Below, in pieces: positions 1 through 54,813 of a stretch of DNA of 54,813 nucleotides (position 1 is its first letter; each line of letters opens with the position of its first letter). The DNA lies in assembly GCA_030156255.1 (NCBI GenBank), contig JASGMV010000026.1, positions 1 through 54,813 on the forward strand, given 5' to 3'. Below the pieces are notes generated by a model. That model ran no database searches. It was not told where the DNA came from and saw nothing but the letters and a program-made list of their open reading frames with translations. This DNA comes from Desulfovibrionales bacterium. Lineage in GTDB: Bacteria > Desulfobacterota > Desulfovibrionia > Desulfovibrionales > Desulfovibrionaceae. Both the position numbers and the translations under genes were made by a program.

Positions 1-582
1 CTCGTTTTTCTTTTCCTCCTTCATCCGAGTCCCGCAGGGGCAGGTGGGCAGGCCTGCCGCGATCCATTTGGCTGTGGTGCGCACGGTGTAGCCGCATTTG
101 GGGCACACTATTTTGCGCATCCGCGTGGGTTGTTTTTGTCCAGGCGTTTTTAATTCGCCGGGGCAATGGTTTGGAAACGCTCCCAATTCCTTAACTATCC
201 GCCCCAGTTTGGCCCGTAGCTCTGGCCCGAGGCGAGTGTCACGCATTGGCCCCTTCAACCCGACGCGCGTGGCGACGATCCGGAACTCTGGGCCATGCCC
301 CGCACCCAAGCCAACAGCCGCGTGCACCAACTCGTGAAGTAGCGTCTCGGCCACCTCCAGCGGGTCCGTAACCTGCGGTGAGATGAAAATTTCCGTGTGC
401 GCGCCTCGCTCCAGACTGGCGCTCCAGCACTCGCCTGTCGTTGTGCGACGAGCGCGATGGCGTCCTGTGGGAAAAGCGCAGGAGACGCACAGCCTGTCCG
501 GAAGCGCAGCGCCGATGCGCTGGAAGTCCGGCCGCAGCCGCGCCACCAGCGCCATCATCCATGCTTCCCGTGTCGTCTCCAT
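1..582 (-). CDS. SprT-like zinc metalloprotein, C-terminus cut by window edge
   Basis: A minus-strand frame stays open from ATG at 582 to the window edge, 194 residues. It has an HELVH zinc-binding motif (H83, E84, H87) followed by HGPEF with a likely third ligand H96, as in SprT-like proteins. A C-terminal zinc ribbon has CPKC (160-163) and CPC (181-183) around the family-typical WIAAGLPTCPCG. SprT-like proteins are related to the DNA-protein-crosslink protease Spartan and are frequent on plasmids, phages and CPR genomes. The exact role here is unknown. The start could also be at the Met codons near 553-558. No in-frame TAG is present in the visible part. Confidence 0.8.
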   Translation of the reverse strand, partial: METTREAWMMALVARLRPDFQRIGAALPDRLCVSCAFPTGRHRARRTTTGECWSASLERGAHTEIFISPQVTDPLEVAETLLHELVHAAVGLGAGHGPEFRIVATRVGLKGPMRDTRLGPELRAKLGRIVKELGAFPNHCPGELKTPGQKQPTRMRKIVCPKCGYTVRTTAKWIAAGLPTCPCGTRMKEEKKNE

Positions 583-960
583 AGATCGACCCCGTGTGTT
601 GGTGTTTTTCGCGCGGCAAGCCGCGCCAGACACCAACATGGTGGACAAAGAGTCCTCCGAGCCTGATCTGTGGATAGCGATTTAAACGGCGTCGACCAAT
701 AAAGGTCGTGTAAATGACCTCACTTGAGAAATGACTAGATGAAATGCAAATGGTGAGTTGAACTCAAATACAAAGTATTGTGGTTGTGCAGATTTTATTT
801 TCACAATTCGTCAATGTATATTCTCTTTATTACAGTTGACACAAGATGAAAACGAGGTGGTTTGCATTGACTTTTCATTTCGTTCTGCTAGCATGCGGTA
901 CGAGGAGAGGTCTCTCCTCCGCAAGAGCAAACCAACACACATTTTCATACCGGCTGGTGA
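583..960. other. Non-coding stretch between divergent genes
   Basis: No convincing gene is seen between the SprT-like gene and the leader of the next gene. It turns AT-rich from about 700 to 860. A near-perfect inverted repeat, GAGGAGAG-GT-CTCTCCTC, lies at 902-919. With only two bases between the arms it is more likely a protein-binding site than an RNA hairpin. Confidence 0.4.
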
Positions 961-1066
961 ACACGCCGCCGGAGCAGATAGATGGCGCACACCATCCTGC
1001 TCCGGTGTTCGGAGCGGGTGACCAAATTTCACCCCGGCTCCGAGGGGAAGCGGAGCCAAAGGAGGA
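961..1066 (+). promoter_or_regulatory. Structured 5' leader with alternative hairpins
   Basis: Immediately before the ribosome binding site of the next gene, complementary GC-rich segments can pair in competing ways. CCGGAGCAG (969-977) pairs with CTGCTCCGG (997-1005). GCTCCG (999-1004) pairs instead with CGGAGC (1010-1015). GGGTGA (1016-1021) pairs with TCACCC (1029-1034). GGCTCCG (1036-1042) pairs with CGGAGCC (1051-1057), ending right at the AAAGGAGGAG ribosome site. Mutually exclusive hairpins next to a Shine-Dalgarno suggest cis-regulation of translation. No known riboswitch class is recognised. Confidence 0.4.
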
Positions 1067-1071
1067 GCATC

Positions 1072-1791
1072 ATGGGATACGCAGCAGTCCGGAGCTATCA
1101 AAGCCCGCAAGCATTGAAGAGGAAGAGGGTTCTTCAATTTGGCGTTTCGGCCATTCTGGCCGCCGTCGCCTTGCTGGTTTTCTGGGGCGTGGACTGGCAG
1201 TGGGGCAAGACCTCCGAAGCCGCGCCGCATCTGGAAGAGCGGACGGCGCCGGAGATGGCGCAAGCCGGTCATGCCGCCGGCCAAAGTGACGGTCTGAAGA
1301 TTTCGGCCAATCTCGGCCCGATCGGTGTCTCCGGTTCGCCGGAGGAAATGAAGCAGCTAGCCAACGCGGCGGCAAATGTCGTGGGGCAGGCGATCAACGA
1401 GTTTCAAACTGGCCGTGCGGAGGAGCTGGCCAACTGGAAGAAGCGCGAGGCGCGGATGGCTCCGCACAAGGCCGCCATCCGGCAGCTGGCGCAGGAGGCC
1501 ATGACCGCGTGGCGAGGTGGACTGACGGGCTGGCGGGAGTGGGCGAGTGGAAAGTCGCTGGAGGTGCAGTTGAAAGCGATGGTGGCAATGCGATTTGAAT
1601 TGAGAAAAAAGAGAGCTGCCTGGACTCCCGAGATGCAGCGAGAGTTTGAGAATGTCTACTTAGCCCTCGACTCAAAAGTCGGCATAGGTGCTGATCTTGC
1701 AGCTTTAGATGCAGCTGAACTGTACGGAGTTAGCAAATGGACAGAGTTTATTGATGTCCGCCGGATCAAGAGAGTTCTTGCTTCACGCTAA
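1072..1791 (+). CDS. Hypothetical single-pass membrane protein
   Basis: This 239-residue protein is not recognised. The chosen ATG at 1072 has a strong AGGAGGAG ribosome site eight bases upstream; the longer frame from 982 would run through the structured leader. A short basic N-terminus (QALKRKR) precedes a hydrophobic segment at about residues 21-40, then a hydrophilic, mostly helical domain rich in Lys, Arg, Glu and Ala. An N-in anchor with an external domain is likely. It ends with TAA and is followed by a good terminator, so it is a single transcription unit ahead of the VirB6-like gene. A role in the cell envelope or secretion apparatus is only a guess from position. Confidence 0.6.
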   Translation: MGYAAVRSYQSPQALKRKRVLQFGVSAILAAVALLVFWGVDWQWGKTSEAAPHLEERTAPEMAQAGHAAGQSDGLKISANLGPIGVSGSPEEMKQLANAAANVVGQAINEFQTGRAEELANWKKREARMAPHKAAIRQLAQEAMTAWRGGLTGWREWASGKSLEVQLKAMVAMRFELRKKRAAWTPEMQREFENVYLALDSKVGIGADLAALDAAELYGVSKWTEFIDVRRIKRVLASR

Positions 1792-1811
1792 ACAATTTTT
1801 CCAGCCGAACG

Positions 1812-1849
1812 ACGGGGAGATAGCATGCGCTTTCTCCCCGTTTTATTTT
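1812..1849 (+). terminator. Rho-independent terminator
   Basis: Stem ACGGGGAGA (1812-1820) pairs perfectly with TCTCCCCGT (1833-1841) and is followed by TTTATTTT. It lies 20 bases after the TAA of the membrane protein gene. Confidence 0.85.
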
Positions 1850-1899
1850 GCAAAAAAATATTGCATCTGCTAAAATAAACTGATCCGCAAAGTCATATC

Positions 1900-4530
1900 A
1901 TGCCACAAACCAAAACCAAAAGATTCGGTCTTGCGATCCTGCTCTCCATCGGCATCGGGGGAGCAGTGTTTTCGTGGGCCATGCCGAGTGTAGACGCAGC
2001 AAATTTGATCTAGATATTCCGTGAAGGAACAGGCGCACGATCCCCCTACACCATCTGCCAAGACACCATCGGAAAGGAGTCAATCTACTCGGGCGACTGC
2101 ATCGCCGCCGCCTGCCAGCCTTTTCACCCGACGCAATATAAGGAAAAGGGTGACGCTTGGTACAAGGAAAACGGCGCGTGGTACTGTCCGAACTGGCACG
2201 GGGACAAGGGCGTCGACACCCTGAAAAACGACAACTCGCCGATCCTCTCCCTGCTGAACAAGCCGTTGGGTTGGCTGGCGCAGGGGCTGGCGTGGGTCAT
2301 CGACCTGCTCATGGACATCGTCTATTATTTCATCGAGTTCGCCTTCAATATCCCCTCCAGCCTCGAATGGGCGTGGGGCAAATTCTGTTCCTTCGCCAAC
2401 ATCATCTTGGCCGCCGCCATCGTCGTCTTGGCGGTGATGACCACGCTGCGCATCAAGCAGGACAGCTACAGCGTCAAGAAAATGCTGCCCAGCATTCTCA
2501 TCTCGCTGGTGATGGTCAACCTCAGCTGGGTCATCGGCCTGTTCGTGATGGATCTCGGGTAGATCGCCTTCAAGGCGGTCGAGGGCATTCCCGGGACGCT
2601 GCCGGGCAGCGAGGTTTCGGGGTTGGCCATCAAGAGCCTCGTGGACGTGGAGGCCTTCCAGAACATCAATACGATCACGGACACGCCGCCGGACATCACG
2701 GTGATCTCGCAGGGCAGCATGTTCCTCTGGCTGCTCACCTCCATCGTGCTCCTGCTGGTGATCATCGAACCCATCTGCAAGATGATCGTGGCCTTCATCA
2801 TCCGCACCGTGGTGCTGTGGGTGCTGCTGGTGGTCTCGCCGCTGGCCTGGATCGGCTTCGCCATCCCCGAAGCCCGCAACTCCACGTGGACCAAATACTG
2901 GACGCAGCTGGGCACGATGGCGCTCATGCCGGCGCACGTGGCGATCTACTTCGTGATCGGGATCGTGCTGCGATAGTCTTTGGTCGGGTCGGTCGAGCTC
3001 AGCTTGGGCAGTTCGTCCGCGCTGGAGTCCGTCAACGCGTAGTTCGTCTCCGGTCTGGACGCCGACACGCTGATCCAGCGGATTCTGCTGACCATCGCCG
3101 TCGCGGTTTTGATGCGCACGGCCGCGAAGGAAGGCCTCAAGAGCGATTTCACCGAGGCGGCCATGGAGTGGGGGGCGAAGGCCGGAAAGCTGCTGCGCCG
3201 CGGCGCTACGGCCGCGATGCTGACTCCGCTGACTCTCGGCGGCAAAGGCATCGGCGCCGGCGCCGGTTATCTGGATCGGAAGACCGGCGGGAATTTCAAA
3301 AGAGTCAAAGACGACTGGAAAACCAAAATGCCCAAAATGCTTGGCGGAGAGAGCGAGTTCGAGAGAGACCGCAAAGCAACCGCTGATCGGCTAAAGAGTG
3401 GATTGATCGACCAAAAGGAGCACGATGCAGATATGAAGATGATTGATAATGCTGAAAGGGCGCACGAGGAGGCGCGGGGCAAGAGCCTCTCCGGACGAGC
3501 CGGCAAATTTATGAAGGCCGCCAATCCGATGGCCGAGTTCGGCCGCAACTTCGCCACGGACGGCTCCATAGTGGCCGGCGCCCAAAAGGTTTGGGAATCG
3601 TGGAACGGTAACATGAATGATATGAAGGAAGCAGACGCCCTCAAATGGGGCAAGGTGTTTGCCAATATTGGACACGCTAGCCCACTAACCGTCGGCGCAC
3701 TGAAAGCCAGCGGTTTCGACGTGAAGGGCATCAAGGCGTCCATCCAACTCAAGCTGGACAACGAAATCTTCAAGGGCGTCAAAGAGAACAAGGGCGTCTT
3801 CTATGACACGGCCACGCGCCAGCAGATCGTGGCGCGCATCAAGGATCTGGAGGGCGACGCGGCCAACGGCGACCGCGGCGCGCAGATCGAGATGAGCCAC
3901 GCCCTGCAAACTCTGGAGCAGAAGCACATCACCTTCTTCCGCGCCGAGGAGAAGGAGGCGCGCGATCTCATGGAAATTTACGAAAAGATCATCAAGAACC
4001 ACGAGGAGGGCAAGACCAACTTGGTGACCGAAGACTTCGCGCGCAGCACCGGCGACCGTCTGGGCACCATGGGCGCCAAGAATCCGGTCTTCTCCGGCGC
4101 CATCATCCGCGACGGCGTGGGCAAGGGATTTCTGGAGGACGCGAGCGGCAACCGCATCTGGCTGCACGAGCACCCGGACCGGAAAACATCCGTCAATCTC
4201 AAGAAGGTCGACCTCAATTATCTCAAGGGCTCCAATGGGCCGTCCATGCTCAAGGCCATCGCCGAGGGCAAGGTCGATACGCAACACCAGCTCAGCGACA
4301 GCATTCTGCGCGCCATTCTGGATGAAGAGCAGCGCAGTGTGCACCAGATTTCCGATGATCTGGTCGAGGCGCTGCAAAAGATGAAGGGCGTCGACCGGTT
4401 CCGGGGGCAGATCGAGGGTGTGGAGCAAAAAGTCGCCAAAGAGAAGGCGGCTAAAGAAGCGAAAACCTCCGACGGCGGCGATTCCGGCTCCTCCGGTCTG
4501 GTGGACGCGCATGGCCGGCCGATTTCATAA
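1900..4530 (+). CDS. VirB6-like T4SS membrane protein with four in-frame TAG codons
   Basis: One frame runs from ATG 1900 to TAA 4528-4530, 876 codons, interrupted only by TAG at 2011, 2560, 2974 and 3040 (codons 38, 221, 359, 381). Coding quality is unbroken across each TAG. Codons 1-37 resemble a signal peptide ending near VDAAN. Clusters of hydrophobic helices lie at about codons 125-220 and 265-375, with MLPSILISLVMVNLSWVIG style typical of polytopic VirB6/TrbL-like proteins in CPR bacteria. From about codon 400 a long, charged, helical cytoplasmic domain follows. VirB6-like proteins form the inner-membrane channel platform of type IV secretion or pilus systems; family assignment is by style, not by a diagnostic motif. 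Read with the standard code it is broken into pieces; read with TAG=Gln it is intact. Confidence 0.7.
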
Positions 4531-4557
4531 TCTTTGTTTCGACGATTTATCCACATC

Positions 4558-4872
4558 ATGACCCTCCTTTCCTCCATCATCCGCCACCGCCCCGAGCAGA
4601 TCACGGCCGACGACCTGGCCGAGGCCGCGCCGGACGATCTGCTGGCGGCCATCGCGGGCGTCGACGAGGTGCTGCGCAGCCCCACGCTCGCCGGGGACAT
4701 GACCGTGGGCGATGCGCGGCGCATGGTGAACGCCATGGGCGAACTCGCCGAATTGCTGGAGTTGGCGCAGCACATGGCCGAAAGCAGCGAACCGCCGGAG
4801 GTGCGGGAGCAGGAGTGGCGAGCCGCCGCGCAGCGGGCGGCGGAGGCGATCAAAAAGTATCAGTCGTCTTGA
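4558..4872 (+). CDS. Hypothetical small helical protein
   Basis: The 104-residue product (from ATG 4558; the frame also allows 4534) is rich in Ala, Glu and Leu and appears entirely alpha-helical and soluble. No family is recognised. It starts 28 bases after the VirB6-like stop on the same strand and is probably co-transcribed, so it may be an accessory of that system. It ends with TGA, which shows that TGA is still a stop in this segment. Confidence 0.5.
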   Translation: MTLLSSIIRHRPEQITADDLAEAAPDDLLAAIAGVDEVLRSPTLAGDMTVGDARRMVNAMGELAELLELAQHMAESSEPPEVREQEWRAAAQRAAEAIKKYQSS

Positions 4873-4879
4873 CCCGTTG

Positions 4880-4888
4880 TGCTATAAT
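4880..4888 (+). promoter_or_regulatory. Extended -10 promoter element
   Basis: TGCTATAAT at 4880-4888 matches an extended -10 element (TGnTATAAT). No good -35 lies 17 bases upstream. The start codon of the next gene is at 4909, so the leader would be very short. Confidence 0.4.
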
Positions 4889-4908
4889 GGCCGCAAATTC
4901 ACCAGTCC

Positions 4909-5460
4909 ATGCCCTTCATCGCCAATCAACTCGCCATCCCGCACCAACTGGAAACGATCCTTTCCGGCGACAAGTTTCTGGTCGGGATGACCTACTTGGC
5001 CGCGCTGGGATACGCGCTGCTTGTTTTGACGCTGCTGGAGGGCGGCGTGGTCTGGCTGCTGCGGCGTTTCGCCGGCCGCACTGCGGCCAAGGCCGAGCAG
5101 TCGGGATTCAAGTATTGGCGCTCGATGAACCGGCGCTACGAGCGGCTGGCCGCCGGAGGCCGCGACGCCGCGTTGGGGCGGCTGGGGCGCTGGGCGTTCT
5201 TGCTGGTCTTGACCGCCGTCCTGACCTACGGGGTCTTTGGCGTGTACATGGCCTGCATCTTGCCGGGGCTCTATCTGCTGCTGTTCGGCTGGACCATGTA
5301 CGTCGGGGCGGGGCATGCCGGGATGGCGCGAACCGTGGCGGCCTTCTTGGGCTTTCTCTCTATGTTATGCTTGGCTCCTTTGGGTTTCAATGGCTGGATG
5401 GCTGTTGCGGTTCTGACCCTGCTCTTCGTCATCTTCACGAGGGAGGAGAGAGGGGCTTGA
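4909..5460 (+). CDS. Hypothetical polytopic membrane protein
   Basis: The 183-residue protein has hydrophobic segments at about residues 24-50, 93-118, 119-137 and 145-178, separated by a basic loop (residues 52-88, RRFAGRTAAK onward). This suggests four or more membrane helices. No family is recognised. It ends with TGA. Its last 96 bases overlap, tail to tail, the end of the recombinase on the other strand, an unusual convergent overlap. It may belong with the VirB6-like gene upstream. Confidence 0.55.
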   Translation: MPFIANQLAIPHQLETILSGDKFLVGMTYLAALGYALLVLTLLEGGVVWLLRRFAGRTAAKAEQSGFKYWRSMNRRYERLAAGGRDAALGRLGRWAFLLVLTAVLTYGVFGVYMACILPGLYLLLFGWTMYVGAGHAGMARTVAAFLGFLSMLCLAPLGFNGWMAVAVLTLLFVIFTREERGA

Positions 5461-7104
5461 GGCTTGCGGGAGGAGGTCGAGAACGGGGAGGGTGGCGCCG
5501 GAGTCTTCGCGCAGGAAGGTTCGAACTTCGTCCAATAGGGAGCTCCAGCTGACATTTTCCGTCCCGCAAGCCCCCTTGCGCCTTGTCCCAGAGCCTGTTT
5601 CGACGGGTTCGAGCGGGGTGTTTTTACCCAGATTGGGTTTTTTCAAGTTCATGAAGCCTTGGAAGCAGGAATGCAGCTCCACATGCAGCTTGCGGTCTTT
5701 CAGGCGGAGGTTCGAGCCGAGGCAGGAGAGGATACACCGCCGGGTCTCGATGTCACCCTTACGGAAGGCGGCGCCTGCCGCGTTGGCGAAATCGAACAGC
5801 CCCTTCGCCTTACTCCGCAGCTCATCTCCGGCTTGATTTGCCCGTTCAAGAGCCAAATGGAGGCGGCGGCGCTCCTGCTCGTACTCCGCTTGGCTTATTT
5901 GGTACGTCTGGTCTGTAATGACGCCAGACACCAGCTTGTCCGTCAGAGTGGCGAGCTTGGCGTCCAGTTGGTTGAGCTGTTTCTGGAGTTGCGCCTGCTC
6001 TCGAATTTTTGCTTGGTCATCTTTTATCTGAGACCTTTCCAGCTCTTCCAACGCCCACTCCACAAAGTCCTACGGAACTTGGATCGCGCCGAGCAGTTCC
6101 TCCACCTGCCGCTCCAATTCAGACTACCGTAGGAAGGGCTGGCTGCATCGAACCGCCGTCTTCTTTTTGGTGCAGCGTAGGTATTTGTAAACGTGGCGGT
6201 TGCCGTTTTTTTGCACTTTCACTTTGGGCGGCTCGGTGGTGATCATGCAGCCGCACTCGCCACAGCGGAGCAAACCGTTCCATGGGTGCTGATACCGATG
6301 CTGACGGGACTTGTCGCCGGAGATGATCCGGCCGGCGTGTTCGAATTCGGCCTACGTGACCATCGGCTCGTGCAGGCCTTGATAGCGTTGGCCGCCCCAA
6401 TGGAAGAATCCGGCGTAAAAAGGATTACGAAAAATCTTGTGCATCGTGCTGACCGAAATCCGAGCGCCAAGGCGGGTGCGCAATCCCAGTTCGTCGTTGG
6501 CAATGCGCGCCAAGCTGGTCACGGAATACTATCCCGTCAACAGGAAATCCCAGAGCCGACGGAGCTTGTCCCAACTCTTCTTGTCGCGGTAGATGCGTTT
6601 TGTCCCCTTGAGCCCGTGGGGATCGTTCAAGTATCCCAGCGGCGCCCAACCCGGCATCCAGCCCTGCTCCAGTTTGCGAGCCATGCCGCGCTTCACGTCG
6701 TGGCTCAGGTCGATGGAATACTGCGTGGCGCTGCCGAACTCCACGCCCATGAGGATTTGGCTTTCGCCCTCCTTGAATTGTCTGTCCGAGCCAAAGATGT
6801 GTTTGATCTTGCCGCGCATGAAGGCGTACTTGATGATGCCCTCGTCGATGGGATTGCGCGCCAGGCGGTTCACCTTCCAGCAGAGAATGCCCACCGGCTC
6901 GGGACTGGCCTCGATGGCTTCCACCATGGCGTTGAAGGCTTCGCGGCCGGGTTTGGTTCCGGTCTTGGTGTCCGTGAAGGTGTCGATGATCTCCAGTCCA
7001 TGCTCGTCGCGCATCCTTTCCGCCCACTCCAGTTGGTTGGGGATGGACTGAATCTGCTTGGACTTGTCTTCGGAAGAGCGACGGGCGTAGATGAAGTAGC
7101 GCAT
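5365..7104 (-). CDS. Large serine recombinase with four in-frame TAG codons
   Basis: The frame from ATG 7104-7102 to TAA 5367-5365 is 579 codons. The N-terminal resolvase domain begins MRYFIYARRSS with the likely nucleophile S10, followed by the recombinase and zinc-ribbon domains (CGECGCM, then RCTKKK...RCSQPF) and a coiled coil rich in Gln and Glu. TAG occurs at 6529, 6352, 6124 and 6070 (codons 192, 251, 327, 345) in the contexts LLTG*YSV, MVT*AEFE, FLR*SELE and QVP*DFVEW. Relatives usually carry Gln or Glu (or another polar residue) at such places. No other stop interrupts the frame. The C-terminal part (SWSSLLDEVRTFL) resembles CPR recombinases. Such enzymes catalyse site-specific integration, excision or inversion through a phosphoserine intermediate. 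The upstream frame to 7164 is open, but 7104 gives the canonical N-terminus. Confidence 0.85.
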
Positions 7105-7138
7105 GAGCCGGGAAGGAAGTCTGGCGGCGCCTTTCAGT

Positions 7139-7372
7139 TTACCGGACGGCCTCCCCGGCGCCAAGTTTTTCGGGATTTTTTGGGCTGGTTTTTAGCTCGG
7201 CGTGCATGATCGTGTGGCACAACGCCAAAAAATCCGCCGCCTCAACCTCCGCCTCCTCGGGGGTGAGCTGCAGACCGGTGTAGGCGCGGATCAACTCGGC
7301 GTACTTGCTCACCCCCGCTGGCGATGGTCGCGGCGCGTGATGACGCGACACCGCAGTGGCCTCACTTCTCAT
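7139..7372 (-). CDS. Hypothetical small protein upstream of the recombinase
   Basis: A 77-residue product with the motif LTPEEAEVEAADFLALC in a helical core. No family is recognised. Its ATG overlaps the end of the preceding gene (ATGAGAAGTGA arrangement), which suggests translational coupling. It ends with TAA 35 bases before the recombinase start. A small accessory or regulator of the recombinase is possible, but that rests only on position. Confidence 0.45.
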   Translation of the reverse strand: MRSEATAVSRHHAPRPSPAGVSKYAELIRAYTGLQLTPEEAEVEAADFLALCHTIMHAELKTSPKNPEKLGAGEAVR

Positions 7373-7652
7373 CCGCCAGAATGACGTCGTACACGTGATT
7401 GCGAGCCAGCTTGCGCGCCAAATTCGCGGCGCTCCTCTCGGACAGGAACTCGGGCACGGACTTGCGCTTCTCGCGCATCAAATCCGCAAACTCCGCCGGA
7501 TGAACCGCGATCCAGCCGTCCACCGCCTTATTTCGCCTCGCGTTCTCGGCGCGAGTCCGCGCCAAGTCTTGCTCACGAAGCAATCGCGCCCGCCGCTCGC
7601 GGCGAAGGATGCGGCGGATCATAGCCTTCTCGGTCGGGGTGAGTTGGGGCAT
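7362..7652 (-). CDS. Hypothetical basic helical protein
   Basis: From ATG 7652 (MPQLTPTEKAMI) the product is 96 residues, very rich in Arg, Ala and Lys, and predicted helical. An upstream in-frame ATG at 7739 would add a tail that lies in the AT-rich junction and looks non-coding. It is the first gene of a three-gene minus-strand run ending with the recombinase. The basic character would fit DNA binding, but no motif proves it. It ends with TGA. Confidence 0.45.
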   Translation of the reverse strand: MPQLTPTEKAMIRRILRRERRARLLREQDLARTRAENARRNKAVDGWIAVHPAEFADLMREKRKSVPEFLSERSAANLARKLARNHVYDVILADEK

Positions 7653-7739
7653 GGGATATGGTGAATGACGGCCCCATGATGGCGGGATGGACTTAGGGTT
7701 TATTCCGGGAAGAAAAGAAAAAATATAATGGGTTATCAA

Positions 7740-7875
7740 GCTGGAGAACTTTAAGATATTGCAATCAAGTAGCTCAGGTGATAAAAATTTTGTATAAGCT
7801 AAAGCCTAGTCGAGACTCTCATTAAATTACAGCATGTTAAAGCAGCTTTACACCACAAGCGAATAGTTCGAAACT
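7740..7875. other. AT-rich junction between the GC-rich and AT-rich parts of the island
   Basis: Composition drops sharply here. The stretch separates a segment in which TAG behaves as a sense codon from one in which TAG is a stop. A TATAAG-like element near 7793 could serve the methyltransferase gene. No repeat or attachment site is obvious by eye. Confidence 0.4.
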
Positions 7876-8802
7876 ATGCCAACCAAGACGGCTTTGAGTC
7901 CACTTCGATACCCAGGAGGTAAAGGAAGCCTCTTCAAGTTTATTGCTGAAATTATTCTGCGCAATGATCGATTTGGAGGAAGCTATTATGAACCTTTCGC
8001 GGGGGGGGCAGGCTGCGCTCTCCGCTTGCTTGGTCAGGGTGTCGTTGGAGAGATTGTCCTTAACGACGCAGACCCTTCGATTTTTTCTTTCTGGACAGCT
8101 GTAATAAATGAAACAGATCGTTTTATCGAAAAAATTTACGCGACACCTTTAAGCATGAACTCATGGACTACTCAAAGAGAGATATGGACTACCAATTCTG
8201 ACCGGGCATCATTCGATGTTGGCTTTGCAACTTTCTTCCTTAATCGATGCAATCGATCAGGGATCATTAATAAAGCAGGGCCGATCGGCGGGGCCAAACA
8301 ATCTGGCAAATGGAAACTAGACGCTCGTTTTAATCACAAAACTCTAGAAGACAGAATTCGCTTCATTGGATTAAACAAAGAGAGAATAAAAATTTTTAAC
8401 ATCGATGCGTTGGATTTTATGAAAATTCATTTCTCCTCAAGGAAAAACCGCAGCAAGTTTGTTTATTTGGATCCTCCATATTACAGATCCGGCAATAGGC
8501 TTTACTTCAACACCTTTGACGACAAAAAGCATTTCGATCTGGCTCAATATATACAGAAGCAAGTCAAACTAAAATGGCTCGTCACCTATGACGATAATAA
8601 TTTTATAAGAGGTTTATATTCAAAACTTCGATCTTACCATTACTCTCTCTCTTACAGCTTACAAAAAAAGAAAAAGGCAAAAGAGCTTATCGTTGTTCCA
8701 GACAACATGGATATGCCACGTGAGTTTATCTTTAACTCTAAAAAGGTGACCTCGGGTCTCACTGCCACTAGGAATAGTGAATATGACCCATCACGATACT
8801 AG
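7876..8802 (+). CDS. D12-class N6-adenine DNA methyltransferase (Dam-like)
   Basis: The 308-residue protein carries the order of motifs of D12-class alpha N6-adenine methyltransferases: RYPGGKG (11-17), the S-adenosylmethionine-binding EPFAGGAG (39-46), the FLNRCNRSG segment (121-129) and the catalytic DPPY (199-202). It transfers a methyl group to adenine in a short DNA site; the site cannot be inferred. No restriction endonuclease is adjacent. It heads a tight AT-rich gene group, so methylation may mark self DNA for the downstream genes. It ends with TAG, so this part of the island uses TAG as a stop, unlike 1-7.7 kb. Confidence 0.9.
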   Translation: MPTKTALSPLRYPGGKGSLFKFIAEIILRNDRFGGSYYEPFAGGAGCALRLLGQGVVGEIVLNDADPSIFSFWTAVINETDRFIEKIYATPLSMNSWTTQREIWTTNSDRASFDVGFATFFLNRCNRSGIINKAGPIGGAKQSGKWKLDARFNHKTLEDRIRFIGLNKERIKIFNIDALDFMKIHFSSRKNRSKFVYLDPPYYRSGNRLYFNTFDDKKHFDLAQYIQKQVKLKWLVTYDDNNFIRGLYSKLRSYHYSLSYSLQKKKKAKELIVVPDNMDMPREFIFNSKKVTSGLTATRNSEYDPSRY

Positions 8803-8812
8803 AGGGCGAGCT

Positions 8813-9442
8813 ATGTACCAATGCAGCGACTGTAGGTTTTGCGCAATCGCAAATGGAAACTACAAGTACTTATCCGTTGACAGGCCTGTATACTCAAACA
8901 GCAGGTTTTATGCTATTGCCTCAATTGGGGCATTGCTGGAAGGTTGGTCATTAGTCGTTCCTAAGTACCACTTCCTTTCCATGAAATCATGCTATCAGGA
9001 TCGCCTGTTCATAGATGCAGTTAATGTGATGCTTTCGAGACTAAGTCAGCAATTTGGCAAACCGGTGATAGCATTTGAGCACGGTGCCAATCACAATGAA
9101 TCTTCTACAGCCTGTGGAACTGCCCACGCTCACTTACACCTTGTTCCTTTCCATGGATCTCTTGAGCAGAGAATAAAGGACAACAGAGATTGGACAGAAT
9201 GTTCATTTAATGAAATTTTTAAAGAAGCAGGTAGCTATGAGTATCTATACTACAACGACATTTCAAAATGTAACGAATGGACAAAGCAGAAAGGGCTACT
9301 GCATATATTAAAAAGTCCAACTTCACAATTTTTTCGAAAAATATTGGCAGAGGCATGTGGGAAAATTGATTTTGCTGACTACAAAATATACCCTTTTCTC
9401 GATGTTGCATCGAAAACGAGAAAAGCACTCTTGTCATCATAA
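8813..9442 (+). CDS. HIT-family nucleotide hydrolase or transferase
   Basis: From ATG 8813 the protein is 209 residues. It has the HIT signature H105-A-H107-L-H109 within CGTAHAHLHLVPF, preceded by GALLEGWSLVVPKYHF, the usual strand and turn of HIT proteins. An N-terminal CSDCRFC group (C4, C7, C10) resembles the CxFC start of many HIT proteins. HIT enzymes act on the alpha-phosphate of nucleotides, such as AMP-lysine, Ap4A or nucleotide sugars. The frame can be extended to GTG 8777, overlapping the methyltransferase. The roughly 80-residue C-terminal extension is not recognised. Confidence 0.75.
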   Translation: MYQCSDCRFCAIANGNYKYLSVDRPVYSNSRFYAIASIGALLEGWSLVVPKYHFLSMKSCYQDRLFIDAVNVMLSRLSQQFGKPVIAFEHGANHNESSTACGTAHAHLHLVPFHGSLEQRIKDNRDWTECSFNEIFKEAGSYEYLYYNDISKCNEWTKQKGLLHILKSPTSQFFRKILAEACGKIDFADYKIYPFLDVASKTRKALLSS

Positions 9443-9463
9443 TGATATCCACGGGGTCTACAT

Positions 9464-10048
9464 GTGACTAGCGAACGGCAGAGCACCAACGCCCAAGATG
9501 TATTCAGCGAAACGAATGCCGACGATGCAGCATGCTGCCCTCCAGACATTCACACCGATGGCAGAGAGAAGGGTGACTGGAAAAGCAGATATCCTGATGA
9601 AGCAAGAGTCCAGATACGATGGGAGCTTGTCTATATCTTTGCTTTGCTTAGCATATCACTGTCAGTTATATTCCTCAACTGGATCGGCATATTGACAGCC
9701 CATCTCTCTCTAGCGGGAGCAAGTAAGAAAACATTTACCACTTTCATCTACTACATGGCCGGAGGCTTACTAGGGGGCACTACTTTTGGTGGAAAGTATC
9801 TTTACCGAGTTGTTGGGCGGGGCTTTTGGTCACAGGACAGACGAATTTGGCGTATCCTTTCCCCCTTTGTCGCTATGGTTATTGGGCTTGTGATCGGCGC
9901 AATGATCGAATGTGGCCTTTCCGCTCCTAATGGCTACTCGTCCGGGACAAGGAGCTTTGTTATTGGCTTCCTTGCAGGCTACTTTGCAGACAAAGCAGTA
10001 GGTTATCTTTGTGACATTGCAGACGTAATTTTTGGTAAAAGAAACTAG
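9464..10048 (+). CDS. Four-helix membrane protein of unknown function
   Basis: The 194-residue frame starts with GTG at 9464; the overlapping ATG at 9462 is immediately followed by TGA. The first 50 residues are polar and Cys/Asp-rich. Hydrophobic segments follow at about 54-78, 89-112, 128-148 and 163-182. No family is recognised. It ends with TAG seven bases before the next gene. A membrane effector alongside a nucleotide-processing sensor is a common layout in bacterial defence modules, but nothing in this protein alone shows that role. Confidence 0.6.
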   Translation: MTSERQSTNAQDVFSETNADDAACCPPDIHTDGREKGDWKSRYPDEARVQIRWELVYIFALLSISLSVIFLNWIGILTAHLSLAGASKKTFTTFIYYMAGGLLGGTTFGGKYLYRVVGRGFWSQDRRIWRILSPFVAMVIGLVIGAMIECGLSAPNGYSSGTRSFVIGFLAGYFADKAVGYLCDIADVIFGKRN

Positions 10049-10054
10049 CAAACA

Positions 10055-12691
10055 ATGCCCAAACCCTCGCCACTTAAGCCAACAAAAAACATCGTATTTA
10101 TTACGTCTAATTCTTGCACAAGAATTTCTCCAAGTAAAATTCGTAAAAGTAAGATCGGAGCAAAAGCCTTTGGCTTAGCCTGTCTACCTCCGCACTGGAC
10201 ACTACCATTCCTCGTTATATCTGATAGTCTTTTTCAGCAGTACAAAGAAGCTTTCTCTAACAAAGGCCTTGACATTGTAACAACATGGTCAAAAAAGCTT
10301 TTCTACGCAGCGGTTGAGCATGGCATCGCCCCAAACGATAAAATTATAATTCGTTCATCCGCATGTGATGAGGACCTGCCTACTAAGGGAGAGTATTATT
10401 CAAACACTGGGACACTGAGTGAAATCGCAACCCCTCTCTCTCAATGCTTGGATAAGCTCCTAACTGACAACGCCCTACCAACGAATAAAATTCCACTAAT
10501 TCTTCAAAAGCATCCAAACATCGTTTCCGCCAAAGGGCATCTTTCAAACGAGCGACGTTTTGCTAAAGAAATGCGAGACTGGGCTATTGAATTCGAGAAA
10601 CCAAAGGATTTAGCTGGGCATAACGAAAGAATCAGCCTGAGAAGTTGGCGCAGAAACAAATCCAAAGAAGTTAACCCTGAGATCATATTAGCTTGTAAAA
10701 ATTTTTTTAATTTACCAAAGATATTGGAAGATGCAGCAGCCTGGGCTCTCTCCAAGCAATCAAGAATTCATTTTGAGTGGATATGGGACGGGGATTGCGT
10801 ATATTTGGTTCAAGCTGACGAGGCATTAGAGGTTGACGGCATCCATCCTAGAACACTAAAAGTTAAGGCGCAACAAGCTCTTCCAGAGTATACGCCACGG
10901 TGTCTCTCTGTTGTTAATCCTACAGAGAAATTTAGCTACAACAAAATATTTAATGTTTATCAGTACAATAAGCTTGGACTACCAACAACCAGATTTTACA
11001 TTCTACAAGACAGAAAAGCCATCTTAGATTTAACTATCGGAAATGTTTCTTGTGACTTGGCATATGATATTTCTGTATTGTCTGGGCTGTCACTGGTGAT
11101 TCGCATGGACGTTACTAGTCAGGACAAACGTATTAGACAGCTCTTGCCTCGCACAAATGAAGTTAGAAACTTAGCGTCTGCATTGAGTTGGTTTGCAGAG
11201 CAAAAGAATGAGATACATAAGCTTGTCGAACACGGATTAGCACTTATCTTTCACAACTTCATCCCAGCCGCAGCTTCTGCTTTTGCCTATGCCGTCCCCA
11301 ATGCTAGAAAAGTACAAATCGAAGCACTTTGGGGGCTACCTGAAGGACTTTACTATTTTAGCCACGATAAATACATAGTTGACACAAGAAGCAACCACCT
11401 AAGCAATTTGACAACCAATGATTATTCAAAATTTTTTATTGAAAAAAAGATAAACTTTAAAAATCTTTTTGTCACGCCTGATGATGAAGGCAAGTGGGTA
11501 ACGAAAAACCTCCATTCATCCTTTGGCTGGGGAGGAACTATAACCGATAAGTCAACTTTAGCAAGCATCGCACATGCAACACGAATGATTGCTGAAGAGG
11601 CTCAGGAGCCATTAAGTGTTATGTGGCTTGTTGGAGTTGATCAGTCAATAAGTAAAAATGGCATACTTCCATGGTATCACGAACCAGCAGACATCAACCA
11701 AAGACAGCCTCGCACATCTTACAAGCCTAAGACTTTATTCGATAAAGGGATAGAAATAAAAAATGTTGCAGATCTTGAACGCCTTGAGATTGAAGTGCAA
11801 AACAAAACAACTATGCTGAGGTACATCAGTATCCAGCCTAGAGAAGATCGCCTATTGAGAGACAAGCTTGTTCTGAAACGCATAGGCGAATGCGCCAAAA
11901 AAATTGATGCAGTTATTTACCTCGAAGGAGGAATTCTATCGCATGCATACTATCAGCTTGTAAAAACTGACGCACATGTCCAGGTGGCCCTGCCATTCGG
12001 AGCAACTGACAACAGAATAAATTTTGACAAGCTTGTTAGAGACTACATTCCATCCAAAATAGAAGAAGGTGGTGAGCAAGTTAAAAAGGCAAAATTCTCT
12101 GGAGAATATCTTTTAAGATTACTAAAAGACAAGTTAGTTGAAGAATGTTTTGAGGTTTTAGATGCAAACAACCATGAATCAATTATTGAAGAGCTCGCAG
12201 ATGTAAACGAGGTGATTGACACCATACTGAAAACTATAAACTCTAATCGCCATGAGCTTGCTGAGTACCAAGAGAATAAGGCACAAAAAGCAGGTGGGTT
12301 TAGTGAGGGGTACGTTCTATTAGAGACAACGAATCCACTACCAACATCTAAACAGAAAGATTCTAGCGGCATGCTCCCCACCTCAACCATCTCTAATACT
12401 TCAATAATTAAGGATGCCAACATTTACGATATCCTGGAAAAAGGGCGCAAGGTAAAAAAGTGGCACGACAGAAGGCTACATTCCCCAGAAACTGAAGATC
12501 TATTTTCTCTTGAGGTTCCTGTTGTTAAAGATTTCTGGGAAGAAGAAACGCCTGAGACTTTTTTCGCTATTTTCAAAGGTTATGCAGTCCGTGCAAAGGT
12601 AATGGGCCGAAGGCAAGGAGCAAAACTAAAAATTAGGTTTTCGGTGTATACCATACCTAAGCAGCTAAGTCTTCTTGACCTTCTAAGCTGA
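10055..12691 (+). CDS. PEP-synthase-like ATP-grasp / MazG-like pyrophosphohydrolase fusion
   Basis: The 878-residue protein begins with a domain like the nucleotide-binding half of PEP synthase and pyruvate phosphate dikinase: GAKAFGLACLPPHWTLPFLV (35-54), IIRSSACDEDLPTKGE (98-113) and FEWIWDGDCVYLVQAD (240-255). Around 655-760 lies a MazG/all-alpha NTP pyrophosphohydrolase-like domain: KLVRDYIP, then EECFE (696-700) and EELAD (712-716), matching the EExxE...ExxD metal site. The middle (260-650) and the C-terminus are not recognised. No swivelling phosphohistidine domain is apparent, so a complete PEP synthase is unlikely. It may phosphorylate a small substrate and hydrolyse a nucleotide, or sense a nucleotide. 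It is the last gene of the cassette and ends with TGA. Confidence 0.7.
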   Translation: MPKPSPLKPTKNIVFITSNSCTRISPSKIRKSKIGAKAFGLACLPPHWTLPFLVISDSLFQQYKEAFSNKGLDIVTTWSKKLFYAAVEHGIAPNDKIIIRSSACDEDLPTKGEYYSNTGTLSEIATPLSQCLDKLLTDNALPTNKIPLILQKHPNIVSAKGHLSNERRFAKEMRDWAIEFEKPKDLAGHNERISLRSWRRNKSKEVNPEIILACKNFFNLPKILEDAAAWALSKQSRIHFEWIWDGDCVYLVQADEALEVDGIHPRTLKVKAQQALPEYTPRCLSVVNPTEKFSYNKIFNVYQYNKLGLPTTRFYILQDRKAILDLTIGNVSCDLAYDISVLSGLSLVIRMDVTSQDKRIRQLLPRTNEVRNLASALSWFAEQKNEIHKLVEHGLALIFHNFIPAAASAFAYAVPNARKVQIEALWGLPEGLYYFSHDKYIVDTRSNHLSNLTTNDYSKFFIEKKINFKNLFVTPDDEGKWVTKNLHSSFGWGGTITDKSTLASIAHATRMIAEEAQEPLSVMWLVGVDQSISKNGILPWYHEPADINQRQPRTSYKPKTLFDKGIEIKNVADLERLEIEVQNKTTMLRYISIQPREDRLLRDKLVLKRIGECAKKIDAVIYLEGGILSHAYYQLVKTDAHVQVALPFGATDNRINFDKLVRDYIPSKIEEGGEQVKKAKFSGEYLLRLLKDKLVEECFEVLDANNHESIIEELADVNEVIDTILKTINSNRHELAEYQENKAQKAGGFSEGYVLLETTNPLPTSKQKDSSGMLPTSTISNTSIIKDANIYDILEKGRKVKKWHDRRLHSPETEDLFSLEVPVVKDFWEEETPETFFAIFKGYAVRAKVMGRRQGAKLKIRFSVYTIPKQLSLLDLLS

Positions 12692-12754
12692 CACTGAAGT
12701 AGCCTCCATTTCGAGCGGACATTGCGGAAGCAATTAGGAGGTCGGTCTATCCCT

Positions 12755-12895
12755 GTGACCAGGCCTAGTGCTAATGATGTTTCTACGGTTGCGGTGGTCA
12801 CGGAAATCCAGCGACGACGCTGGACCATCGACGAGAAGCTGCGCCTCGCTCAGTTCAATATACCAAAGCAAGGCTATCCGTCTTTGTGGAGATAA
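12755..12895 (+). pseudogene. Remnant of an IS66-type TnpA (orfA)
   Basis: A 46-codon frame from GTG 12755 contains RRRWTIDEKLRLAQ, resembling the RRRWSxEEKLRIV start of IS66 TnpA proteins, then loses similarity and stops at TAA. It is a 5' fragment without the rest of the element. It marks earlier insertion-sequence activity close to the island border. Confidence 0.5.
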
Positions 12896-13043
12896 TGTAG
12901 GGGGTGATGTCTGAACGTGTACACTCGGCCCTCTACACTTTCATGCAATCTCCTGCCGCCTCCTGCATCCTCATGCGGAATGACGACAAGCTCTTCGAAA
13001 AGAGCAAATAAATCGGCGGGGTTATTCGCTTCGGTTTCCTGTC

Positions 13044-13088
13044 CTGTCACGCCGGAGGCCGTGGGTTCGAGTCCCATCGGCTCCGCCA
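13044..13088 (+). repeat. 3' half of tRNA-Asp(GTC), probable attachment site
   Basis: The segment starts with the anticodon loop CTGTCAC (13044-13050, anticodon GTC), then the 3' anticodon stem GCCGG, a variable loop, the T arm GTGGG-TTCGAGT-CCCAT, acceptor strand CGGCTCC, G and CCA. It closely resembles tRNA-Asp genes. The 5' half is missing: no GGAGCCG acceptor strand or CCGGC stem strand lies upstream. This is the usual remnant left at one end of an element integrated into a tRNA anticodon loop. The restored tRNA should lie beyond the left edge. Confidence 0.8.
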
Positions 13089-13096
13089 GAAAGAAC

Positions 13097-13131
13097 AAGG
13101 ATCTTAATCGTTTAGGTTAAGATCCTTTTTC
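13097..13131 (+). terminator. Rho-independent terminator of the tRNA-Asp locus
   Basis: AAGGATCTTAA (13097-13107) pairs perfectly with TTAAGATCCTT (13117-13127), followed by a T-rich run. It sits nine bases after the tRNA CCA end. Confidence 0.9.
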
Positions 13132-13393
13132 TTTTGAATGTCCGTTTTTCATCGGACACATAAATCGGACACATAAAATATTTTTTCTCATATTTTCGCA
13201 TGGTTGAAATTAAAATTTTGGCGAGTCCTTCGCCCAAAATGAATCATCACATTGGAATCGCAACATAAAAGTTGTATATCAGATTTTGTGAAGCGCTCCG
13301 CTCATCGGCGACATCTTTGAGACTTCTTGACCTTCAAACCTTTTGTGTCTATTTAGATGTGCGGGTTAGTGTACAGTTCTTCAGGGGGATACC
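13132..13393. other. Intergenic region with a 13-base tandem repeat
   Basis: No gene is seen. TCGGACACATAAA is present twice in tandem at about 13154-13179. The rest is AT-rich. A promoter for the toxin-antitoxin pair probably lies near its right end, where TTGACC occurs at about 13328. Confidence 0.4.
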
Positions 13394-13663
13394 ATGGAAA
13401 AAAGCATGAACATCACCGAGGTCCGTAGCAAGCTGACCAGTCTGTCGGACGATCTTGCCATGAACAAGGATACCCTGGCCATCACCAAGCGCGGCAAGCC
13501 CGTGTTGGCGCTTATGCCTTGGGATATATACGAGGCCCTAGTCGAGACCATGGATGTCATGTCCGATCCGGATTTGATGCAAGCGTTCCGTGAGGGAGTC
13601 CGGGACATCCAGAAGGGACGAACCAGAAGTCTCGCTGACGTCAAGTCGGAGCTCGGTTTGTGA
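13394..13663 (+). CDS. Phd/YefM-family antitoxin
   Basis: The 89-residue protein begins with the Phd/YefM fold: MNITEVRSKLTSLSDDL, then ITKRGKPVLALMPWDIYEAL, the DNA-binding and dimerisation part. The acidic tail would bind and neutralise the toxin. Its stop overlaps the GTG start of the toxin gene (GTGA), so the pair is translationally coupled. Family members repress their own operon. It lies directly right of the tRNA-Asp border. Confidence 0.85.
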   Translation: MEKSMNITEVRSKLTSLSDDLAMNKDTLAITKRGKPVLALMPWDIYEALVETMDVMSDPDLMQAFREGVRDIQKGRTRSLADVKSELGL

Positions 13664-13989
13664 TTTGGGAAATTGAATTGACCGAGAGCGCTATCGACCT
13701 GCTGAAATCAATTCGCGATGCACGGATACGAAGCAGCTTGATGGAGCGCATTGAAAAATTGTCCGAAGATCCCGACAAGCAGGGAAAACCGCTGAAGGCC
13801 GAACTCGCCGGATACAGAAGTGTTCGTGCTGTGGGGCAGCGGTACCGCATACTGTATCAGTTGACCGGGAGCAGGGTTGTGGTTGTTGTCGTGGCTATTG
13901 GGATTAGAAAAGATTCGGACAAGAGAGATGTCTATGCCCTGGCGCGGAAATTGGTCAGGGCTGGGTTGCTTGGCGAAGGCGACAAGTAA
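13660..13989 (+). CDS. RelE/ParE-family toxin
   Basis: This 109-residue protein (GTG start at 13660) shows the RelE core: WEIELTESAIDLLKSI, a central Lys/Pro segment, YRSVRAVGQRYRILYQL and a C-terminal strand VVVVVVAIGIRKDSD. RelE proteins cleave mRNA at the ribosome, while ParE relatives poison gyrase; the sequence does not settle which. The C-terminal 20 residues extend past the usual end of the domain. It forms a module with the overlapping antitoxin gene. Confidence 0.85.
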   Translation: MIWEIELTESAIDLLKSIRDARIRSSLMERIEKLSEDPDKQGKPLKAELAGYRSVRAVGQRYRILYQLTGSRVVVVVVAIGIRKDSDKRDVYALARKLVRAGLLGEGDK

Positions 13990-14017
13990 AAAGGGCCGAG
14001 ATATCCTCCCGGCCCTT
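13987..14017 (-). terminator. Terminator for the rsgA transcript
   Basis: AAGGGCCG (13991-13998) pairs with CGGCCCTT (14010-14017). On the minus strand the stem is followed by a TTTTTAC run, so it fits termination of the leftward rsgA transcript. It also follows the toxin gene on the plus strand, but without a T-tract there. Confidence 0.6.
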
Positions 14018-14042
14018 GTGAGGTGTTCTGTGCGCGGCTGAG

Positions 14043-14245
14043 CTACACGTACTCGATGACGCGATCCATATCAGCATTATCATCGGGGCCGAAGTCCCAG
14101 GAACCGCTGGACGCGCCCAGGAATCGACCACAACCTGGGCGCCATTTGGGTTTTCCATGTAGTAAATCGGGGTCATGTTACTCTGCTTCGCCATGGCTGT
14201 GAGAAAGCGAATTCCCTCGTCCTGGCCGGGCATCTGACCACCCAT
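14043..14245 (-). pseudogene. Small conserved-looking protein, frameshifted by a 20-base insertion
   Basis: The frame from ATG 14245 reads sensibly (MAKQSNMTPIYYMENPNGA, VVVDSW) and then turns to nonsense. The +1 frame resumes good coding (DFGPDDNADMDRVIEYV) up to TAG at 14043. At the switch, CCAGGAA occurs at 14097-14103 and 14117-14123. Removing the 20 bases between these copies joins VVVDSW to DFGPDD and gives a 60-residue protein. It starts 15 bases after the rsgA stop and is probably co-transcribed. Function unknown. A sequencing error is less likely than a slipped duplication, but possible. Confidence 0.4.
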
Positions 14246-14260
14246 AACAACAGTAACATC

Positions 14261-15358
14261 TTAATTTTTCATCATCATTCTTCTCCTAGAAAGTCCCTTC
14301 CAGCGTTCTTTTTCAATGCAGTCGGAGCTTTTTTCACTGCGAGCTTGAACATATTCCATTTCGCGCTGCATTTTATGATAATTGTCCAGGCGCGCTTGTA
14401 AAAGTTCGCCGGAATCAACGGCGTGAAGGACTGCGCAGCCGGGTTCGTGCAGGTGCGAGCAATTTGCGAAACGGCAAAATTTCGCCAATTCTTGAATGTC
14501 AGAAAAACTTGCCTCCACACCAACGCCGCTTTTTGGGAATGCGATTTCACGGATGCCCGGATTGTCCATTAAAAGACCGCCTTGGGGCATGGCGATGAGC
14601 TCCCGGGATGTCGTTGTATGGCGCCCTTTGCCGACACTTCTGCTGACAGAGGCTGTCGCTTGGATATCGCTGCCGTGCAGCATGTTTGCCAGTGAAGACT
14701 TTCCCGCTCCCGAAGAGCCGAGCATGGAGGCGGTTTGCCCGACGTTCAAATAGCCATGCAGATCCTTGACGCCGCTTCCATCCTTTGTCGAGGTCAGCAC
14801 GATGGGGACGCCCAAGGCAATGCTTTCGATCTCAGCGCGGAATGCGTCTGGGGATTCGTGAAGGTCTGTTTTGGTTAAGACGATCACGGACGCCATTTCG
14901 CAATTGTAAACCAGCGTCAAGAAGCGTTCTATCCGGCGTACGTTGTAATCACGATCGAGTCCGCAAACAATAAACACCGTGTCGATGTTTGCAGCAAGAG
15001 GTTGCTCGCGTTGAGCTGCGCCGGCTTGTTTCCCTCGCGACCCTGCTTCGCCTCGGCGCAAGGTGTTTTTCCGTGCAATGACGCGTTGCACGACGTTTTC
15101 GTCTACAAGCACCCAATCTCCGGTAACGGGGTAGTTCTGTTGCTTGCGGCGCCGCAGTTTTCCGGAAGGAGTGCAGAGCCATTCCGTGCGTCCATCGCTG
15201 ACCAGGAATTGGTTTCGTTGCGCGCTAAGGACTCTGGCCGCCTGGTTCAGGTCAAGCTCTTGGTTTGTCGCCAGGCCTTCGAAATGATCGTTCCAGCCGA
15301 GTTGGCGAAGTCTGTTCGTCAGTTCGTATCGACTTGCGGAAAATGTCCGTGTTTTCAT
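14261..15358 (-). CDS. rsgA: Ribosome small-subunit-dependent GTPase RsgA
   Basis: From ATG 15358 the protein is 365 residues and shows the circularly permuted GTPase order of RsgA: an N-terminal OB-like domain (VTGDWVLVD), G4 TKTD, then G1 GSSGAGKS, G3 DNPG and a C-terminal zinc-binding region with FCRFANCSHLHEPGCAV. RsgA matures the 30S subunit and releases RbfA. The frame extends upstream to 15541, but that part looks like read-through of GC-rich leader. The C-terminus SRRRMMMKN is basic. It is transcribed leftwards with the small broken gene after it. Confidence 0.92.
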   Translation of the reverse strand: MKTRTFSASRYELTNRLRQLGWNDHFEGLATNQELDLNQAARVLSAQRNQFLVSDGRTEWLCTPSGKLRRRKQQNYPVTGDWVLVDENVVQRVIARKNTLRRGEAGSRGKQAGAAQREQPLAANIDTVFIVCGLDRDYNVRRIERFLTLVYNCEMASVIVLTKTDLHESPDAFRAEIESIALGVPIVLTSTKDGSGVKDLHGYLNVGQTASMLGSSGAGKSSLANMLHGSDIQATASVSRSVGKGRHTTTSRELIAMPQGGLLMDNPGIREIAFPKSGVGVEASFSDIQELAKFCRFANCSHLHEPGCAVLHAVDSGELLQARLDNYHKMQREMEYVQARSEKSSDCIEKERWKGLSRRRMMMKN

Positions 15359-16007
15359 CTTGATTCCATTGTTGTTGCATCGAAGGAGTGCTTCGATCGC
15401 GTTGGATCGCAGCCAGCCAAAACTGCGGCTGGCGGTCAATGGCGAACGGAACGAGGAGGATGGAGGAAGGGCGTGCTCACAGACCTGTTTCGGATGAAAC
15501 AAGTCCAGGCTGGTTGCATGCAACCAGATGGGGCCGCGCAAAAGTGCGGCGCAAAGGCGGCTTAGACCTGTGGACTACCCTTTTTCCATGTCGCGGGCAG
15601 CAAGATCCATGAACTGACGGAACATTCAAACTCCTTGATGGATAACGACGAAATGCTCATCGAAAACATGAAGCGTGTCAAGAGACGTTACGTAACGTAG
15701 TGTAGGGAGCGGATTATCACGCCAACCGCCCAGCATCCTGGGCGTACAGTTTTGTGCGTCTCAACCAGCTGAAACGAAACAGTTTGTAGTGACTTCTCCA
15801 TCCCAAGCCAGCCAACCGTATGGCGAGCCGTCTGGGGCCTTTACAGAGACGCGGTTGAATCTTAGTCTGTGCGGACACATACGCCAAAAAGCAAAGTTGA
15901 AAGATGCTTTCATTCGCCGATGGCTTATGGAAATAGCGCCGGACGACTGCGTCGCAACCGTTACATCAGGGCGCAACCCATGTGAATCGCAATTCCAGGA
16001 GCAATAT
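15359..16007. other. Divergent intergenic region, no gene
   Basis: This separates rsgA (leftward) from the three-gene operon (rightward). The open frame from 15789 has no ribosome site and unlikely residues, so I do not call it coding. A perfect 14-base palindrome lies at 15685-15698. An inverted repeat CGCCCAG-CATC-CTGGGCG lies near 15727-15744. Regulatory functions for both units are likely here. Confidence 0.45.
15685..15698. promoter_or_regulatory. Perfect palindrome ACGTTACGTAACGT, candidate operator
   Basis: A 14-base perfect palindrome lies between divergent transcription units, about 330 bases ahead of rsgA and 310 bases ahead of the three-gene operon. A dimeric regulator site is the natural reading. 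No regulator gene is adjacent, and the site cannot be assigned to a family by eye. Confidence 0.35.
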
Positions 16008-17255
16008 ATGGAAACAATAGCTAAAAAAATAAACGAGAATATGAGTATCTATGAAATTCTGACGACATATCCCTACCTTATCGGCTTATTCAAAGAGAAT
16101 GGGTTGGATAAATTTGAGAAACCGGAAATTCTTGAAAAGTTGGGGCCTCTCTTAAAGTTGAAAACCCCGTTGTCGATGATGGGGGTCAATAAGGAAATGT
16201 TTGTCGATCTTCTTAACCGGAGCGTAGATGAGCATGAAAAAGGCGGCGACTTTACGTTATCAAAGAATCCGGAGCGCCAGAAAGACCTGACCATGCTCGC
16301 TTTGCTGCCCTGTGGTTTGAAAATGCCATTTTCAAGGGCGTTTGAAGCTTTTGCTGCAGAGTATAACAAGACCCACTCCAATGCATTGAAGTATCTGCTT
16401 GAAGGCAATGTGAACCATGAGCTTTCATATTACCAATACATCGACTCGATCGAGTCTTTTGAAGAACTTCCCGACATAATCATCAGTTCCGATATCAACA
16501 GTTTTTATCATCAATCCTTTCGGCAACGTTTTCTTGAGAAGAAAGGATTTGCGGGCCCACCTTTCGAGAAACTCCATGCTGATTTCGAGAAGATCGATTT
16601 CGAGGACCCCGACCGCCAATTTAGCATGTTATCGGCAAACCTCTTGACGCTGGTTTCAATCGACGATTTGCTTGAGGGGAAGCCCGCCATTGAATCGTGG
16701 GAAGATATCCTGAAACCCGAGTTTCAAAACAGCGTCGTGATGCGCGGGCAGGCCGAGTTCTTCTGCAACGGTGTTCTCCTTCCATTTTATGCGCTTTTTG
16801 GCATGGACGGCGTCATGGATCTTGCCCGTTCGGTGAGGACAGGCGTTCACCCCTCGGAGATGGTGAAAATGGTCGACAGCGGGAAGAGCGACGTTGCTCC
16901 GCTGTATATCATGCCCTATTTCTTTGCTCGGAAGATCAAAAGCAAAGAGCGTATTTCCATTCGCATTCCCAAAGAGGGGGCGATGGTCAGCCCTGTGCAG
17001 ATGCTCGTCAAAAAAAGCGCTCAGGATAGGCTTGGGGAGATAACGGACTTTCTGTGCAGCGTCGAATTCGGCCAGCTGTGCGCCGACGCCTACTTCCCCT
17101 CGGTGCATCCGGAGGTTCGCAACGCCACTTCCCATATTGAAAGGTTGTATTGGCTGGGCTGGGATTTTTTGAAACGCAACGACATCGGAAAGTTAAAAAA
17201 GGACATGGAAGAAGTCTTCATGAAAGCGTTTCGTGAAACCGGGGGATTCGTATGA
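16008..17255 (+). CDS. Cytoplasmic solute-binding-like protein with DUF1858/DUF542-like N-terminus
   Basis: From ATG 16008 (ribosome site CAGGAGC) the protein is 415 residues with no signal peptide. Residues 10-70 (SIYEILTTYPYLIGLFKENG) resemble the DUF1858/ScdA-N type helical domain found next to redox or metal proteins. Residues 95-400 look like a type 2 periplasmic binding fold of ABC importers for anions or metals: LPCGLKMPFSRAFEAF, DIIISSDINSFY, SGKSDVAPLYIMPYFFAR. Its stop overlaps the next ATG (ATGA). A solute-binding fold kept in the cytoplasm and coupled to a GTPase and ABC ATPase but no permease is unusual. A role in carrying a metal or cofactor is inferred, not shown. Confidence 0.65.
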   Translation: METIAKKINENMSIYEILTTYPYLIGLFKENGLDKFEKPEILEKLGPLLKLKTPLSMMGVNKEMFVDLLNRSVDEHEKGGDFTLSKNPERQKDLTMLALLPCGLKMPFSRAFEAFAAEYNKTHSNALKYLLEGNVNHELSYYQYIDSIESFEELPDIIISSDINSFYHQSFRQRFLEKKGFAGPPFEKLHADFEKIDFEDPDRQFSMLSANLLTLVSIDDLLEGKPAIESWEDILKPEFQNSVVMRGQAEFFCNGVLLPFYALFGMDGVMDLARSVRTGVHPSEMVKMVDSGKSDVAPLYIMPYFFARKIKSKERISIRIPKEGAMVSPVQMLVKKSAQDRLGEITDFLCSVEFGQLCADAYFPSVHPEVRNATSHIERLYWLGWDFLKRNDIGKLKKDMEEVFMKAFRETGGFV

Positions 17256-17941
17256 GATTCGTAACGGTCGCGGGGCCGCCTTCCTCCGGGAAGACCTGTG
17301 TCATCGTCAAAACACTGGAGGAGCTTCAGCGGCAAAACGTGAAATGCGGAGTCGTCAAGTTCGACTGTCTTTCCGCCCAAGACCAGCTTATCTACCATGC
17401 GAAAGGGATTCCCGTTAAAGTAGGCCTTTCCGGTAATCTTTGCCCCGATCATTTTTATGTGAGCAACATCGAGGCTGCTGTCGAGTGGGCGCGGGGCGAG
17501 GGATTCGATTATCTTGTCACGGAAAGCGCAGGGCTCTGTAACCGCTGCTCTCCCCATATAAAAGATATTCTGGCCGTTTGCGTTGTCGATAACTTGAGCG
17601 GCGTCAATACGCCGAAAAAGATCGGCCCCATGCTGAAGTCCGCCGATATTGTCGTGATCACCAAAGGCGATATCGTCTCCCAAGCGGAGCGTGAGGTTTT
17701 CACGTTCAGAGTTCGTCAGGTAAATCCGCGCGCAAGGATTATTCAGTTCAATGGCGTGACCGGGCAGGGGAGTTTTTATCTGAAGGAGGCTTTTTCCGAG
17801 ACCGCAACGGTGGGCTCCCTTCAAGGAGCGACCCTGCGGTTTACCATGCCCGGGGCGTTGTGCTCATACTGCCTTGGCGAAAGGACCATTGGAGAGGACA
17901 AGCAAATCGGCGTCTCAAGGCTTATGGAATTTAATGGATGA
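17252..17941 (+). CDS. HypB/CobW-like P-loop GTPase with two Cys pairs
   Basis: The 229-residue protein opens with MRFVTVAGPPSSGKT (P-loop 8-15). It has a switch-like TESAGLCNRCSPHIK near 90, comparable in place to ENVGN in HypB and ESTG in CobW, and an NKxD-like ITKGD. CxxC pairs in LCNRC and LCSYC are natural metal or iron-sulfur ligands. SIMIBI-class GTPases of this type deliver metals to enzymes. It is coupled by 4-base ATGA overlaps to both neighbours, so all three are made together. The client enzyme is unknown; no hydrogenase, urease or methyltransferase gene is in the window. Confidence 0.7.
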   Translation: MRFVTVAGPPSSGKTCVIVKTLEELQRQNVKCGVVKFDCLSAQDQLIYHAKGIPVKVGLSGNLCPDHFYVSNIEAAVEWARGEGFDYLVTESAGLCNRCSPHIKDILAVCVVDNLSGVNTPKKIGPMLKSADIVVITKGDIVSQAEREVFTFRVRQVNPRARIIQFNGVTGQGSFYLKEAFSETATVGSLQGATLRFTMPGALCSYCLGERTIGEDKQIGVSRLMEFNG

Positions 17942-18933
17942 TGCACAGATTTTCCGAACTGACGATCAAAGAACTGCTGCAACAGTTTCCTTGGATTGAG
18001 GATTTTTTTTCCGCCCACGAAATTGATTGTTCGAAATGGCAAGATGCTTCCTTTGACGCGCTTTGCAGGTCTTTGAGCCAGGATTTCTTTTCCGGGATAG
18101 GCTCCACCCCGTCTCGTTTCTTGGAGGACTTTTTTCTTTTTATCCGGGAAATGAAATCTCTTGAAGAAACAAGCGGCCACCTCATTCAGTCCATCAAAAT
18201 CCTTCCTGGGGTGAATAAGATGGGCGAGCCCGAATCCCATGAAGTGACGCTCAAACAGGGCAAGGTTACCGCTATCGTCGGGCCGACAGGCTCCGGCAAG
18301 AGCAGGCTGTTGGAGGATATCGAATGCCTGGCCCAGGCGGACACTCCGACCAAAAGAAGGATTCTGGTGGATGGCGCGGCGCCGTCCTATGACACGCGTT
18401 TTTCCAATGAGGGACGGCTCATTGCGCAGCTTTCGCAAAACATGAATTTTGTGATGGACCTCTCGGTCCAGGACTTCCTCATCATGCACGCCGAAAGCAG
18501 GCTGGCCGAGAATATCGGCGCTTTGGTGGAGACGATTTTTGAAAGGGCGAATGAACTGGCGGGAGAACCCTTTGGCAAAACGACCCCGATTACGCAGCTT
18601 TCAGGCGGCCAGAGCAGGGCGCTCATGATTGCGGACACCGCGCTGTTAAGCCAGGCGCCCATCATACTTATTGATGAAATAGAAAACGCTGGCGTGGATA
18701 AAAGCAAAGCTCTCGATCTCTTGGTTGATAACAACAAAATTGTGCTGATCGCCACCCATGATCCTGTTCTCGCCCTCAGCACCGAGCAAAGGATTATTGT
18801 TCGAAACGGAGGAATTGAGAAGATCATTATCACGACGAGTGCAGAGAAAAGAAAGCTTGTCGAGCTTAAAAAGCTTGATGACGCCGCCATGCAGCTTCGC
18901 GCGCGCCTTCGAAGAGGGGACGTCATCTGTTGA
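17938..18933 (+). CDS. ABC-type ATPase with DUF542-like N-terminal domain, no permease
   Basis: The 331-residue protein begins with FSELTIKELLQQFPWIEDFF, similar to the ScdA-N/DUF542 helical domain and to the start of the first gene of this operon. An ABC ATPase core follows: Walker A GPTGSGKS (about 116-123), signature LSGGQ (about 221), Walker B IILIDE and the H-loop ATHD. No transmembrane gene is near, so it is not part of a normal transporter. It may drive a conformational cycle on a soluble partner, as some cofactor-insertion ATPases do. A strong terminator follows. Confidence 0.75.
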   Translation: MMHRFSELTIKELLQQFPWIEDFFSAHEIDCSKWQDASFDALCRSLSQDFFSGIGSTPSRFLEDFFLFIREMKSLEETSGHLIQSIKILPGVNKMGEPESHEVTLKQGKVTAIVGPTGSGKSRLLEDIECLAQADTPTKRRILVDGAAPSYDTRFSNEGRLIAQLSQNMNFVMDLSVQDFLIMHAESRLAENIGALVETIFERANELAGEPFGKTTPITQLSGGQSRALMIADTALLSQAPIILIDEIENAGVDKSKALDLLVDNNKIVLIATHDPVLALSTEQRIIVRNGGIEKIIITTSAEKRKLVELKKLDDAAMQLRARLRRGDVIC

Positions 18934-18983
18934 TGATTCCGATTTCGTTGTTTTTATGCTGCGCGTGTCGATCCCATGTCAAA

Positions 18984-19017
18984 AAAACGCCCTTCCACGC
19001 TCGTGGAAGGGCGTTTT
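18984..19017 (+). terminator. Rho-independent terminator of the three-gene operon
   Basis: AAAACGCCCTTCCACG (18984-18999) pairs perfectly with CGTGGAAGGGCGTTTT (19002-19017) around a two-base loop, followed by CGTTTT. It is nearly symmetric and may also act on the other strand. Confidence 0.9.
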
Positions 19018-19019
19018 CG

Positions 19020-19272
19020 TTTTATCCTCGGCCACAACTTCGGCTTTCATCTTCTCTTCGGCGTACATCCGCTTGAGCAGGCTGTTCTCTTGCTCCAGGT
19101 CTTTCATGCAGGCCATCATGGAGGCGTCCATGCCGCCGTATTTGCCGCGCTATTTGTAGAACGCGGCGCTGTTCATGCCGTGTTCGCGGCGGAGTTGGCT
19201 CACGGGGGCGCCGTTTTCGGCTTGCTTGAGAATGCTCAGGATCTGCGCGTCGGCGGAGCGCGATTGCTTCAT
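19020..19272 (-). pseudogene. IS3-family OrfA remnant with a nonsense mutation
   Basis: From ATG 19272 the frame reads MKQSRSADAQILSILKQAE, then VSQLRREHGMNSAAFYK, a TAG, and RGKYGGMDASMMACMKDLE and a leucine-zipper-like heptad. This is the helix-turn-helix and zipper of IS3 OrfA. The TAG stands where relatives have the Trp of FYKWR, so it is an ordinary TGG to TAG mutation, not a recoded Gln. The gene is truncated at the terminator and no OrfB is present. Confidence 0.75.
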
Positions 19273-19374
19273 GTCGAATCCCCCCGATCGGGTTTACGAG
19301 AAAATTCCACTCTGCAGAACCACTCATTTGCGGGGGGAGGGTACCTCTTCCTAGATTCGGCGTTTTCCAGCCGG

Positions 19375-19403
19375 TTGACAAGATCGCCAAGTTTGACTAT
19401 AGT
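19375..19403 (+). promoter_or_regulatory. Sigma70-type promoter of the tetR gene
   Basis: TTGACA (19375-19380) and TATAGT (19398-19403) are separated by 17 bases, close to consensus. Transcription would start near 19410, which supports ATG 19445 rather than 19412 as the tetR start. Confidence 0.75.
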
Positions 19404-19408
19404 GTCAA
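19393..19408. promoter_or_regulatory. Inverted repeat TTGAC-N6-GTCAA over the -10 element, probable TetR operator
   Basis: A perfect five-base inverted repeat flanks the TATAGT -10 hexamer. A dimeric repressor bound here would block RNA polymerase. The adjacent gene encodes a TetR-family protein, so autorepression is the natural inference. Confidence 0.6.
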
Positions 19409-19444
19409 TCAATGAAGTCAAACATGAAAGTAAGGGGTGGAGCC

Positions 19445-20080
19445 ATGCCGGAGCAGATGGAAGAGCAAACCGATACCGAACGGCGCATCTTCGAGGCCGC
19501 CAAGCGTGTGTTTGTCCAGAAAGGAATGGACGGCGCCTCGATGCAGGACATCGCGACTTCCGCGGGCATCAGCCGTACATCCCTCCATTATTACTTTCGA
19601 AGTAAAAAAAAGCTCTTCAGCGCGGTGTCCGACGATCTGTTCGCCCATTTTTTGCCGCGACTAGAGGGCATCATGTTCGATGATGGTCTTTTTCGGAAGA
19701 AACTTGAGCGATTTGTTGATGTGTATCTGGATATGCTGATGGAAAATCCATATCTTCAAAATTTTATAATGAACGAACTCAACAAGAATCCTGAGGCGCT
19801 TATCATCCGTTTTAGAAATGAATGGTTGATGTCTGATCGCATGAAAGAACAAATAAGAATCGATTTAAATAAATTTAAGAATGCAATGGATGTATCGCAA
19901 TTTATGGTGAATTTACTCAGTCTTTGTGTGTTCCCATTCATAGCGCGTCCAATGATCGAGGCTATTTATCTCGATAGGAATCAAGATGCTTTTAAAGCTT
20001 TTATTGAAGAGCGCAAGGCTATTATTGTGAATACGCTCATGTCGTCCATCGAACATAATCCGAATGAAGATATGAAATAG
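19445..20080 (+). CDS. TetR-family transcriptional regulator
   Basis: From ATG 19445 (ribosome site GGTGGAG) the protein is 211 residues. The helix-turn-helix is ASMQDIATSAGISRTSLHYY followed by FRSKKKLFSAV, the standard TetR N-terminus. The C-terminal ligand domain is variable and less GC-rich than its neighbours. It precedes an HlyD/EmrB efflux pair on the same strand and probably represses both itself and the pump until an inducer binds. The inducer cannot be deduced. It ends with TAG, which shows the host reads TAG as a stop. Confidence 0.9.
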   Translation: MPEQMEEQTDTERRIFEAAKRVFVQKGMDGASMQDIATSAGISRTSLHYYFRSKKKLFSAVSDDLFAHFLPRLEGIMFDDGLFRKKLERFVDVYLDMLMENPYLQNFIMNELNKNPEALIIRFRNEWLMSDRMKEQIRIDLNKFKNAMDVSQFMVNLLSLCVFPFIARPMIEAIYLDRNQDAFKAFIEERKAIIVNTLMSSIEHNPNEDMK

Positions 20081-20230
20081 CAACGCATAAATGTTACTCA
20101 GGACAGGTGGGAGGACAAAATAAGACTTTCCGCCTCCGTTGGCTTTGTAACACGTTGTGAAGCAGGCGAGCATTGCGTTCTCTTGAACGTCCCGCAACGC
20201 TTGTCGATTGCATGGATAGTGGAGTTAAGC

Positions 20231-21427
20231 ATGGATCATTCGTTAGGTGCAAAGGAGCAAATCTCCCAATCGTCCAAAAGCGGAGGTTTGCGCCGCAAGA
20301 GGATGCGGTTGTTGACGGCGTTGGCCGCCGGGTTGGCGCTCGCGGCTTGCGGTTGGTGGGCTTGGATGGAATTTGTCGTGGGGGACACGGTTTCCACGGA
20401 TAATGCATACACCGCCGTCGAACTCTTCCAAATAACGCCGCAAGTAGCCGGTCCGGTCAAGGCGGTTCAGGTTATCGAGACGCAGCTGGTAAACGCCGGC
20501 GATGTGCTTGTGTTGCTTGACGCCACGGACACGAAGATCGCCGTGGCGCGGGCCAAGGCCGAGCTGTCCACGACCGAGCAGAAGGTCCGGCAGTTGTTCG
20601 CAAACGATCAGACGCTTGCAGGCACGGTCCAGGCCGCCGCGTCCGCCATGAAAAGCGCCGACGCCGAGCTTCGGCGCGCAAAGGCGGACCTCGCCAAGGC
20701 CGAGTTGGACATGAAACGCCGCAAGGAGCTTATCAAAACAGGCGCCATCTCCATCGAAGAACTCGACAACGCCGAGACCGTCATGCAAAAGGCCCAGGCC
20801 GCCGTGGCCCGAGCCGCAGCATTGTCGGCCTCGGCCCGGGGAGAGCATGACGAAGCTCTGGGCGCTCGCGCCGCCAACATGGCGTTGATCAACGGCGCAA
20901 CGGTCGACACGCATCCGGAGGTGCTCGCCGCCCGGGCGGCCTTGGAGCAGGCCGAGGTGAATCTGCAGAGGACGGTCATTCGTTCGCCCGTCGCGGGGGT
21001 GGTGTCTCGGCGAGCCGTCGAGGTGGGACAATATGTCCAACCCGGGGCGAGGCTCATGACGATCGCGCCCATTCAAAATATTTACGTGGACGCCAACTTC
21101 AAGGAAAACCAGCTTCGCCGCGTCCAGGTCGGCCAGGCGGTCCGCCTGCATTCCGACATCTACGGTTCTGATGTCGAATACACCGGACGGGTTGTCGGTT
21201 TTTCCGGAGGAAGCGGGTCTGTGTTCGCCGCCATCCCCGCCCAGGAGGCGACCGGAAACTGGATCAAGGTCGTCCAGCGACTGCCGGTCAGAATCCAGCT
21301 TGACCCGGAGCAATTAGAGAAACATCCGCTCCGGGTGGGGCTGTCGATGTATGTCACCGTGGATTTGTCCTCGGGGCCGGCGCGGACCGACAAGGTGGCG
21401 CTTCGCGGAGACTCCCATGGCCGCTGA
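20231..21427 (+). CDS. HlyD/EmrA-family membrane fusion protein
   Basis: The 398-residue protein (ATG 20231, ribosome site GTGGAG) has one N-terminal membrane helix at about 27-47, a split biotinyl-lipoyl domain (VSTDNAYTAVELFQITPQVA and IRSPVAGVVSRRAVEVGQYV) and a long alpha-helical hairpin rich in Ala and Lys between them. Such proteins bridge an inner-membrane transporter to an outer-membrane TolC-type channel. The next gene, overlapping by 11 bases, is the transporter. No TolC gene is adjacent, so an outer-membrane partner must be encoded elsewhere. Confidence 0.9.
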   Translation: MDHSLGAKEQISQSSKSGGLRRKRMRLLTALAAGLALAACGWWAWMEFVVGDTVSTDNAYTAVELFQITPQVAGPVKAVQVIETQLVNAGDVLVLLDATDTKIAVARAKAELSTTEQKVRQLFANDQTLAGTVQAAASAMKSADAELRRAKADLAKAELDMKRRKELIKTGAISIEELDNAETVMQKAQAAVARAAALSASARGEHDEALGARAANMALINGATVDTHPEVLAARAALEQAEVNLQRTVIRSPVAGVVSRRAVEVGQYVQPGARLMTIAPIQNIYVDANFKENQLRRVQVGQAVRLHSDIYGSDVEYTGRVVGFSGGSGSVFAAIPAQEATGNWIKVVQRLPVRIQLDPEQLEKHPLRVGLSMYVTVDLSSGPARTDKVALRGDSHGR

Positions 21428-22937
21428 AGCATATCCGCCGCTTTCCGGGATGAAGCTTGCCCTCGGCGCCGTGTTCATTTCCATGGCCAACTTTATCGTG
21501 GTGCTGGACACCACGATCACCAACGTCTCCATCCCGACGATTTCCGGCGACTTGGGCGTCTCTACGAGTGAGGGGACGTGGGTCATCACCGCCTACGCCG
21601 TGGCCGAGGCCATAACGATCCCCTTGACGGGGTGGCTGCTGCAGCGATTCGGCCAGGTTCGCGTCTTTCTTGTGTCCTTGGCCTCATTCATAATTTTTTC
21701 CATATGTTGTGGACTGTCAGGATCTTTGGGGCTTCTGCTGCTTTTCCGAATTCTGCAAGGGTTGGGCGGCGGCCCGTTGATCCCGTTGTCCATTGTCTTG
21801 TTGCTTTCGATATTTCCCAAAGATAAATCGGCCGTAGCCTTGGCGATATGGGGAATGACCACGGTTGTGGCGCCTATTGCAGGGCCTGTGCTGGGCGGAT
21901 GGATTTGCGACGTGTGGACATGGCCTTGGATATTCTACATCAACATTGCATTTGGACTTGCTGTTGGCGGTGTCTCATGGTGGCTGGTGCACGACAGGGA
22001 AACGCCAACACGCAAGGCGCGTATAGACGTCGTTGGTCTCATCTTGCTCACTGTATTTGTCACAACCTTTCAGTTTATGATTGACAAAGGCCGTGAACTT
22101 GACTGGTTTGCATCGAATTTTATCGTTTGTTGCGGAATAATCTCTTTTATTTCGTTGGCGGTGCTTATTGTCTGGGAGCTTACGGATAAAAATCCGGTCA
22201 TTGATCTATCCGTATTCGCATCGCGCAATTGGCTGCTCTCCACCGTCACGCTCTGTTTGATGTTTGGTTTGTTTTTCGGAAACGTCGTGCTCACTCCGCT
22301 CTGGTTGCAGCAGCAAATGGGCTACACGGCGCTGTGGGCCGGTCTGGCGACCGCACCTATGGGATTCCTCGCGGTTGCGACATCTCCTTTGATCGGCCGC
22401 CTGTTGCCGCGGATAGATCCGAGAATGATCGTTACCTATGGGATGTGCGTGCTGGCCGCATCCTTCTTCATGCGCTCGCAGTTCACATCCCAGGTCGACT
22501 TTGGAGCCATTGCCTTGGCCATGTTCATATTGGGCGCGGGAAGTCCGGCTTGCCTCATCACGCTGACCTCTCTCGGCGTGTCCGATCTTCCGCCTGAAAA
22601 AGTAGCGGGAGGGACGGGACTTCAGAATTTCTTGCGCGTCATGTCCATGGCCGTGGGCGGCTCTCTGGCGCAGACCTACTGGGAAAACGCCGCCAAGGTG
22701 AACCGCGCTGAGTTGGTCGGGATCATCAATACGTCGGTCAACCAGCTTGACGCTCCCGCCGGGCTCCCTGCGGACGCCGTGTTGCCTCTTTTTTCGCATT
22801 CGGTCACGGGGCAGGCGGTCATGCTGGCCACGAACAGCTTTTATGCGTACGCTGCAATCCTTATGCTCGTTTTCGCCGCCGTGATTTGGTTCGTGAAGCC
22901 GCCCCGAGGGCGTCTGCAAGCGGGATCAGGCCACTAG
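21417..22937 (+). CDS. EmrB/QacA-family (DHA2) MFS drug efflux transporter
   Basis: From ATG 21417 the protein is 506 residues with about 14 hydrophobic segments, as in DHA2 transporters. Family motifs include FIVVLDTTITNVSIPTIS in helix 1, the WVITAYAVAEA segment in helix 2, and motif C-like GPVLGGWICD. It exports hydrophobic compounds in exchange for protons through the HlyD partner. The start lies inside the upstream gene, giving translational coupling. A TetR regulator precedes the pair. Confidence 0.93.
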   Translation: MAAEAYPPLSGMKLALGAVFISMANFIVVLDTTITNVSIPTISGDLGVSTSEGTWVITAYAVAEAITIPLTGWLLQRFGQVRVFLVSLASFIIFSICCGLSGSLGLLLLFRILQGLGGGPLIPLSIVLLLSIFPKDKSAVALAIWGMTTVVAPIAGPVLGGWICDVWTWPWIFYINIAFGLAVGGVSWWLVHDRETPTRKARIDVVGLILLTVFVTTFQFMIDKGRELDWFASNFIVCCGIISFISLAVLIVWELTDKNPVIDLSVFASRNWLLSTVTLCLMFGLFFGNVVLTPLWLQQQMGYTALWAGLATAPMGFLAVATSPLIGRLLPRIDPRMIVTYGMCVLAASFFMRSQFTSQVDFGAIALAMFILGAGSPACLITLTSLGVSDLPPEKVAGGTGLQNFLRVMSMAVGGSLAQTYWENAAKVNRAELVGIINTSVNQLDAPAGLPADAVLPLFSHSVTGQAVMLATNSFYAYAAILMLVFAAVIWFVKPPRGRLQAGSGH

Positions 22938-23284
22938 GCCGACATGGGCGGGAGAACGTCGGGCTCCAAGTTTGTGGGGTTGTCCCGGAACCATAAGCCT
23001 GCCATGGCTTCTCTGGTCCGCCAGAAGTCCGAAAAGTTTTCCGCACTGGACGGCGCTTATTTTTAACATGGCTTTTCAGGTTTGATTCTTCACGCAGCAA
23101 TACGTTTCAACAGAGAGGGCGCTGCACACGCTGGCGTCTTTTCTCCTCGGCGCGCTTGCCCCCGACGGGCCGGGTATGCCCGCGTCCCCCTGGCCTTTTG
23201 GTTCAAAACATTCTAGGCTTCATAATAGGCAATGACATGGTGAAAACGATCCGCGCCGCGCGGACGAACGATTGGGAGCATCAC
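22938..23284. other. Intergenic region with a likely promoter for the FKBP gene
   Basis: No gene is seen. TTGGTT (23198-23203) and CATAAT (23221-23226) with 17-base spacing form a plausible promoter, 60 bases before the FKBP start. The rest is GC-rich without recognisable features. Confidence 0.4.
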
Positions 23285-23704
23285 ATGAGCAAGGCGAAAA
23301 AAGGCGACACCGTCTCCGTACATTACACCGGAACCCTGGACGACGGCACGGTGTTCGACTCCTCCCGGGAGCGCGACCCGCTGAGTTTCGAAGTCGGCGC
23401 CGGGACGGTCATCGCAGGCTTTGACGGCGCGGTCGAGGGCATGGAGGTCGGAGAGTCCTGCAAGGTCGTCATCGAAAAGGAGGACGCCTACGGCGAGCGC
23501 AGCGAAGAACGCATGGTCCGCGTGCCCGTGGCCGAACTGCCCGCAGGCGTGGAGGTCGGCTCCATGCTCCAGACCGAGAGCATGGGCCAGCCCATCGTTC
23601 TGACCGTCACGGAAATCGACGACGAGGCGGCCCTCCTCGACGGCAACCATCCTCTGGCCGGAGAACGGCTGACCTTCGATATCGAACTCGTATCCGTGGA
23701 CTAG
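23285..23704 (+). CDS. FKBP-type peptidyl-prolyl isomerase, SlyD-like
   Basis: From ATG 23285 (ribosome site GGGAG) the protein is 139 residues. It has the FKBP strand VHYTGTLDDGTVFDSS, GAGTVIAGFDGAVEGMEVGE and the insert-in-flap segment of SlyD-type isomerases with AYGERSEERMVRVPVAELP. These enzymes speed proline isomerisation and act as chaperones. The His-rich nickel-binding tail of enterobacterial SlyD is absent. It is a single-gene unit with a promoter upstream and a terminator about 180 bases downstream. Confidence 0.92.
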   Translation: MSKAKKGDTVSVHYTGTLDDGTVFDSSRERDPLSFEVGAGTVIAGFDGAVEGMEVGESCKVVIEKEDAYGERSEERMVRVPVAELPAGVEVGSMLQTESMGQPIVLTVTEIDDEAALLDGNHPLAGERLTFDIELVSVD

Positions 23705-24100
23705 CACGGAGCGCCTGTCTTCTACGCGGCGACAAACTGCGTCCAAAGGCCGGAAGCGCGTCGAGCGCATTCTGTTTCCGTTTTTGGCGCCGTCTGTTTC
23801 TGTGCGGCCGGGCGCGGAACGCCTTTGGCGAACCGGCGACATTGACACGGTGAATGCGCGTCCTGAATGGGGCGCGGGCGAAGAAAAATCGGGACCGCCC
23901 CTCGGGGCGGTCCCGATTTTTGGATGAAGGGCGGAAAAAGTCAACGGAAGCGCGGCGGCGTTCGCCGGTCCTGTGAAGCAAAACGGAACTCGGCCGCCTG
24001 GCGACGACGAATGCTCCGCGAGCGTATTGTCAGGAGCGGCGCTTCAAGGTACGTTGCACAATCGATACGATTTCGGCTGAAGAACTTCAAAGGAGCAAGA
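23705..24100. other. Intergenic region with a strong terminator
   Basis: Apart from the hairpin at 23885-23922 nothing is recognised. The open frame starting at 23867 runs through the terminator and is not taken as coding. Confidence 0.4.
23885..23922 (+). terminator. Bidirectional Rho-independent terminator
   Basis: AAAAATCGGGACCGCCCC (23885-23902) pairs with GGGGCGGTCCCGATTTTT (23905-23922). The flanking A and T runs allow action on both strands. Confidence 0.9.
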
Positions 24101-26248
24101 ATGCGCCGCGCCCTCGTCCTTGTCGTCTGTTTGTTCGTTTTCCTGATGGCCGTTGCGGCCCAGGCCGGTGAAATCGTGGTCCAGGGCGGTATGGATGCGA
24201 ACATGGACTTCGTCTTCCATCGTACGGTTGCATTTCCCGGCGGCGCGAGCCGGGTGGAGTGCTCCTTCGTTGCGCCCAAAGGGTTCGTCTCGACCACGTA
24301 CACCCAGGACGTGAAGGATTTTTCCCTGGAGTTTTCGCCGAAGCCGGACAAGCGAACCTCGCGAACGGACGCCAGGGGCAACGAAATCATTACGGCCCAA
24401 TGGAGCGATCCGCCCCGGGCCGTGGAAATGACTTACGCCGCCAAGACCAAGTCCGTCACCCGGCTGGACCGCATCACGACCGATGCGGCCTTTCCTTTGC
24501 CATCCGTTCCCCGGGACGTTTCGCCGTACCTCGGCGCGACGCCGCTGGTTCAGGCTGACGATCCCGTCATCCAACAGACGGCCCGGGCGCTGACCCAGGG
24601 GGCGGCCACGGAGTACGAGGCCGCGTCCAAGGTGGTGAACTGGGTGGCCGACCACGTCCGCTACGTCAGCAGTCCCAAGAGCTACGGCGCCCTGTACAGC
24701 CTCGAAAGCGGGCGGGGCAACTGCCAGAACTATTCGCATCTTACGGCGGCGCTGTTGCGGGCCGTGGGCGTCCCGGTTCGGATCGTCAACGGCTTTACGG
24801 TCAAGAATCCGTACAGCGTGCGCGCCGAAAACATCACCTACACGTTCAAGGCCGGCCAGGGCAGGCATTCCTGGATAGAGGTCTGGTTTCCCGATTTGGG
24901 CTGGATTCCCTTTGATCCGCAAAAGACCTCCCTGTTCGTCTCCAACCGTTTTTTGCGCATCGAGGTGGGGCTGGACAACAAGGAAACCCAGAACGACGGA
25001 CGCATACGCTGGGTGAGCAAGTCCGGGTCCGAGCGGCCCAGGCTGAACACCGTCACCACGGCGGAGTTGCCCGCGGACGTGGTGAAGCTCTCCGGCCGGA
25101 CGCGCGAGGCCGAGTTGCGCAACATTCTGCTGTATCCAGATGTGGCCGAAACCGCCGTCGCCTCCCGAACCTCGGCGCCCGCGGCCAAGCCGGCGGCCTC
25201 CGAACCAGCAGCGCCGGCGCCTTCGCCGCAAAAGGCCCTCGTCCCGCCCGTCCATCCGGCGCCTGCGGCCAAACCTGCAGCCGAATCCGAACCTCCTTCA
25301 AAGCCTAAGCCGGCGGCTTCTGCGGCCGCCAGGGGTGAGACGCCTCCCGCGCCGGCGCTTCAGGCCAAGCCCGCCGACGAGCCGCAGCCTCCCCGTGCGT
25401 CCCAAGCAGCGCCAGCGCCCTCGCCGCCAGAGGCGTCCGCTGCGCCCGCCCATCCGAAACCCGCGGCCGAATCTGAACGTCCCAAGTCTTTCCCTGAACC
25501 GAAGCCCGCAGCCGGTAAGAATGAGGCGACGCCCGAACCGGCGCTCAAGCCGACGCCTAAACCGCCGTCCGAAGCCGACCGGACAGGAACGCCCGCCAAG
25601 CCAGAGCCTTCTCCCGAACCCGCTCCGGAGGCGCAGCTCCCCGAAGCCGCCCGGCCCAAGCCCGCAGCGCCGGCGCCGCAGCCGGGGCAGGCTGCGGTGA
25701 TCGGCAATCTGGATTTCCCCGAGAACGTGGATTTCGCGGACTACGGCGAACCCGTCAAGGTGGGCGCGCACGCATACGAGCTGACCCGCAACTTCATGGT
25801 GGAGACCGCCGAATACGTGACGACCCAGGCCACGCAATTTGCGCAGGCCGTGGCGCTCGAGCGTCCCCTGCGGCTCACCCGGATCGGCCTCGCCTTGCAT
25901 CGCTACGGAGGAAACGGGTCGCTGTGGGTGGAGGTCTACGAGGATGCGGGCGGCCAGCCCGGCGAACTGCTCGCCACCAGCGAACTGCTCGATCCCCGGT
26001 TGTTGTCCTTGAAGCCCGGGTATCGGTGGGCGGACTTCAGTTTCCGCGACGAACCGGCGTCGCTGCGACCTGGCGTCTATTGGATCGCCCTGGCTTTTAC
26101 CGGCGACCCGATTGTGAACTGGTTCTACACTCCGGGCAAATCCATAGGACCGTCATGGGGTACGCGGTATAAAGGCGTCTTCGATCCGTCCTGGAGCGGG
26201 GCGTTGGATTTTGAGTTCAACTACCGCTTGAAAGGGGTCTACCAGTGA
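24101..26248 (+). CDS. Exported transglutaminase-like protein with long Pro/Ala/Lys linker
   Basis: The 715-residue protein (ATG 24101, ribosome site AAAGGAGC) has a signal peptide cleaved near AQAGE. A transglutaminase-like domain at about 150-290 has the triad C208 (GRGNCQNYS), H256 (GRHSWIEVW) and D272 (WIPFDPQ). Residues 350-530 form a low-complexity linker of Pro, Ala, Lys and Glu. The C-terminal 180 residues form a beta-rich module (LTRIGLALHRYGGNGSLWVE) that looks like a carbohydrate- or surface-binding fold but is not assigned. It probably acts in the periplasm or on the surface, as a protease or crosslinking enzyme. It overlaps the following response regulator by four bases. Confidence 0.8.
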   Translation: MRRALVLVVCLFVFLMAVAAQAGEIVVQGGMDANMDFVFHRTVAFPGGASRVECSFVAPKGFVSTTYTQDVKDFSLEFSPKPDKRTSRTDARGNEIITAQWSDPPRAVEMTYAAKTKSVTRLDRITTDAAFPLPSVPRDVSPYLGATPLVQADDPVIQQTARALTQGAATEYEAASKVVNWVADHVRYVSSPKSYGALYSLESGRGNCQNYSHLTAALLRAVGVPVRIVNGFTVKNPYSVRAENITYTFKAGQGRHSWIEVWFPDLGWIPFDPQKTSLFVSNRFLRIEVGLDNKETQNDGRIRWVSKSGSERPRLNTVTTAELPADVVKLSGRTREAELRNILLYPDVAETAVASRTSAPAAKPAASEPAAPAPSPQKALVPPVHPAPAAKPAAESEPPSKPKPAASAAARGETPPAPALQAKPADEPQPPRASQAAPAPSPPEASAAPAHPKPAAESERPKSFPEPKPAAGKNEATPEPALKPTPKPPSEADRTGTPAKPEPSPEPAPEAQLPEAARPKPAAPAPQPGQAAVIGNLDFPENVDFADYGEPVKVGAHAYELTRNFMVETAEYVTTQATQFAQAVALERPLRLTRIGLALHRYGGNGSLWVEVYEDAGGQPGELLATSELLDPRLLSLKPGYRWADFSFRDEPASLRPGVYWIALAFTGDPIVNWFYTPGKSIGPSWGTRYKGVFDPSWSGALDFEFNYRLKGVYQ

Positions 26249-26658
26249 ATACGACAGAACCATCCGGCGCGGGCGAAAGCGGCTCGGGGACGAGGCTGAG
26301 GATTTTGTATGCGGAAGACGACCCCGCCAACCGGCTGGTGGTGGAGCGGAATTTCCAAAGCCTGGGATTTCACGTGGACCTGGCCGAAAACGGGAGGCGC
26401 GCCTTGGAGCTTTGCAAGACCCCGGGGCGGTCCTATGATCTCATTCTACTGGACCTGCACATGCCGGAGCTTTCCGGGCTCCAGGTCATGCTCGCGGCCA
26501 AGGGGCTGCAGCCGCGCGCCAAATTCGTTGCGGTCACCAGCGACGACGAACACGTGCAGATGTTGCTGGAGGAGGGATTCGACGCAGTGCGCATCAAGCC
26601 GGTGCGCAAGCCGCTCTACGCCAAACTGTTGGAGGAGTTGGGGCTCGCCAGCGCTTGA
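26245..26658 (+). CDS. Stand-alone response regulator receiver protein (CheY-like)
   Basis: The 137-residue protein starts at GTG 26245, overlapping the transglutaminase stop. It has a receiver domain only: acidic pair E24-D25-D26 (YAEDD), phosphorylatable D70 (LILLDLHMP), the T/S of VTSDDEH and the K of IKPVRKP. There is no output domain. The first 17 residues are a Gly/Ser-rich tail. Its kinase is unknown. It ends tail to tail with, and overlapping by 43 bases, the minus-strand PAS protein. Confidence 0.88.
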   Translation: MNTTEPSGAGESGSGTRLRILYAEDDPANRLVVERNFQSLGFHVDLAENGRRALELCKTPGRSYDLILLDLHMPELSGLQVMLAAKGLQPRAKFVAVTSDDEHVQMLLEEGFDAVRIKPVRKPLYAKLLEELGLASA

Positions 26659-27722
26659 GGCGGCAGGAGGACGGAAACTTCCGCCCCGGTGTCCCTGAGC
26701 ACGGAGAGCGCGCCGCCTTTTCTCAGAACGCGCCGCGCCAGCCAGCCCATGGGCCCTTTGTCGTCGCAATCCATCTTCAGCTTGCGCAGCAGTCCGGGGG
26801 TGTCTTCCCGGATGTTGAGCAGGCTTCCGCCGTTTTCCGTTCGGGAGATCGCCGCCGACCAGCGGGAGTTTTTGGTTTTCGAGCCGTTTTTGCGCAGACT
26901 CAACGCAGCCATATCGAAGAACAGGTGGATGAGAAAAAGCGCCTGGTCCCAGGGAAGCGCGGCGTCGACCCGAACCTGGTCCAGGGTCAGAGCCTCCTGC
27001 GGCAGTTTGAGCAGCACAAGCAACTCCGCGGAGCAGCTGCGTAATGCGTCCTCCAGCTTGGCCGGACTCAAGGAAAGGGCGCGCAGCAGATCCTGCCGGC
27101 GCATCAACCAGGATTTGAATAGCACGCGGGTGCGCAAGAGCTCCGCTGCGGCTTTGTCATTTGCGTCCGTCTCGGCCAAGGGGCCCTGAACGGTTTCCAG
27201 CACGTCTTCAAGCCCGTCGCCGCCTGCGTCGCGGGCTACCGGAGAAAAGAAGAAAGCCAAGGCCCGTTCGTCCGGGGACGCGACGGCCTCCATGCGGGCG
27301 GCGCAGGCCTCGCTAGGCCCTTGGGGGCGTAGGAAGCGCAGCTTCTGCACCGTCTCCGGGCCCCGCTTGGCCAGATCGGCCAATGTCGTGGGGCCAGGGG
27401 CCAAAAGCGCGGGGACGTTTTTGGGCAAGGCCAGAATGTCCTGAAGCGGCAGCCCAGCCACGTCGGCCAAAGCTTGGTTGGCGGCCAGGATATCTCCGTC
27501 GGCGCTGAGCACCATGAGCGGCGCGGGGCATCGGGCCAGCACCTCCAACGGCCAGTCGGGCGCGGGGGCCGCCTGCTCCGTCCGAGGCGCTCCGAGCGCG
27601 GCGTCCGCGTGCGGCGCCGGTTCTGCGGGCGCTTTGCATGCCGCCGTTACGAGCTTGTCGCCGCCGGGTTGTTGTTTGAGCCAAGCCAGAGGGTCGGCGC
27701 CGAGTCTCGCGTCCTGTCCCAC
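26616..27722 (-). CDS. PAS-domain protein with degenerate kinase-like C-terminus
   Basis: The 368-residue protein (GTG start, two bases after the ParA stop) has a PAS domain at about 55-110 (CPAPLMVLSADGDILAANQA). The later part resembles histidine kinase DHp and ATPase folds in layout, but no conserved His box, N box or DxGxG can be seen. I therefore do not call it an active kinase. It lies last in an operon with a sensor kinase and a ParA ATPase, which suggests a shared signalling or localisation role. Confidence 0.5.
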   Translation of the reverse strand: MGQDARLGADPLAWLKQQPGGDKLVTAACKAPAEPAPHADAALGAPRTEQAAPAPDWPLEVLARCPAPLMVLSADGDILAANQALADVAGLPLQDILALPKNVPALLAPGPTTLADLAKRGPETVQKLRFLRPQGPSEACAARMEAVASPDERALAFFFSPVARDAGGDGLEDVLETVQGPLAETDANDKAAAELLRTRVLFKSWLMRRQDLLRALSLSPAKLEDALRSCSAELLVLLKLPQEALTLDQVRVDAALPWDQALFLIHLFFDMAALSLRKNGSKTKNSRWSAAISRTENGGSLLNIREDTPGLLRKLKMDCDDKGPMGWLARRVLRKGGALSVLRDTGAEVSVLLPPQALASPNSSNSLA

Positions 27723-27724
27723 GT

Positions 27725-28471
27725 TCAGTCTCCCTGCTTGAGGATTTCACGGCAAAGGTTGCGGTAGTCCTGCGCGCCGTTGGAGCGGGGGCGATAATCG
27801 AAGATGTCCTGTCCGAAACTGGGCGCTTCGGCCAGGGAGACGTTTTCCCGGATGCGCGTTTCAAAGAGCAGGTTGGGGAAGTAGCCCTGGATGTTCTTGA
27901 GCACTTCGCGGTTCAGTTTTTTTTGCTTCGAAAAACGGGTGGCGATGATGCCGGTGATGGCCACGCCGGGGTTCAAGTCCGCACAGACTTCCTTCAACGT
28001 CTGGAGCAGCCTGGACATCGACTGCAACGCCAGGAACTCGGCTTGCAGCGGAATGAATATCTCCCGAGCCGCGACCATGGCGTTGACGGAGAGGACGCCG
28101 AGGTTGGGCGGGCAGTCGAGTAGAAGGAAGTCGTAGTCCTGAACGGACGCCAGGGCGTCGCGCAGCAGCGTTTTTTTGGCGGCCGGGGATTGGTCCGCCG
28201 CGGCCAGGCTTTGGGAGGAGGGCAGCAAGTCGAGGTTCGGCTTGATGTTTACGACGGTCTCGGCGACGGACGCCTTGCTTTCCAGAACGTCCAGCACCGT
28301 ACGCCGCAGTTCGTGAACGGGGACGCCGAGGGAGTGCCCCAGATGGGCCTGGGGGTCCATGTCCACCAGCAGCACGCGCCGCTTTTCCCGCGCGAGTCCC
28401 GCCCCGATGTTGAGGGTGGTGGTGGTTTTGCCCACTCCGCCCTTCTGGTTGATGACGGCTATGGCGCGCAT
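27725..28471 (-). CDS. ParA/Soj-family ATPase
   Basis: From ATG 28471 the protein is 248 residues. It carries the deviant Walker A KGGVGKTTTT at residues 10-19, the DMDPQAHLG switch and LLLDCPPNLGVLSVNA. Such ATPases dimerise on ATP and position DNA, chemosensory arrays or other cargo along the nucleoid. No ParB or parS site is adjacent, so it is an orphan. The gene overlaps the upstream kinase by 13 bases and is followed two bases later by the PAS protein. Confidence 0.9.
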   Translation of the reverse strand: MRAIAVINQKGGVGKTTTTLNIGAGLAREKRRVLLVDMDPQAHLGHSLGVPVHELRRTVLDVLESKASVAETVVNIKPNLDLLPSSQSLAAADQSPAAKKTLLRDALASVQDYDFLLLDCPPNLGVLSVNAMVAAREIFIPLQAEFLALQSMSRLLQTLKEVCADLNPGVAITGIIATRFSKQKKLNREVLKNIQGYFPNLLFETRIRENVSLAEAPSFGQDIFDYRPRSNGAQDYRNLCREILKQGD

Positions 28472-29586
28472 GTCGGAGTCGCAAGGACGTGTGGCCGGCC
28501 GGGCGCGGGAGCGCTCAAGGAAATGTGCACCCGTGTCCCGTCGCCGGGTTGGCTGGTGATGTGGATGCGCCCGCCGTGCTCCTTGACGATGCGCTCGGCC
28601 AAAGGCAACCCCATGCCCACGCCTACGGCCTTGGTGGTGAAGAAGGGATCGAAGACATAGGGCAGGTCGTCGGGGGGAATTCCTTTGCCGCTGTCGGTGA
28701 TCTCCAGGGATTGCAGGCCGTTGTCCTGCCTGGTCGCAATGTGGATATCCCAGGAGTCGCTGAGGGCTTCGGCGGAGTTGGCCAGAAGCTCCGTCAGGGC
28801 GCGCACCATGAAAGCGGGGTCCATCTGGGCCTGCCACGGCTCGATTTCCCGGCTCCAATGGATGTCTCCGGCGAGGTGGGGAAGGCGATGGCTCACGGTT
28901 TTGCACGCTTCGTCCACGATGTCCTGGATGGACATCGTCTTGCGCTGTCCGAGGCGCAGGGAGGTGTAGGCCGTCACGGATTTGACCACGTCCTCCAGCC
29001 GGCGGCTGGAGTCCAGGATGCTCTCCAGATACGAGCCTGCCACGGAGTCGCCGTTCAGGCGTTTGCGCAACAATCCGGCGAATCCGCCGATGGCCATCAG
29101 CGGATTGCGGATTTGATGGGCGATGGCGAGGGAAAGTTTGTTCAGGCTTTCCACCCTTTCATGCTGCAGCCGGTTGCGCTCTTCCAGTATCTGCTTTTCA
29201 CGCTGGTGCTGCATGTGGATGTGGGTGACGTCCGAAATCTCCACCAGGATGCCGAACACCTTGCCGCCGTCCAGCAGCATGGATTTGTTCAACGTCAGGA
29301 ACAGGACGGCGCCGTCGTGGCGATCGAATCGCGTATGCAGGGGGTAGGAGCAAGGATCGGAGAACTCGGTGAGTCTCAGGTACTCAAGGAATTCCTCCCA
29401 CAGGGCGACGCCGTTGAAAATCTCCTCCGGCCCCTTTCCCATGCACGATTCCGAACTGAGTCCCAGAATGCTGCACGCGGCCTCGTTGACGGCGTAAGCG
29501 TTCCACGTGTTGTTGAACGTCACCATACCGTTGGAGAATCCCTCCAGCACGGCTTGAAAATAGGGAGATCGAATGAAGGGCAGCAT
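28459..29586 (-). CDS. PAS-containing sensor histidine kinase
   Basis: The 375-residue protein has a PAS domain at about 10-120, a short coiled coil, a HisKA box with H157 (SLAIAHQIRNPLMAIGGF), an N box (ELLANSAEAL), G1 (DSGKGIP) and G2 (GVGMGLPLAERIV), all intact. There is no membrane segment, so it senses a cytoplasmic signal. Overlap with parA suggests kinase and ParA are made together, which is unusual. No response regulator is on the same transcript; the nearest is the convergent receiver at 26245. Confidence 0.9.
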   Translation of the reverse strand: MLPFIRSPYFQAVLEGFSNGMVTFNNTWNAYAVNEAACSILGLSSESCMGKGPEEIFNGVALWEEFLEYLRLTEFSDPCSYPLHTRFDRHDGAVLFLTLNKSMLLDGGKVFGILVEISDVTHIHMQHQREKQILEERNRLQHERVESLNKLSLAIAHQIRNPLMAIGGFAGLLRKRLNGDSVAGSYLESILDSSRRLEDVVKSVTAYTSLRLGQRKTMSIQDIVDEACKTVSHRLPHLAGDIHWSREIEPWQAQMDPAFMVRALTELLANSAEALSDSWDIHIATRQDNGLQSLEITDSGKGIPPDDLPYVFDPFFTTKAVGVGMGLPLAERIVKEHGGRIHITSQPGDGTRVHISLSAPAPGRPHVLATPTCAP

Positions 29587-30073
29587 GTCGCTCCTGCTGT
29601 GGACCGGCAGTCCGGGGTCATTTTAAGCATATTTTCCCCCGGGGATAAAGACCCTCAATCTCGATTTTTACAAAAACGCGAGAGGAAAGGCCGGAAAATC
29701 ACCGCCGCCGGCGTGCAGCCGACATGCTTTTTTTCAATCTAACTGCGCGATTATTGGCGCTCTTGCGCATGTTCCTCGCCGGCGTCGACCCGGAGCGAAA
29801 AAAAGTAAAAAAATTGTTACGATATTGTTGCATGAGATATGGTTTGCATCCCCACGCGAGGCCGGGTTGCAACGCCACCGCGCTTCAAACAATGCCGGGG
29901 AGGCATGCTTGCAAAGCGAAGGCGCGCATTCTGCGCCCGCTTCCGCGGCGGCGCGCCCGGCCGGGAACTCCAGCCGCCTGGTCGGCGGCCTTGGCCGCGC
30001 CTCGATGACGCGCGCGGTTGCGAGTGCGGCGGCGAGGGCGGGCATGGTCGGGGCAAGGGAAAAATAGCCTCGG
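29587..30073. other. 487-base intergenic region, nothing recognised
   Basis: No gene could be supported. Open frames here have residue usage typical of GC-rich antisense. A short AT-rich island lies at 29790-29840. The promoter for the leftward kinase operon probably lies near 29600-29700. Confidence 0.35.
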
Positions 30074-30487
30074 CTACGGCGTCACCGTGACCTGAACGGA
30101 TTTGTACTGCTCCGGGGGAGTGTGCTCCCATGGGCGTTTGATCTTGATGATCACCATGGTTTGCCCCGCCTTCAGGGCGGCGAATTCGAAAGTCGCTCGT
30201 CCGAAGTTTCCGGGTTGGGCTTCCTCCGGCGGCATGAGGTGGTGGGCGGTAAGCTTGAGAAGGACGGGATCGAAGTAGGCGCCTGCGAATTGGTAGCCGC
30301 CTGCGCCGGGATTGCGCACGTCCAGGATCAGTGTGTCGCCGGTTCGGATTTCAACCTTGGCGACGGCCTGCTGGTCCAGGTTGAGCTCCACCTGCTCGCC
30401 CTGTCCCCCCAGCAGCGCGCAAGAGGCGGAAAAGGCCGCCAGGCAGAGCAGCGCGGCGCGCAAAACGGTTTTCGCCGCGGGGAGCAT
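30074..30487 (-). CDS. Chagasin-like (I42) peptidase inhibitor lipoprotein
   Basis: The 137-residue protein has a lipoprotein signal with FSASC as lipobox. Three loops match the chagasin/I42 cysteine-protease inhibitors: NPGAGGYQF for the NPTTG loop, a Gly/Phe strand FGRATFEFAALKAGQ, and RPWE for the RPW loop. It would sit on the outer or inner membrane and inhibit papain-like peptidases. Its ATG overlaps the stop of the sensor kinase gene (ATGA), so the two are translated together. Confidence 0.8.
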   Translation of the reverse strand: MLPAAKTVLRAALLCLAAFSASCALLGGQGEQVELNLDQQAVAKVEIRTGDTLILDVRNPGAGGYQFAGAYFDPVLLKLTAHHLMPPEEAQPGNFGRATFEFAALKAGQTMVIIKIKRPWEHTPPEQYKSVQVTVTP

Positions 30488-31662
30488 CAGGCGCTCCCTT
30501 CCGGCGCTGAGCAGGAGGCCGCTCCCTGGGGCGCTTCCTTTAGGGGGAGGCGGATGAAAAAGGTCGTGCCGGCCTCTGCGGAAGAGGTGAAGCCCACGAC
30601 GCCTCCCAGATAGCGCTGGGCGATCAGCTTCATGCCATAGGTCCCCAGGCCTCGTCCGGGGCCTTTGGTGGAGTAGGAGCGTTTGAACACCTGAAGTTTG
30701 GCCTCCTGCTCCATTTCCTCCGGATTGTGCACGAAGAATTCCGCGGCGTCTCCCGCGCGGCGGCAGCCCATGGTCACGATTTCACCGGGCTGGCTGGCCT
30801 CCAAGGCGTTTTTGATCATGTTGCCGAGAATTCGGCCGAGCAGCGTCGCGTCCGTGCGCAGCGTCATCGGCTGATCGCAAATTTGCACGGCCAGCTTGCG
30901 GTCGATGGTCAGTTCATGGCCTTCAAAGGCGGCCCTGGTGCGGGCGAGGGCCTGGTCCGCCGTGATGACCGCCTCGCCGATAACCAAATCGCCGCGCTCC
31001 GCAGCGCGCAAATCGCGTTGGGCCAGAATTTCTTCATTGATCCGCAAAGAGCTCATACGCAGCAAGTCGACATACTCCCGGCCGCGCGGGGAGACTTCGC
31101 CCTCCAGCAGCTGGGCCAGCCCGTCCAGGTTGGAGGCGCTGTTCAAAATATCGTGGTAAAAGACGCGCTCCATGGTTTCTAGCCGTTTTTCGTAGCTGAT
31201 GTCCTGGGCCGCGAGCAGCGTCAGCTTGCAATCGTCGAACTGGATGGGGCACGCCGTGACCCGCAGGTCCAAGGCCTCGTCTTCCCCCTCCGCGTCGGCT
31301 TTCAGCACGCGGCACTCGCGGACGTTACTCTTCATCTCCGCTTCGAGAATGGCTTGGAGCATGCCGCAGTATTGGCAATATTCGCTTGTTCCGCATCCGC
31401 CGGGTCCGAGGTTGGCGTGCCGGCAATCCAGAGCTTCGCCGGGTCGGACCGGGCCGTGGCCGCAATGGTCGCTCACGGCCATTCGTTCAAAACCCTTGTT
31501 GCGGTATACGATCTGTCGGTGGCTGTTCATCAGGATGACCGCCCAGGGCAGAGCGTCCAAGGTTGCGGCGGCGAAGGTGTCCTGAAAGCGCTCGGCCAGG
31601 GCAAGAACTTCTTCGACCGGGGCGCGTTGGCTCAAAACGGATGGATCAGGTCTGGCGTGCAT
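30487..31662 (-). CDS. Sensor histidine kinase with Cys-rich PAS domain
   Basis: From ATG 31662 the protein is 391 residues; a TTG start at 31674 is less likely. The PAS region (about 35-155) holds C67, C80, C90, C96 and C99 in HCGHG, LDCRHA, GGCGTSEYCQYC, enough for an iron-sulfur cluster or zinc site. The DHp box has H170 (VFYHDILNSASNL), and the ATPase domain has NMIKNALEAS and a G2 box (GRGLGTYGMKLI). A redox or metal signal in the cytoplasm is plausible for an anaerobe. It is coupled to the chagasin-like gene. Confidence 0.82.
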   Translation of the reverse strand: MHARPDPSVLSQRAPVEEVLALAERFQDTFAAATLDALPWAVILMNSHRQIVYRNKGFERMAVSDHCGHGPVRPGEALDCRHANLGPGGCGTSEYCQYCGMLQAILEAEMKSNVRECRVLKADAEGEDEALDLRVTACPIQFDDCKLTLLAAQDISYEKRLETMERVFYHDILNSASNLDGLAQLLEGEVSPRGREYVDLLRMSSLRINEEILAQRDLRAAERGDLVIGEAVITADQALARTRAAFEGHELTIDRKLAVQICDQPMTLRTDATLLGRILGNMIKNALEASQPGEIVTMGCRRAGDAAEFFVHNPEEMEQEAKLQVFKRSYSTKGPGRGLGTYGMKLIAQRYLGGVVGFTSSAEAGTTFFIRLPLKEAPQGAASCSAPEGSA

Positions 31663-31707
31663 CGGTGTCCCCAAAAAAATGGTCGCATGGTTTTGCTGTG
31701 GAGACGG

Positions 31708-34287
31708 TTACCGCCCCTCCGGCCGGGGCGCGCTGTCCAGAGTGAAGTACTGGCCGGTCTTGATGAGCTCCAGCTCGCCGGGGAGGGCCTCCGGGAGCAA
31801 TGCTTGCAGCAGGCTTAGAGGATTCATGTAGTTCAAGGACCAGTCCAAGGTCAACAGCACCGTACCCGCCGGCCCTTCGGCGGCGCTGTGCAGCATTTCC
31901 GCCGCATTGAGGGTCGTTTCTCCCCTTTTGGAGCGCCGCAGGACGGGGATGGACGCCGCTCGGCCCGCCTCCAGCAGTTGGCGTCGGAAATCCTGCGTTT
32001 TCTCCTGCGAGGCGCGCAATGTGAGAATGAAGGTTTCGTATTCGGGCTGGGGTTGGCGTTTGGACAGGGTCAACCGGTGCACGGCGGTCGCCTCCAGGCC
32101 TTCCGGGAGCTGGTTTCCGAGAGCGCGGCGAATTTCCTCGGGGGCCATGTCTTCACGCAAAGTCAGGTTGACCCATTCGCAAAGACTGGTGAGGCCGACA
32201 GGCAAAGCCCGGCCGAAGGAGAGGCGGGGCAGCGGGTGAAATCCCTTGGAGAAGGACAAGGGCAGCCCGGCGCGGCGGCAGGCCCGCTCCAGAACCCGGG
32301 CCAGCTCCAGCTGGCTCAGATAGGCGGCGGGGCCGGCCTTGCGGTACCATATCCGGTACTGCCCGGCCTTGCGGCCCAGATCCTCCCGCTGTTCGGCCTC
32401 GTCGAGGAGCGGCGCATCGGCTTGCGGCGCCGCCGCGGAGCGCGCCGGCGCCAGGCGGGGGCGGATGTCCTTGACGGCGGCCTGGTCGGAGAGTCGGGAT
32501 TTGCGATTTCCAATGGTGCAGACGCCGCAGCCGCGGCAGGCGCCGGTGCGGCAATCGGCCGTGAGGCGTTCGTCCTTGGCTCTGGCCAGTTCGTCCAGCA
32601 AGAAGGCCTTGTCCACGCCGCAATCCAGGTGGTCCCAAGGCAGCGGTTCGTCCAGTTCGCGTCTTTGGAGGAACGCGTCAGGCTCGAGCCCGCAGGACTG
32701 CATGGCCTCCAGCCACGGCGCCAGCTGGAAATGGTCTTTCCAGGCGGTGAACAGGTCGCCCCTCCGGTAGGCTTCCTCGATGACCGGCGCCAGCCTTCGG
32801 TCGCCCCGGGAGAAGACGCCCTCCAAAAAGCTCATCTCCGGGTCGTGGAATTTGAGCTTGATGCGTTTTTCCCGGCGGAACATGTCGCGCAGCAGCCCGA
32901 TGCGCCGCTGCATTTCCTCAAGCCCGATCTGGGGCTCCCACTGGAACGGGGTGTGGGGCTTGGGCACGAACAGCGAAACGCTGGCCGTGACCTGGAGCCT
33001 TTTGCAACGAGGTCCTGCGGCGTCCCGGACCTTGCGGCACAGCTCCAGGATGGCGGAAAGGTCCTCGGCGGTCTCCGTGGGCAGCCCGATCATGAAGTAG
33101 AGCTTGATCAACTGCCAACCGTTTTCGAACAACTGGCGTACGTGCTCGACAAGCTCCTCCTCGGTGACGCCTTTGTTGATGACGTCGCGCAGGCGCTGGC
33201 TGCCCGCTTCCGGCGCGATGGTCACGCCGGTGCGGCGGATCGCCGCAATGCGGCGCATGACCTCTTCGCTCACCGATCCCACGCGCAGGGAGGGCAGAGA
33301 GATGGCCACCTGCTCCTCGGCGCAACGCTCGAAGCTCTGGGCCAGGAGGCCGTCCAGGTCCGAGTAGTCTCCGGCGCTCAGGGAGAGAAAGGACAGCTCC
33401 TCGAACCCGGTGGCGGCCAGGCTTTCGCCGAGCAGCTTGTCCAATTCGGGCAGGCTGCGTTCGCGCACCGGGCGGTAGACCATGCCCGCGTGGCAGAAGC
33501 GGCATCCCCGCGTGCAGCCCCGGGCGATTTCCAGGATCAGCCGGTCGTGTACGGCCTGATGGAACGGAAGAATCTGGCGGCTCGGGAAATCGAAATCGTT
33601 CAAGTCCTCCACAACGGCTTTCTCGATCCGGGCGCGCCGGCCCGGCGCCGGCTCGACGCGACGGCCCTGGTCGACAGGGACGTAGAAGGAGGGGACGTAG
33701 ACGCCGGGCAGGCCGGCCAACTCCTCCAATTTGGCCGCGCGCGGCTCGCCCCTGCGTCGGGCTGCGCCCAGCCGTTGCACCAGCTCGGGAAAGATATCTT
33801 CGCCGTCTCCGAGCACCACGGCGTCGAAAAACGGCGCGGCCGGTTCGATGTTCAAAACGGCGCCTCCGCCGGCCAGGATGATGGGATCGTCCTCGGAGCG
33901 CTGCTCGGCGCGCAGGGGTATCCGCGCCAGGTCGAGCATGTACAGAACGTTCGTGTAGGCCATCTCGTGGGTCAGGCTGAAAGCCACGGCGTCCATGTCT
34001 TTGAGGGGCGTATCGGTTTCCATGGAGCACAACGGCGCCTGGCGTTCGCGCAGAACCTCCGCGACGTCTTCGCTCGGGGCGAAAACGCGTTCGGCGTAGA
34101 GGCCGGGAATCCTGTTCACGGCGTGATAGAGAATTTTCAGGCCGAGATAGGACATGCCCACCTCGTACATGTCCGGAAAAGCCAGGGCCGTATGGGCCTT
34201 GACGCTGGCCGGGTCCTTGCGGACCGCGCCCCACTCGGAGCCCAGATAGCGGCTGGGCTTGCTGAAAAACGGCAGAAGTTCTTTCAT
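31708..34287 (-). CDS. Radical SAM protein with DUF2344 domain (TIGR03960/TIGR03936 type)
   Basis: The 859-residue protein has a B12-binding-like N-terminal part (about 30-200), a radical SAM core with CTRGCRFC at about 257-264 and a C-terminal DUF2344 domain (about 635-840, QYRIWYRKAGPAAYLSQLEL). A Cys-rich segment, CRTGACRGCGVC, lies between them. The fused family is widespread in anaerobes, often near ribosome or translation genes; its reaction is not established. It uses a 4Fe-4S cluster and S-adenosylmethionine. It lies between uvrA and a sensor kinase on the same strand. Confidence 0.88.
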   Translation of the reverse strand: MKELLPFFSKPSRYLGSEWGAVRKDPASVKAHTALAFPDMYEVGMSYLGLKILYHAVNRIPGLYAERVFAPSEDVAEVLRERQAPLCSMETDTPLKDMDAVAFSLTHEMAYTNVLYMLDLARIPLRAEQRSEDDPIILAGGGAVLNIEPAAPFFDAVVLGDGEDIFPELVQRLGAARRRGEPRAAKLEELAGLPGVYVPSFYVPVDQGRRVEPAPGRRARIEKAVVEDLNDFDFPSRQILPFHQAVHDRLILEIARGCTRGCRFCHAGMVYRPVRERSLPELDKLLGESLAATGFEELSFLSLSAGDYSDLDGLLAQSFERCAEEQVAISLPSLRVGSVSEEVMRRIAAIRRTGVTIAPEAGSQRLRDVINKGVTEEELVEHVRQLFENGWQLIKLYFMIGLPTETAEDLSAILELCRKVRDAAGPRCKRLQVTASVSLFVPKPHTPFQWEPQIGLEEMQRRIGLLRDMFRREKRIKLKFHDPEMSFLEGVFSRGDRRLAPVIEEAYRRGDLFTAWKDHFQLAPWLEAMQSCGLEPDAFLQRRELDEPLPWDHLDCGVDKAFLLDELARAKDERLTADCRTGACRGCGVCTIGNRKSRLSDQAAVKDIRPRLAPARSAAAPQADAPLLDEAEQREDLGRKAGQYRIWYRKAGPAAYLSQLELARVLERACRRAGLPLSFSKGFHPLPRLSFGRALPVGLTSLCEWVNLTLREDMAPEEIRRALGNQLPEGLEATAVHRLTLSKRQPQPEYETFILTLRASQEKTQDFRRQLLEAGRAASIPVLRRSKRGETTLNAAEMLHSAAEGPAGTVLLTLDWSLNYMNPLSLLQALLPEALPGELELIKTGQYFTLDSAPRPEGR

Positions 34288-34569
34288 AGGAAAATCGGCG
34301 CCCGGCGCGCTGACGGCGGCCGGGCTTCCTGGTCGCCAGGGAGGTCCCTGGAAGGTTGTCGTTGTCGCGGTTGTGAAGAGCCGCCTCGAAGCAGGCCGAA
34401 CGCGTCGTCCGGTTCGCTCGTTTACGACGTTACCAGCCGAAAGGCCGTCCGGTCCAGTCGAATCCGCAGGTCCGCCGGCGAGCCGGCTTGAAGTATTTCA
34501 AGCGTAAGACGCCCTAGGGACGGGCGCCGGTTCACAACGTCTACACACGGTGACTTTCGGCGTCGGCGG

Positions 34570-37332
34570 TCATCGTCTAGCGGCCGCCTCCTCCTGGAGA
34601 AAGCGTCCCGTGACCGAGCGCGGGTCGGCTGCGATCTCTTCGGGCCGGCCCCGGGACACGATGAAGCCGCCGGATTCCCCGCCGCCCGGACCGAGGTCCA
34701 GCACGTAGTCCGCGGCCTGAACCACATCCAGGTTGTGTTCGATGACCACCACCGTGGCGCCCTTGTCCACTAGGCGGCGCAACACCTTGATGAGCTTGCC
34801 CACCTCGTGCATGTGCAGTCCGGTGGTGGGCTCGTCCAGAATGTACAGCGAGCCCGGCAGGCTGCGCTTGCCAAGCTCCCTGGAAATCTTGATGCGCTGG
34901 GCCTCGCCTCCGGACAGGGTGGTGGCAGGCTGGCCGAGGGTCAGATATTCCAGGCCCACTTCCTCCAGCACGGAGAGTCGGCGTTTGAGAGACGGGTGGT
35001 TCTCGAAGAAGGCCTTGGCCTGGCGCACGGTCAGGGAGAGAACGTCCGCGATGGAAAGGCCCTTGTAGGCGACTTCAAGGGTCTGGGCGTTGTACCGTTT
35101 GCCCTTGCACACGTCGCAGGTGACGTACACGTCGGGTAGGAAGTGCATCTCCACGCGAATCTGCCCGTCGCCCTGGCAGGCTTCGCATCGCCCGCCGCGC
35201 ACGTTGAAGCTGAACCGGCCGGGCTGGTAGCCGCGGGTTTTGGCCTCCTTGGTCCCGGCGAAGATTTTGCGGATTTCGTCGAAGACCTTGGTGTAGGTGG
35301 CCGGGTTGGACCGGGGAGTGCGGCCAATGGGCGTCTGGTCGATGGAGACGATGCGCTCCACCTGCTCGGCGCCCACGAAGCCCTTGATGATTCCGGGTTG
35401 GTCCACCTTGTTTCCCCTCGCCAGGGCCAGGTGCTTGTACAGGGTGTCCACCACGAGCGAGCTTTTGCCCGAGCCCGAGACGCCGGTGACGCAGGTCATG
35501 ACGCCCAGAGGGACGTCCACGTCCAGGTCTTTGAGGTTGTTGGTGGAAACCCCGCGCAGGCCGAGGAATCCCGTGGGCTCGGCGCGTTTTTCCGGCGGTT
35601 CGATGCGCATGTCGCCGCGCAGATACTTGCCGGTGAGGGAGTCGGCCTTGAGCAGTTTCTCCACCGGCCCCTGAAAAACGATTTCGCCGCCGAGCGCGCC
35701 GGAGCCGGGCCCCAGCTCGATGACGTGGTCGGCGTGGAGGATGGTGGGCTCGTCGTGCTCCACCACCAGCACGGTGTTGCCGCGTTCGCGCAGGGAGGCC
35801 AGCGCCCGCAGCAGCCGTTCGTTGTCGCGGGGATGCAGGCCGATGCTCGGCTCGTCCAGCACGTAGGTTACTCCCACCAGGCCCGAGCCCAGTTGCCCGG
35901 CCAGCCGGATGCGCTGCGCCTCGCCGCCGGACAGGGTGGCCATGTTTCTCGCCAGGCTCAGGTAGTCCAGGCCCACGTTTTTCATAAACGAAAGCCGGTG
36001 GCTGAGCTCCTTGACCAGGGGCTCGGCGATGAGGGTGTCCCGCCCTTCGAACGTCAGTCCGGAGAGCCAGCCCAGGGCGCGCTCGATGGACAGGGAGGTC
36101 AGTTCGAAGATGTTGAGGCCTTCGACCTTCACGGCCAGGGATTCCGGACGCAGCCGGGCGCCGCCGCAGTCCGGGCAGGGACGGCTTTGGCGGAACCGGG
36201 CCAGTTCGTCGCGCCAGATGGAGCCGTAGTCGTCACCCGCTTCGAGCAGGGACGTCACGCCGCGAAACGAGTCGTCGCCGTGGAACAGGGCGTGCAAGGC
36301 TTCCTCGGAGAATTCGGACAACGGCGTATCCAGCGTGAAGCCGTGGCGTTCGCCCAACTCCTTGAGCTTCGGGCCCCGCCTGGCCAGGGCGCGCGGACTT
36401 TTCCAGGGCAGGATGGCCCCCCGGGAGATGGACAACCCCTTGTTGGGGGCCAGCAGGTCCGGCTCGTAATACTCCACGGCGCCGATGCCGTTGCAGCGCG
36501 GGCAGGCCCCCTGGGGACTGTTGAAGGAAAAGAGCTGCGGCGAGAGCTTGGGCATGGAGACCTTGCACGACGGGCAGGTGGACTGGGTGGAGAAGAAACG
36601 TTCGGCGCCCTCCACGTCCGCGACCTTGAGGGTCCCGTCGCCGTAGCGCAGGGCCAGCTCCACGGAGTCGGTGAGCCGTTTCTTGATTCCGTCCTTGACG
36701 ACCAAACGGTCGACCACCAGATCGATGTTGTGTTTGTAGGTCTTGTAGAGCGTGGGAGGCTCTTCAAGGCTGTGGATTTCGCCGTCCACGCGCACCCGGG
36801 CGAAGCCTTCCCTGCGCAGCTTGTCGAAGAGGTCCTTGTGCGTTCCCTTCTTGTTTTCGACCAAAGGCGCCATCAGGATCAGTCTGGCGCCTTCGCCGGC
36901 CTCCAGAATGGAGGAGACGATTTCGTCCGAACTTTGGGCGCTGATGGGCCGGCCGCACTGCGGGCAGTGGAACTTGCCCAGCCGGGCGAAGAAGACGCGC
37001 AGAAAGTCGTAGACCTCGGTGACCGTGCCCACGGTGGAGCGGGGATTGCGCCCCGAGGTCTGCTGCTCCAGGGATATGGCCGGCGACAGGCCCTCGATTT
37101 TGTCCACCAGAGGCTTGTCCATCTGCGGGAGAAACTGCCGGGCGTAGGCGGACAGGGACTCCACGTAGCGCCGCTGCCCTTCGGCGTAGACGATGTCGAA
37201 AGCCAGGGTGGACTTGCCCGATCCCGATGGTCCGCAGACCACGACCAACTGGTCGCGGGGGATGGTCAGGTCGAGGTTCTTGAGATTGTGCTGCCGTGCG
37301 CCGTGGATGGTGATGCCGGAGGTCGTGCTCAT
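34570..37332 (-). CDS. uvrA: Excinuclease ABC subunit A (UvrA)
   Basis: The 920-residue protein has both UvrA ATPase modules: Walker A GPSGSGKS near residue 33 and GVSGSGKS in the second half, signatures LSGGEAQRI twice, and zinc-finger pairs CPQCGRP, CPSC...CPRC and CEAC...CDVC. UvrA finds bulky DNA lesions with UvrB in nucleotide excision repair. Length is as usual. No UvrB is near. On the minus strand it follows folD and the PEBP-like gene. The 282 bases after it, before the radical SAM gene, hold nothing recognised. Confidence 0.97.
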
Positions 37333-37412
37333 GTGCGTTTGGGGTTGATGGTTCGATTCGGGAACAGGATGGTAAGCACCCGCGGGCCGTTGGCAAGCCG
37401 CCGGCTTGGCGG

Positions 37413-37874
37413 TCAGGGGGCTTTGGCCAGCAGGGCGAGGTCCGCGCGTTCAATGGCCTGCGACAGATAGCCGGCGATCTGGCGCAGGCTCGCTCCGGGA
37501 CCGGCGGGCGCGGCCCGGTCCAGGGCGAAAAGGCTGAACCGCATCCGTAGCGGCCTGCCCGGCTCCGGGCGGGGCGGGAGGTAGCCGGGTCTTCTGGCTG
37601 CGTTGAGGCCGTGCTTGGCGCCGCCGTCGAGGAGCATGTCCGGCGCCACGGCCGCAAGGATGGCGTCGGCCTGGGCCGGAATGTTGAAAACCAGCCAGTG
37701 CACGGCCGGCTCAAGCGGGGCGCCCAGGTTCTGCAGGAGCAGGGCCAGCGCTACGGCCGAGGGGGGGACGCCCTCCCAGGAGACGGGCGGCGACGCCCCC
37801 AGGCCGAGGCCGGTGTACTGCGGGAGCAACGCTCCCGTCTCGTCCAGGCCGCCGCAATGCAGGGCCAGCGGCAT
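37413..37874 (-). CDS. PEBP/YbhB-like protein
   Basis: The 153-residue protein matches the phosphatidylethanolamine-binding (Raf kinase inhibitor-like) family: GLGASPPVSWEGVP, then a VHWLVFNIPA strand, GLNAARRPGYLPPRPEPG and RMRFSLFALD. The usual GxDxSP and HRY motifs are altered (ASPPVSW, MRFSLF), and the protein is slightly short. Its role in bacteria is unknown, possibly ligand or lipid binding. It starts seven bases after the folD stop and is probably co-transcribed. Confidence 0.7.
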   Translation of the reverse strand: MPLALHCGGLDETGALLPQYTGLGLGASPPVSWEGVPPSAVALALLLQNLGAPLEPAVHWLVFNIPAQADAILAAVAPDMLLDGGAKHGLNAARRPGYLPPRPEPGRPLRMRFSLFALDRAAPAGPGASLRQIAGYLSQAIERADLALLAKAP

Positions 37875-37880
37875 GAACGG

Positions 37881-38729
37881 TCAGCCGTTCAGGCGCTGGC
37901 GGCAGGCCTGGAGCGTGTTGGCCAAGAGCTGCGCGATGGTCATGGGGCCGACCCCGCCGGGCACGGGCGTGATGGCCGCGACCTTGTCCTTCATGGCCTC
38001 GAAATCGCAGTCGCCGATCAACCCGTTGTCCGTGCGGTGGATGCCCACGTCCACCACCACGGCGCCGGGCTTGACCATGTCGCCGGTGACGAAATGGGGC
38101 CGGCCCACCGCGGCCACCAGAAGATCGGCCTGACGGCAGATGTCCTGAATGTTCTTGGTGCGGGAGTGGCAGATGGTCACCGTGGCGTTGGCTTCGAGCA
38201 GCAGCAGGGACATCGGTTTGCCCACGATGTTGCTGCGGCCCAGGACCACGGCGTGCATGCCGGACGGGTCGATGTCGTGGCGCTGCAAAAGGGTCATGAT
38301 CCCGGCCGGCGTGCAGGAGCGCAGGCCCGGCAGGCCCAGGGCCATGCGGCCCACGTTCATGGGGTGGAATCCGTCGACGTCCTTGGTCGGGGGGATGCGG
38401 TCCAGGCAGACGTCCTCGTCCAGCCCTTTCGGCAAGGGAAGCTGGAGCAGGATGCCGTCGATATCGTCGCTGTCGGCCAGGGAATCGATGAGGTCCAGCA
38501 GCTCCTGCTGCGTGACGCTCGCCGGGAGCCTATGGGAGAATGACCGGATGTTCGCCTCCTGGCAGGCGCGCTCCTTGTTGCGAACGTATACGTGGGAGGC
38601 GGGGTCGTCTCCCACCAGAATGACGGCCAGTCCGGGGGAGCGGCCGTGTTGCGACTCCAATTCGCGGGACGCTTCGGCTATTTCCCGTCGGATGGCCAGC
38701 GCCGTGGCTTTGCCGTCGATAATGAGCAT
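37881..38729 (-). CDS. folD: Methylenetetrahydrofolate dehydrogenase/cyclohydrolase FolD
   Basis: The 282-residue protein has the family signatures YVRNKERACQE with the catalytic Lys, GILLQLPLPKGLDE, DVDGFHPMNVGRM, LGRSNIVGKPMSLLL and PVPGGVGPMTIAQLL. It interconverts methylene-, methenyl- and formyl-tetrahydrofolate, feeding purine synthesis and one-carbon metabolism. A strong AAAGGAGT ribosome site precedes ATG 38729. It heads a leftward run with the PEBP-like gene and uvrA. Confidence 0.97.
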   Translation of the reverse strand: MLIIDGKATALAIRREIAEASRELESQHGRSPGLAVILVGDDPASHVYVRNKERACQEANIRSFSHRLPASVTQQELLDLIDSLADSDDIDGILLQLPLPKGLDEDVCLDRIPPTKDVDGFHPMNVGRMALGLPGLRSCTPAGIMTLLQRHDIDPSGMHAVVLGRSNIVGKPMSLLLLEANATVTICHSRTKNIQDICRQADLLVAAVGRPHFVTGDMVKPGAVVVDVGIHRTDNGLIGDCDFEAMKDKVAAITPVPGGVGPMTIAQLLANTLQACRQRLNG

Positions 38730-38941
38730 GTCGACTCCTTTTTGCTTCGGGCTCGGGCCTTCGGTTCATTGAAAGAAGGCCCCTGCTTGAGCACTTGTTT
38801 CGCTGCCGCGAATACCTCAAAGTTGCGGGCGCGCCAAGTCCCTTGTTGTCGGGGCTTCGTGCGTTTGAAAAATTTGTTATTTGAACCGGTTATAATGGCG
38901 CCGACTCCTCCTTGGACGAGTCGGCGATTCGTCGCCGGCGT

Positions 38942-39703
38942 CTACTCGGCGGAGTTTTTTTCGGGCAGGCCGACGCCGTAGAAAGAAGCATCCGAAGGAA
39001 GTTTCAGGTTCAACACGTGGATGTTTTCGATTTTGGCCGTGAGCCCTTCGAAAGAGCACTCCAGGACCCGTCCGCCGGAGCGCCGGTCCTTGGCGAGGAA
39101 ATTCCAGACGTAGCCCGGTCCTCCCAGGCCTTGGGCCAGGCACGGGTAGCGGAAGCCGATGAGGGAGCCCTCCACGTTGGCGAGCTTGAACACGGGCTGC
39201 TGCGCAATGATGTCCTCGTACGGCGGGTACGGTTTGGACTGGCGCCGCAGGCTGGTCGTCTTGACGGTGGCGAATTTCCCTTGCACCAGCACCGCGTAAA
39301 AGATGTTCGGCGTGGGCAGAAGGCTGTCGAGGCGTGTTTCCAGCTGTTCAAGCCCGTCGACCTGTTCGAGTTTGAGCAGGCGGTCGGTCTTGAAGCGGGT
39401 CACCGCTGCAAAGGGAGCTTTTTGGGCGTCCGTGACGGGATTGACCTTTCCGTCCCCCGAGACACGGTAAAAACCTCCCTCCACGGCCACCAGCACGCCG
39501 TCAAGTTCGTTGAAGACCCCGAAACCAAGGTCTCCGATCTGTTTGAGTTCCGCAAGAGAAGCGTCGCCGTCGAAATCACCGGCTTCGAGCGCTTGCTGCG
39601 TCGAGATTTGATAGAGGAAATTCTGCTCCGCCCATCCGAGGCGCGGGACAAGCATCACGGCTGCGCATAAGAAGGCTCCGAGCAGGCGGTGGATATATGT
39701 CAT
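38942..39703 (-). CDS. Exported acetolactate-decarboxylase-like protein lacking the zinc ligands
   Basis: The 253-residue protein has a signal peptide (cleavage near GWAEQ), then an AlsD/BudA-like sequence: FLYQISTQQALEAGDFDGD, FGVFNELDGVLVAVEGGFYR and APFAAVTRF. In active enzymes zinc is held by the His of GYHxHF and GGHVL. Here the segment at residues 197-214 (39062-39115) reads GYVWNFLAKDRRSGGRVL, with V199, N201 and R212 in place of the three His. The usual enzyme makes acetoin in the cytoplasm. This exported, ligand-less copy probably has a different role, perhaps binding. Confidence 0.8.
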   Translation of the reverse strand: MTYIHRLLGAFLCAAVMLVPRLGWAEQNFLYQISTQQALEAGDFDGDASLAELKQIGDLGFGVFNELDGVLVAVEGGFYRVSGDGKVNPVTDAQKAPFAAVTRFKTDRLLKLEQVDGLEQLETRLDSLLPTPNIFYAVLVQGKFATVKTTSLRRQSKPYPPYEDIIAQQPVFKLANVEGSLIGFRYPCLAQGLGGPGYVWNFLAKDRRSGGRVLECSFEGLTAKIENIHVLNLKLPSDASFYGVGLPEKNSAE

Positions 39704-39745
39704 GACGGGTGAACTCCATGTTGGACGCGGAGGAAACGGTCATGG

Positions 39746-40315
39746 TCAGGCTCTCCCTTGCTCAAAGCCCGAATTGCAAGCCTGCGGCGGATTGTAGGAA
39801 CCGTGTTCATCCGGCACTTTGCCCAGTCTTTTGAGCCAGACGCCGCCGGTGTGCGAAAGGAACATGAGTTTGCGCCCGTTGCGGCCGCCGGTGTCGGCTT
39901 TGATCACGGTCAATCCCAGTTCCTCCAGCGTTTGTCTGGCTACCTGGATGTTGCGGTCGCCCACGCCCATCGGGACGGCGTTCTGATGGGGAAGCGTGAG
40001 GCTGGCGGAACCGCCGAACAGCTTGATTTCCAACTCCTCCGGCCGGGCGCCCAGGCGGGACATGCCCGACAGCAGATGGTCGATTGCTGCGTCCACAAAG
40101 CGGCACTCCTGGTGATAGCTCGGGACATCCGGATAGCCTCCTTGGGCGCTCGGAAGAAAGGCGTGGCAGACGCCCCCGCATTTCATGCGGGGCGCATACA
40201 TGGTCACGGCCACGCAGGAGCCCAAAATGGTGCTGACCAGCGTCGGTTCTTTGGTCACCAGGCACTTGCCGGTATGTAGATGGTGAAGGGGTAAGTCCTT
40301 AAAGATATTTTCCAT
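39746..40315 (-). CDS. cheD: Chemoreceptor glutamine deamidase CheD
   Basis: The 189-residue protein carries the CheD triad regions: TILGSCVAVTMY with the nucleophilic Cys, CGGVCHAFLP with the His and the Ser/Thr nearby, followed by LFGGSASL and a typical GGRNGRKLMF. It deamidates Gln residues of chemoreceptors and tunes chemotaxis. No other chemotaxis genes are adjacent. It is followed, on the same strand, by the exported AlsD-like gene about 40 bases on. Confidence 0.93.
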   Translation of the reverse strand: MENIFKDLPLHHLHTGKCLVTKEPTLVSTILGSCVAVTMYAPRMKCGGVCHAFLPSAQGGYPDVPSYHQECRFVDAAIDHLLSGMSRLGARPEELEIKLFGGSASLTLPHQNAVPMGVGDRNIQVARQTLEELGLTVIKADTGGRNGRKLMFLSHTGGVWLKRLGKVPDEHGSYNPPQACNSGFEQGRA

Positions 40316-40588
40316 GCGTAGTCGTTCCGCAGACCGCAGGCCGCGATGCGCGACGGGGTGGGCTGCTTTCGGTGTTTACGAAACCATTGAGGAGGCGACA
40401 AGTCAACAATAAAAAGCCTGCGGCGACGACGCGATGGCCGGTTCGGCGGACGTTGCGCCGATTTCTTCTCTTGACCGGCGCCGTCCGCAGCGGGTGGGAA
40501 AAGTAAGCTTTTCCAAAGAGTTCAAGAACGCTGCGCTCTCGCATGGGCACGCCGGCCGAGCGGCGGCGCGCAAGCCGGAGCAAGGCGG

Positions 40589-41599
40589 TCAAGGTTCGGC
40601 CGAAGTTCTTGCGGGCGCCGTCGGGGTGAAGTCTTTTCCTTTATAAGTGTATCGGATGAGCCTCCCGTTTTTGTCGACTACGGCCATTATCCGGAAGGTT
40701 TGCGGTTCGCCGCGTCCCAAGGCTTTCATGACCGGCGTCACGGGGGTGAAGCGCACGTCGCCGAAGCGCAGGATGCGTCCCTCCTGGGCAGGCTCTTCGA
40801 TCATGTACGGAAAACGGGCGAACCAGGCGAAAGTGCTGAACAGAGGCGCCTGGAGGCCGAGCCGGCGCAACAGGGCCGGGTCGGCCTTGGGCAGCGTATG
40901 GACGGGATAGCGTTCTTCCGGAGCGAGGACGTTGGCCGTTGTGGCCGAATAGTCGGTCCCGTTGTCCTCGACCACCTTCCAGAAGACGGGAGAAAGGGGC
41001 GCGGGCAGCGATGCCGCCCAGGCCGAGGGGGCGGCGGCCTTGGCGCGGTAGTCGGCCGTCCTTTGGACGGCTTCGCGGACGCCGAGGTTGGTCATGGGGT
41101 AGGCGAACAGCCAAAGAAGCCCCGCGGCCGCGAAGACGATCCCCGTCTCTTTGGCCAGCCGGGCGAACAGGACGAAGGCCAGGAGCGTGAGCGTGAAGAA
41201 AGGGTCGATGATGAACACCGCGTCCAGGCTGTAGCGGTGCTCGGAAAGAGGCGCCAGGAGTTGCGTCCCGTAAGAGGTGATCAGGTCCAGGAAAATGTGG
41301 ACGCCCAGAAGGAAGCAACCGAGGGGAATGGTGATCGCCAAGCGCATGTCCCGACTGCAGGCGCGGAACGCTCCGGCCAGGAGCAGGGACAGGCCGAGGG
41401 CGCCGAACACCGAATGCGTCACTCCCCGGTGGTCGAGCAGATAGGCCTGGGGCCCGCTCCACAGGCCGGTGAAGTGGTCGATGTCCGGCAGCACGGAGGC
41501 GATGAGGCAGAAAGGCCACAAAGCCCGGGACCGGGGAATCCAGCGCCTTGAGAACTGGGCCGCCAACGCCCCGGATGCGAGATGGGTTACGGGATCCAT
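40589..41599 (-). CDS. Membrane-bound metal-dependent hydrolase (YdjM/DUF457 type)
   Basis: The 336-residue protein begins MDPVTHLASGALAAQ and has PDIDHFTGL, HRGVTHSVFG and HIFLDLITSYGT, the His/Asp motifs of the YdjM-like family of putative metal-dependent membrane hydrolases. About four hydrophobic helices lie in the first 180 residues and a soluble domain follows. Substrate is unknown. It is divergent from the hybrid kinase gene. Confidence 0.85.
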   Translation of the reverse strand: MDPVTHLASGALAAQFSRRWIPRSRALWPFCLIASVLPDIDHFTGLWSGPQAYLLDHRGVTHSVFGALGLSLLLAGAFRACSRDMRLAITIPLGCFLLGVHIFLDLITSYGTQLLAPLSEHRYSLDAVFIIDPFFTLTLLAFVLFARLAKETGIVFAAAGLLWLFAYPMTNLGVREAVQRTADYRAKAAAPSAWAASLPAPLSPVFWKVVEDNGTDYSATTANVLAPEERYPVHTLPKADPALLRRLGLQAPLFSTFAWFARFPYMIEEPAQEGRILRFGDVRFTPVTPVMKALGRGEPQTFRIMAVVDKNGRLIRYTYKGKDFTPTAPARTSAEP

Positions 41600-41749
41600 G
41601 AGGTTTTCCGATATGGAACATACATGTTGCGGCTCTTGGCGTCAAAGGCGCGGCCCTCGGGATCGCCGGCTTGATTGCCATATCCGGTCGTTTCGCTTAA
41701 AGTATGCAAGGCGGGATGGATTGTATGTGCCTTCAGAATGGAGACGCTC

Positions 41750-43855
41750 ATGGTGGACGACGGCCGGCCGGAACAGGCGCCCCCTTCTTTTTGGATGTTG
41801 CCTTTGCGCATTATGCAGTGTGCGGAATCGGAAGAGCTTCCGGAAGACGCCGTGCGCTCCATGCTGGAGCATCTTCGCAGCTGCGCCGACGTCGAACTCG
41901 CGGCGGTTCTGGCGGATGTGGGGGGGCGCATTCGCCACTTCGTGGCGGCGCCCTCGGGCGCTTCCAGCGTCGAAGGCTGCGTCAAGGGCCGCGATCCTTT
42001 GCAATGCGCTTGCGGTCGGCTGCTTCGAGGCGAACGGCCGGACGGGGCTTTTCTGAACGCGCGCGGAAGCCTGAAGATCAACAATACGGAGCAGCAGCGC
42101 GCTTTGGCCGACGCCTCCCCGGAGCTTGGCCTGACGTGCCTGCCCGGCGACATCGCCTCGGCGGCGGTGTTCCCCCTCTGGGGCGCGAATCGCCGCATGG
42201 GCGTGCTGATGCTGGCGGACAGCCGGCCCGATCGTTTTCCTTTCGAAAAGTTCGAATTTTTGGAGCAGGCCGCAGGCGGGGTCGCCCGCGTCATGCGCTG
42301 GCGTTTGGAGCAGGGGCGGCGCGAGTCCTTCGGTCTGGCCTCGGTGTTGAGCTACGAGATGCGTACGCCGGCCAACGCCTTGCTCGGGCTGGTCCAGATG
42401 GCCGCCGGGGCGAAGAAGACCGAAGAGGTCCGCGAATACGTGGGCATGGCCGGCGTCGCCGCCGAAGAACTGCTGCATCGCATGGATGTGATGCTGAATA
42501 TCTTCCGGCTGGCCGAAGGATCTCTGAAAGCGGAGACCAAGCCGTTCGCTCCGAGCAGTCTGGCTGCGGGCGCGGCCCAGGCCACGGAGCCCAAGGCGGC
42601 CGACAGGCAATTGAAGCTGCGCTACCGGCTGGACCCGGAGATTCCCTCCGTCTTGATGGGGGACGAGAGCCTGTTGAAGGTGTCGCTGGTCAATCTTTTG
42701 GAGCATTGCCTGGAGCGCGTCAGCCAGGGAGAGGTCGGGCTGGACATTGTTCTGCTGGACGCTTTGACGGAAGAGTCGGCGGTCGACGTTCGTTTTAAGG
42801 TCTGGGACACGGGGCCGGCCATCGACCGGGAGCGCGCCCTCCGGTTGTTGCGGATGGACCCTGTCACGCGGGCCATGGGGCCGGTGGAAGAGACGGCCGA
42901 CATTGGGCTGGCCCTCGCCGCCAGACTTGTCGAGGCGATGGGCGGCGAGCTGCGTTTGTCCAGCCCTCCGCGTCTGGGCCTGGAGGCGTCCTTCTCGCTT
43001 CGGTTCGATCGCGCGCCGGCGGACGCTGCGGACTCCTGCTCCCTCGACTGTCCGTCGCCCGGCGCCGTCGCTTCCGACGACGAGAGGGTGCGCAGCGTGC
43101 TGGTGGCTGAAGACAACCTCATCAGCTGTCGGATGATTGACATTTTTCTGCGAAAACAGAATTTTCGGCCCGTGTGCGTGGAGAACGGAGTTTTGGCGTT
43201 GCGAGCTTTGGCCCGAGAGCGCTTCGATTTGGTGCTCATGGACGTGCAGATGCCGGAGATGGACGGTTTGACCGCTGCGCAGCGCATCCGCGAGGGGGCG
43301 GCCGGGGAGGGCAACCGGGACGTCCCGATCATCGCCATGACGGCCCATGTGCTGGGCGACAACAAAGAGAGTTACCTGAACGCCGGCATGGACGGCTATG
43401 CGGCGAAGCCGGTGGACCTGGCCAGCCTCGCCAGGCTGATCGAGGAGGTGCTGGCGGCCAGAGGGCGCGCCAACCGGGGGACGAAGCTGGCGACGGCCGA
43501 AGCCGAAGCGACAGGCTCCCTCATGGTGCTGGATCGCGTCCGCCTGTTGCAGCGTTACCAGGGCGACAGGACGCTGGTGAATGAACTTTACCAGGCGTTC
43601 ATGGAGGACGGGCCGGCCAGGCTTCAACTCCTGCGTTCGTCCTTGGAGGCCGCGGACCTCGGTGGCTTGGCCAAAGCGGCGCATTCCCTCAAGGGAATGC
43701 TCGGCGTGGTGTTCGCCAACAAGGCCATGAAATTGGCCGCCGAGCTGCAGGATGCGGCTCTGGTCGGCCGCAAGGGCGCTTCCGGTGATTTGACCGAGCG
43801 CCTGTGCGCCGCCCTGGACGAAGTATTCGAGGAACTGCGCCGGGGCGTCGTCTAG
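41750..43855 (+). CDS. Hybrid kinase-like protein with Tyr in place of phospho-acceptor His; REC and HPt intact
   Basis: From ATG 41750 (GGAG upstream) the protein is 701 residues: GAF-like (about 30-185), DHp, ATPase-like, receiver (449-570) and HPt (595-700). The DHp box reads LSYEMRTPANALLG with Y202 where the His of SHELRTP should be. The ATPase domain is also worn: NLLEHCLER (H319 for the Mg-binding Asn) and DTGPAI for DxGxG. In contrast the receiver keeps D498 (LVLMDVQMPEMDG) and the HPt keeps H645 (AAHSLKGMLG). It can probably not autophosphorylate but could relay phosphate from another kinase. Confidence 0.85.
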   Translation: MVDDGRPEQAPPSFWMLPLRIMQCAESEELPEDAVRSMLEHLRSCADVELAAVLADVGGRIRHFVAAPSGASSVEGCVKGRDPLQCACGRLLRGERPDGAFLNARGSLKINNTEQQRALADASPELGLTCLPGDIASAAVFPLWGANRRMGVLMLADSRPDRFPFEKFEFLEQAAGGVARVMRWRLEQGRRESFGLASVLSYEMRTPANALLGLVQMAAGAKKTEEVREYVGMAGVAAEELLHRMDVMLNIFRLAEGSLKAETKPFAPSSLAAGAAQATEPKAADRQLKLRYRLDPEIPSVLMGDESLLKVSLVNLLEHCLERVSQGEVGLDIVLLDALTEESAVDVRFKVWDTGPAIDRERALRLLRMDPVTRAMGPVEETADIGLALAARLVEAMGGELRLSSPPRLGLEASFSLRFDRAPADAADSCSLDCPSPGAVASDDERVRSVLVAEDNLISCRMIDIFLRKQNFRPVCVENGVLALRALARERFDLVLMDVQMPEMDGLTAAQRIREGAAGEGNRDVPIIAMTAHVLGDNKESYLNAGMDGYAAKPVDLASLARLIEEVLAARGRANRGTKLATAEAEATGSLMVLDRVRLLQRYQGDRTLVNELYQAFMEDGPARLQLLRSSLEAADLGGLAKAAHSLKGMLGVVFANKAMKLAAELQDAALVGRKGASGDLTERLCAALDEVFEELRRGVV

Positions 43856-43866
43856 AGTATATTACA

Positions 43867-43943
43867 TGAGAAATGCTGCAGGCATTTCTCAGCGACTGTT
43901 GAAAAAAGCATTGAATGCAGGCCGCCGTTTTTGACCGGCCTGC
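43867..43943. other. Two hairpins between the hybrid kinase gene and psd
   Basis: TGAGAAATGC (43867-43876) pairs with GCATTTCTCA (43882-43891). Further on, GCAGGCCG pairs with CGGCCTGC (about 43917-43943). Neither has a T-tract. They may end the kinase transcript or be part of a short repeat. Confidence 0.4.
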
Positions 43944-43987
43944 TGAAGCGCAACGCGCCGGTCGCCGGCGCAAACCGGGGAGATACG

Positions 43988-44632
43988 ATGCTCAAGCCCT
44001 CCACCGGCGTCTGTCCGGAAGGCTATCCTTGTATTTTGTTCACGGCTCTGGCCGCAGTGATTTTCGCCTTGATCGATTGCTGGCCCATGGCGCTGATTCT
44101 GCTCGTGCTGGATGGATTCGTGCTGAATTTCTTCCGCGACCCGGAGCGGGTTCCTCCGGAAGACTCCGATGCGGCGGTTTCCCCCGCCGACGGCAAAGTG
44201 GTCAAAGTCGAGCGCGCCATTGATCCGTTCACGGGCGAGCCGCGCACGGCGATCTGCATTTTCATGAACGTTTTCAACGTGCACGTGAACCGCATGGCGG
44301 TCTCCGGACGCATCGAAAAGCTGCGTTACATCCCCGGCGCCTTTTTCAACGCCAGCCTGGACAAGGCCAGCGAAAAGAACGAACGGCTGGCCATTCAGGT
44401 GCGGGGAGAGAGCAACCGCACCTTCACCATGGTCCAGATCGCCGGGCTGGTGGCCCGCCGAATCGTCTGCCGGGTGGAGAAGGGTGACAAGCTGAAGCGC
44501 GGCGAGCGTTTCGGCATGATCAAGTTCGGCTCCCGGGTGGACCTCTATCTGCCGGACGCCTACCGCCCCCTGGTCAACGTGGGCGATCGCGTCAGGGCCG
44601 GGGAGTCGGCCATCGCCGGAAAAAGGCCTTGA
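43988..44632 (+). CDS. psd: Phosphatidylserine decarboxylase, archaeal type
   Basis: From ATG 43988 (ribosome site GGGGAG) the proenzyme is 214 residues, the short form without the long N-terminal extension. It has two hydrophobic segments near the start, SPADGKVVKVE, FMNVFNVHVNRMA and the self-cleavage region IKFGSRVDLYLP, where the Ser becomes the pyruvoyl group. It makes phosphatidylethanolamine in the inner membrane. The next gene makes its substrate, so the pair is a pathway unit. Confidence 0.93.
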   Translation: MLKPSTGVCPEGYPCILFTALAAVIFALIDCWPMALILLVLDGFVLNFFRDPERVPPEDSDAAVSPADGKVVKVERAIDPFTGEPRTAICIFMNVFNVHVNRMAVSGRIEKLRYIPGAFFNASLDKASEKNERLAIQVRGESNRTFTMVQIAGLVARRIVCRVEKGDKLKRGERFGMIKFGSRVDLYLPDAYRPLVNVGDRVRAGESAIAGKRP

Positions 44633-44678
44633 CGTTGCTGGGGGATGATGATTATGTCGTACCTGTTACAGGTGTTAC

Positions 44679-45446
44679 ATGAATATCAAGAGCAAGACGA
44701 TTCCACGCAAGGGAGTGTACATTCTCCCCAATCTGCTGACCATCGCCAGCCTTTTTACGGGCTTTTTGGGCCTGACCTGGGCTGCTCGCGGGGAGTTCGA
44801 GTCTTGCGCCGTGGCGATTTTCGTCAGCGCCCTGTTTGACGGACTGGACGGCAAGGTGGCCCGGCTCACGGGCGCCAGCAGCGATTTCGGCATTCAGCTG
44901 GACTCGTTGGCCGATTTGGTGGCGTTCGGGGTCACCCCCGCCTTCATGGTCTATTTTTGGAAGCTGGAGATATTCGGCCGGTTGGGCCTGCTGGCGTGTT
45001 TCCTTTTCGCGGCCTGCGGCGCCCTGCGTCTGGCCCGGTTCAATGTGCAGACCAAAGTCATCTCCAAGAAATTCTTCATCGGGCTGCCCATCCCGGCCGC
45101 CGGCTGCACCCTGGCTTCGCTGGTGCTCTTCGCGCCCTACCTGCCGGACTCGCTGCCCGAAAAGGCGTTGCCCGTCGCCGCGCTGGTGCTGGCCTACGCG
45201 TTGTCTTTTCTTATGGTCTCCACGGTGCGCTACGCATCCTTCAAGGATCTGGGCCTGGTCAAGGCCCATCCTTTCAGCGCCATGGTGACGGCCATCCTTC
45301 TCTTTGTGCTCGTGGCTTCGCAACCGAAGCTGCTGGGTTTCTTGATTCTTCTCGGTTACCTCGCTTCCGGGTTGATTTACACGCTGTTCGTGCTATCCCG
45401 CCGTAGCGCCCGGATGCTACGAGGGTCCTCCCAGGACATCTCGTAA
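44679..45446 (+). CDS. pssA: CDP-diacylglycerol-serine O-phosphatidyltransferase
   Basis: The 255-residue membrane protein has the CDP-alcohol phosphatidyltransferase motif in FDGLDGKVARLTGASSDFG followed by QLDSLAD (DGxxAR...G...D...D), and about seven hydrophobic helices. It condenses CDP-diacylglycerol with serine to phosphatidylserine, the substrate of Psd. It starts 46 bases after psd. The leuACDB genes follow; whether they share a transcript is unclear because a 176-base gap with hairpins intervenes. Confidence 0.95.
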   Translation: MNIKSKTIPRKGVYILPNLLTIASLFTGFLGLTWAARGEFESCAVAIFVSALFDGLDGKVARLTGASSDFGIQLDSLADLVAFGVTPAFMVYFWKLEIFGRLGLLACFLFAACGALRLARFNVQTKVISKKFFIGLPIPAAGCTLASLVLFAPYLPDSLPEKALPVAALVLAYALSFLMVSTVRYASFKDLGLVKAHPFSAMVTAILLFVLVASQPKLLGFLILLGYLASGLIYTLFVLSRRSARMLRGSSQDIS

Positions 45447-45487
45447 CATACCCACACCCCCTTCGGGCCGGATTTCGGCCGGCCGCC

Positions 45488-45590
45488 ATGACGTTTCTCC
45501 GTGCTTGCCACGGAGTTGGTGAGCGTATACTCTGCATTTCCGCCTGAATGGCCGAAATCGGAGGTCGCCAACGGGTCCTGTTTGGACCTG
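45488..45590 (+). promoter_or_regulatory. Possible leu leader with short ORF and hairpins
   Basis: Between pssA and leuA a 19-codon frame, MTFLRACHGVGERILCISA, runs from ATG 45488 to a TGA near 45545. Hairpins CTCCGTG-CTTGC-CACGGAG (45497-45515) and GGTCC-TGTTT-GGACC (45574-45588) lie in and after it. Only two Leu codons occur, and neither hairpin has a T-tract, so attenuation control is weakly supported. Confidence 0.25.
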
Positions 45591-45622
45591 GATCGCAACT
45601 ATCAGGATAAGGGAGCAAAGCA

Positions 45623-47161
45623 ATGTCGGATATCGTCTATATTTTCGACACAACGCTGCGCGACGGCGAGCAATCTCCGGGCGCCACCATGAATCAGCAG
45701 GAAAAGGTTCGGCTGGCCCGCCAGCTGGAGTCCCTGGGCGTGGACATTATCGAGGCCGGATTCCCGGCCGCCAGCCAGGGAGATTTCGAAGCCGTGCAGG
45801 CCATCGCCGCAGGCGTCAACGACATCCAGGTGGCCGGCCTGTGCCGGACCATGCCCGGCGACATCGACCGGGCGTGGAATGCGGTCAAGGATGCGAAGAA
45901 TCCCCGCATCCACACCTTCATCGCCACCTCGGACATCCACATGGAGTTCAAGCTGCGCAAGAGCCGCGAGCAGGTTCTTGAAATGACCGAAGCCGCCGTG
46001 AAGCAGGCGGTGAAGCACACGTCCAACGTGGAGTTTTCCGCGGAAGACGCTTCGCGCTCGGACTGGGAGTTCCTGGCCCGGGTGGTTGCAACCGCCATCA
46101 AAGCCGGCGCGACGACCATCAACATTCCGGACACCGTGGGCTACGCCCAGCCCCAAGAGTTCGGTGAGCTGATCGCCTATCTGCTGGAAAACGTTTCGGA
46201 CAGCCATAAGGCCATCTTCAGCGTCCATTGCCACAACGATCTCGGGCTGGCCGTCGCCAACACCCTGGCCGCCATCAAGGCCGGAGCGCGCCAGGCCGAG
46301 GTGACGCTTTCCGGCATCGGCGAGCGGGCCGGCAACACCTCCCTGGAGCAGGTGGTCATGAACCTGGCCTCGCGGCCGGACTTCTACGGTTTGAATTGCG
46401 GCGTGGACACCGAGCGGCTGTTCCCGTCCTGCCGGCTGCTGTCGACCATCATCGGCCAGCCCATTCCTCCGTATCAGCCCATCATCGGGAACAACGCCTT
46501 CGCCCACGAGTCCGGCATCCACCAGGACGGCATGCTCAAGAACCGGCTGACCTACGAGATCATGACTCCGGCCAGCGTGGGCCGCAAGGGGACGGATATC
46601 GTCATAGGCAAGCATTCCGGGCGCCACGCCCTGAAGGGCAAGGTGGAGGAGCTGGGCTACAAGCTGGCCGACGAGCAACTCGCCGTGGTCTTCGAGGCGG
46701 TCAAGGCTTTGGCCGACAAGAAGGAGCACATCTTCGACGAAGACGTGGAGGCGCTGGTCCTGGAAAAGATCTTCCGGATGAGCGACCAGTATGTGCTCAA
46801 AGACCTCATCGTGACCACCGGCACGGGCTCCATTCCTCCCAACGCCGCCATCTGCATGACGGTCAACGGCGAGGAGAAGAAGGTTTCGTCCTTCGGCGCA
46901 GGCCCCATCGACGCGGTGTTCAACGCCGTGGACGAACTGACGGGACTCGAGCCCACGCTGGAGCGCTTCCAGATCAACGCCATCACCGGCGGCAGCGACG
47001 CCCAGGGCGCGGTGACCGTCCGGGTGGAGGAATCCGGCGTCAAGGCCGTGGGCCGGGGCGCGCACGAGGACGTCATCACGGCCAGCGCCATGGCCTACGT
47101 CAACGCCATGAACAGGCTCGCTAAAATGAAAGAGGAGGTACGCGAATGCGCCACACTTTAG
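45623..47161 (+). CDS. leuA: 2-Isopropylmalate synthase
   Basis: The 512-residue protein begins with the signature [16 protein letters not shown] and has the metal-binding [12 protein letters not shown], plus a C-terminal regulatory (LeuA dimer) domain that senses leucine ([13 protein letters not shown]...). It condenses acetyl-CoA with 2-oxoisovalerate, the first committed step of leucine synthesis. It ends with TAG, overlapping leuC by 16 bases. It heads the leuA-leuC-leuD-leuB run. Confidence 0.97.
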
Positions 47162-48402
47162 CGGAAAAAATATTGTCAGAAAAAACCGGTCGGGATGTCC
47201 AGGCCGGGGAGATCACCCCTTGTCCGGTGAGCCTCGTTTTGGCCAACGACATCACCATGCCGCTGGGAATCAAGTCTTTCAGGGCCATGGGCGCCGAAGC
47301 GGTCTTTGACAAGGGCCGGATCGCCATGGTCATGGACCATTTCACTCCCAACAAGGATCTGGCCTCCGCCGAGCAGGTGAAAGTCTGCCGGGAGTTCGCC
47401 AAAGAGCAGGAGATCGTCCACTACTACGAGGGAGGAAACTGCGGGGTGGAGCACGCCCTGTTGCCCGAACTCGGGCTGGTGGGCCCCTGGGACGTGGTCA
47501 TCGGCGCGGACAGCCACACCTGCACCTACGGCGGGGTCGGCGCTTTCGCCACGGGCATGGGCTCCACGGACATCGCCGCGGCCATGGCCCTGGGCGAGAC
47601 CTGGTTCAAGGTTCCGCCGACCATCCGGGTCGAGATCACCGGCAAGCTGCCGGAGTTCGTGGGGGGCAAGGACCTTATTTTGGAGCTCATCGGCCGCATC
47701 GGCGTCTCGGGCGCCCTGTACCGGGCCTTGGAGTTCGGCGGCGACACGGTGGACAACCTGTCCATCGAGGGGCGTCTGACCATGGCCAACATGGCCATCG
47801 AGGCCGGCGGCAAGGTCGGCCTGTTCCCGTGCGACGACAAGACGCTGGCCTACTGCGCCGAGCACGGCCGGCCGGGCGCCAAGCTTCTGGAGCCGGACGA
47901 AGGCGCCTCCTACGAGCGCGTGGTGGAGATCGACGCTTCGAAGTTGACCTCGCGCGTGGCCTGCCCGCACTTGCCCGATAACGTGAAGCCTGCGTCCGAA
48001 GTCGGCGACCTGCCCATTGACCAGGCCGTCATCGGGTCGTGCACCAACGGCCGCATCAGCGACTTGCGCGAGGCCGCGGCCGTGCTCAAGGGCCGCAAGG
48101 CCGCCCCCGGCGTGCGGCTCATCATTCTGCCCGCCACCCCGGCGATCTGGCGCCAGGCCATGCGCGAAGGCCTGTACGAGATTTTCCTCGACGCCGGCGC
48201 CGTTGTCGGCCCGCCCACCTGCGGACCGTGCCTGGGCGGACACATGGGCATTCTGGCCGCGGGCGAACGCGCCGTGTCCACCACCAACCGCAACTTCAAG
48301 GGCCGCATGGGCAGCCTGGAAAGCGAGGTCTATCTCGCCTCTCCGGCCGCCACGGCCGCTTCCGCCGTGGCCGGCCGCATCGTCGACCCGGCCAGCCTGT
48401 AG
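47146..48402 (+). CDS. leuC: 3-Isopropylmalate dehydratase large subunit
   Basis: The 418-residue protein is the aconitase-like subunit, with 4Fe-4S ligands in VIGSCTNGR and GPPTCGPCLGGHMG and the GADSHTCTYGGVG segment. The length matches the short bacterial/archaeal form. With LeuD it isomerises 2- to 3-isopropylmalate. It starts inside the end of leuA, giving coupled translation, and ends with TAG directly before an AGGAGGA ribosome site for leuD. Confidence 0.97.
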   Translation: MRHTLAEKILSEKTGRDVQAGEITPCPVSLVLANDITMPLGIKSFRAMGAEAVFDKGRIAMVMDHFTPNKDLASAEQVKVCREFAKEQEIVHYYEGGNCGVEHALLPELGLVGPWDVVIGADSHTCTYGGVGAFATGMGSTDIAAAMALGETWFKVPPTIRVEITGKLPEFVGGKDLILELIGRIGVSGALYRALEFGGDTVDNLSIEGRLTMANMAIEAGGKVGLFPCDDKTLAYCAEHGRPGAKLLEPDEGASYERVVEIDASKLTSRVACPHLPDNVKPASEVGDLPIDQAVIGSCTNGRISDLREAAAVLKGRKAAPGVRLIILPATPAIWRQAMREGLYEIFLDAGAVVGPPTCGPCLGGHMGILAAGERAVSTTNRNFKGRMGSLESEVYLASPAATAASAVAGRIVDPASL

Positions 48403-48414
48403 GAGGAGGATCGT

Positions 48415-48915
48415 ATGCAAGCCAAGGGAAAGGCCCACAAACTGGGCGACCACATCGACACCGACGCCATCATCCCGGCCATTTACCTGGTGTCCACCGA
48501 CCCCGAGGAACTGGGATCGCATTGCATGGAAGGCTTGGAGCCCGGTTGGATCAAACGCACGGCTCCCGGCGACGTCATGGTCGCGGGCGAGAATTTCGGC
48601 TGCGGCTCCAGCAGAGAGCACGCTCCCGTATCCATCCTGGGAGCGGGCGTTCCGGTGGTTGTCGCCAAAAGCTTCGCCCGTATCTTCTACCGCAACAGCT
48701 TCAACATGGGTTTGATCCTCATGGAGCTGGGCGACGCGGCGGACCGCATCTCCGACGGCGACGAATTGGAGATCGACACCGAGCAGGGCGTGGTCAAGAA
48801 CCTCACCACCGGAGAGACTCTGAAGACCAACCCCGTGCCCGAGTTCATGCAAAAGATCGCCTCGGCCGGGGGACTGGCCGGGTACGTGAAACAGCGTTTG
48901 GCCGAGCGGGCGTAA
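48415..48915 (+). CDS. leuD: 3-Isopropylmalate dehydratase small subunit
   Basis: The 166-residue protein is the swivel subunit, with [15 protein letters not shown] and the Arg/Ser substrate-binding loop, followed by [14 protein letters not shown]. It follows leuC by 12 bases with a strong AGGAGGA ribosome site. The length is typical of the short LeuD form that pairs with this kind of LeuC. Confidence 0.97.
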
Positions 48916-48972
48916 CGTCCGCAAGAGGATAGGAGACCGATCGCGCAGGAGCGTTTTGAAAAAATCTTTGTC

Positions 48973-49094
48973 CAGGCCGTTCAAAGATGGCGAGATGCAA
49001 GGCGCAGGAAAAATCCAAAGCCGGCGCGTAACGAGTACGCGAGGCTTTGGATTTTTCGCAGCAACGCAGCAGAGCGCCATTTTTCAACGGCCTG
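48973..49094. repeat. 122-base intergenic repeat with terminal inverted repeats
   Basis: Ends CAGGCCGTTCAAAGATGG (48973-48990) and CCATTTTTCAACGGCCTG (49077-49094) are imperfect inverted copies, 16 of 18 matching. Inside, AAAAATCCAAAGCC pairs with GGCTTTGGATTTTT, and GATGCAAGGCGC and CGCAGCAACGCAGCAG are present. These words occur in a repeat family I know from deltaproteobacterial genomes. It lies between leuD and leuB. A second, more worn copy is at 51606-51728. Confidence 0.75.
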
Positions 49095-49106
49095 TTAGGA
49101 GCTACA

Positions 49107-50189
49107 ATGAAAATTTGCCTATTGCCCGGAGATGGGATCGGGCCGGAGGTGGTCCGGCAAGCGGTGCGGGTCCTGGAGGCTACGGCCGCCAAGCATGCGT
49201 TCTCCGTGGAGACTAGCGAAGCCCTGATCGGCGGGGCGGCCATCGACGCCAAAGGCGAACCGCTGCCGCAAGAGACCATCGACGCCTGCCAGGCTTCGGA
49301 CTCGGTGCTGCTGGGCGCCGTGGGCGGGCCCAAGTGGGACAACGTTGACCGGTCCATCCGGCCGGAGGTCGGCCTGCTCGGCATCCGCAAGGCCATGGGC
49401 CTGTTCGCCAACCTTCGGCCGGCTTCGCTTTTCCCCGAGCTGGCCGCGGACTGCCTGCTGCGCGAGGATATTCGCAGCAAGGGGCTCGACGTGCTGGTGG
49501 TGCGCGAACTGACCGGAGGCATCTACTTCGGCGAGCCCAAGGGCCGGGAAGTCCGCGATGGCGAGCGCGTGGCCTACAACACCATGGTCTATAGCGAGAG
49601 CGAAATCCGCCGCATCGCCAAGGTCGCCTTCGAGGCAGCCCGCAAGCGCCGTGGCAGGGTCTGCAGCGTGGACAAGGCCAACGTGCTGGACGTGTCCATG
49701 CTCTGGCGGGAAGTGGTGACGGAGACGCACAAGGACTACGCCGACGTGGAGTTGTCCTATTTGTACGTGGACAACGCCTCCATGCAGCTCGTGCGCGATC
49801 CCTCGCAGTTCGACGTGCTTCTCACCGGGAACCTGTTCGGCGACATCCTTTCGGACGAAGCTGCGGTCATCACGGGCTCCATCGGCATGTTGCCGTCCGC
49901 GTCCCTGGGCGCGGGGCGTCCTGGTTTGTACGAACCCGTGCACGGCAGCGCTCCGGACATCGCCGGCCAGAACAAGGCGAATCCCCTGGCCACGATTTTG
50001 TCCGCGGCCATGATGCTGCGCCACGACTTCGACATGCAGGATGCGGCGCAGAACATCGAACGGGCGGTGGGCGAGACGTTGGCCCAGGGCTTGCGCACCG
50101 GCGATCTGATGCGCGGCCAGACCGGCCTCAAACTGGCCTCGTGCAGCGAAATGGGCGACGCCGTTGTAGCCAATATCGCGAAAAACTAA
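49107..50189 (+). CDS. leuB: 3-Isopropylmalate dehydrogenase
   Basis: From ATG 49107 (ribosome site TTAGGAG) the protein is 360 residues. It has [15 protein letters not shown], the substrate loop [14 protein letters not shown], the catalytic Lys of [11 protein letters not shown] and the metal-binding [12 protein letters not shown], plus the HGSAPDIAG coenzyme segment that favours NAD. It oxidises and decarboxylates 3-isopropylmalate. It is separated from leuD by the 122-base repeat, which may alter expression from the operon. Confidence 0.97.
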
Positions 50190-50335
50190 TGGGTTGCGAT
50201 GCCGAAAAGGGTTACGCTGCAACGAGCTATGAGCGCATTGCAATGTTGAACAAGTTGAGATGCTTGCCGAGAAGTGCTTGCAGGTTGGCTGCGCCCGCCG
50301 TTCAGCAAGCATTTCAAGCGTAACATGCTCGAATG

Positions 50336-50370
50336 ATGGGAGTGGAAAGTTTTGAACTTTCCACTCCCAT
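50336..50370 (+). terminator. Stem-loop after the leu genes
   Basis: ATGGGAGTGGAAAG (50336-50349) pairs perfectly with CTTTCCACTCCCAT (50357-50370). There is no clear T-tract, so it may be a terminator of weaker type or an RNA end stabiliser. Confidence 0.6.
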
Positions 50371-50457
50371 ACATCGCCGCGCGGAAGCGGGTCGCGCCCA
50401 ATGATACGGTGCGAAATACGGCGTCAAACGGATTGCAACCACGGGAAAAGGACGAAC

Positions 50458-51579
50458 ATGGCTTGGACCCTGCAAAGCCGGCTCGGTTTACGGCTGGCTG
50501 TCTTGTTGGCCGTCATGGCCGCGGCGGCAGTGGTCATGTTCGTAAACTTCTATAAAATTGAAGTCGCCAGACGCCAACTTGACCGAGAGCAGAACGTTCT
50601 TCGAACCGGAGTGCTCGCGGCCGGACGCCTGGAGGACTTGAGCCTGGGGCTTGGCCGTACGGGAGAAAAAGGCCGTCTTGTCCAGGAAGGCCTGACCCGC
50701 GTCGCCGGGCGCATCAAGACTTTGGGGAATGCGCCGGCCGGTTCCTTCCTGTCCGGCGATTCGCTTGCCTCCCTGGCGAATTTGTCCCAGATGGCGTTGT
50801 TGATGGCGGACCCGACTTTGCCGGCCGACGAGCAGGAACGGCAGTCCGAAACCCTGCGCCTGGAGGCCAAAGAGGCGGCCGGCCGGCTTGCCGACGCTCT
50901 CGGAAAGCTTGAAATCGAAGCTCGCGCGGACGTTCAGTCCCTTTTCAAACAGCAGTTCGTGTTGCTGGCCGTGGCGCTTGGTTCCTTGCTGTTGCTGGCG
51001 GTCGGCGTGCTGCTTCCCTTGGCCCGCGGCGTGTTGAGCCAGCGCCGGGAGCTGGCGCGGACTCGGGAGACGTTGGCGAAGCTGGCCACCATCGACCCCT
51101 TGACCAAAACCTACAATCGGAAGAAACTGCGCGAGGTCGGACAGTTGGAGATCGAGCGCGCCAAGCGTTATCACGCCCCGTTGTCGGCCATGCTGATCGA
51201 CGTGGACGGATACCGCAGCCACAACGCCGCCCTGGGATATGAAGGCGGCGACCGGATGTTGGCCGACCTTGCCGATCTGCTCCGGCGCTCCATCCGGGTC
51301 ACGGATATGCTGTTCCGTTGGCGGGGCGGGCGTTTTTTGGTGCTGGCGCCGCACATCGAGGAAGACCAGGCCGCCGGGTTCGCCGAGAAGCTGCGGCTCG
51401 CCGCGGAGTCCGCGGAGCTGGCGCCGGGCCGGTCCGTGACCATCAGCCTGGGCTACGGGGAGTTGCAACCCGGCGAAGACCTGGATGCGTTTATTCTTCG
51501 CTTGAAGGCTGCGTTGTCCCGAGCTCAGGCCAACGGAAAAAGCCAGTGCGCCCCGGCCGACCACAGCGCCCCGGCGTAG
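50458..51579 (+). CDS. Membrane protein with degenerate GGDEF domain
   Basis: From ATG 50458 the protein is 373 residues: a membrane helix at 10-30, a periplasmic helical sensor part (about 33-165), a second helix at 166-190 and a GGDEF-like domain at 205-365. It keeps DPLTKTYNRKKL and LIDVDGYRSHN, but the active-site motif is GGRFL (290-294, 51325-51339) instead of GGDEF/GGEEF, so diguanylate cyclase activity is unlikely. It may bind a nucleotide or act through protein contacts. A HAMP domain is not evident. Confidence 0.8.
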   Translation: MAWTLQSRLGLRLAVLLAVMAAAAVVMFVNFYKIEVARRQLDREQNVLRTGVLAAGRLEDLSLGLGRTGEKGRLVQEGLTRVAGRIKTLGNAPAGSFLSGDSLASLANLSQMALLMADPTLPADEQERQSETLRLEAKEAAGRLADALGKLEIEARADVQSLFKQQFVLLAVALGSLLLLAVGVLLPLARGVLSQRRELARTRETLAKLATIDPLTKTYNRKKLREVGQLEIERAKRYHAPLSAMLIDVDGYRSHNAALGYEGGDRMLADLADLLRRSIRVTDMLFRWRGGRFLVLAPHIEEDQAAGFAEKLRLAAESAELAPGRSVTISLGYGELQPGEDLDAFILRLKAALSRAQANGKSQCAPADHSAPA

Positions 51580-51605
51580 CGGAGTGTGCAAGAAGCCTCA
51601 TATCC

Positions 51606-51728
51606 AGCATGTTCAAAAAATTGCGAGTGCAAGACGCAAAAAGAAGTCAAGGCCGGTGCGCGGTTGTCCGTGCGAGAATTTGACTTTTTCGCAGCAACGC
51701 AGCAATCGTGCGTTTGCGACATTTTGGC
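51606..51728. repeat. Second, diverged copy of the intergenic repeat
   Basis: It shares GTTCAAAAA, GCGAGTGCAAGACGCAAAAA, TCAAGGCCGG, TTTTTCGCAGCAACGCAGCA and a trailing ACATTTTGG with the copy at 48973-49094, in the same order. The terminal repeats are worn. It lies between the GGDEF-like gene and the ABC-F gene. Confidence 0.65.
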
Positions 51729-51773
51729 GACGCCCTCTGAATTTCAACCAAAGACATCATCGTCTGGCGACCT

Positions 51774-53747
51774 ATGTCCCGCATCACTGCCCAGTCTCTG
51801 GAGAAAGGCTACGGCGGCCATGAGCTGTTTCAAGGCCTGAGCTTCGAATTGACCGCCGGCATGCGCCTGTGCGTGGCCGGCCCCAACGGTTGCGGCAAGT
51901 CCACCTTGTTGCGCATTCTGGCCGGAGTCGCCAAGCCCGACGTCGGCGAGTTCAGCCTGTCTCCCGGCGCCCGGCTCGGATACGTGGCCCAGGAATTCGA
52001 CGACGAGACGCTGCAAACGTCTCTCTTGTCCTGGGTGTTGGCCGTGTTTCCGTCCTGGAGCGGATTCTGGGACAAGTGGGAGCAGGCCGTGAACGACGGC
52101 GACCACAAGGCCTTGGAGCGGCTGGGCGCCCGCCAGGAGGAGCTGGAGCGCGACTTCGGCTACAATCCCGAGCACAAGGCCCGGGCTGTTTTGACTGGCC
52201 TTGGTTTCAGCGAGGAGCAGCTCAACCTGCCGCTGAAGGCGCTGTCCGGAGGATTCCGCGAGCGGGCCAAGCTGGCGCGGGTGCTGCTCCAGGGCGCGGA
52301 CGTCCTGCTGCTGGACGAGCCCACCAACCACCTGGACCTGGAGGCCATCGAGTGGCTGGAGGACTACCTGCTGAACTACCAGGGCGCTTTGGCCTTCGTG
52401 GCCCACGACAGAATCTTCCTGGACAGGCTCGCCACCCACGTTCTGTTCATTTCCGGCGGCCGCCACGTCCTGCGCAAGGGAAATTTTCAGAACTTTCTGG
52501 ACTGGGAGCTGGAACAGAGCGTGCTGCGCGAAAAGGAGCAGGCCAAGCTCTCCGCGCGCATCGATTCGGAGATGGACTATATCCGTCGGTTTCGGGTCAA
52601 GGCCCGCAAGGCGGCCCAGGCCCAGGCCAAGCTGAAACGGGTGGAGAAGCTCGAAGCCGAACTCAATAGCGTGAAGCAGGAGGCTCAGGCGGCCAGAGCG
52701 TCGAAAACCCTGTCCTTCTCCCTGCCAGCGCCGGCTCGCGGCGACAAGGCGGCCATCACGGCGGTGGACGTCCAATTTTCCTATGGCGGCCGCAATCTGT
52801 GGCGTCCCTTGAGCTTTCAGATTTTTCGCGGCCAGAAGATCGCCCTGGCCGCGCCCAACGGTGTGGGCAAGACCACGCTGCTGCGGCTCATCACCGGCGA
52901 GTTGACCCCGGATTCCGGCTCCCTGCGCATTGGCCCGAACACCGTCTGGGGATATTTCAGCCAGCACCAGACGGAGATTCTCAATCCGGACAACGCGGCG
53001 CTCACCGAACTGCGCCGTCTCTCGGCGCCTTCCTGCACGGACGAACAACTCAAGGGAACTCTGGGCTTGTTTCTGCTGGGGGAACCCTACTTCGACCGGC
53101 CCGTCTCCAGGTTGAGCGGGGGAGAGAAGTCGCGGCTGCTTCTGGCCTCGCTTTTCCTGCGCCGGGCGAGCCTGCTTATTTTCGACGAACCCACCAACCA
53201 CCTGGACCTGGAGTCTCGCGAGGCTTTGGTTCAGGCTTTGGACGCCTTTGAAGGGACGCTCCTGGTGGTGGCCCACGACCGCAAATTGTTGCGCGAGGCG
53301 GCTCAGGAGGTCTGGGTTCTGGGCCAGGACGGCCTGGAGGTCCACCTTGGAGGATTCGAGGAATACGACCGCAAACGCCGGCAGGAGGCCCAGGAGGCCG
53401 CCTCGGCGGAGCCCAGCTCCAAGCGCGTGAACCTCAAGGAAAAGAAGCGCGAGGCCGCCGAGATTCGCAATCGGATGCATCGGGAGATCAAACCCAAGCG
53501 AGACAAGTACGAGAAGTTGGAGGGCGAACTCGAATCCTGTTTGGCCGAGCAGTCCGAGTTGGAGCAGGTTTTGGCCGATCCCTCGACCTACGCTGACGGG
53601 GCCCGGTTCAACGAATTGCACGCCAGATATCAGTCCGTGTCTCAGGAGGCGGAGAAGCTCATGGCCGCCATGGAGTCGCTGGAGCAGGAGCTCAACGCCT
53701 TGGAGGCCCGCAAGAACCACCAGCTCGAAGCTCTCGATTGCCTTTGA
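51774..53747 (+). CDS. ABC-F family ATPase (Uup/YheS-like)
   Basis: The 657-residue protein has two ABC domains without membrane segments: Walker A GPNGCGKST and APNGVGKTT, signatures LSGGFRERA and LSGGEKSRL, Walker B LLLDEPTNHLDLE and LIFDEPTNHLDLE, joined by a charged linker (about 240-320). A coiled-coil C-terminal domain follows (about 535-657). ABC-F proteins bind the ribosome and help translation or resistance. The first signature (SGGFRER) is as in Uup/YheS relatives. Its exact subfamily cannot be fixed by eye. Confidence 0.92.
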   Translation: MSRITAQSLEKGYGGHELFQGLSFELTAGMRLCVAGPNGCGKSTLLRILAGVAKPDVGEFSLSPGARLGYVAQEFDDETLQTSLLSWVLAVFPSWSGFWDKWEQAVNDGDHKALERLGARQEELERDFGYNPEHKARAVLTGLGFSEEQLNLPLKALSGGFRERAKLARVLLQGADVLLLDEPTNHLDLEAIEWLEDYLLNYQGALAFVAHDRIFLDRLATHVLFISGGRHVLRKGNFQNFLDWELEQSVLREKEQAKLSARIDSEMDYIRRFRVKARKAAQAQAKLKRVEKLEAELNSVKQEAQAARASKTLSFSLPAPARGDKAAITAVDVQFSYGGRNLWRPLSFQIFRGQKIALAAPNGVGKTTLLRLITGELTPDSGSLRIGPNTVWGYFSQHQTEILNPDNAALTELRRLSAPSCTDEQLKGTLGLFLLGEPYFDRPVSRLSGGEKSRLLLASLFLRRASLLIFDEPTNHLDLESREALVQALDAFEGTLLVVAHDRKLLREAAQEVWVLGQDGLEVHLGGFEEYDRKRRQEAQEAASAEPSSKRVNLKEKKREAAEIRNRMHREIKPKRDKYEKLEGELESCLAEQSELEQVLADPSTYADGARFNELHARYQSVSQEAEKLMAAMESLEQELNALEARKNHQLEALDCL

Positions 53748-53856
53748 TCCATTTCCGAGATTTTTTCTACGGCCCTTGCCCCTCGCCCGAGCCTGCGTTA
53801 TTTTAAAAGATGCGGCGTCATTTACAAGTCATCTTTTTCAATGATGGAGGCTCGGC

Positions 53857-54753
53857 ATGGAAGAAATCAATCGTTACGACGTCATCATCGCCGGGTCTGG
53901 CCCGGCCGGCCTGCAGGCCGCCATTCACGCGGCGCGCAAAAAAGTTTCGGTCCTGCTGTTGGGGCGTATCCGTAAAAGCAGCCTGTGGTGGGCTGAAATA
54001 GAAAATTTTTGCTGCTTGTTCAGAGTGTCCGGCGAAGATATGCTGACCATCGGTCGCCAACAGGCCCAGAATTTCGGTGCGGACATGGTGGAGGAGGACA
54101 TCCTGGATCTGCGGGCGGAGGATGACGGAATCCATATCGTCGCCGAATCCGGCAGGGAGTTCGTCGGTAAAGCCCTGGTCCTGGCCGCGGGCGCCACCCG
54201 GAACAAGCTGGGGGTTCCCGGAGAAAAAGAGCTGCTGGGCAAGGGCGTGAGCTATTGCGTGGAGTGCGACGCGGGCTTCTATCGCAATCAGGACGTCGCA
54301 CTGGTCGGCGGCGGATCGGCTGCGGCCGGCGGCGCTGTGACCATGACCTCCTACGCCTCCAACGTCAGCCTGGTGTACGACAAGCTGGACGTCGCCGACT
54401 CCCTGCGCGAGAAGCTGGCCTCCTCCGGGGTTAAACTTTACGAAGGCCTGAAGGTGGAGAAGATTTTGGGCGAATCGGGCGTGGAGGGGCTCCAGCTCTC
54501 CAACGGCGAGGTTCTGCCCGTGCAAGGCGTGTTCATCGAGCTTGGCGCCAAGGGCGCTATGGAGCTGTCCACGGCTCTGGGCGTACAGCTTGACGAGAAA
54601 ATGCGCTACATCGAAACCGACAAAAAACAGCAGACCAACGTCCCCGGCGTGTTCGCGGCCGGCGACATCTGCGGGCCGCCCCTCCAAATGGCCAAGGCCG
54701 TGGGCGAAGGCTGCGTCGCCGGCATCGAGGCCGCGAATTATGTGAAGAGGTAA
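53857..54753 (+). CDS. Thioredoxin-reductase-like FAD/NAD(P) oxidoreductase
   Basis: The 298-residue protein has the FAD-binding GSGPAGLQAAIHAAR, a redox motif C134-V-E-C137 in SYCVECDAGFY, an NAD(P) fold GGGSAAAGGA and the second FAD motif GVFAAGDICG. This is the thioredoxin reductase layout, although CVEC replaces the usual CATC and the NADPH-binding Arg motif is not seen. The partner may be a thioredoxin-like protein or ferredoxin-linked system. It is a single-gene unit followed by a strong terminator. Confidence 0.88.
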   Translation: MEEINRYDVIIAGSGPAGLQAAIHAARKKVSVLLLGRIRKSSLWWAEIENFCCLFRVSGEDMLTIGRQQAQNFGADMVEEDILDLRAEDDGIHIVAESGREFVGKALVLAAGATRNKLGVPGEKELLGKGVSYCVECDAGFYRNQDVALVGGGSAAAGGAVTMTSYASNVSLVYDKLDVADSLREKLASSGVKLYEGLKVEKILGESGVEGLQLSNGEVLPVQGVFIELGAKGAMELSTALGVQLDEKMRYIETDKKQQTNVPGVFAAGDICGPPLQMAKAVGEGCVAGIEAANYVKR

Positions 54754-54778
54754 GAGGTGGGGGGATGTTTTTTGGGGG

Positions 54779-54813
54779 GAGGAAAACCCTTTTTGGAAAA
54801 AAGGGTTTTCCTC
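54779..54813 (+). terminator. Rho-independent terminator at window end
   Basis: GAGGAAAACCCTTTTT (54779-54794) pairs with AAAAAGGGTTTTCCTC up to the last base. It follows the thioredoxin-reductase-like gene by 25 bases. Confidence 0.85.

Follow-up and report, generated by a model that had tools for sequence, protein, structure and literature searches.

We show that a segment of the window (the whole 54,813-nucleotide stretch of DNA analysed here, on contig C27 of its assembly) holds two long genes interrupted by TAG codons and by no other stop, and that C69, another contig of this genome, carries divergent copies of both with the same pattern. We consider it likely that these genes belong to an element that evolved where UAG meant glutamine, and that two divergent members of it now sit in a genome that uses the standard code. 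An earlier note on this DNA had proposed that the segment comes from a context, replicon or organism, reading TAG as Gln; this proposal is supported by the TAG-only pattern in two copies, by evidence for Gln at the TAG sites and by constraint on the recombinase.

The block that contains the interrupted genes has the following features:

1-582, minus strand: SprT-like gene; continues past the window start, with its TGA end in contig C82; no internal TAG
982-1791, plus strand: protein of unknown function; TAA end; no internal TAG; partial similarity to C69
1900-4530, plus strand: VirB6-like membrane protein; 876 codons; four in-frame TAGs; TAA end
4534-4872, plus strand: small conserved protein; TGA end; no TAG; 83% DNA identity to C69 over 302 columns
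4909-5460, plus strand: small protein, hydrophobic by eye; TGA end; no TAG; overlap with the recombinase gene (3' end of the latter)
5365-7104, minus strand: large serine recombinase; 579 codons; four in-frame TAGs; TAA end
7362-7739, minus strand: small protein; TGA end; no TAG
7468-7690, no strand assigned: final stretch in common with C69; 94% DNA identity; similarity ends at 7690

The SprT-like gene matches PF10263 (33.4 bits, cut-off 25.6), and its end was read by translation across a 79-base overlap between C82 and C27. For the protein at 982-1791 a Pfam search returned no family. The label VirB6-like combines the earlier note's name with a judgement by eye, and the protein at 1900-4530 had no match in Pfam, NCBIfam or PHROG. 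With TAG read as Q, the recombinase shows the resolvase, recombinase and zinc-ribbon domains (PF00239, PF07508 and PF13408) in order, all above cut-off, and its residues 1-476 match the PHROG 95 integrase. Judging from where similarity to C69 stops, position 7690 is likely an element or recombination boundary. No tRNA genes were found in the window. The segment had been credited with seven complete genes, all ending in TAA or TGA. The ends are as described (three TAA, three TGA), but only six models are complete within 982-7739, counted with the two interrupted frames read through TAG; the seventh is the SprT-like gene, incomplete in the window.

Internal stops lie exactly where they had been reported, at 2011, 2560, 2974 and 3040 only in the plus-strand frame 1900-4530, and at low coordinates 6529, 6352, 6124 and 6070 only in the minus-strand frame 7104-5365. 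All are TAG, neither frame contains a TAA or TGA, and both are readable from end to end without a frameshift:

2011-2013, plus strand: TAG, VirB6-like codon 38; opposite residue Pro or Ala depending on the alignment
2560-2562, plus strand: TAG, VirB6-like codon 221; C69 also TAG; Gln in G170:C114
2974-2976, plus strand: TAG, VirB6-like codon 359; C69 AGC (Ser)
3040-3042, plus strand: TAG, VirB6-like codon 381; C69 CAA (Gln)
6529-6531, minus strand: TAG, recombinase codon 192, first coding base 6531; C69 GAG (Glu)
6352-6354, minus strand: TAG, recombinase codon 251, first coding base 6354; C69 TTG (Leu)
6124-6126, minus strand: TAG, recombinase codon 327, first coding base 6126; C69 CAA (Gln)
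6070-6072, minus strand: TAG, recombinase codon 345, first coding base 6072; C69 CGG (Arg)

CAG is indeed used as well: the Gln-type codons of the window block are 8 TAG, 44 CAG and 38 CAA, with TAG at about 9%.

The copies on C69 (VirB6-like 32% and recombinase 60-61% identical) were located by a homology search that read through every stop, and they contain one TAG each and no TAA or TGA; together, the four homologous genes hold ten TAGs and no other stop. Five more C69 genes have in-frame TAGs, six in total, giving 16 TAG, 0 TAA and 0 TGA in nine TAG-bearing genes; these five were predicted under a code in which TAG is sense, which makes the absence of TAA and TGA from them a matter of construction. 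For four of the 16, which belong to cargo genes of C69, codon usage alone supports the reading frame, and homologues of a methylase start just past the TAG at C69:10383. The Gln-type codons of C69:1-13 kb are 8 TAG, 66 CAG and 63 CAA (TAG about 6%). Contigs C82 and C69 together resemble an island, with a 57-base tRNA-Asp repeat at its bounds and a tyrosine integrase adjoining. Across C82:24-31 kb and C69:13-21 kb, none of 157 Gln-type codons is TAG, against 16 of 227 in the TAG-bearing blocks (Fisher P 0.0003), and the recoding therefore occupies a block rather than the entire island. TAGs at C69:15711 and C69:19822 precede the probable starts of their genes and were not counted as in-frame; two more, in an ORF on the strand opposite the pilin-like gene of C82, were also left out of the counts. 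TAG is absent from the NikA-like, pilin-like, coupling-protein and tyrosine-integrase genes and from the relaxase-like neighbour of the NikA-like gene, a neighbour named by eye that has no Pfam match. The coupling protein (T4SS-DNA_transf, 95 bits, C69 13-21 kb) and the NikA-like mobilization protein (27.9 bits, cut-off 27, C82) both belong to TAG-free blocks. A search with PF19044, the sole VirB4 model used, found no match to the VirB4 ATPase in the genome. Near the TAG-bearing genes, no phage genes for structure or replication were found; among the genes tested only the recombinase had a clear phage-family match.

Given the codon content of all nine genes with TAG, 44-51% of the stops newly created by ordinary mutation would be TAG. 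The probability that all eight window stops are TAG by chance is then 0.0015-0.005, and that of ten out of ten in the four homologous genes 0.0003-0.0013; the window's eight sites were chosen for being TAG, and the two of C69 were not. When 15 sites of the nine genes are counted, P falls to between 5e-6 and 5e-5, with 16 sites seen and five of the genes called with TAG as sense. Codon-usage scans give weaker evidence for recoding. A scan whose training set consisted partly of element genes picked up 8 of the 16 TAGs of the two copies, and its coding-strand matches included no TAA or TGA inside a gene. One trained on host genes only picked up 7 of the 16 (at 40 codons), with a noise level of 134 matches in 400 kb of host (TAG 60, TGA 47, TAA 27); in the window and C69:1-13 kb its coding-strand TAA and TGA matches are likewise never internal but mark gene ends, the remainder being antisense.

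The residues opposite TAG favour glutamine in pairwise comparisons, but not when distant homologues are taken by themselves. Pairwise log-odds rank Gln highest (8.1 bits, against Arg 0.3, Ser -3.5, Pro -3.7, Glu -3.7 and Lys -3.8), and of the eight single-TAG columns three have Gln facing the TAG and five do not: C69 CAA faces the window TAGs at 3040 and 6124, and a window CAG faces the C69 TAG at 7864. At the VirB6 TAG common to window and C69, Gln occupies the exact position in G170:C114, a contig of another genome aligned with TAG masked and a weak VirB6-like relative (E 1.8e-4 over 74 columns). Distant recombinases alone place Lys (6.0 bits) and Glu (5.2) above Gln (4.6), and the three are not separated. 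The claim that coding quality continues across the TAGs holds for the recombinase, in which selection persists beyond all four: dN is 0.25 and dS 0.81 before the first TAG, and 0.26 and 1.72 over codons 346-480 after the last, with poor conservation in the final 82 codons. The VirB6-like pair has diverged almost to saturation (codons 222-358: dN 0.77, dS 0.61).

The surrounding genome uses TAG as a stop. Host gene models end in TAG in 13 of 53 and 67 of 266 cases in two samples, and RF1 is present (541 bits). Among standard-code models of the window, C69:1-13 kb and C82 blocks, 7 of 30 end in TAG, all of them pieces of these interrupted frames; the count covers no small genes, and one made with TAG as sense cannot show TAG ends. 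No tRNA with anticodon CTA was found in the window, as had been noted by eye, nor in the element contigs or in a whole-assembly search (to E 10, 50 matches). One TCTA-pattern candidate proved to be a tRNA-Arg (TCT) plus a fragment, and at a third match, on contig C106, ARAGORN found no tRNA. In both tRNA-Gln of the host the anticodon stem is ordinary. PylS matches in the genome are sub-threshold (29.8 and 20.1 bits, cut-off 178); weak matches of this type occur in 13 of 14 control genomes, with one above cut-off.

Close relatives of the element were not found in the collections searched. The recombinase has a match in 24 of 288 genomes of the family, this one included, with no other above 30% identity, and in 43 of 297 genomes of the phylum, again including this one; outside this genome its best relatives reach about 29-34% identity at full length, and one shows 41% over 318 residues. 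Three of the recombinase matches contain in-frame stops of their own, one TAG each in G107 and G551 and one TGA in G018. For the VirB6-like protein, 2 of 395 genomes of the phylum, this one included, gave a match. No useful relative appeared for the recombinase in the genome contig collection or viral contigs (searched as a single protein and as a pair), for the VirB6-like pair in viral or genome contigs, or for the VirB6-like protein among plasmids or phages. Window DNA 1-7800 had no match in plasmids and only a 96-base match in the SprT region in phages, and an exact 35-base piece of the DNA was absent from viral contigs.

We propose that the segment belongs to an integrated mobile element, which carries genes of type IV secretion (conjugation) type as well as a large serine recombinase of its own. 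The element would have evolved where UAG encoded glutamine beside CAG and CAA before reaching the present genome. In this host, translation of the VirB6-like gene would end at 37 residues and that of the recombinase at 191, short of the recombinase and zinc-ribbon domains; both genes would therefore be silent unless a suppressor tRNA arrives, and TAG likely silences the element in this way. Its source could be a phage, a donor cell with the altered code or some other replicon. More tentatively, the donor might have been a cellular bacterium with genome-wide UAG=Gln, perhaps a Patescibacteria-like epibiont, which the secretion-type genes bring to mind; a conjugation-type element could cross from it and then be locked by the difference in code. 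To our knowledge, this would be the first bacterial genome-wide code of the kind. According to a 2021 screen (PMC8629427), the bacterial stop reassignments known by then all concerned UGA.

Several other explanations have to be weighed against this one. A dead element in which ordinary nonsense mutation happened to produce only TAG would fit a host that terminates at TAG and shows no suppressor, and the missing VirB4 match means that the element may be dead. We nevertheless judge decay unlikely, given the ten-of-ten count and its low probability, frames without a frameshift throughout, the repetition of the TAG-only pattern in two members differing by 40-68% in protein, a TAG site common to both members with Gln in the outgroup, and constraint on the recombinase beyond its TAGs. 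It is also quite unlikely that DNA of a recoded organism was joined to this genome in assembly or binning. The assembly comprises 106 contigs, of which the window is one, and contamination is described in PMC8629427 as a source of false recoding calls, but C27 and C69 each extend beyond the block into sequence that includes genes ending in TAG, C82 and C69 have the island-like bounds and integrase described above, and a misjoin would still leave TAG-bearing genes in need of explanation.

A rather unlikely reading, which overlaps the one we prefer and does not exclude it, is that TAG acts as a switch, transfer and excision genes being translated only with a suppressor tRNA from a code-15 phage or other helper. 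The presence of TAG in the VirB6-like and recombinase genes rather than the mobilization, relaxase-like, pilin-like, coupling-protein and tyrosine-integrase genes would suit it, as would a host that otherwise stops at TAG and the late genes of recoded phages, thought to be so controlled (PMC10746230). However, TAG also occurs in C69 cargo genes, no helper was seen, and the TAG-free genes lie in separate blocks, so that mosaic origin explains them equally well. Leaky readthrough or re-initiation at standard-code stops is very improbable. In-frame stops are common in bacterial genes, as PMC7918605 reports, and 6 of the 16 TAGs are followed, within the next four in-frame starts, by one with a ribosome-binding-like motif; yet no such start is listed for the other ten, up to four readthroughs per protein would be needed, the base after TAG varies (T 7, A 4, G 4, C 1), the host tRNA-Gln are ordinary in their anticodon stems, and TGA, a stop that PMC7918605 calls leaky in E. 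coli, is absent. Least credible is pyrrolysine at UAG in the present or a related host: pyrrolysine-using Deltaproteobacteria with in-frame TAG have been published (PMC8318568), but PylS is sub-threshold here, no CTA tRNA was found, and TAG sites vary between members and swap with Gln codons.

If the element did evolve under UAG=Gln, a bacterial or plasmid gene pool outside phages decodes or once decoded UAG as glutamine, or helper suppressor tRNAs control bacterial mobile elements; standard-code annotation would label such genes broken. We found no description of UAG=Gln in conjugation-type elements in the open-licence library searched.

Among known systems, large serine recombinases (PHROG 95 integrase, XisF, CcrA/B) share the resolvase, recombinase and zinc-ribbon order of the window gene, which differs in its four in-frame TAGs. 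Pyrrolysine-using Deltaproteobacteria also have in-frame TAG, here in a genome whose gene content we take to be deltaproteobacterial, but this genome has no PylS above cut-off, no detected CTA tRNA, and Gln opposite TAG. A possible likeness to type IV secretion in Patescibacteria (CPR) comes from the C82 pilin-like gene, which weakly resembles PF18895 T4SS_pilin (22.6 bits, below the cut-off of 26.6), a profile used for Patescibacteria in PMC12102498. In contrast, PF19044 VirB4 has no match here, and the VirB6 link is weak (E 1.8e-4), in a comparison drawn outside Patescibacteria genomes. Phages of genetic code 15 (crAss-like, Lak and others) read TAG as Gln in standard-code hosts. As in those phages, TAG is mixed here with CAG and CAA as Gln, genes end in TAA or TGA, and the host stops at TAG; the TAG share here is 6-9% of Gln-type codons, the phage share not being among our figures. 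Unlike in phages, the genes are conjugation-type and integrated in a chromosome, with no suppressor tRNA found alongside. UAG=Gln is established for phages, and here the probable recoding is carried by conjugation-type DNA.

The window is a complete contig (C27, 54,813 bases) of the source assembly (G000; 3.84 Mb, 106 contigs, 99% complete), and its first 7.7 kb, which differ in character, carry five TAG-free genes and two long frames interrupted by TAG:

1900-4530, forward strand: VirB6-like frame, four in-frame TAG codons
7104-5365, reverse strand: large serine recombinase frame, four in-frame TAG codons

Every feature that the earlier note had listed for these two frames is present in the sequence. 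Between this block and the high-GC chromosome lies a stretch of 41-45% GC (7876-13000) encoding a D12-class DNA methyltransferase, whose gene is itself terminated by TAG, a weak HIT-like protein and a protein of 878 residues; from about 20 kb onward, the genes resemble those of a Desulfovibrio relative.

We found a divergent copy of the block, with the same gene order, on a second contig of this genome (C69, 34 kb). Protein identity between the copies is 32% for the VirB6-like protein and 60-61% for the recombinase, and DNA identity is 78% across the first 1.26 kb and 94% across the final 223 shared bases. In homology searches reading through all stop kinds, the C69 VirB6-like and recombinase genes contain one TAG apiece and no other stop. 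Five further C69 genes contain TAG when it is read as sense, namely a 530-codon gene (two TAGs) and four cargo genes (one each), one of which has an N6-methylase match; since TAG counted as sense when they were called, they lack TAA and TGA by construction. At C69 10500-12538, a 23-base hairpin-like motif, TGGCGGGATTTNNCCCTCCCGCC, occurs in four copies between the TAG-bearing cargo genes; it is absent from the window at up to three mismatches and has exact matches nowhere else in the 201 loci searched.

We show that these frames were kept intact through TAG across a long divergence. Among new stops arising in these codons by ordinary mutation, 44-51% would be TAG, and the four genes found by homology hold ten TAG, no TAA and no TGA (P 0.0003-0.0013); 15 of the 16 TAGs, across nine genes, give P 5e-6 to 5e-5, a value that includes the five genes called with TAG as sense. 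Within genes of the window block and of C69:1-13 kb, neither codon-usage scan revealed a coding-strand TAA or TGA. The scan partly trained on element genes recovered 8 of 16 TAGs; the other, whose training set was 178 long host ORFs, found 7 of 16 at 40 codons, over a noisy host background of 134 matches in 400 kb. The recombinase is constrained both before its first TAG (dN 0.25, dS 0.81) and after its last, at codons 346-480 (dN 0.26, dS 1.72); its last 82 codons are without constraint (dN 0.61, dS 0.71). For the VirB6-like gene, dN/dS is uninformative where divergence nears saturation.

In the host, TAG serves as a stop: it terminates 67 of 266 gene models in a 400-kb sample of the genome and 13 of the 53 that lie on C27, C69 and the related contig C82 outside the TAG-bearing blocks, and RF1 is present. 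A tRNA search of the entire assembly, to E 10, returned 50 matches, of which ARAGORN called genes at 41, none with a CTA anticodon. ARAGORN finds nothing at one weak match (window 13018-13085, 15 bits), and eight others, read by eye, show no CTA anticodon where readable.

Weak tRNA matches, by contig; all fragment-like by eye
C8:56798-56863
C14:12611-12683
C19:967-1028
C49:2823-2871
C82:57-102
C99:10401-10478
C100:15977-16054
C103:2047-2105

Such fragments suggest several tRNA-targeting islands in this genome. PylS had no match above cut-off in the assembly. ARAGORN also called a selenocysteine tRNA (TCA) on contig C7, and the host may therefore insert selenocysteine at some TGA codons.

The final 79 bases of C82 are identical to the opening 79 bases of C27 and of C69, so C82 extends at least one copy upstream. 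C82 carries NikA-like mobilization and pilin-like genes; C69 encodes a coupling protein and, adjoining an intact tRNA-Asp, a tyrosine integrase (PF00589, 77.9 bits). A 57-base piece of this tRNA is repeated at the far end of C82. From the overlap, the gene content and this repeat, we read C82 plus C69:1-21 kb as a putative single island of about 52 kb; the repeat is what would pair C82 with C69 and not C27. C82:286-9120 is a single gene for 2,944 residues, with glycosyl hydrolase 94 and glucoamylase-type domains, and is probably island cargo. TAG makes up 16 of 227 Gln-type codons in window 1-7.7 kb plus C69 1-13 kb versus 0 of 157 in C82 24-31 kb plus C69 13-21 kb (Fisher 0.0003); recoding is therefore confined to a block within the larger island. 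For this confinement, we rank a mosaic origin first and a regulated gene set second.

As to the amino acid, when the two shared genes are aligned between members, their ten TAGs occupy nine columns; one has TAG in both members, and each of the other eight has a single TAG. Opposite the latter stand Gln three times and Ala or Pro (alignment-dependent), Ser, Glu, Leu and Arg once each; pairwise scores, with substitution frequencies from the same alignments, are 8.1 bits for Gln, 0.3 for Arg and below -3 for the rest. Against distant recombinases (97 aligned of 99 loci offered), the five recombinase sites are polar positions (Lys 6.0, Glu 5.2, Gln 4.6 and Arg 3.0 bits), a comparison that does not single out Gln. 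VirB6 codon 221 is the best single site for the meaning of TAG: both members have TAG there, and a weak relative from another genome (G170:C114), aligned with TAG masked, has Gln; the C69 VirB6-like protein matches this single relative at E 4e-4.

In the present host, translation would stop at residue 37 of the VirB6-like product and at residue 191 of the recombinase. The latter point lies past the catalytic resolvase domain (4-148), either ahead of the recombinase domain (191-262) or right where it begins, and ahead of the zinc-ribbon (277-337). Cut at these points, both would be off, and a suppressor tRNA from a phage, helper element or donor would turn both genes on. A recoded bacterium may have been the donor, and the likeness of the pilin-like and VirB6-like sequences gives a hint of Patescibacteria (compare PMC12102498).

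We found no report, among search listings of open-licence papers, of UAG read as Gln in conjugation-type elements. Among bacterial stop reassignments known until 2021, one survey lists UGA only (PMC8629427), and passages of a survey from 2026, covering 42,109 genomes, treat UGA and sense codons (PMC13092985). A new bacterial code would be a bold reading; in phages, UAG as Gln is established (PMC10746230).
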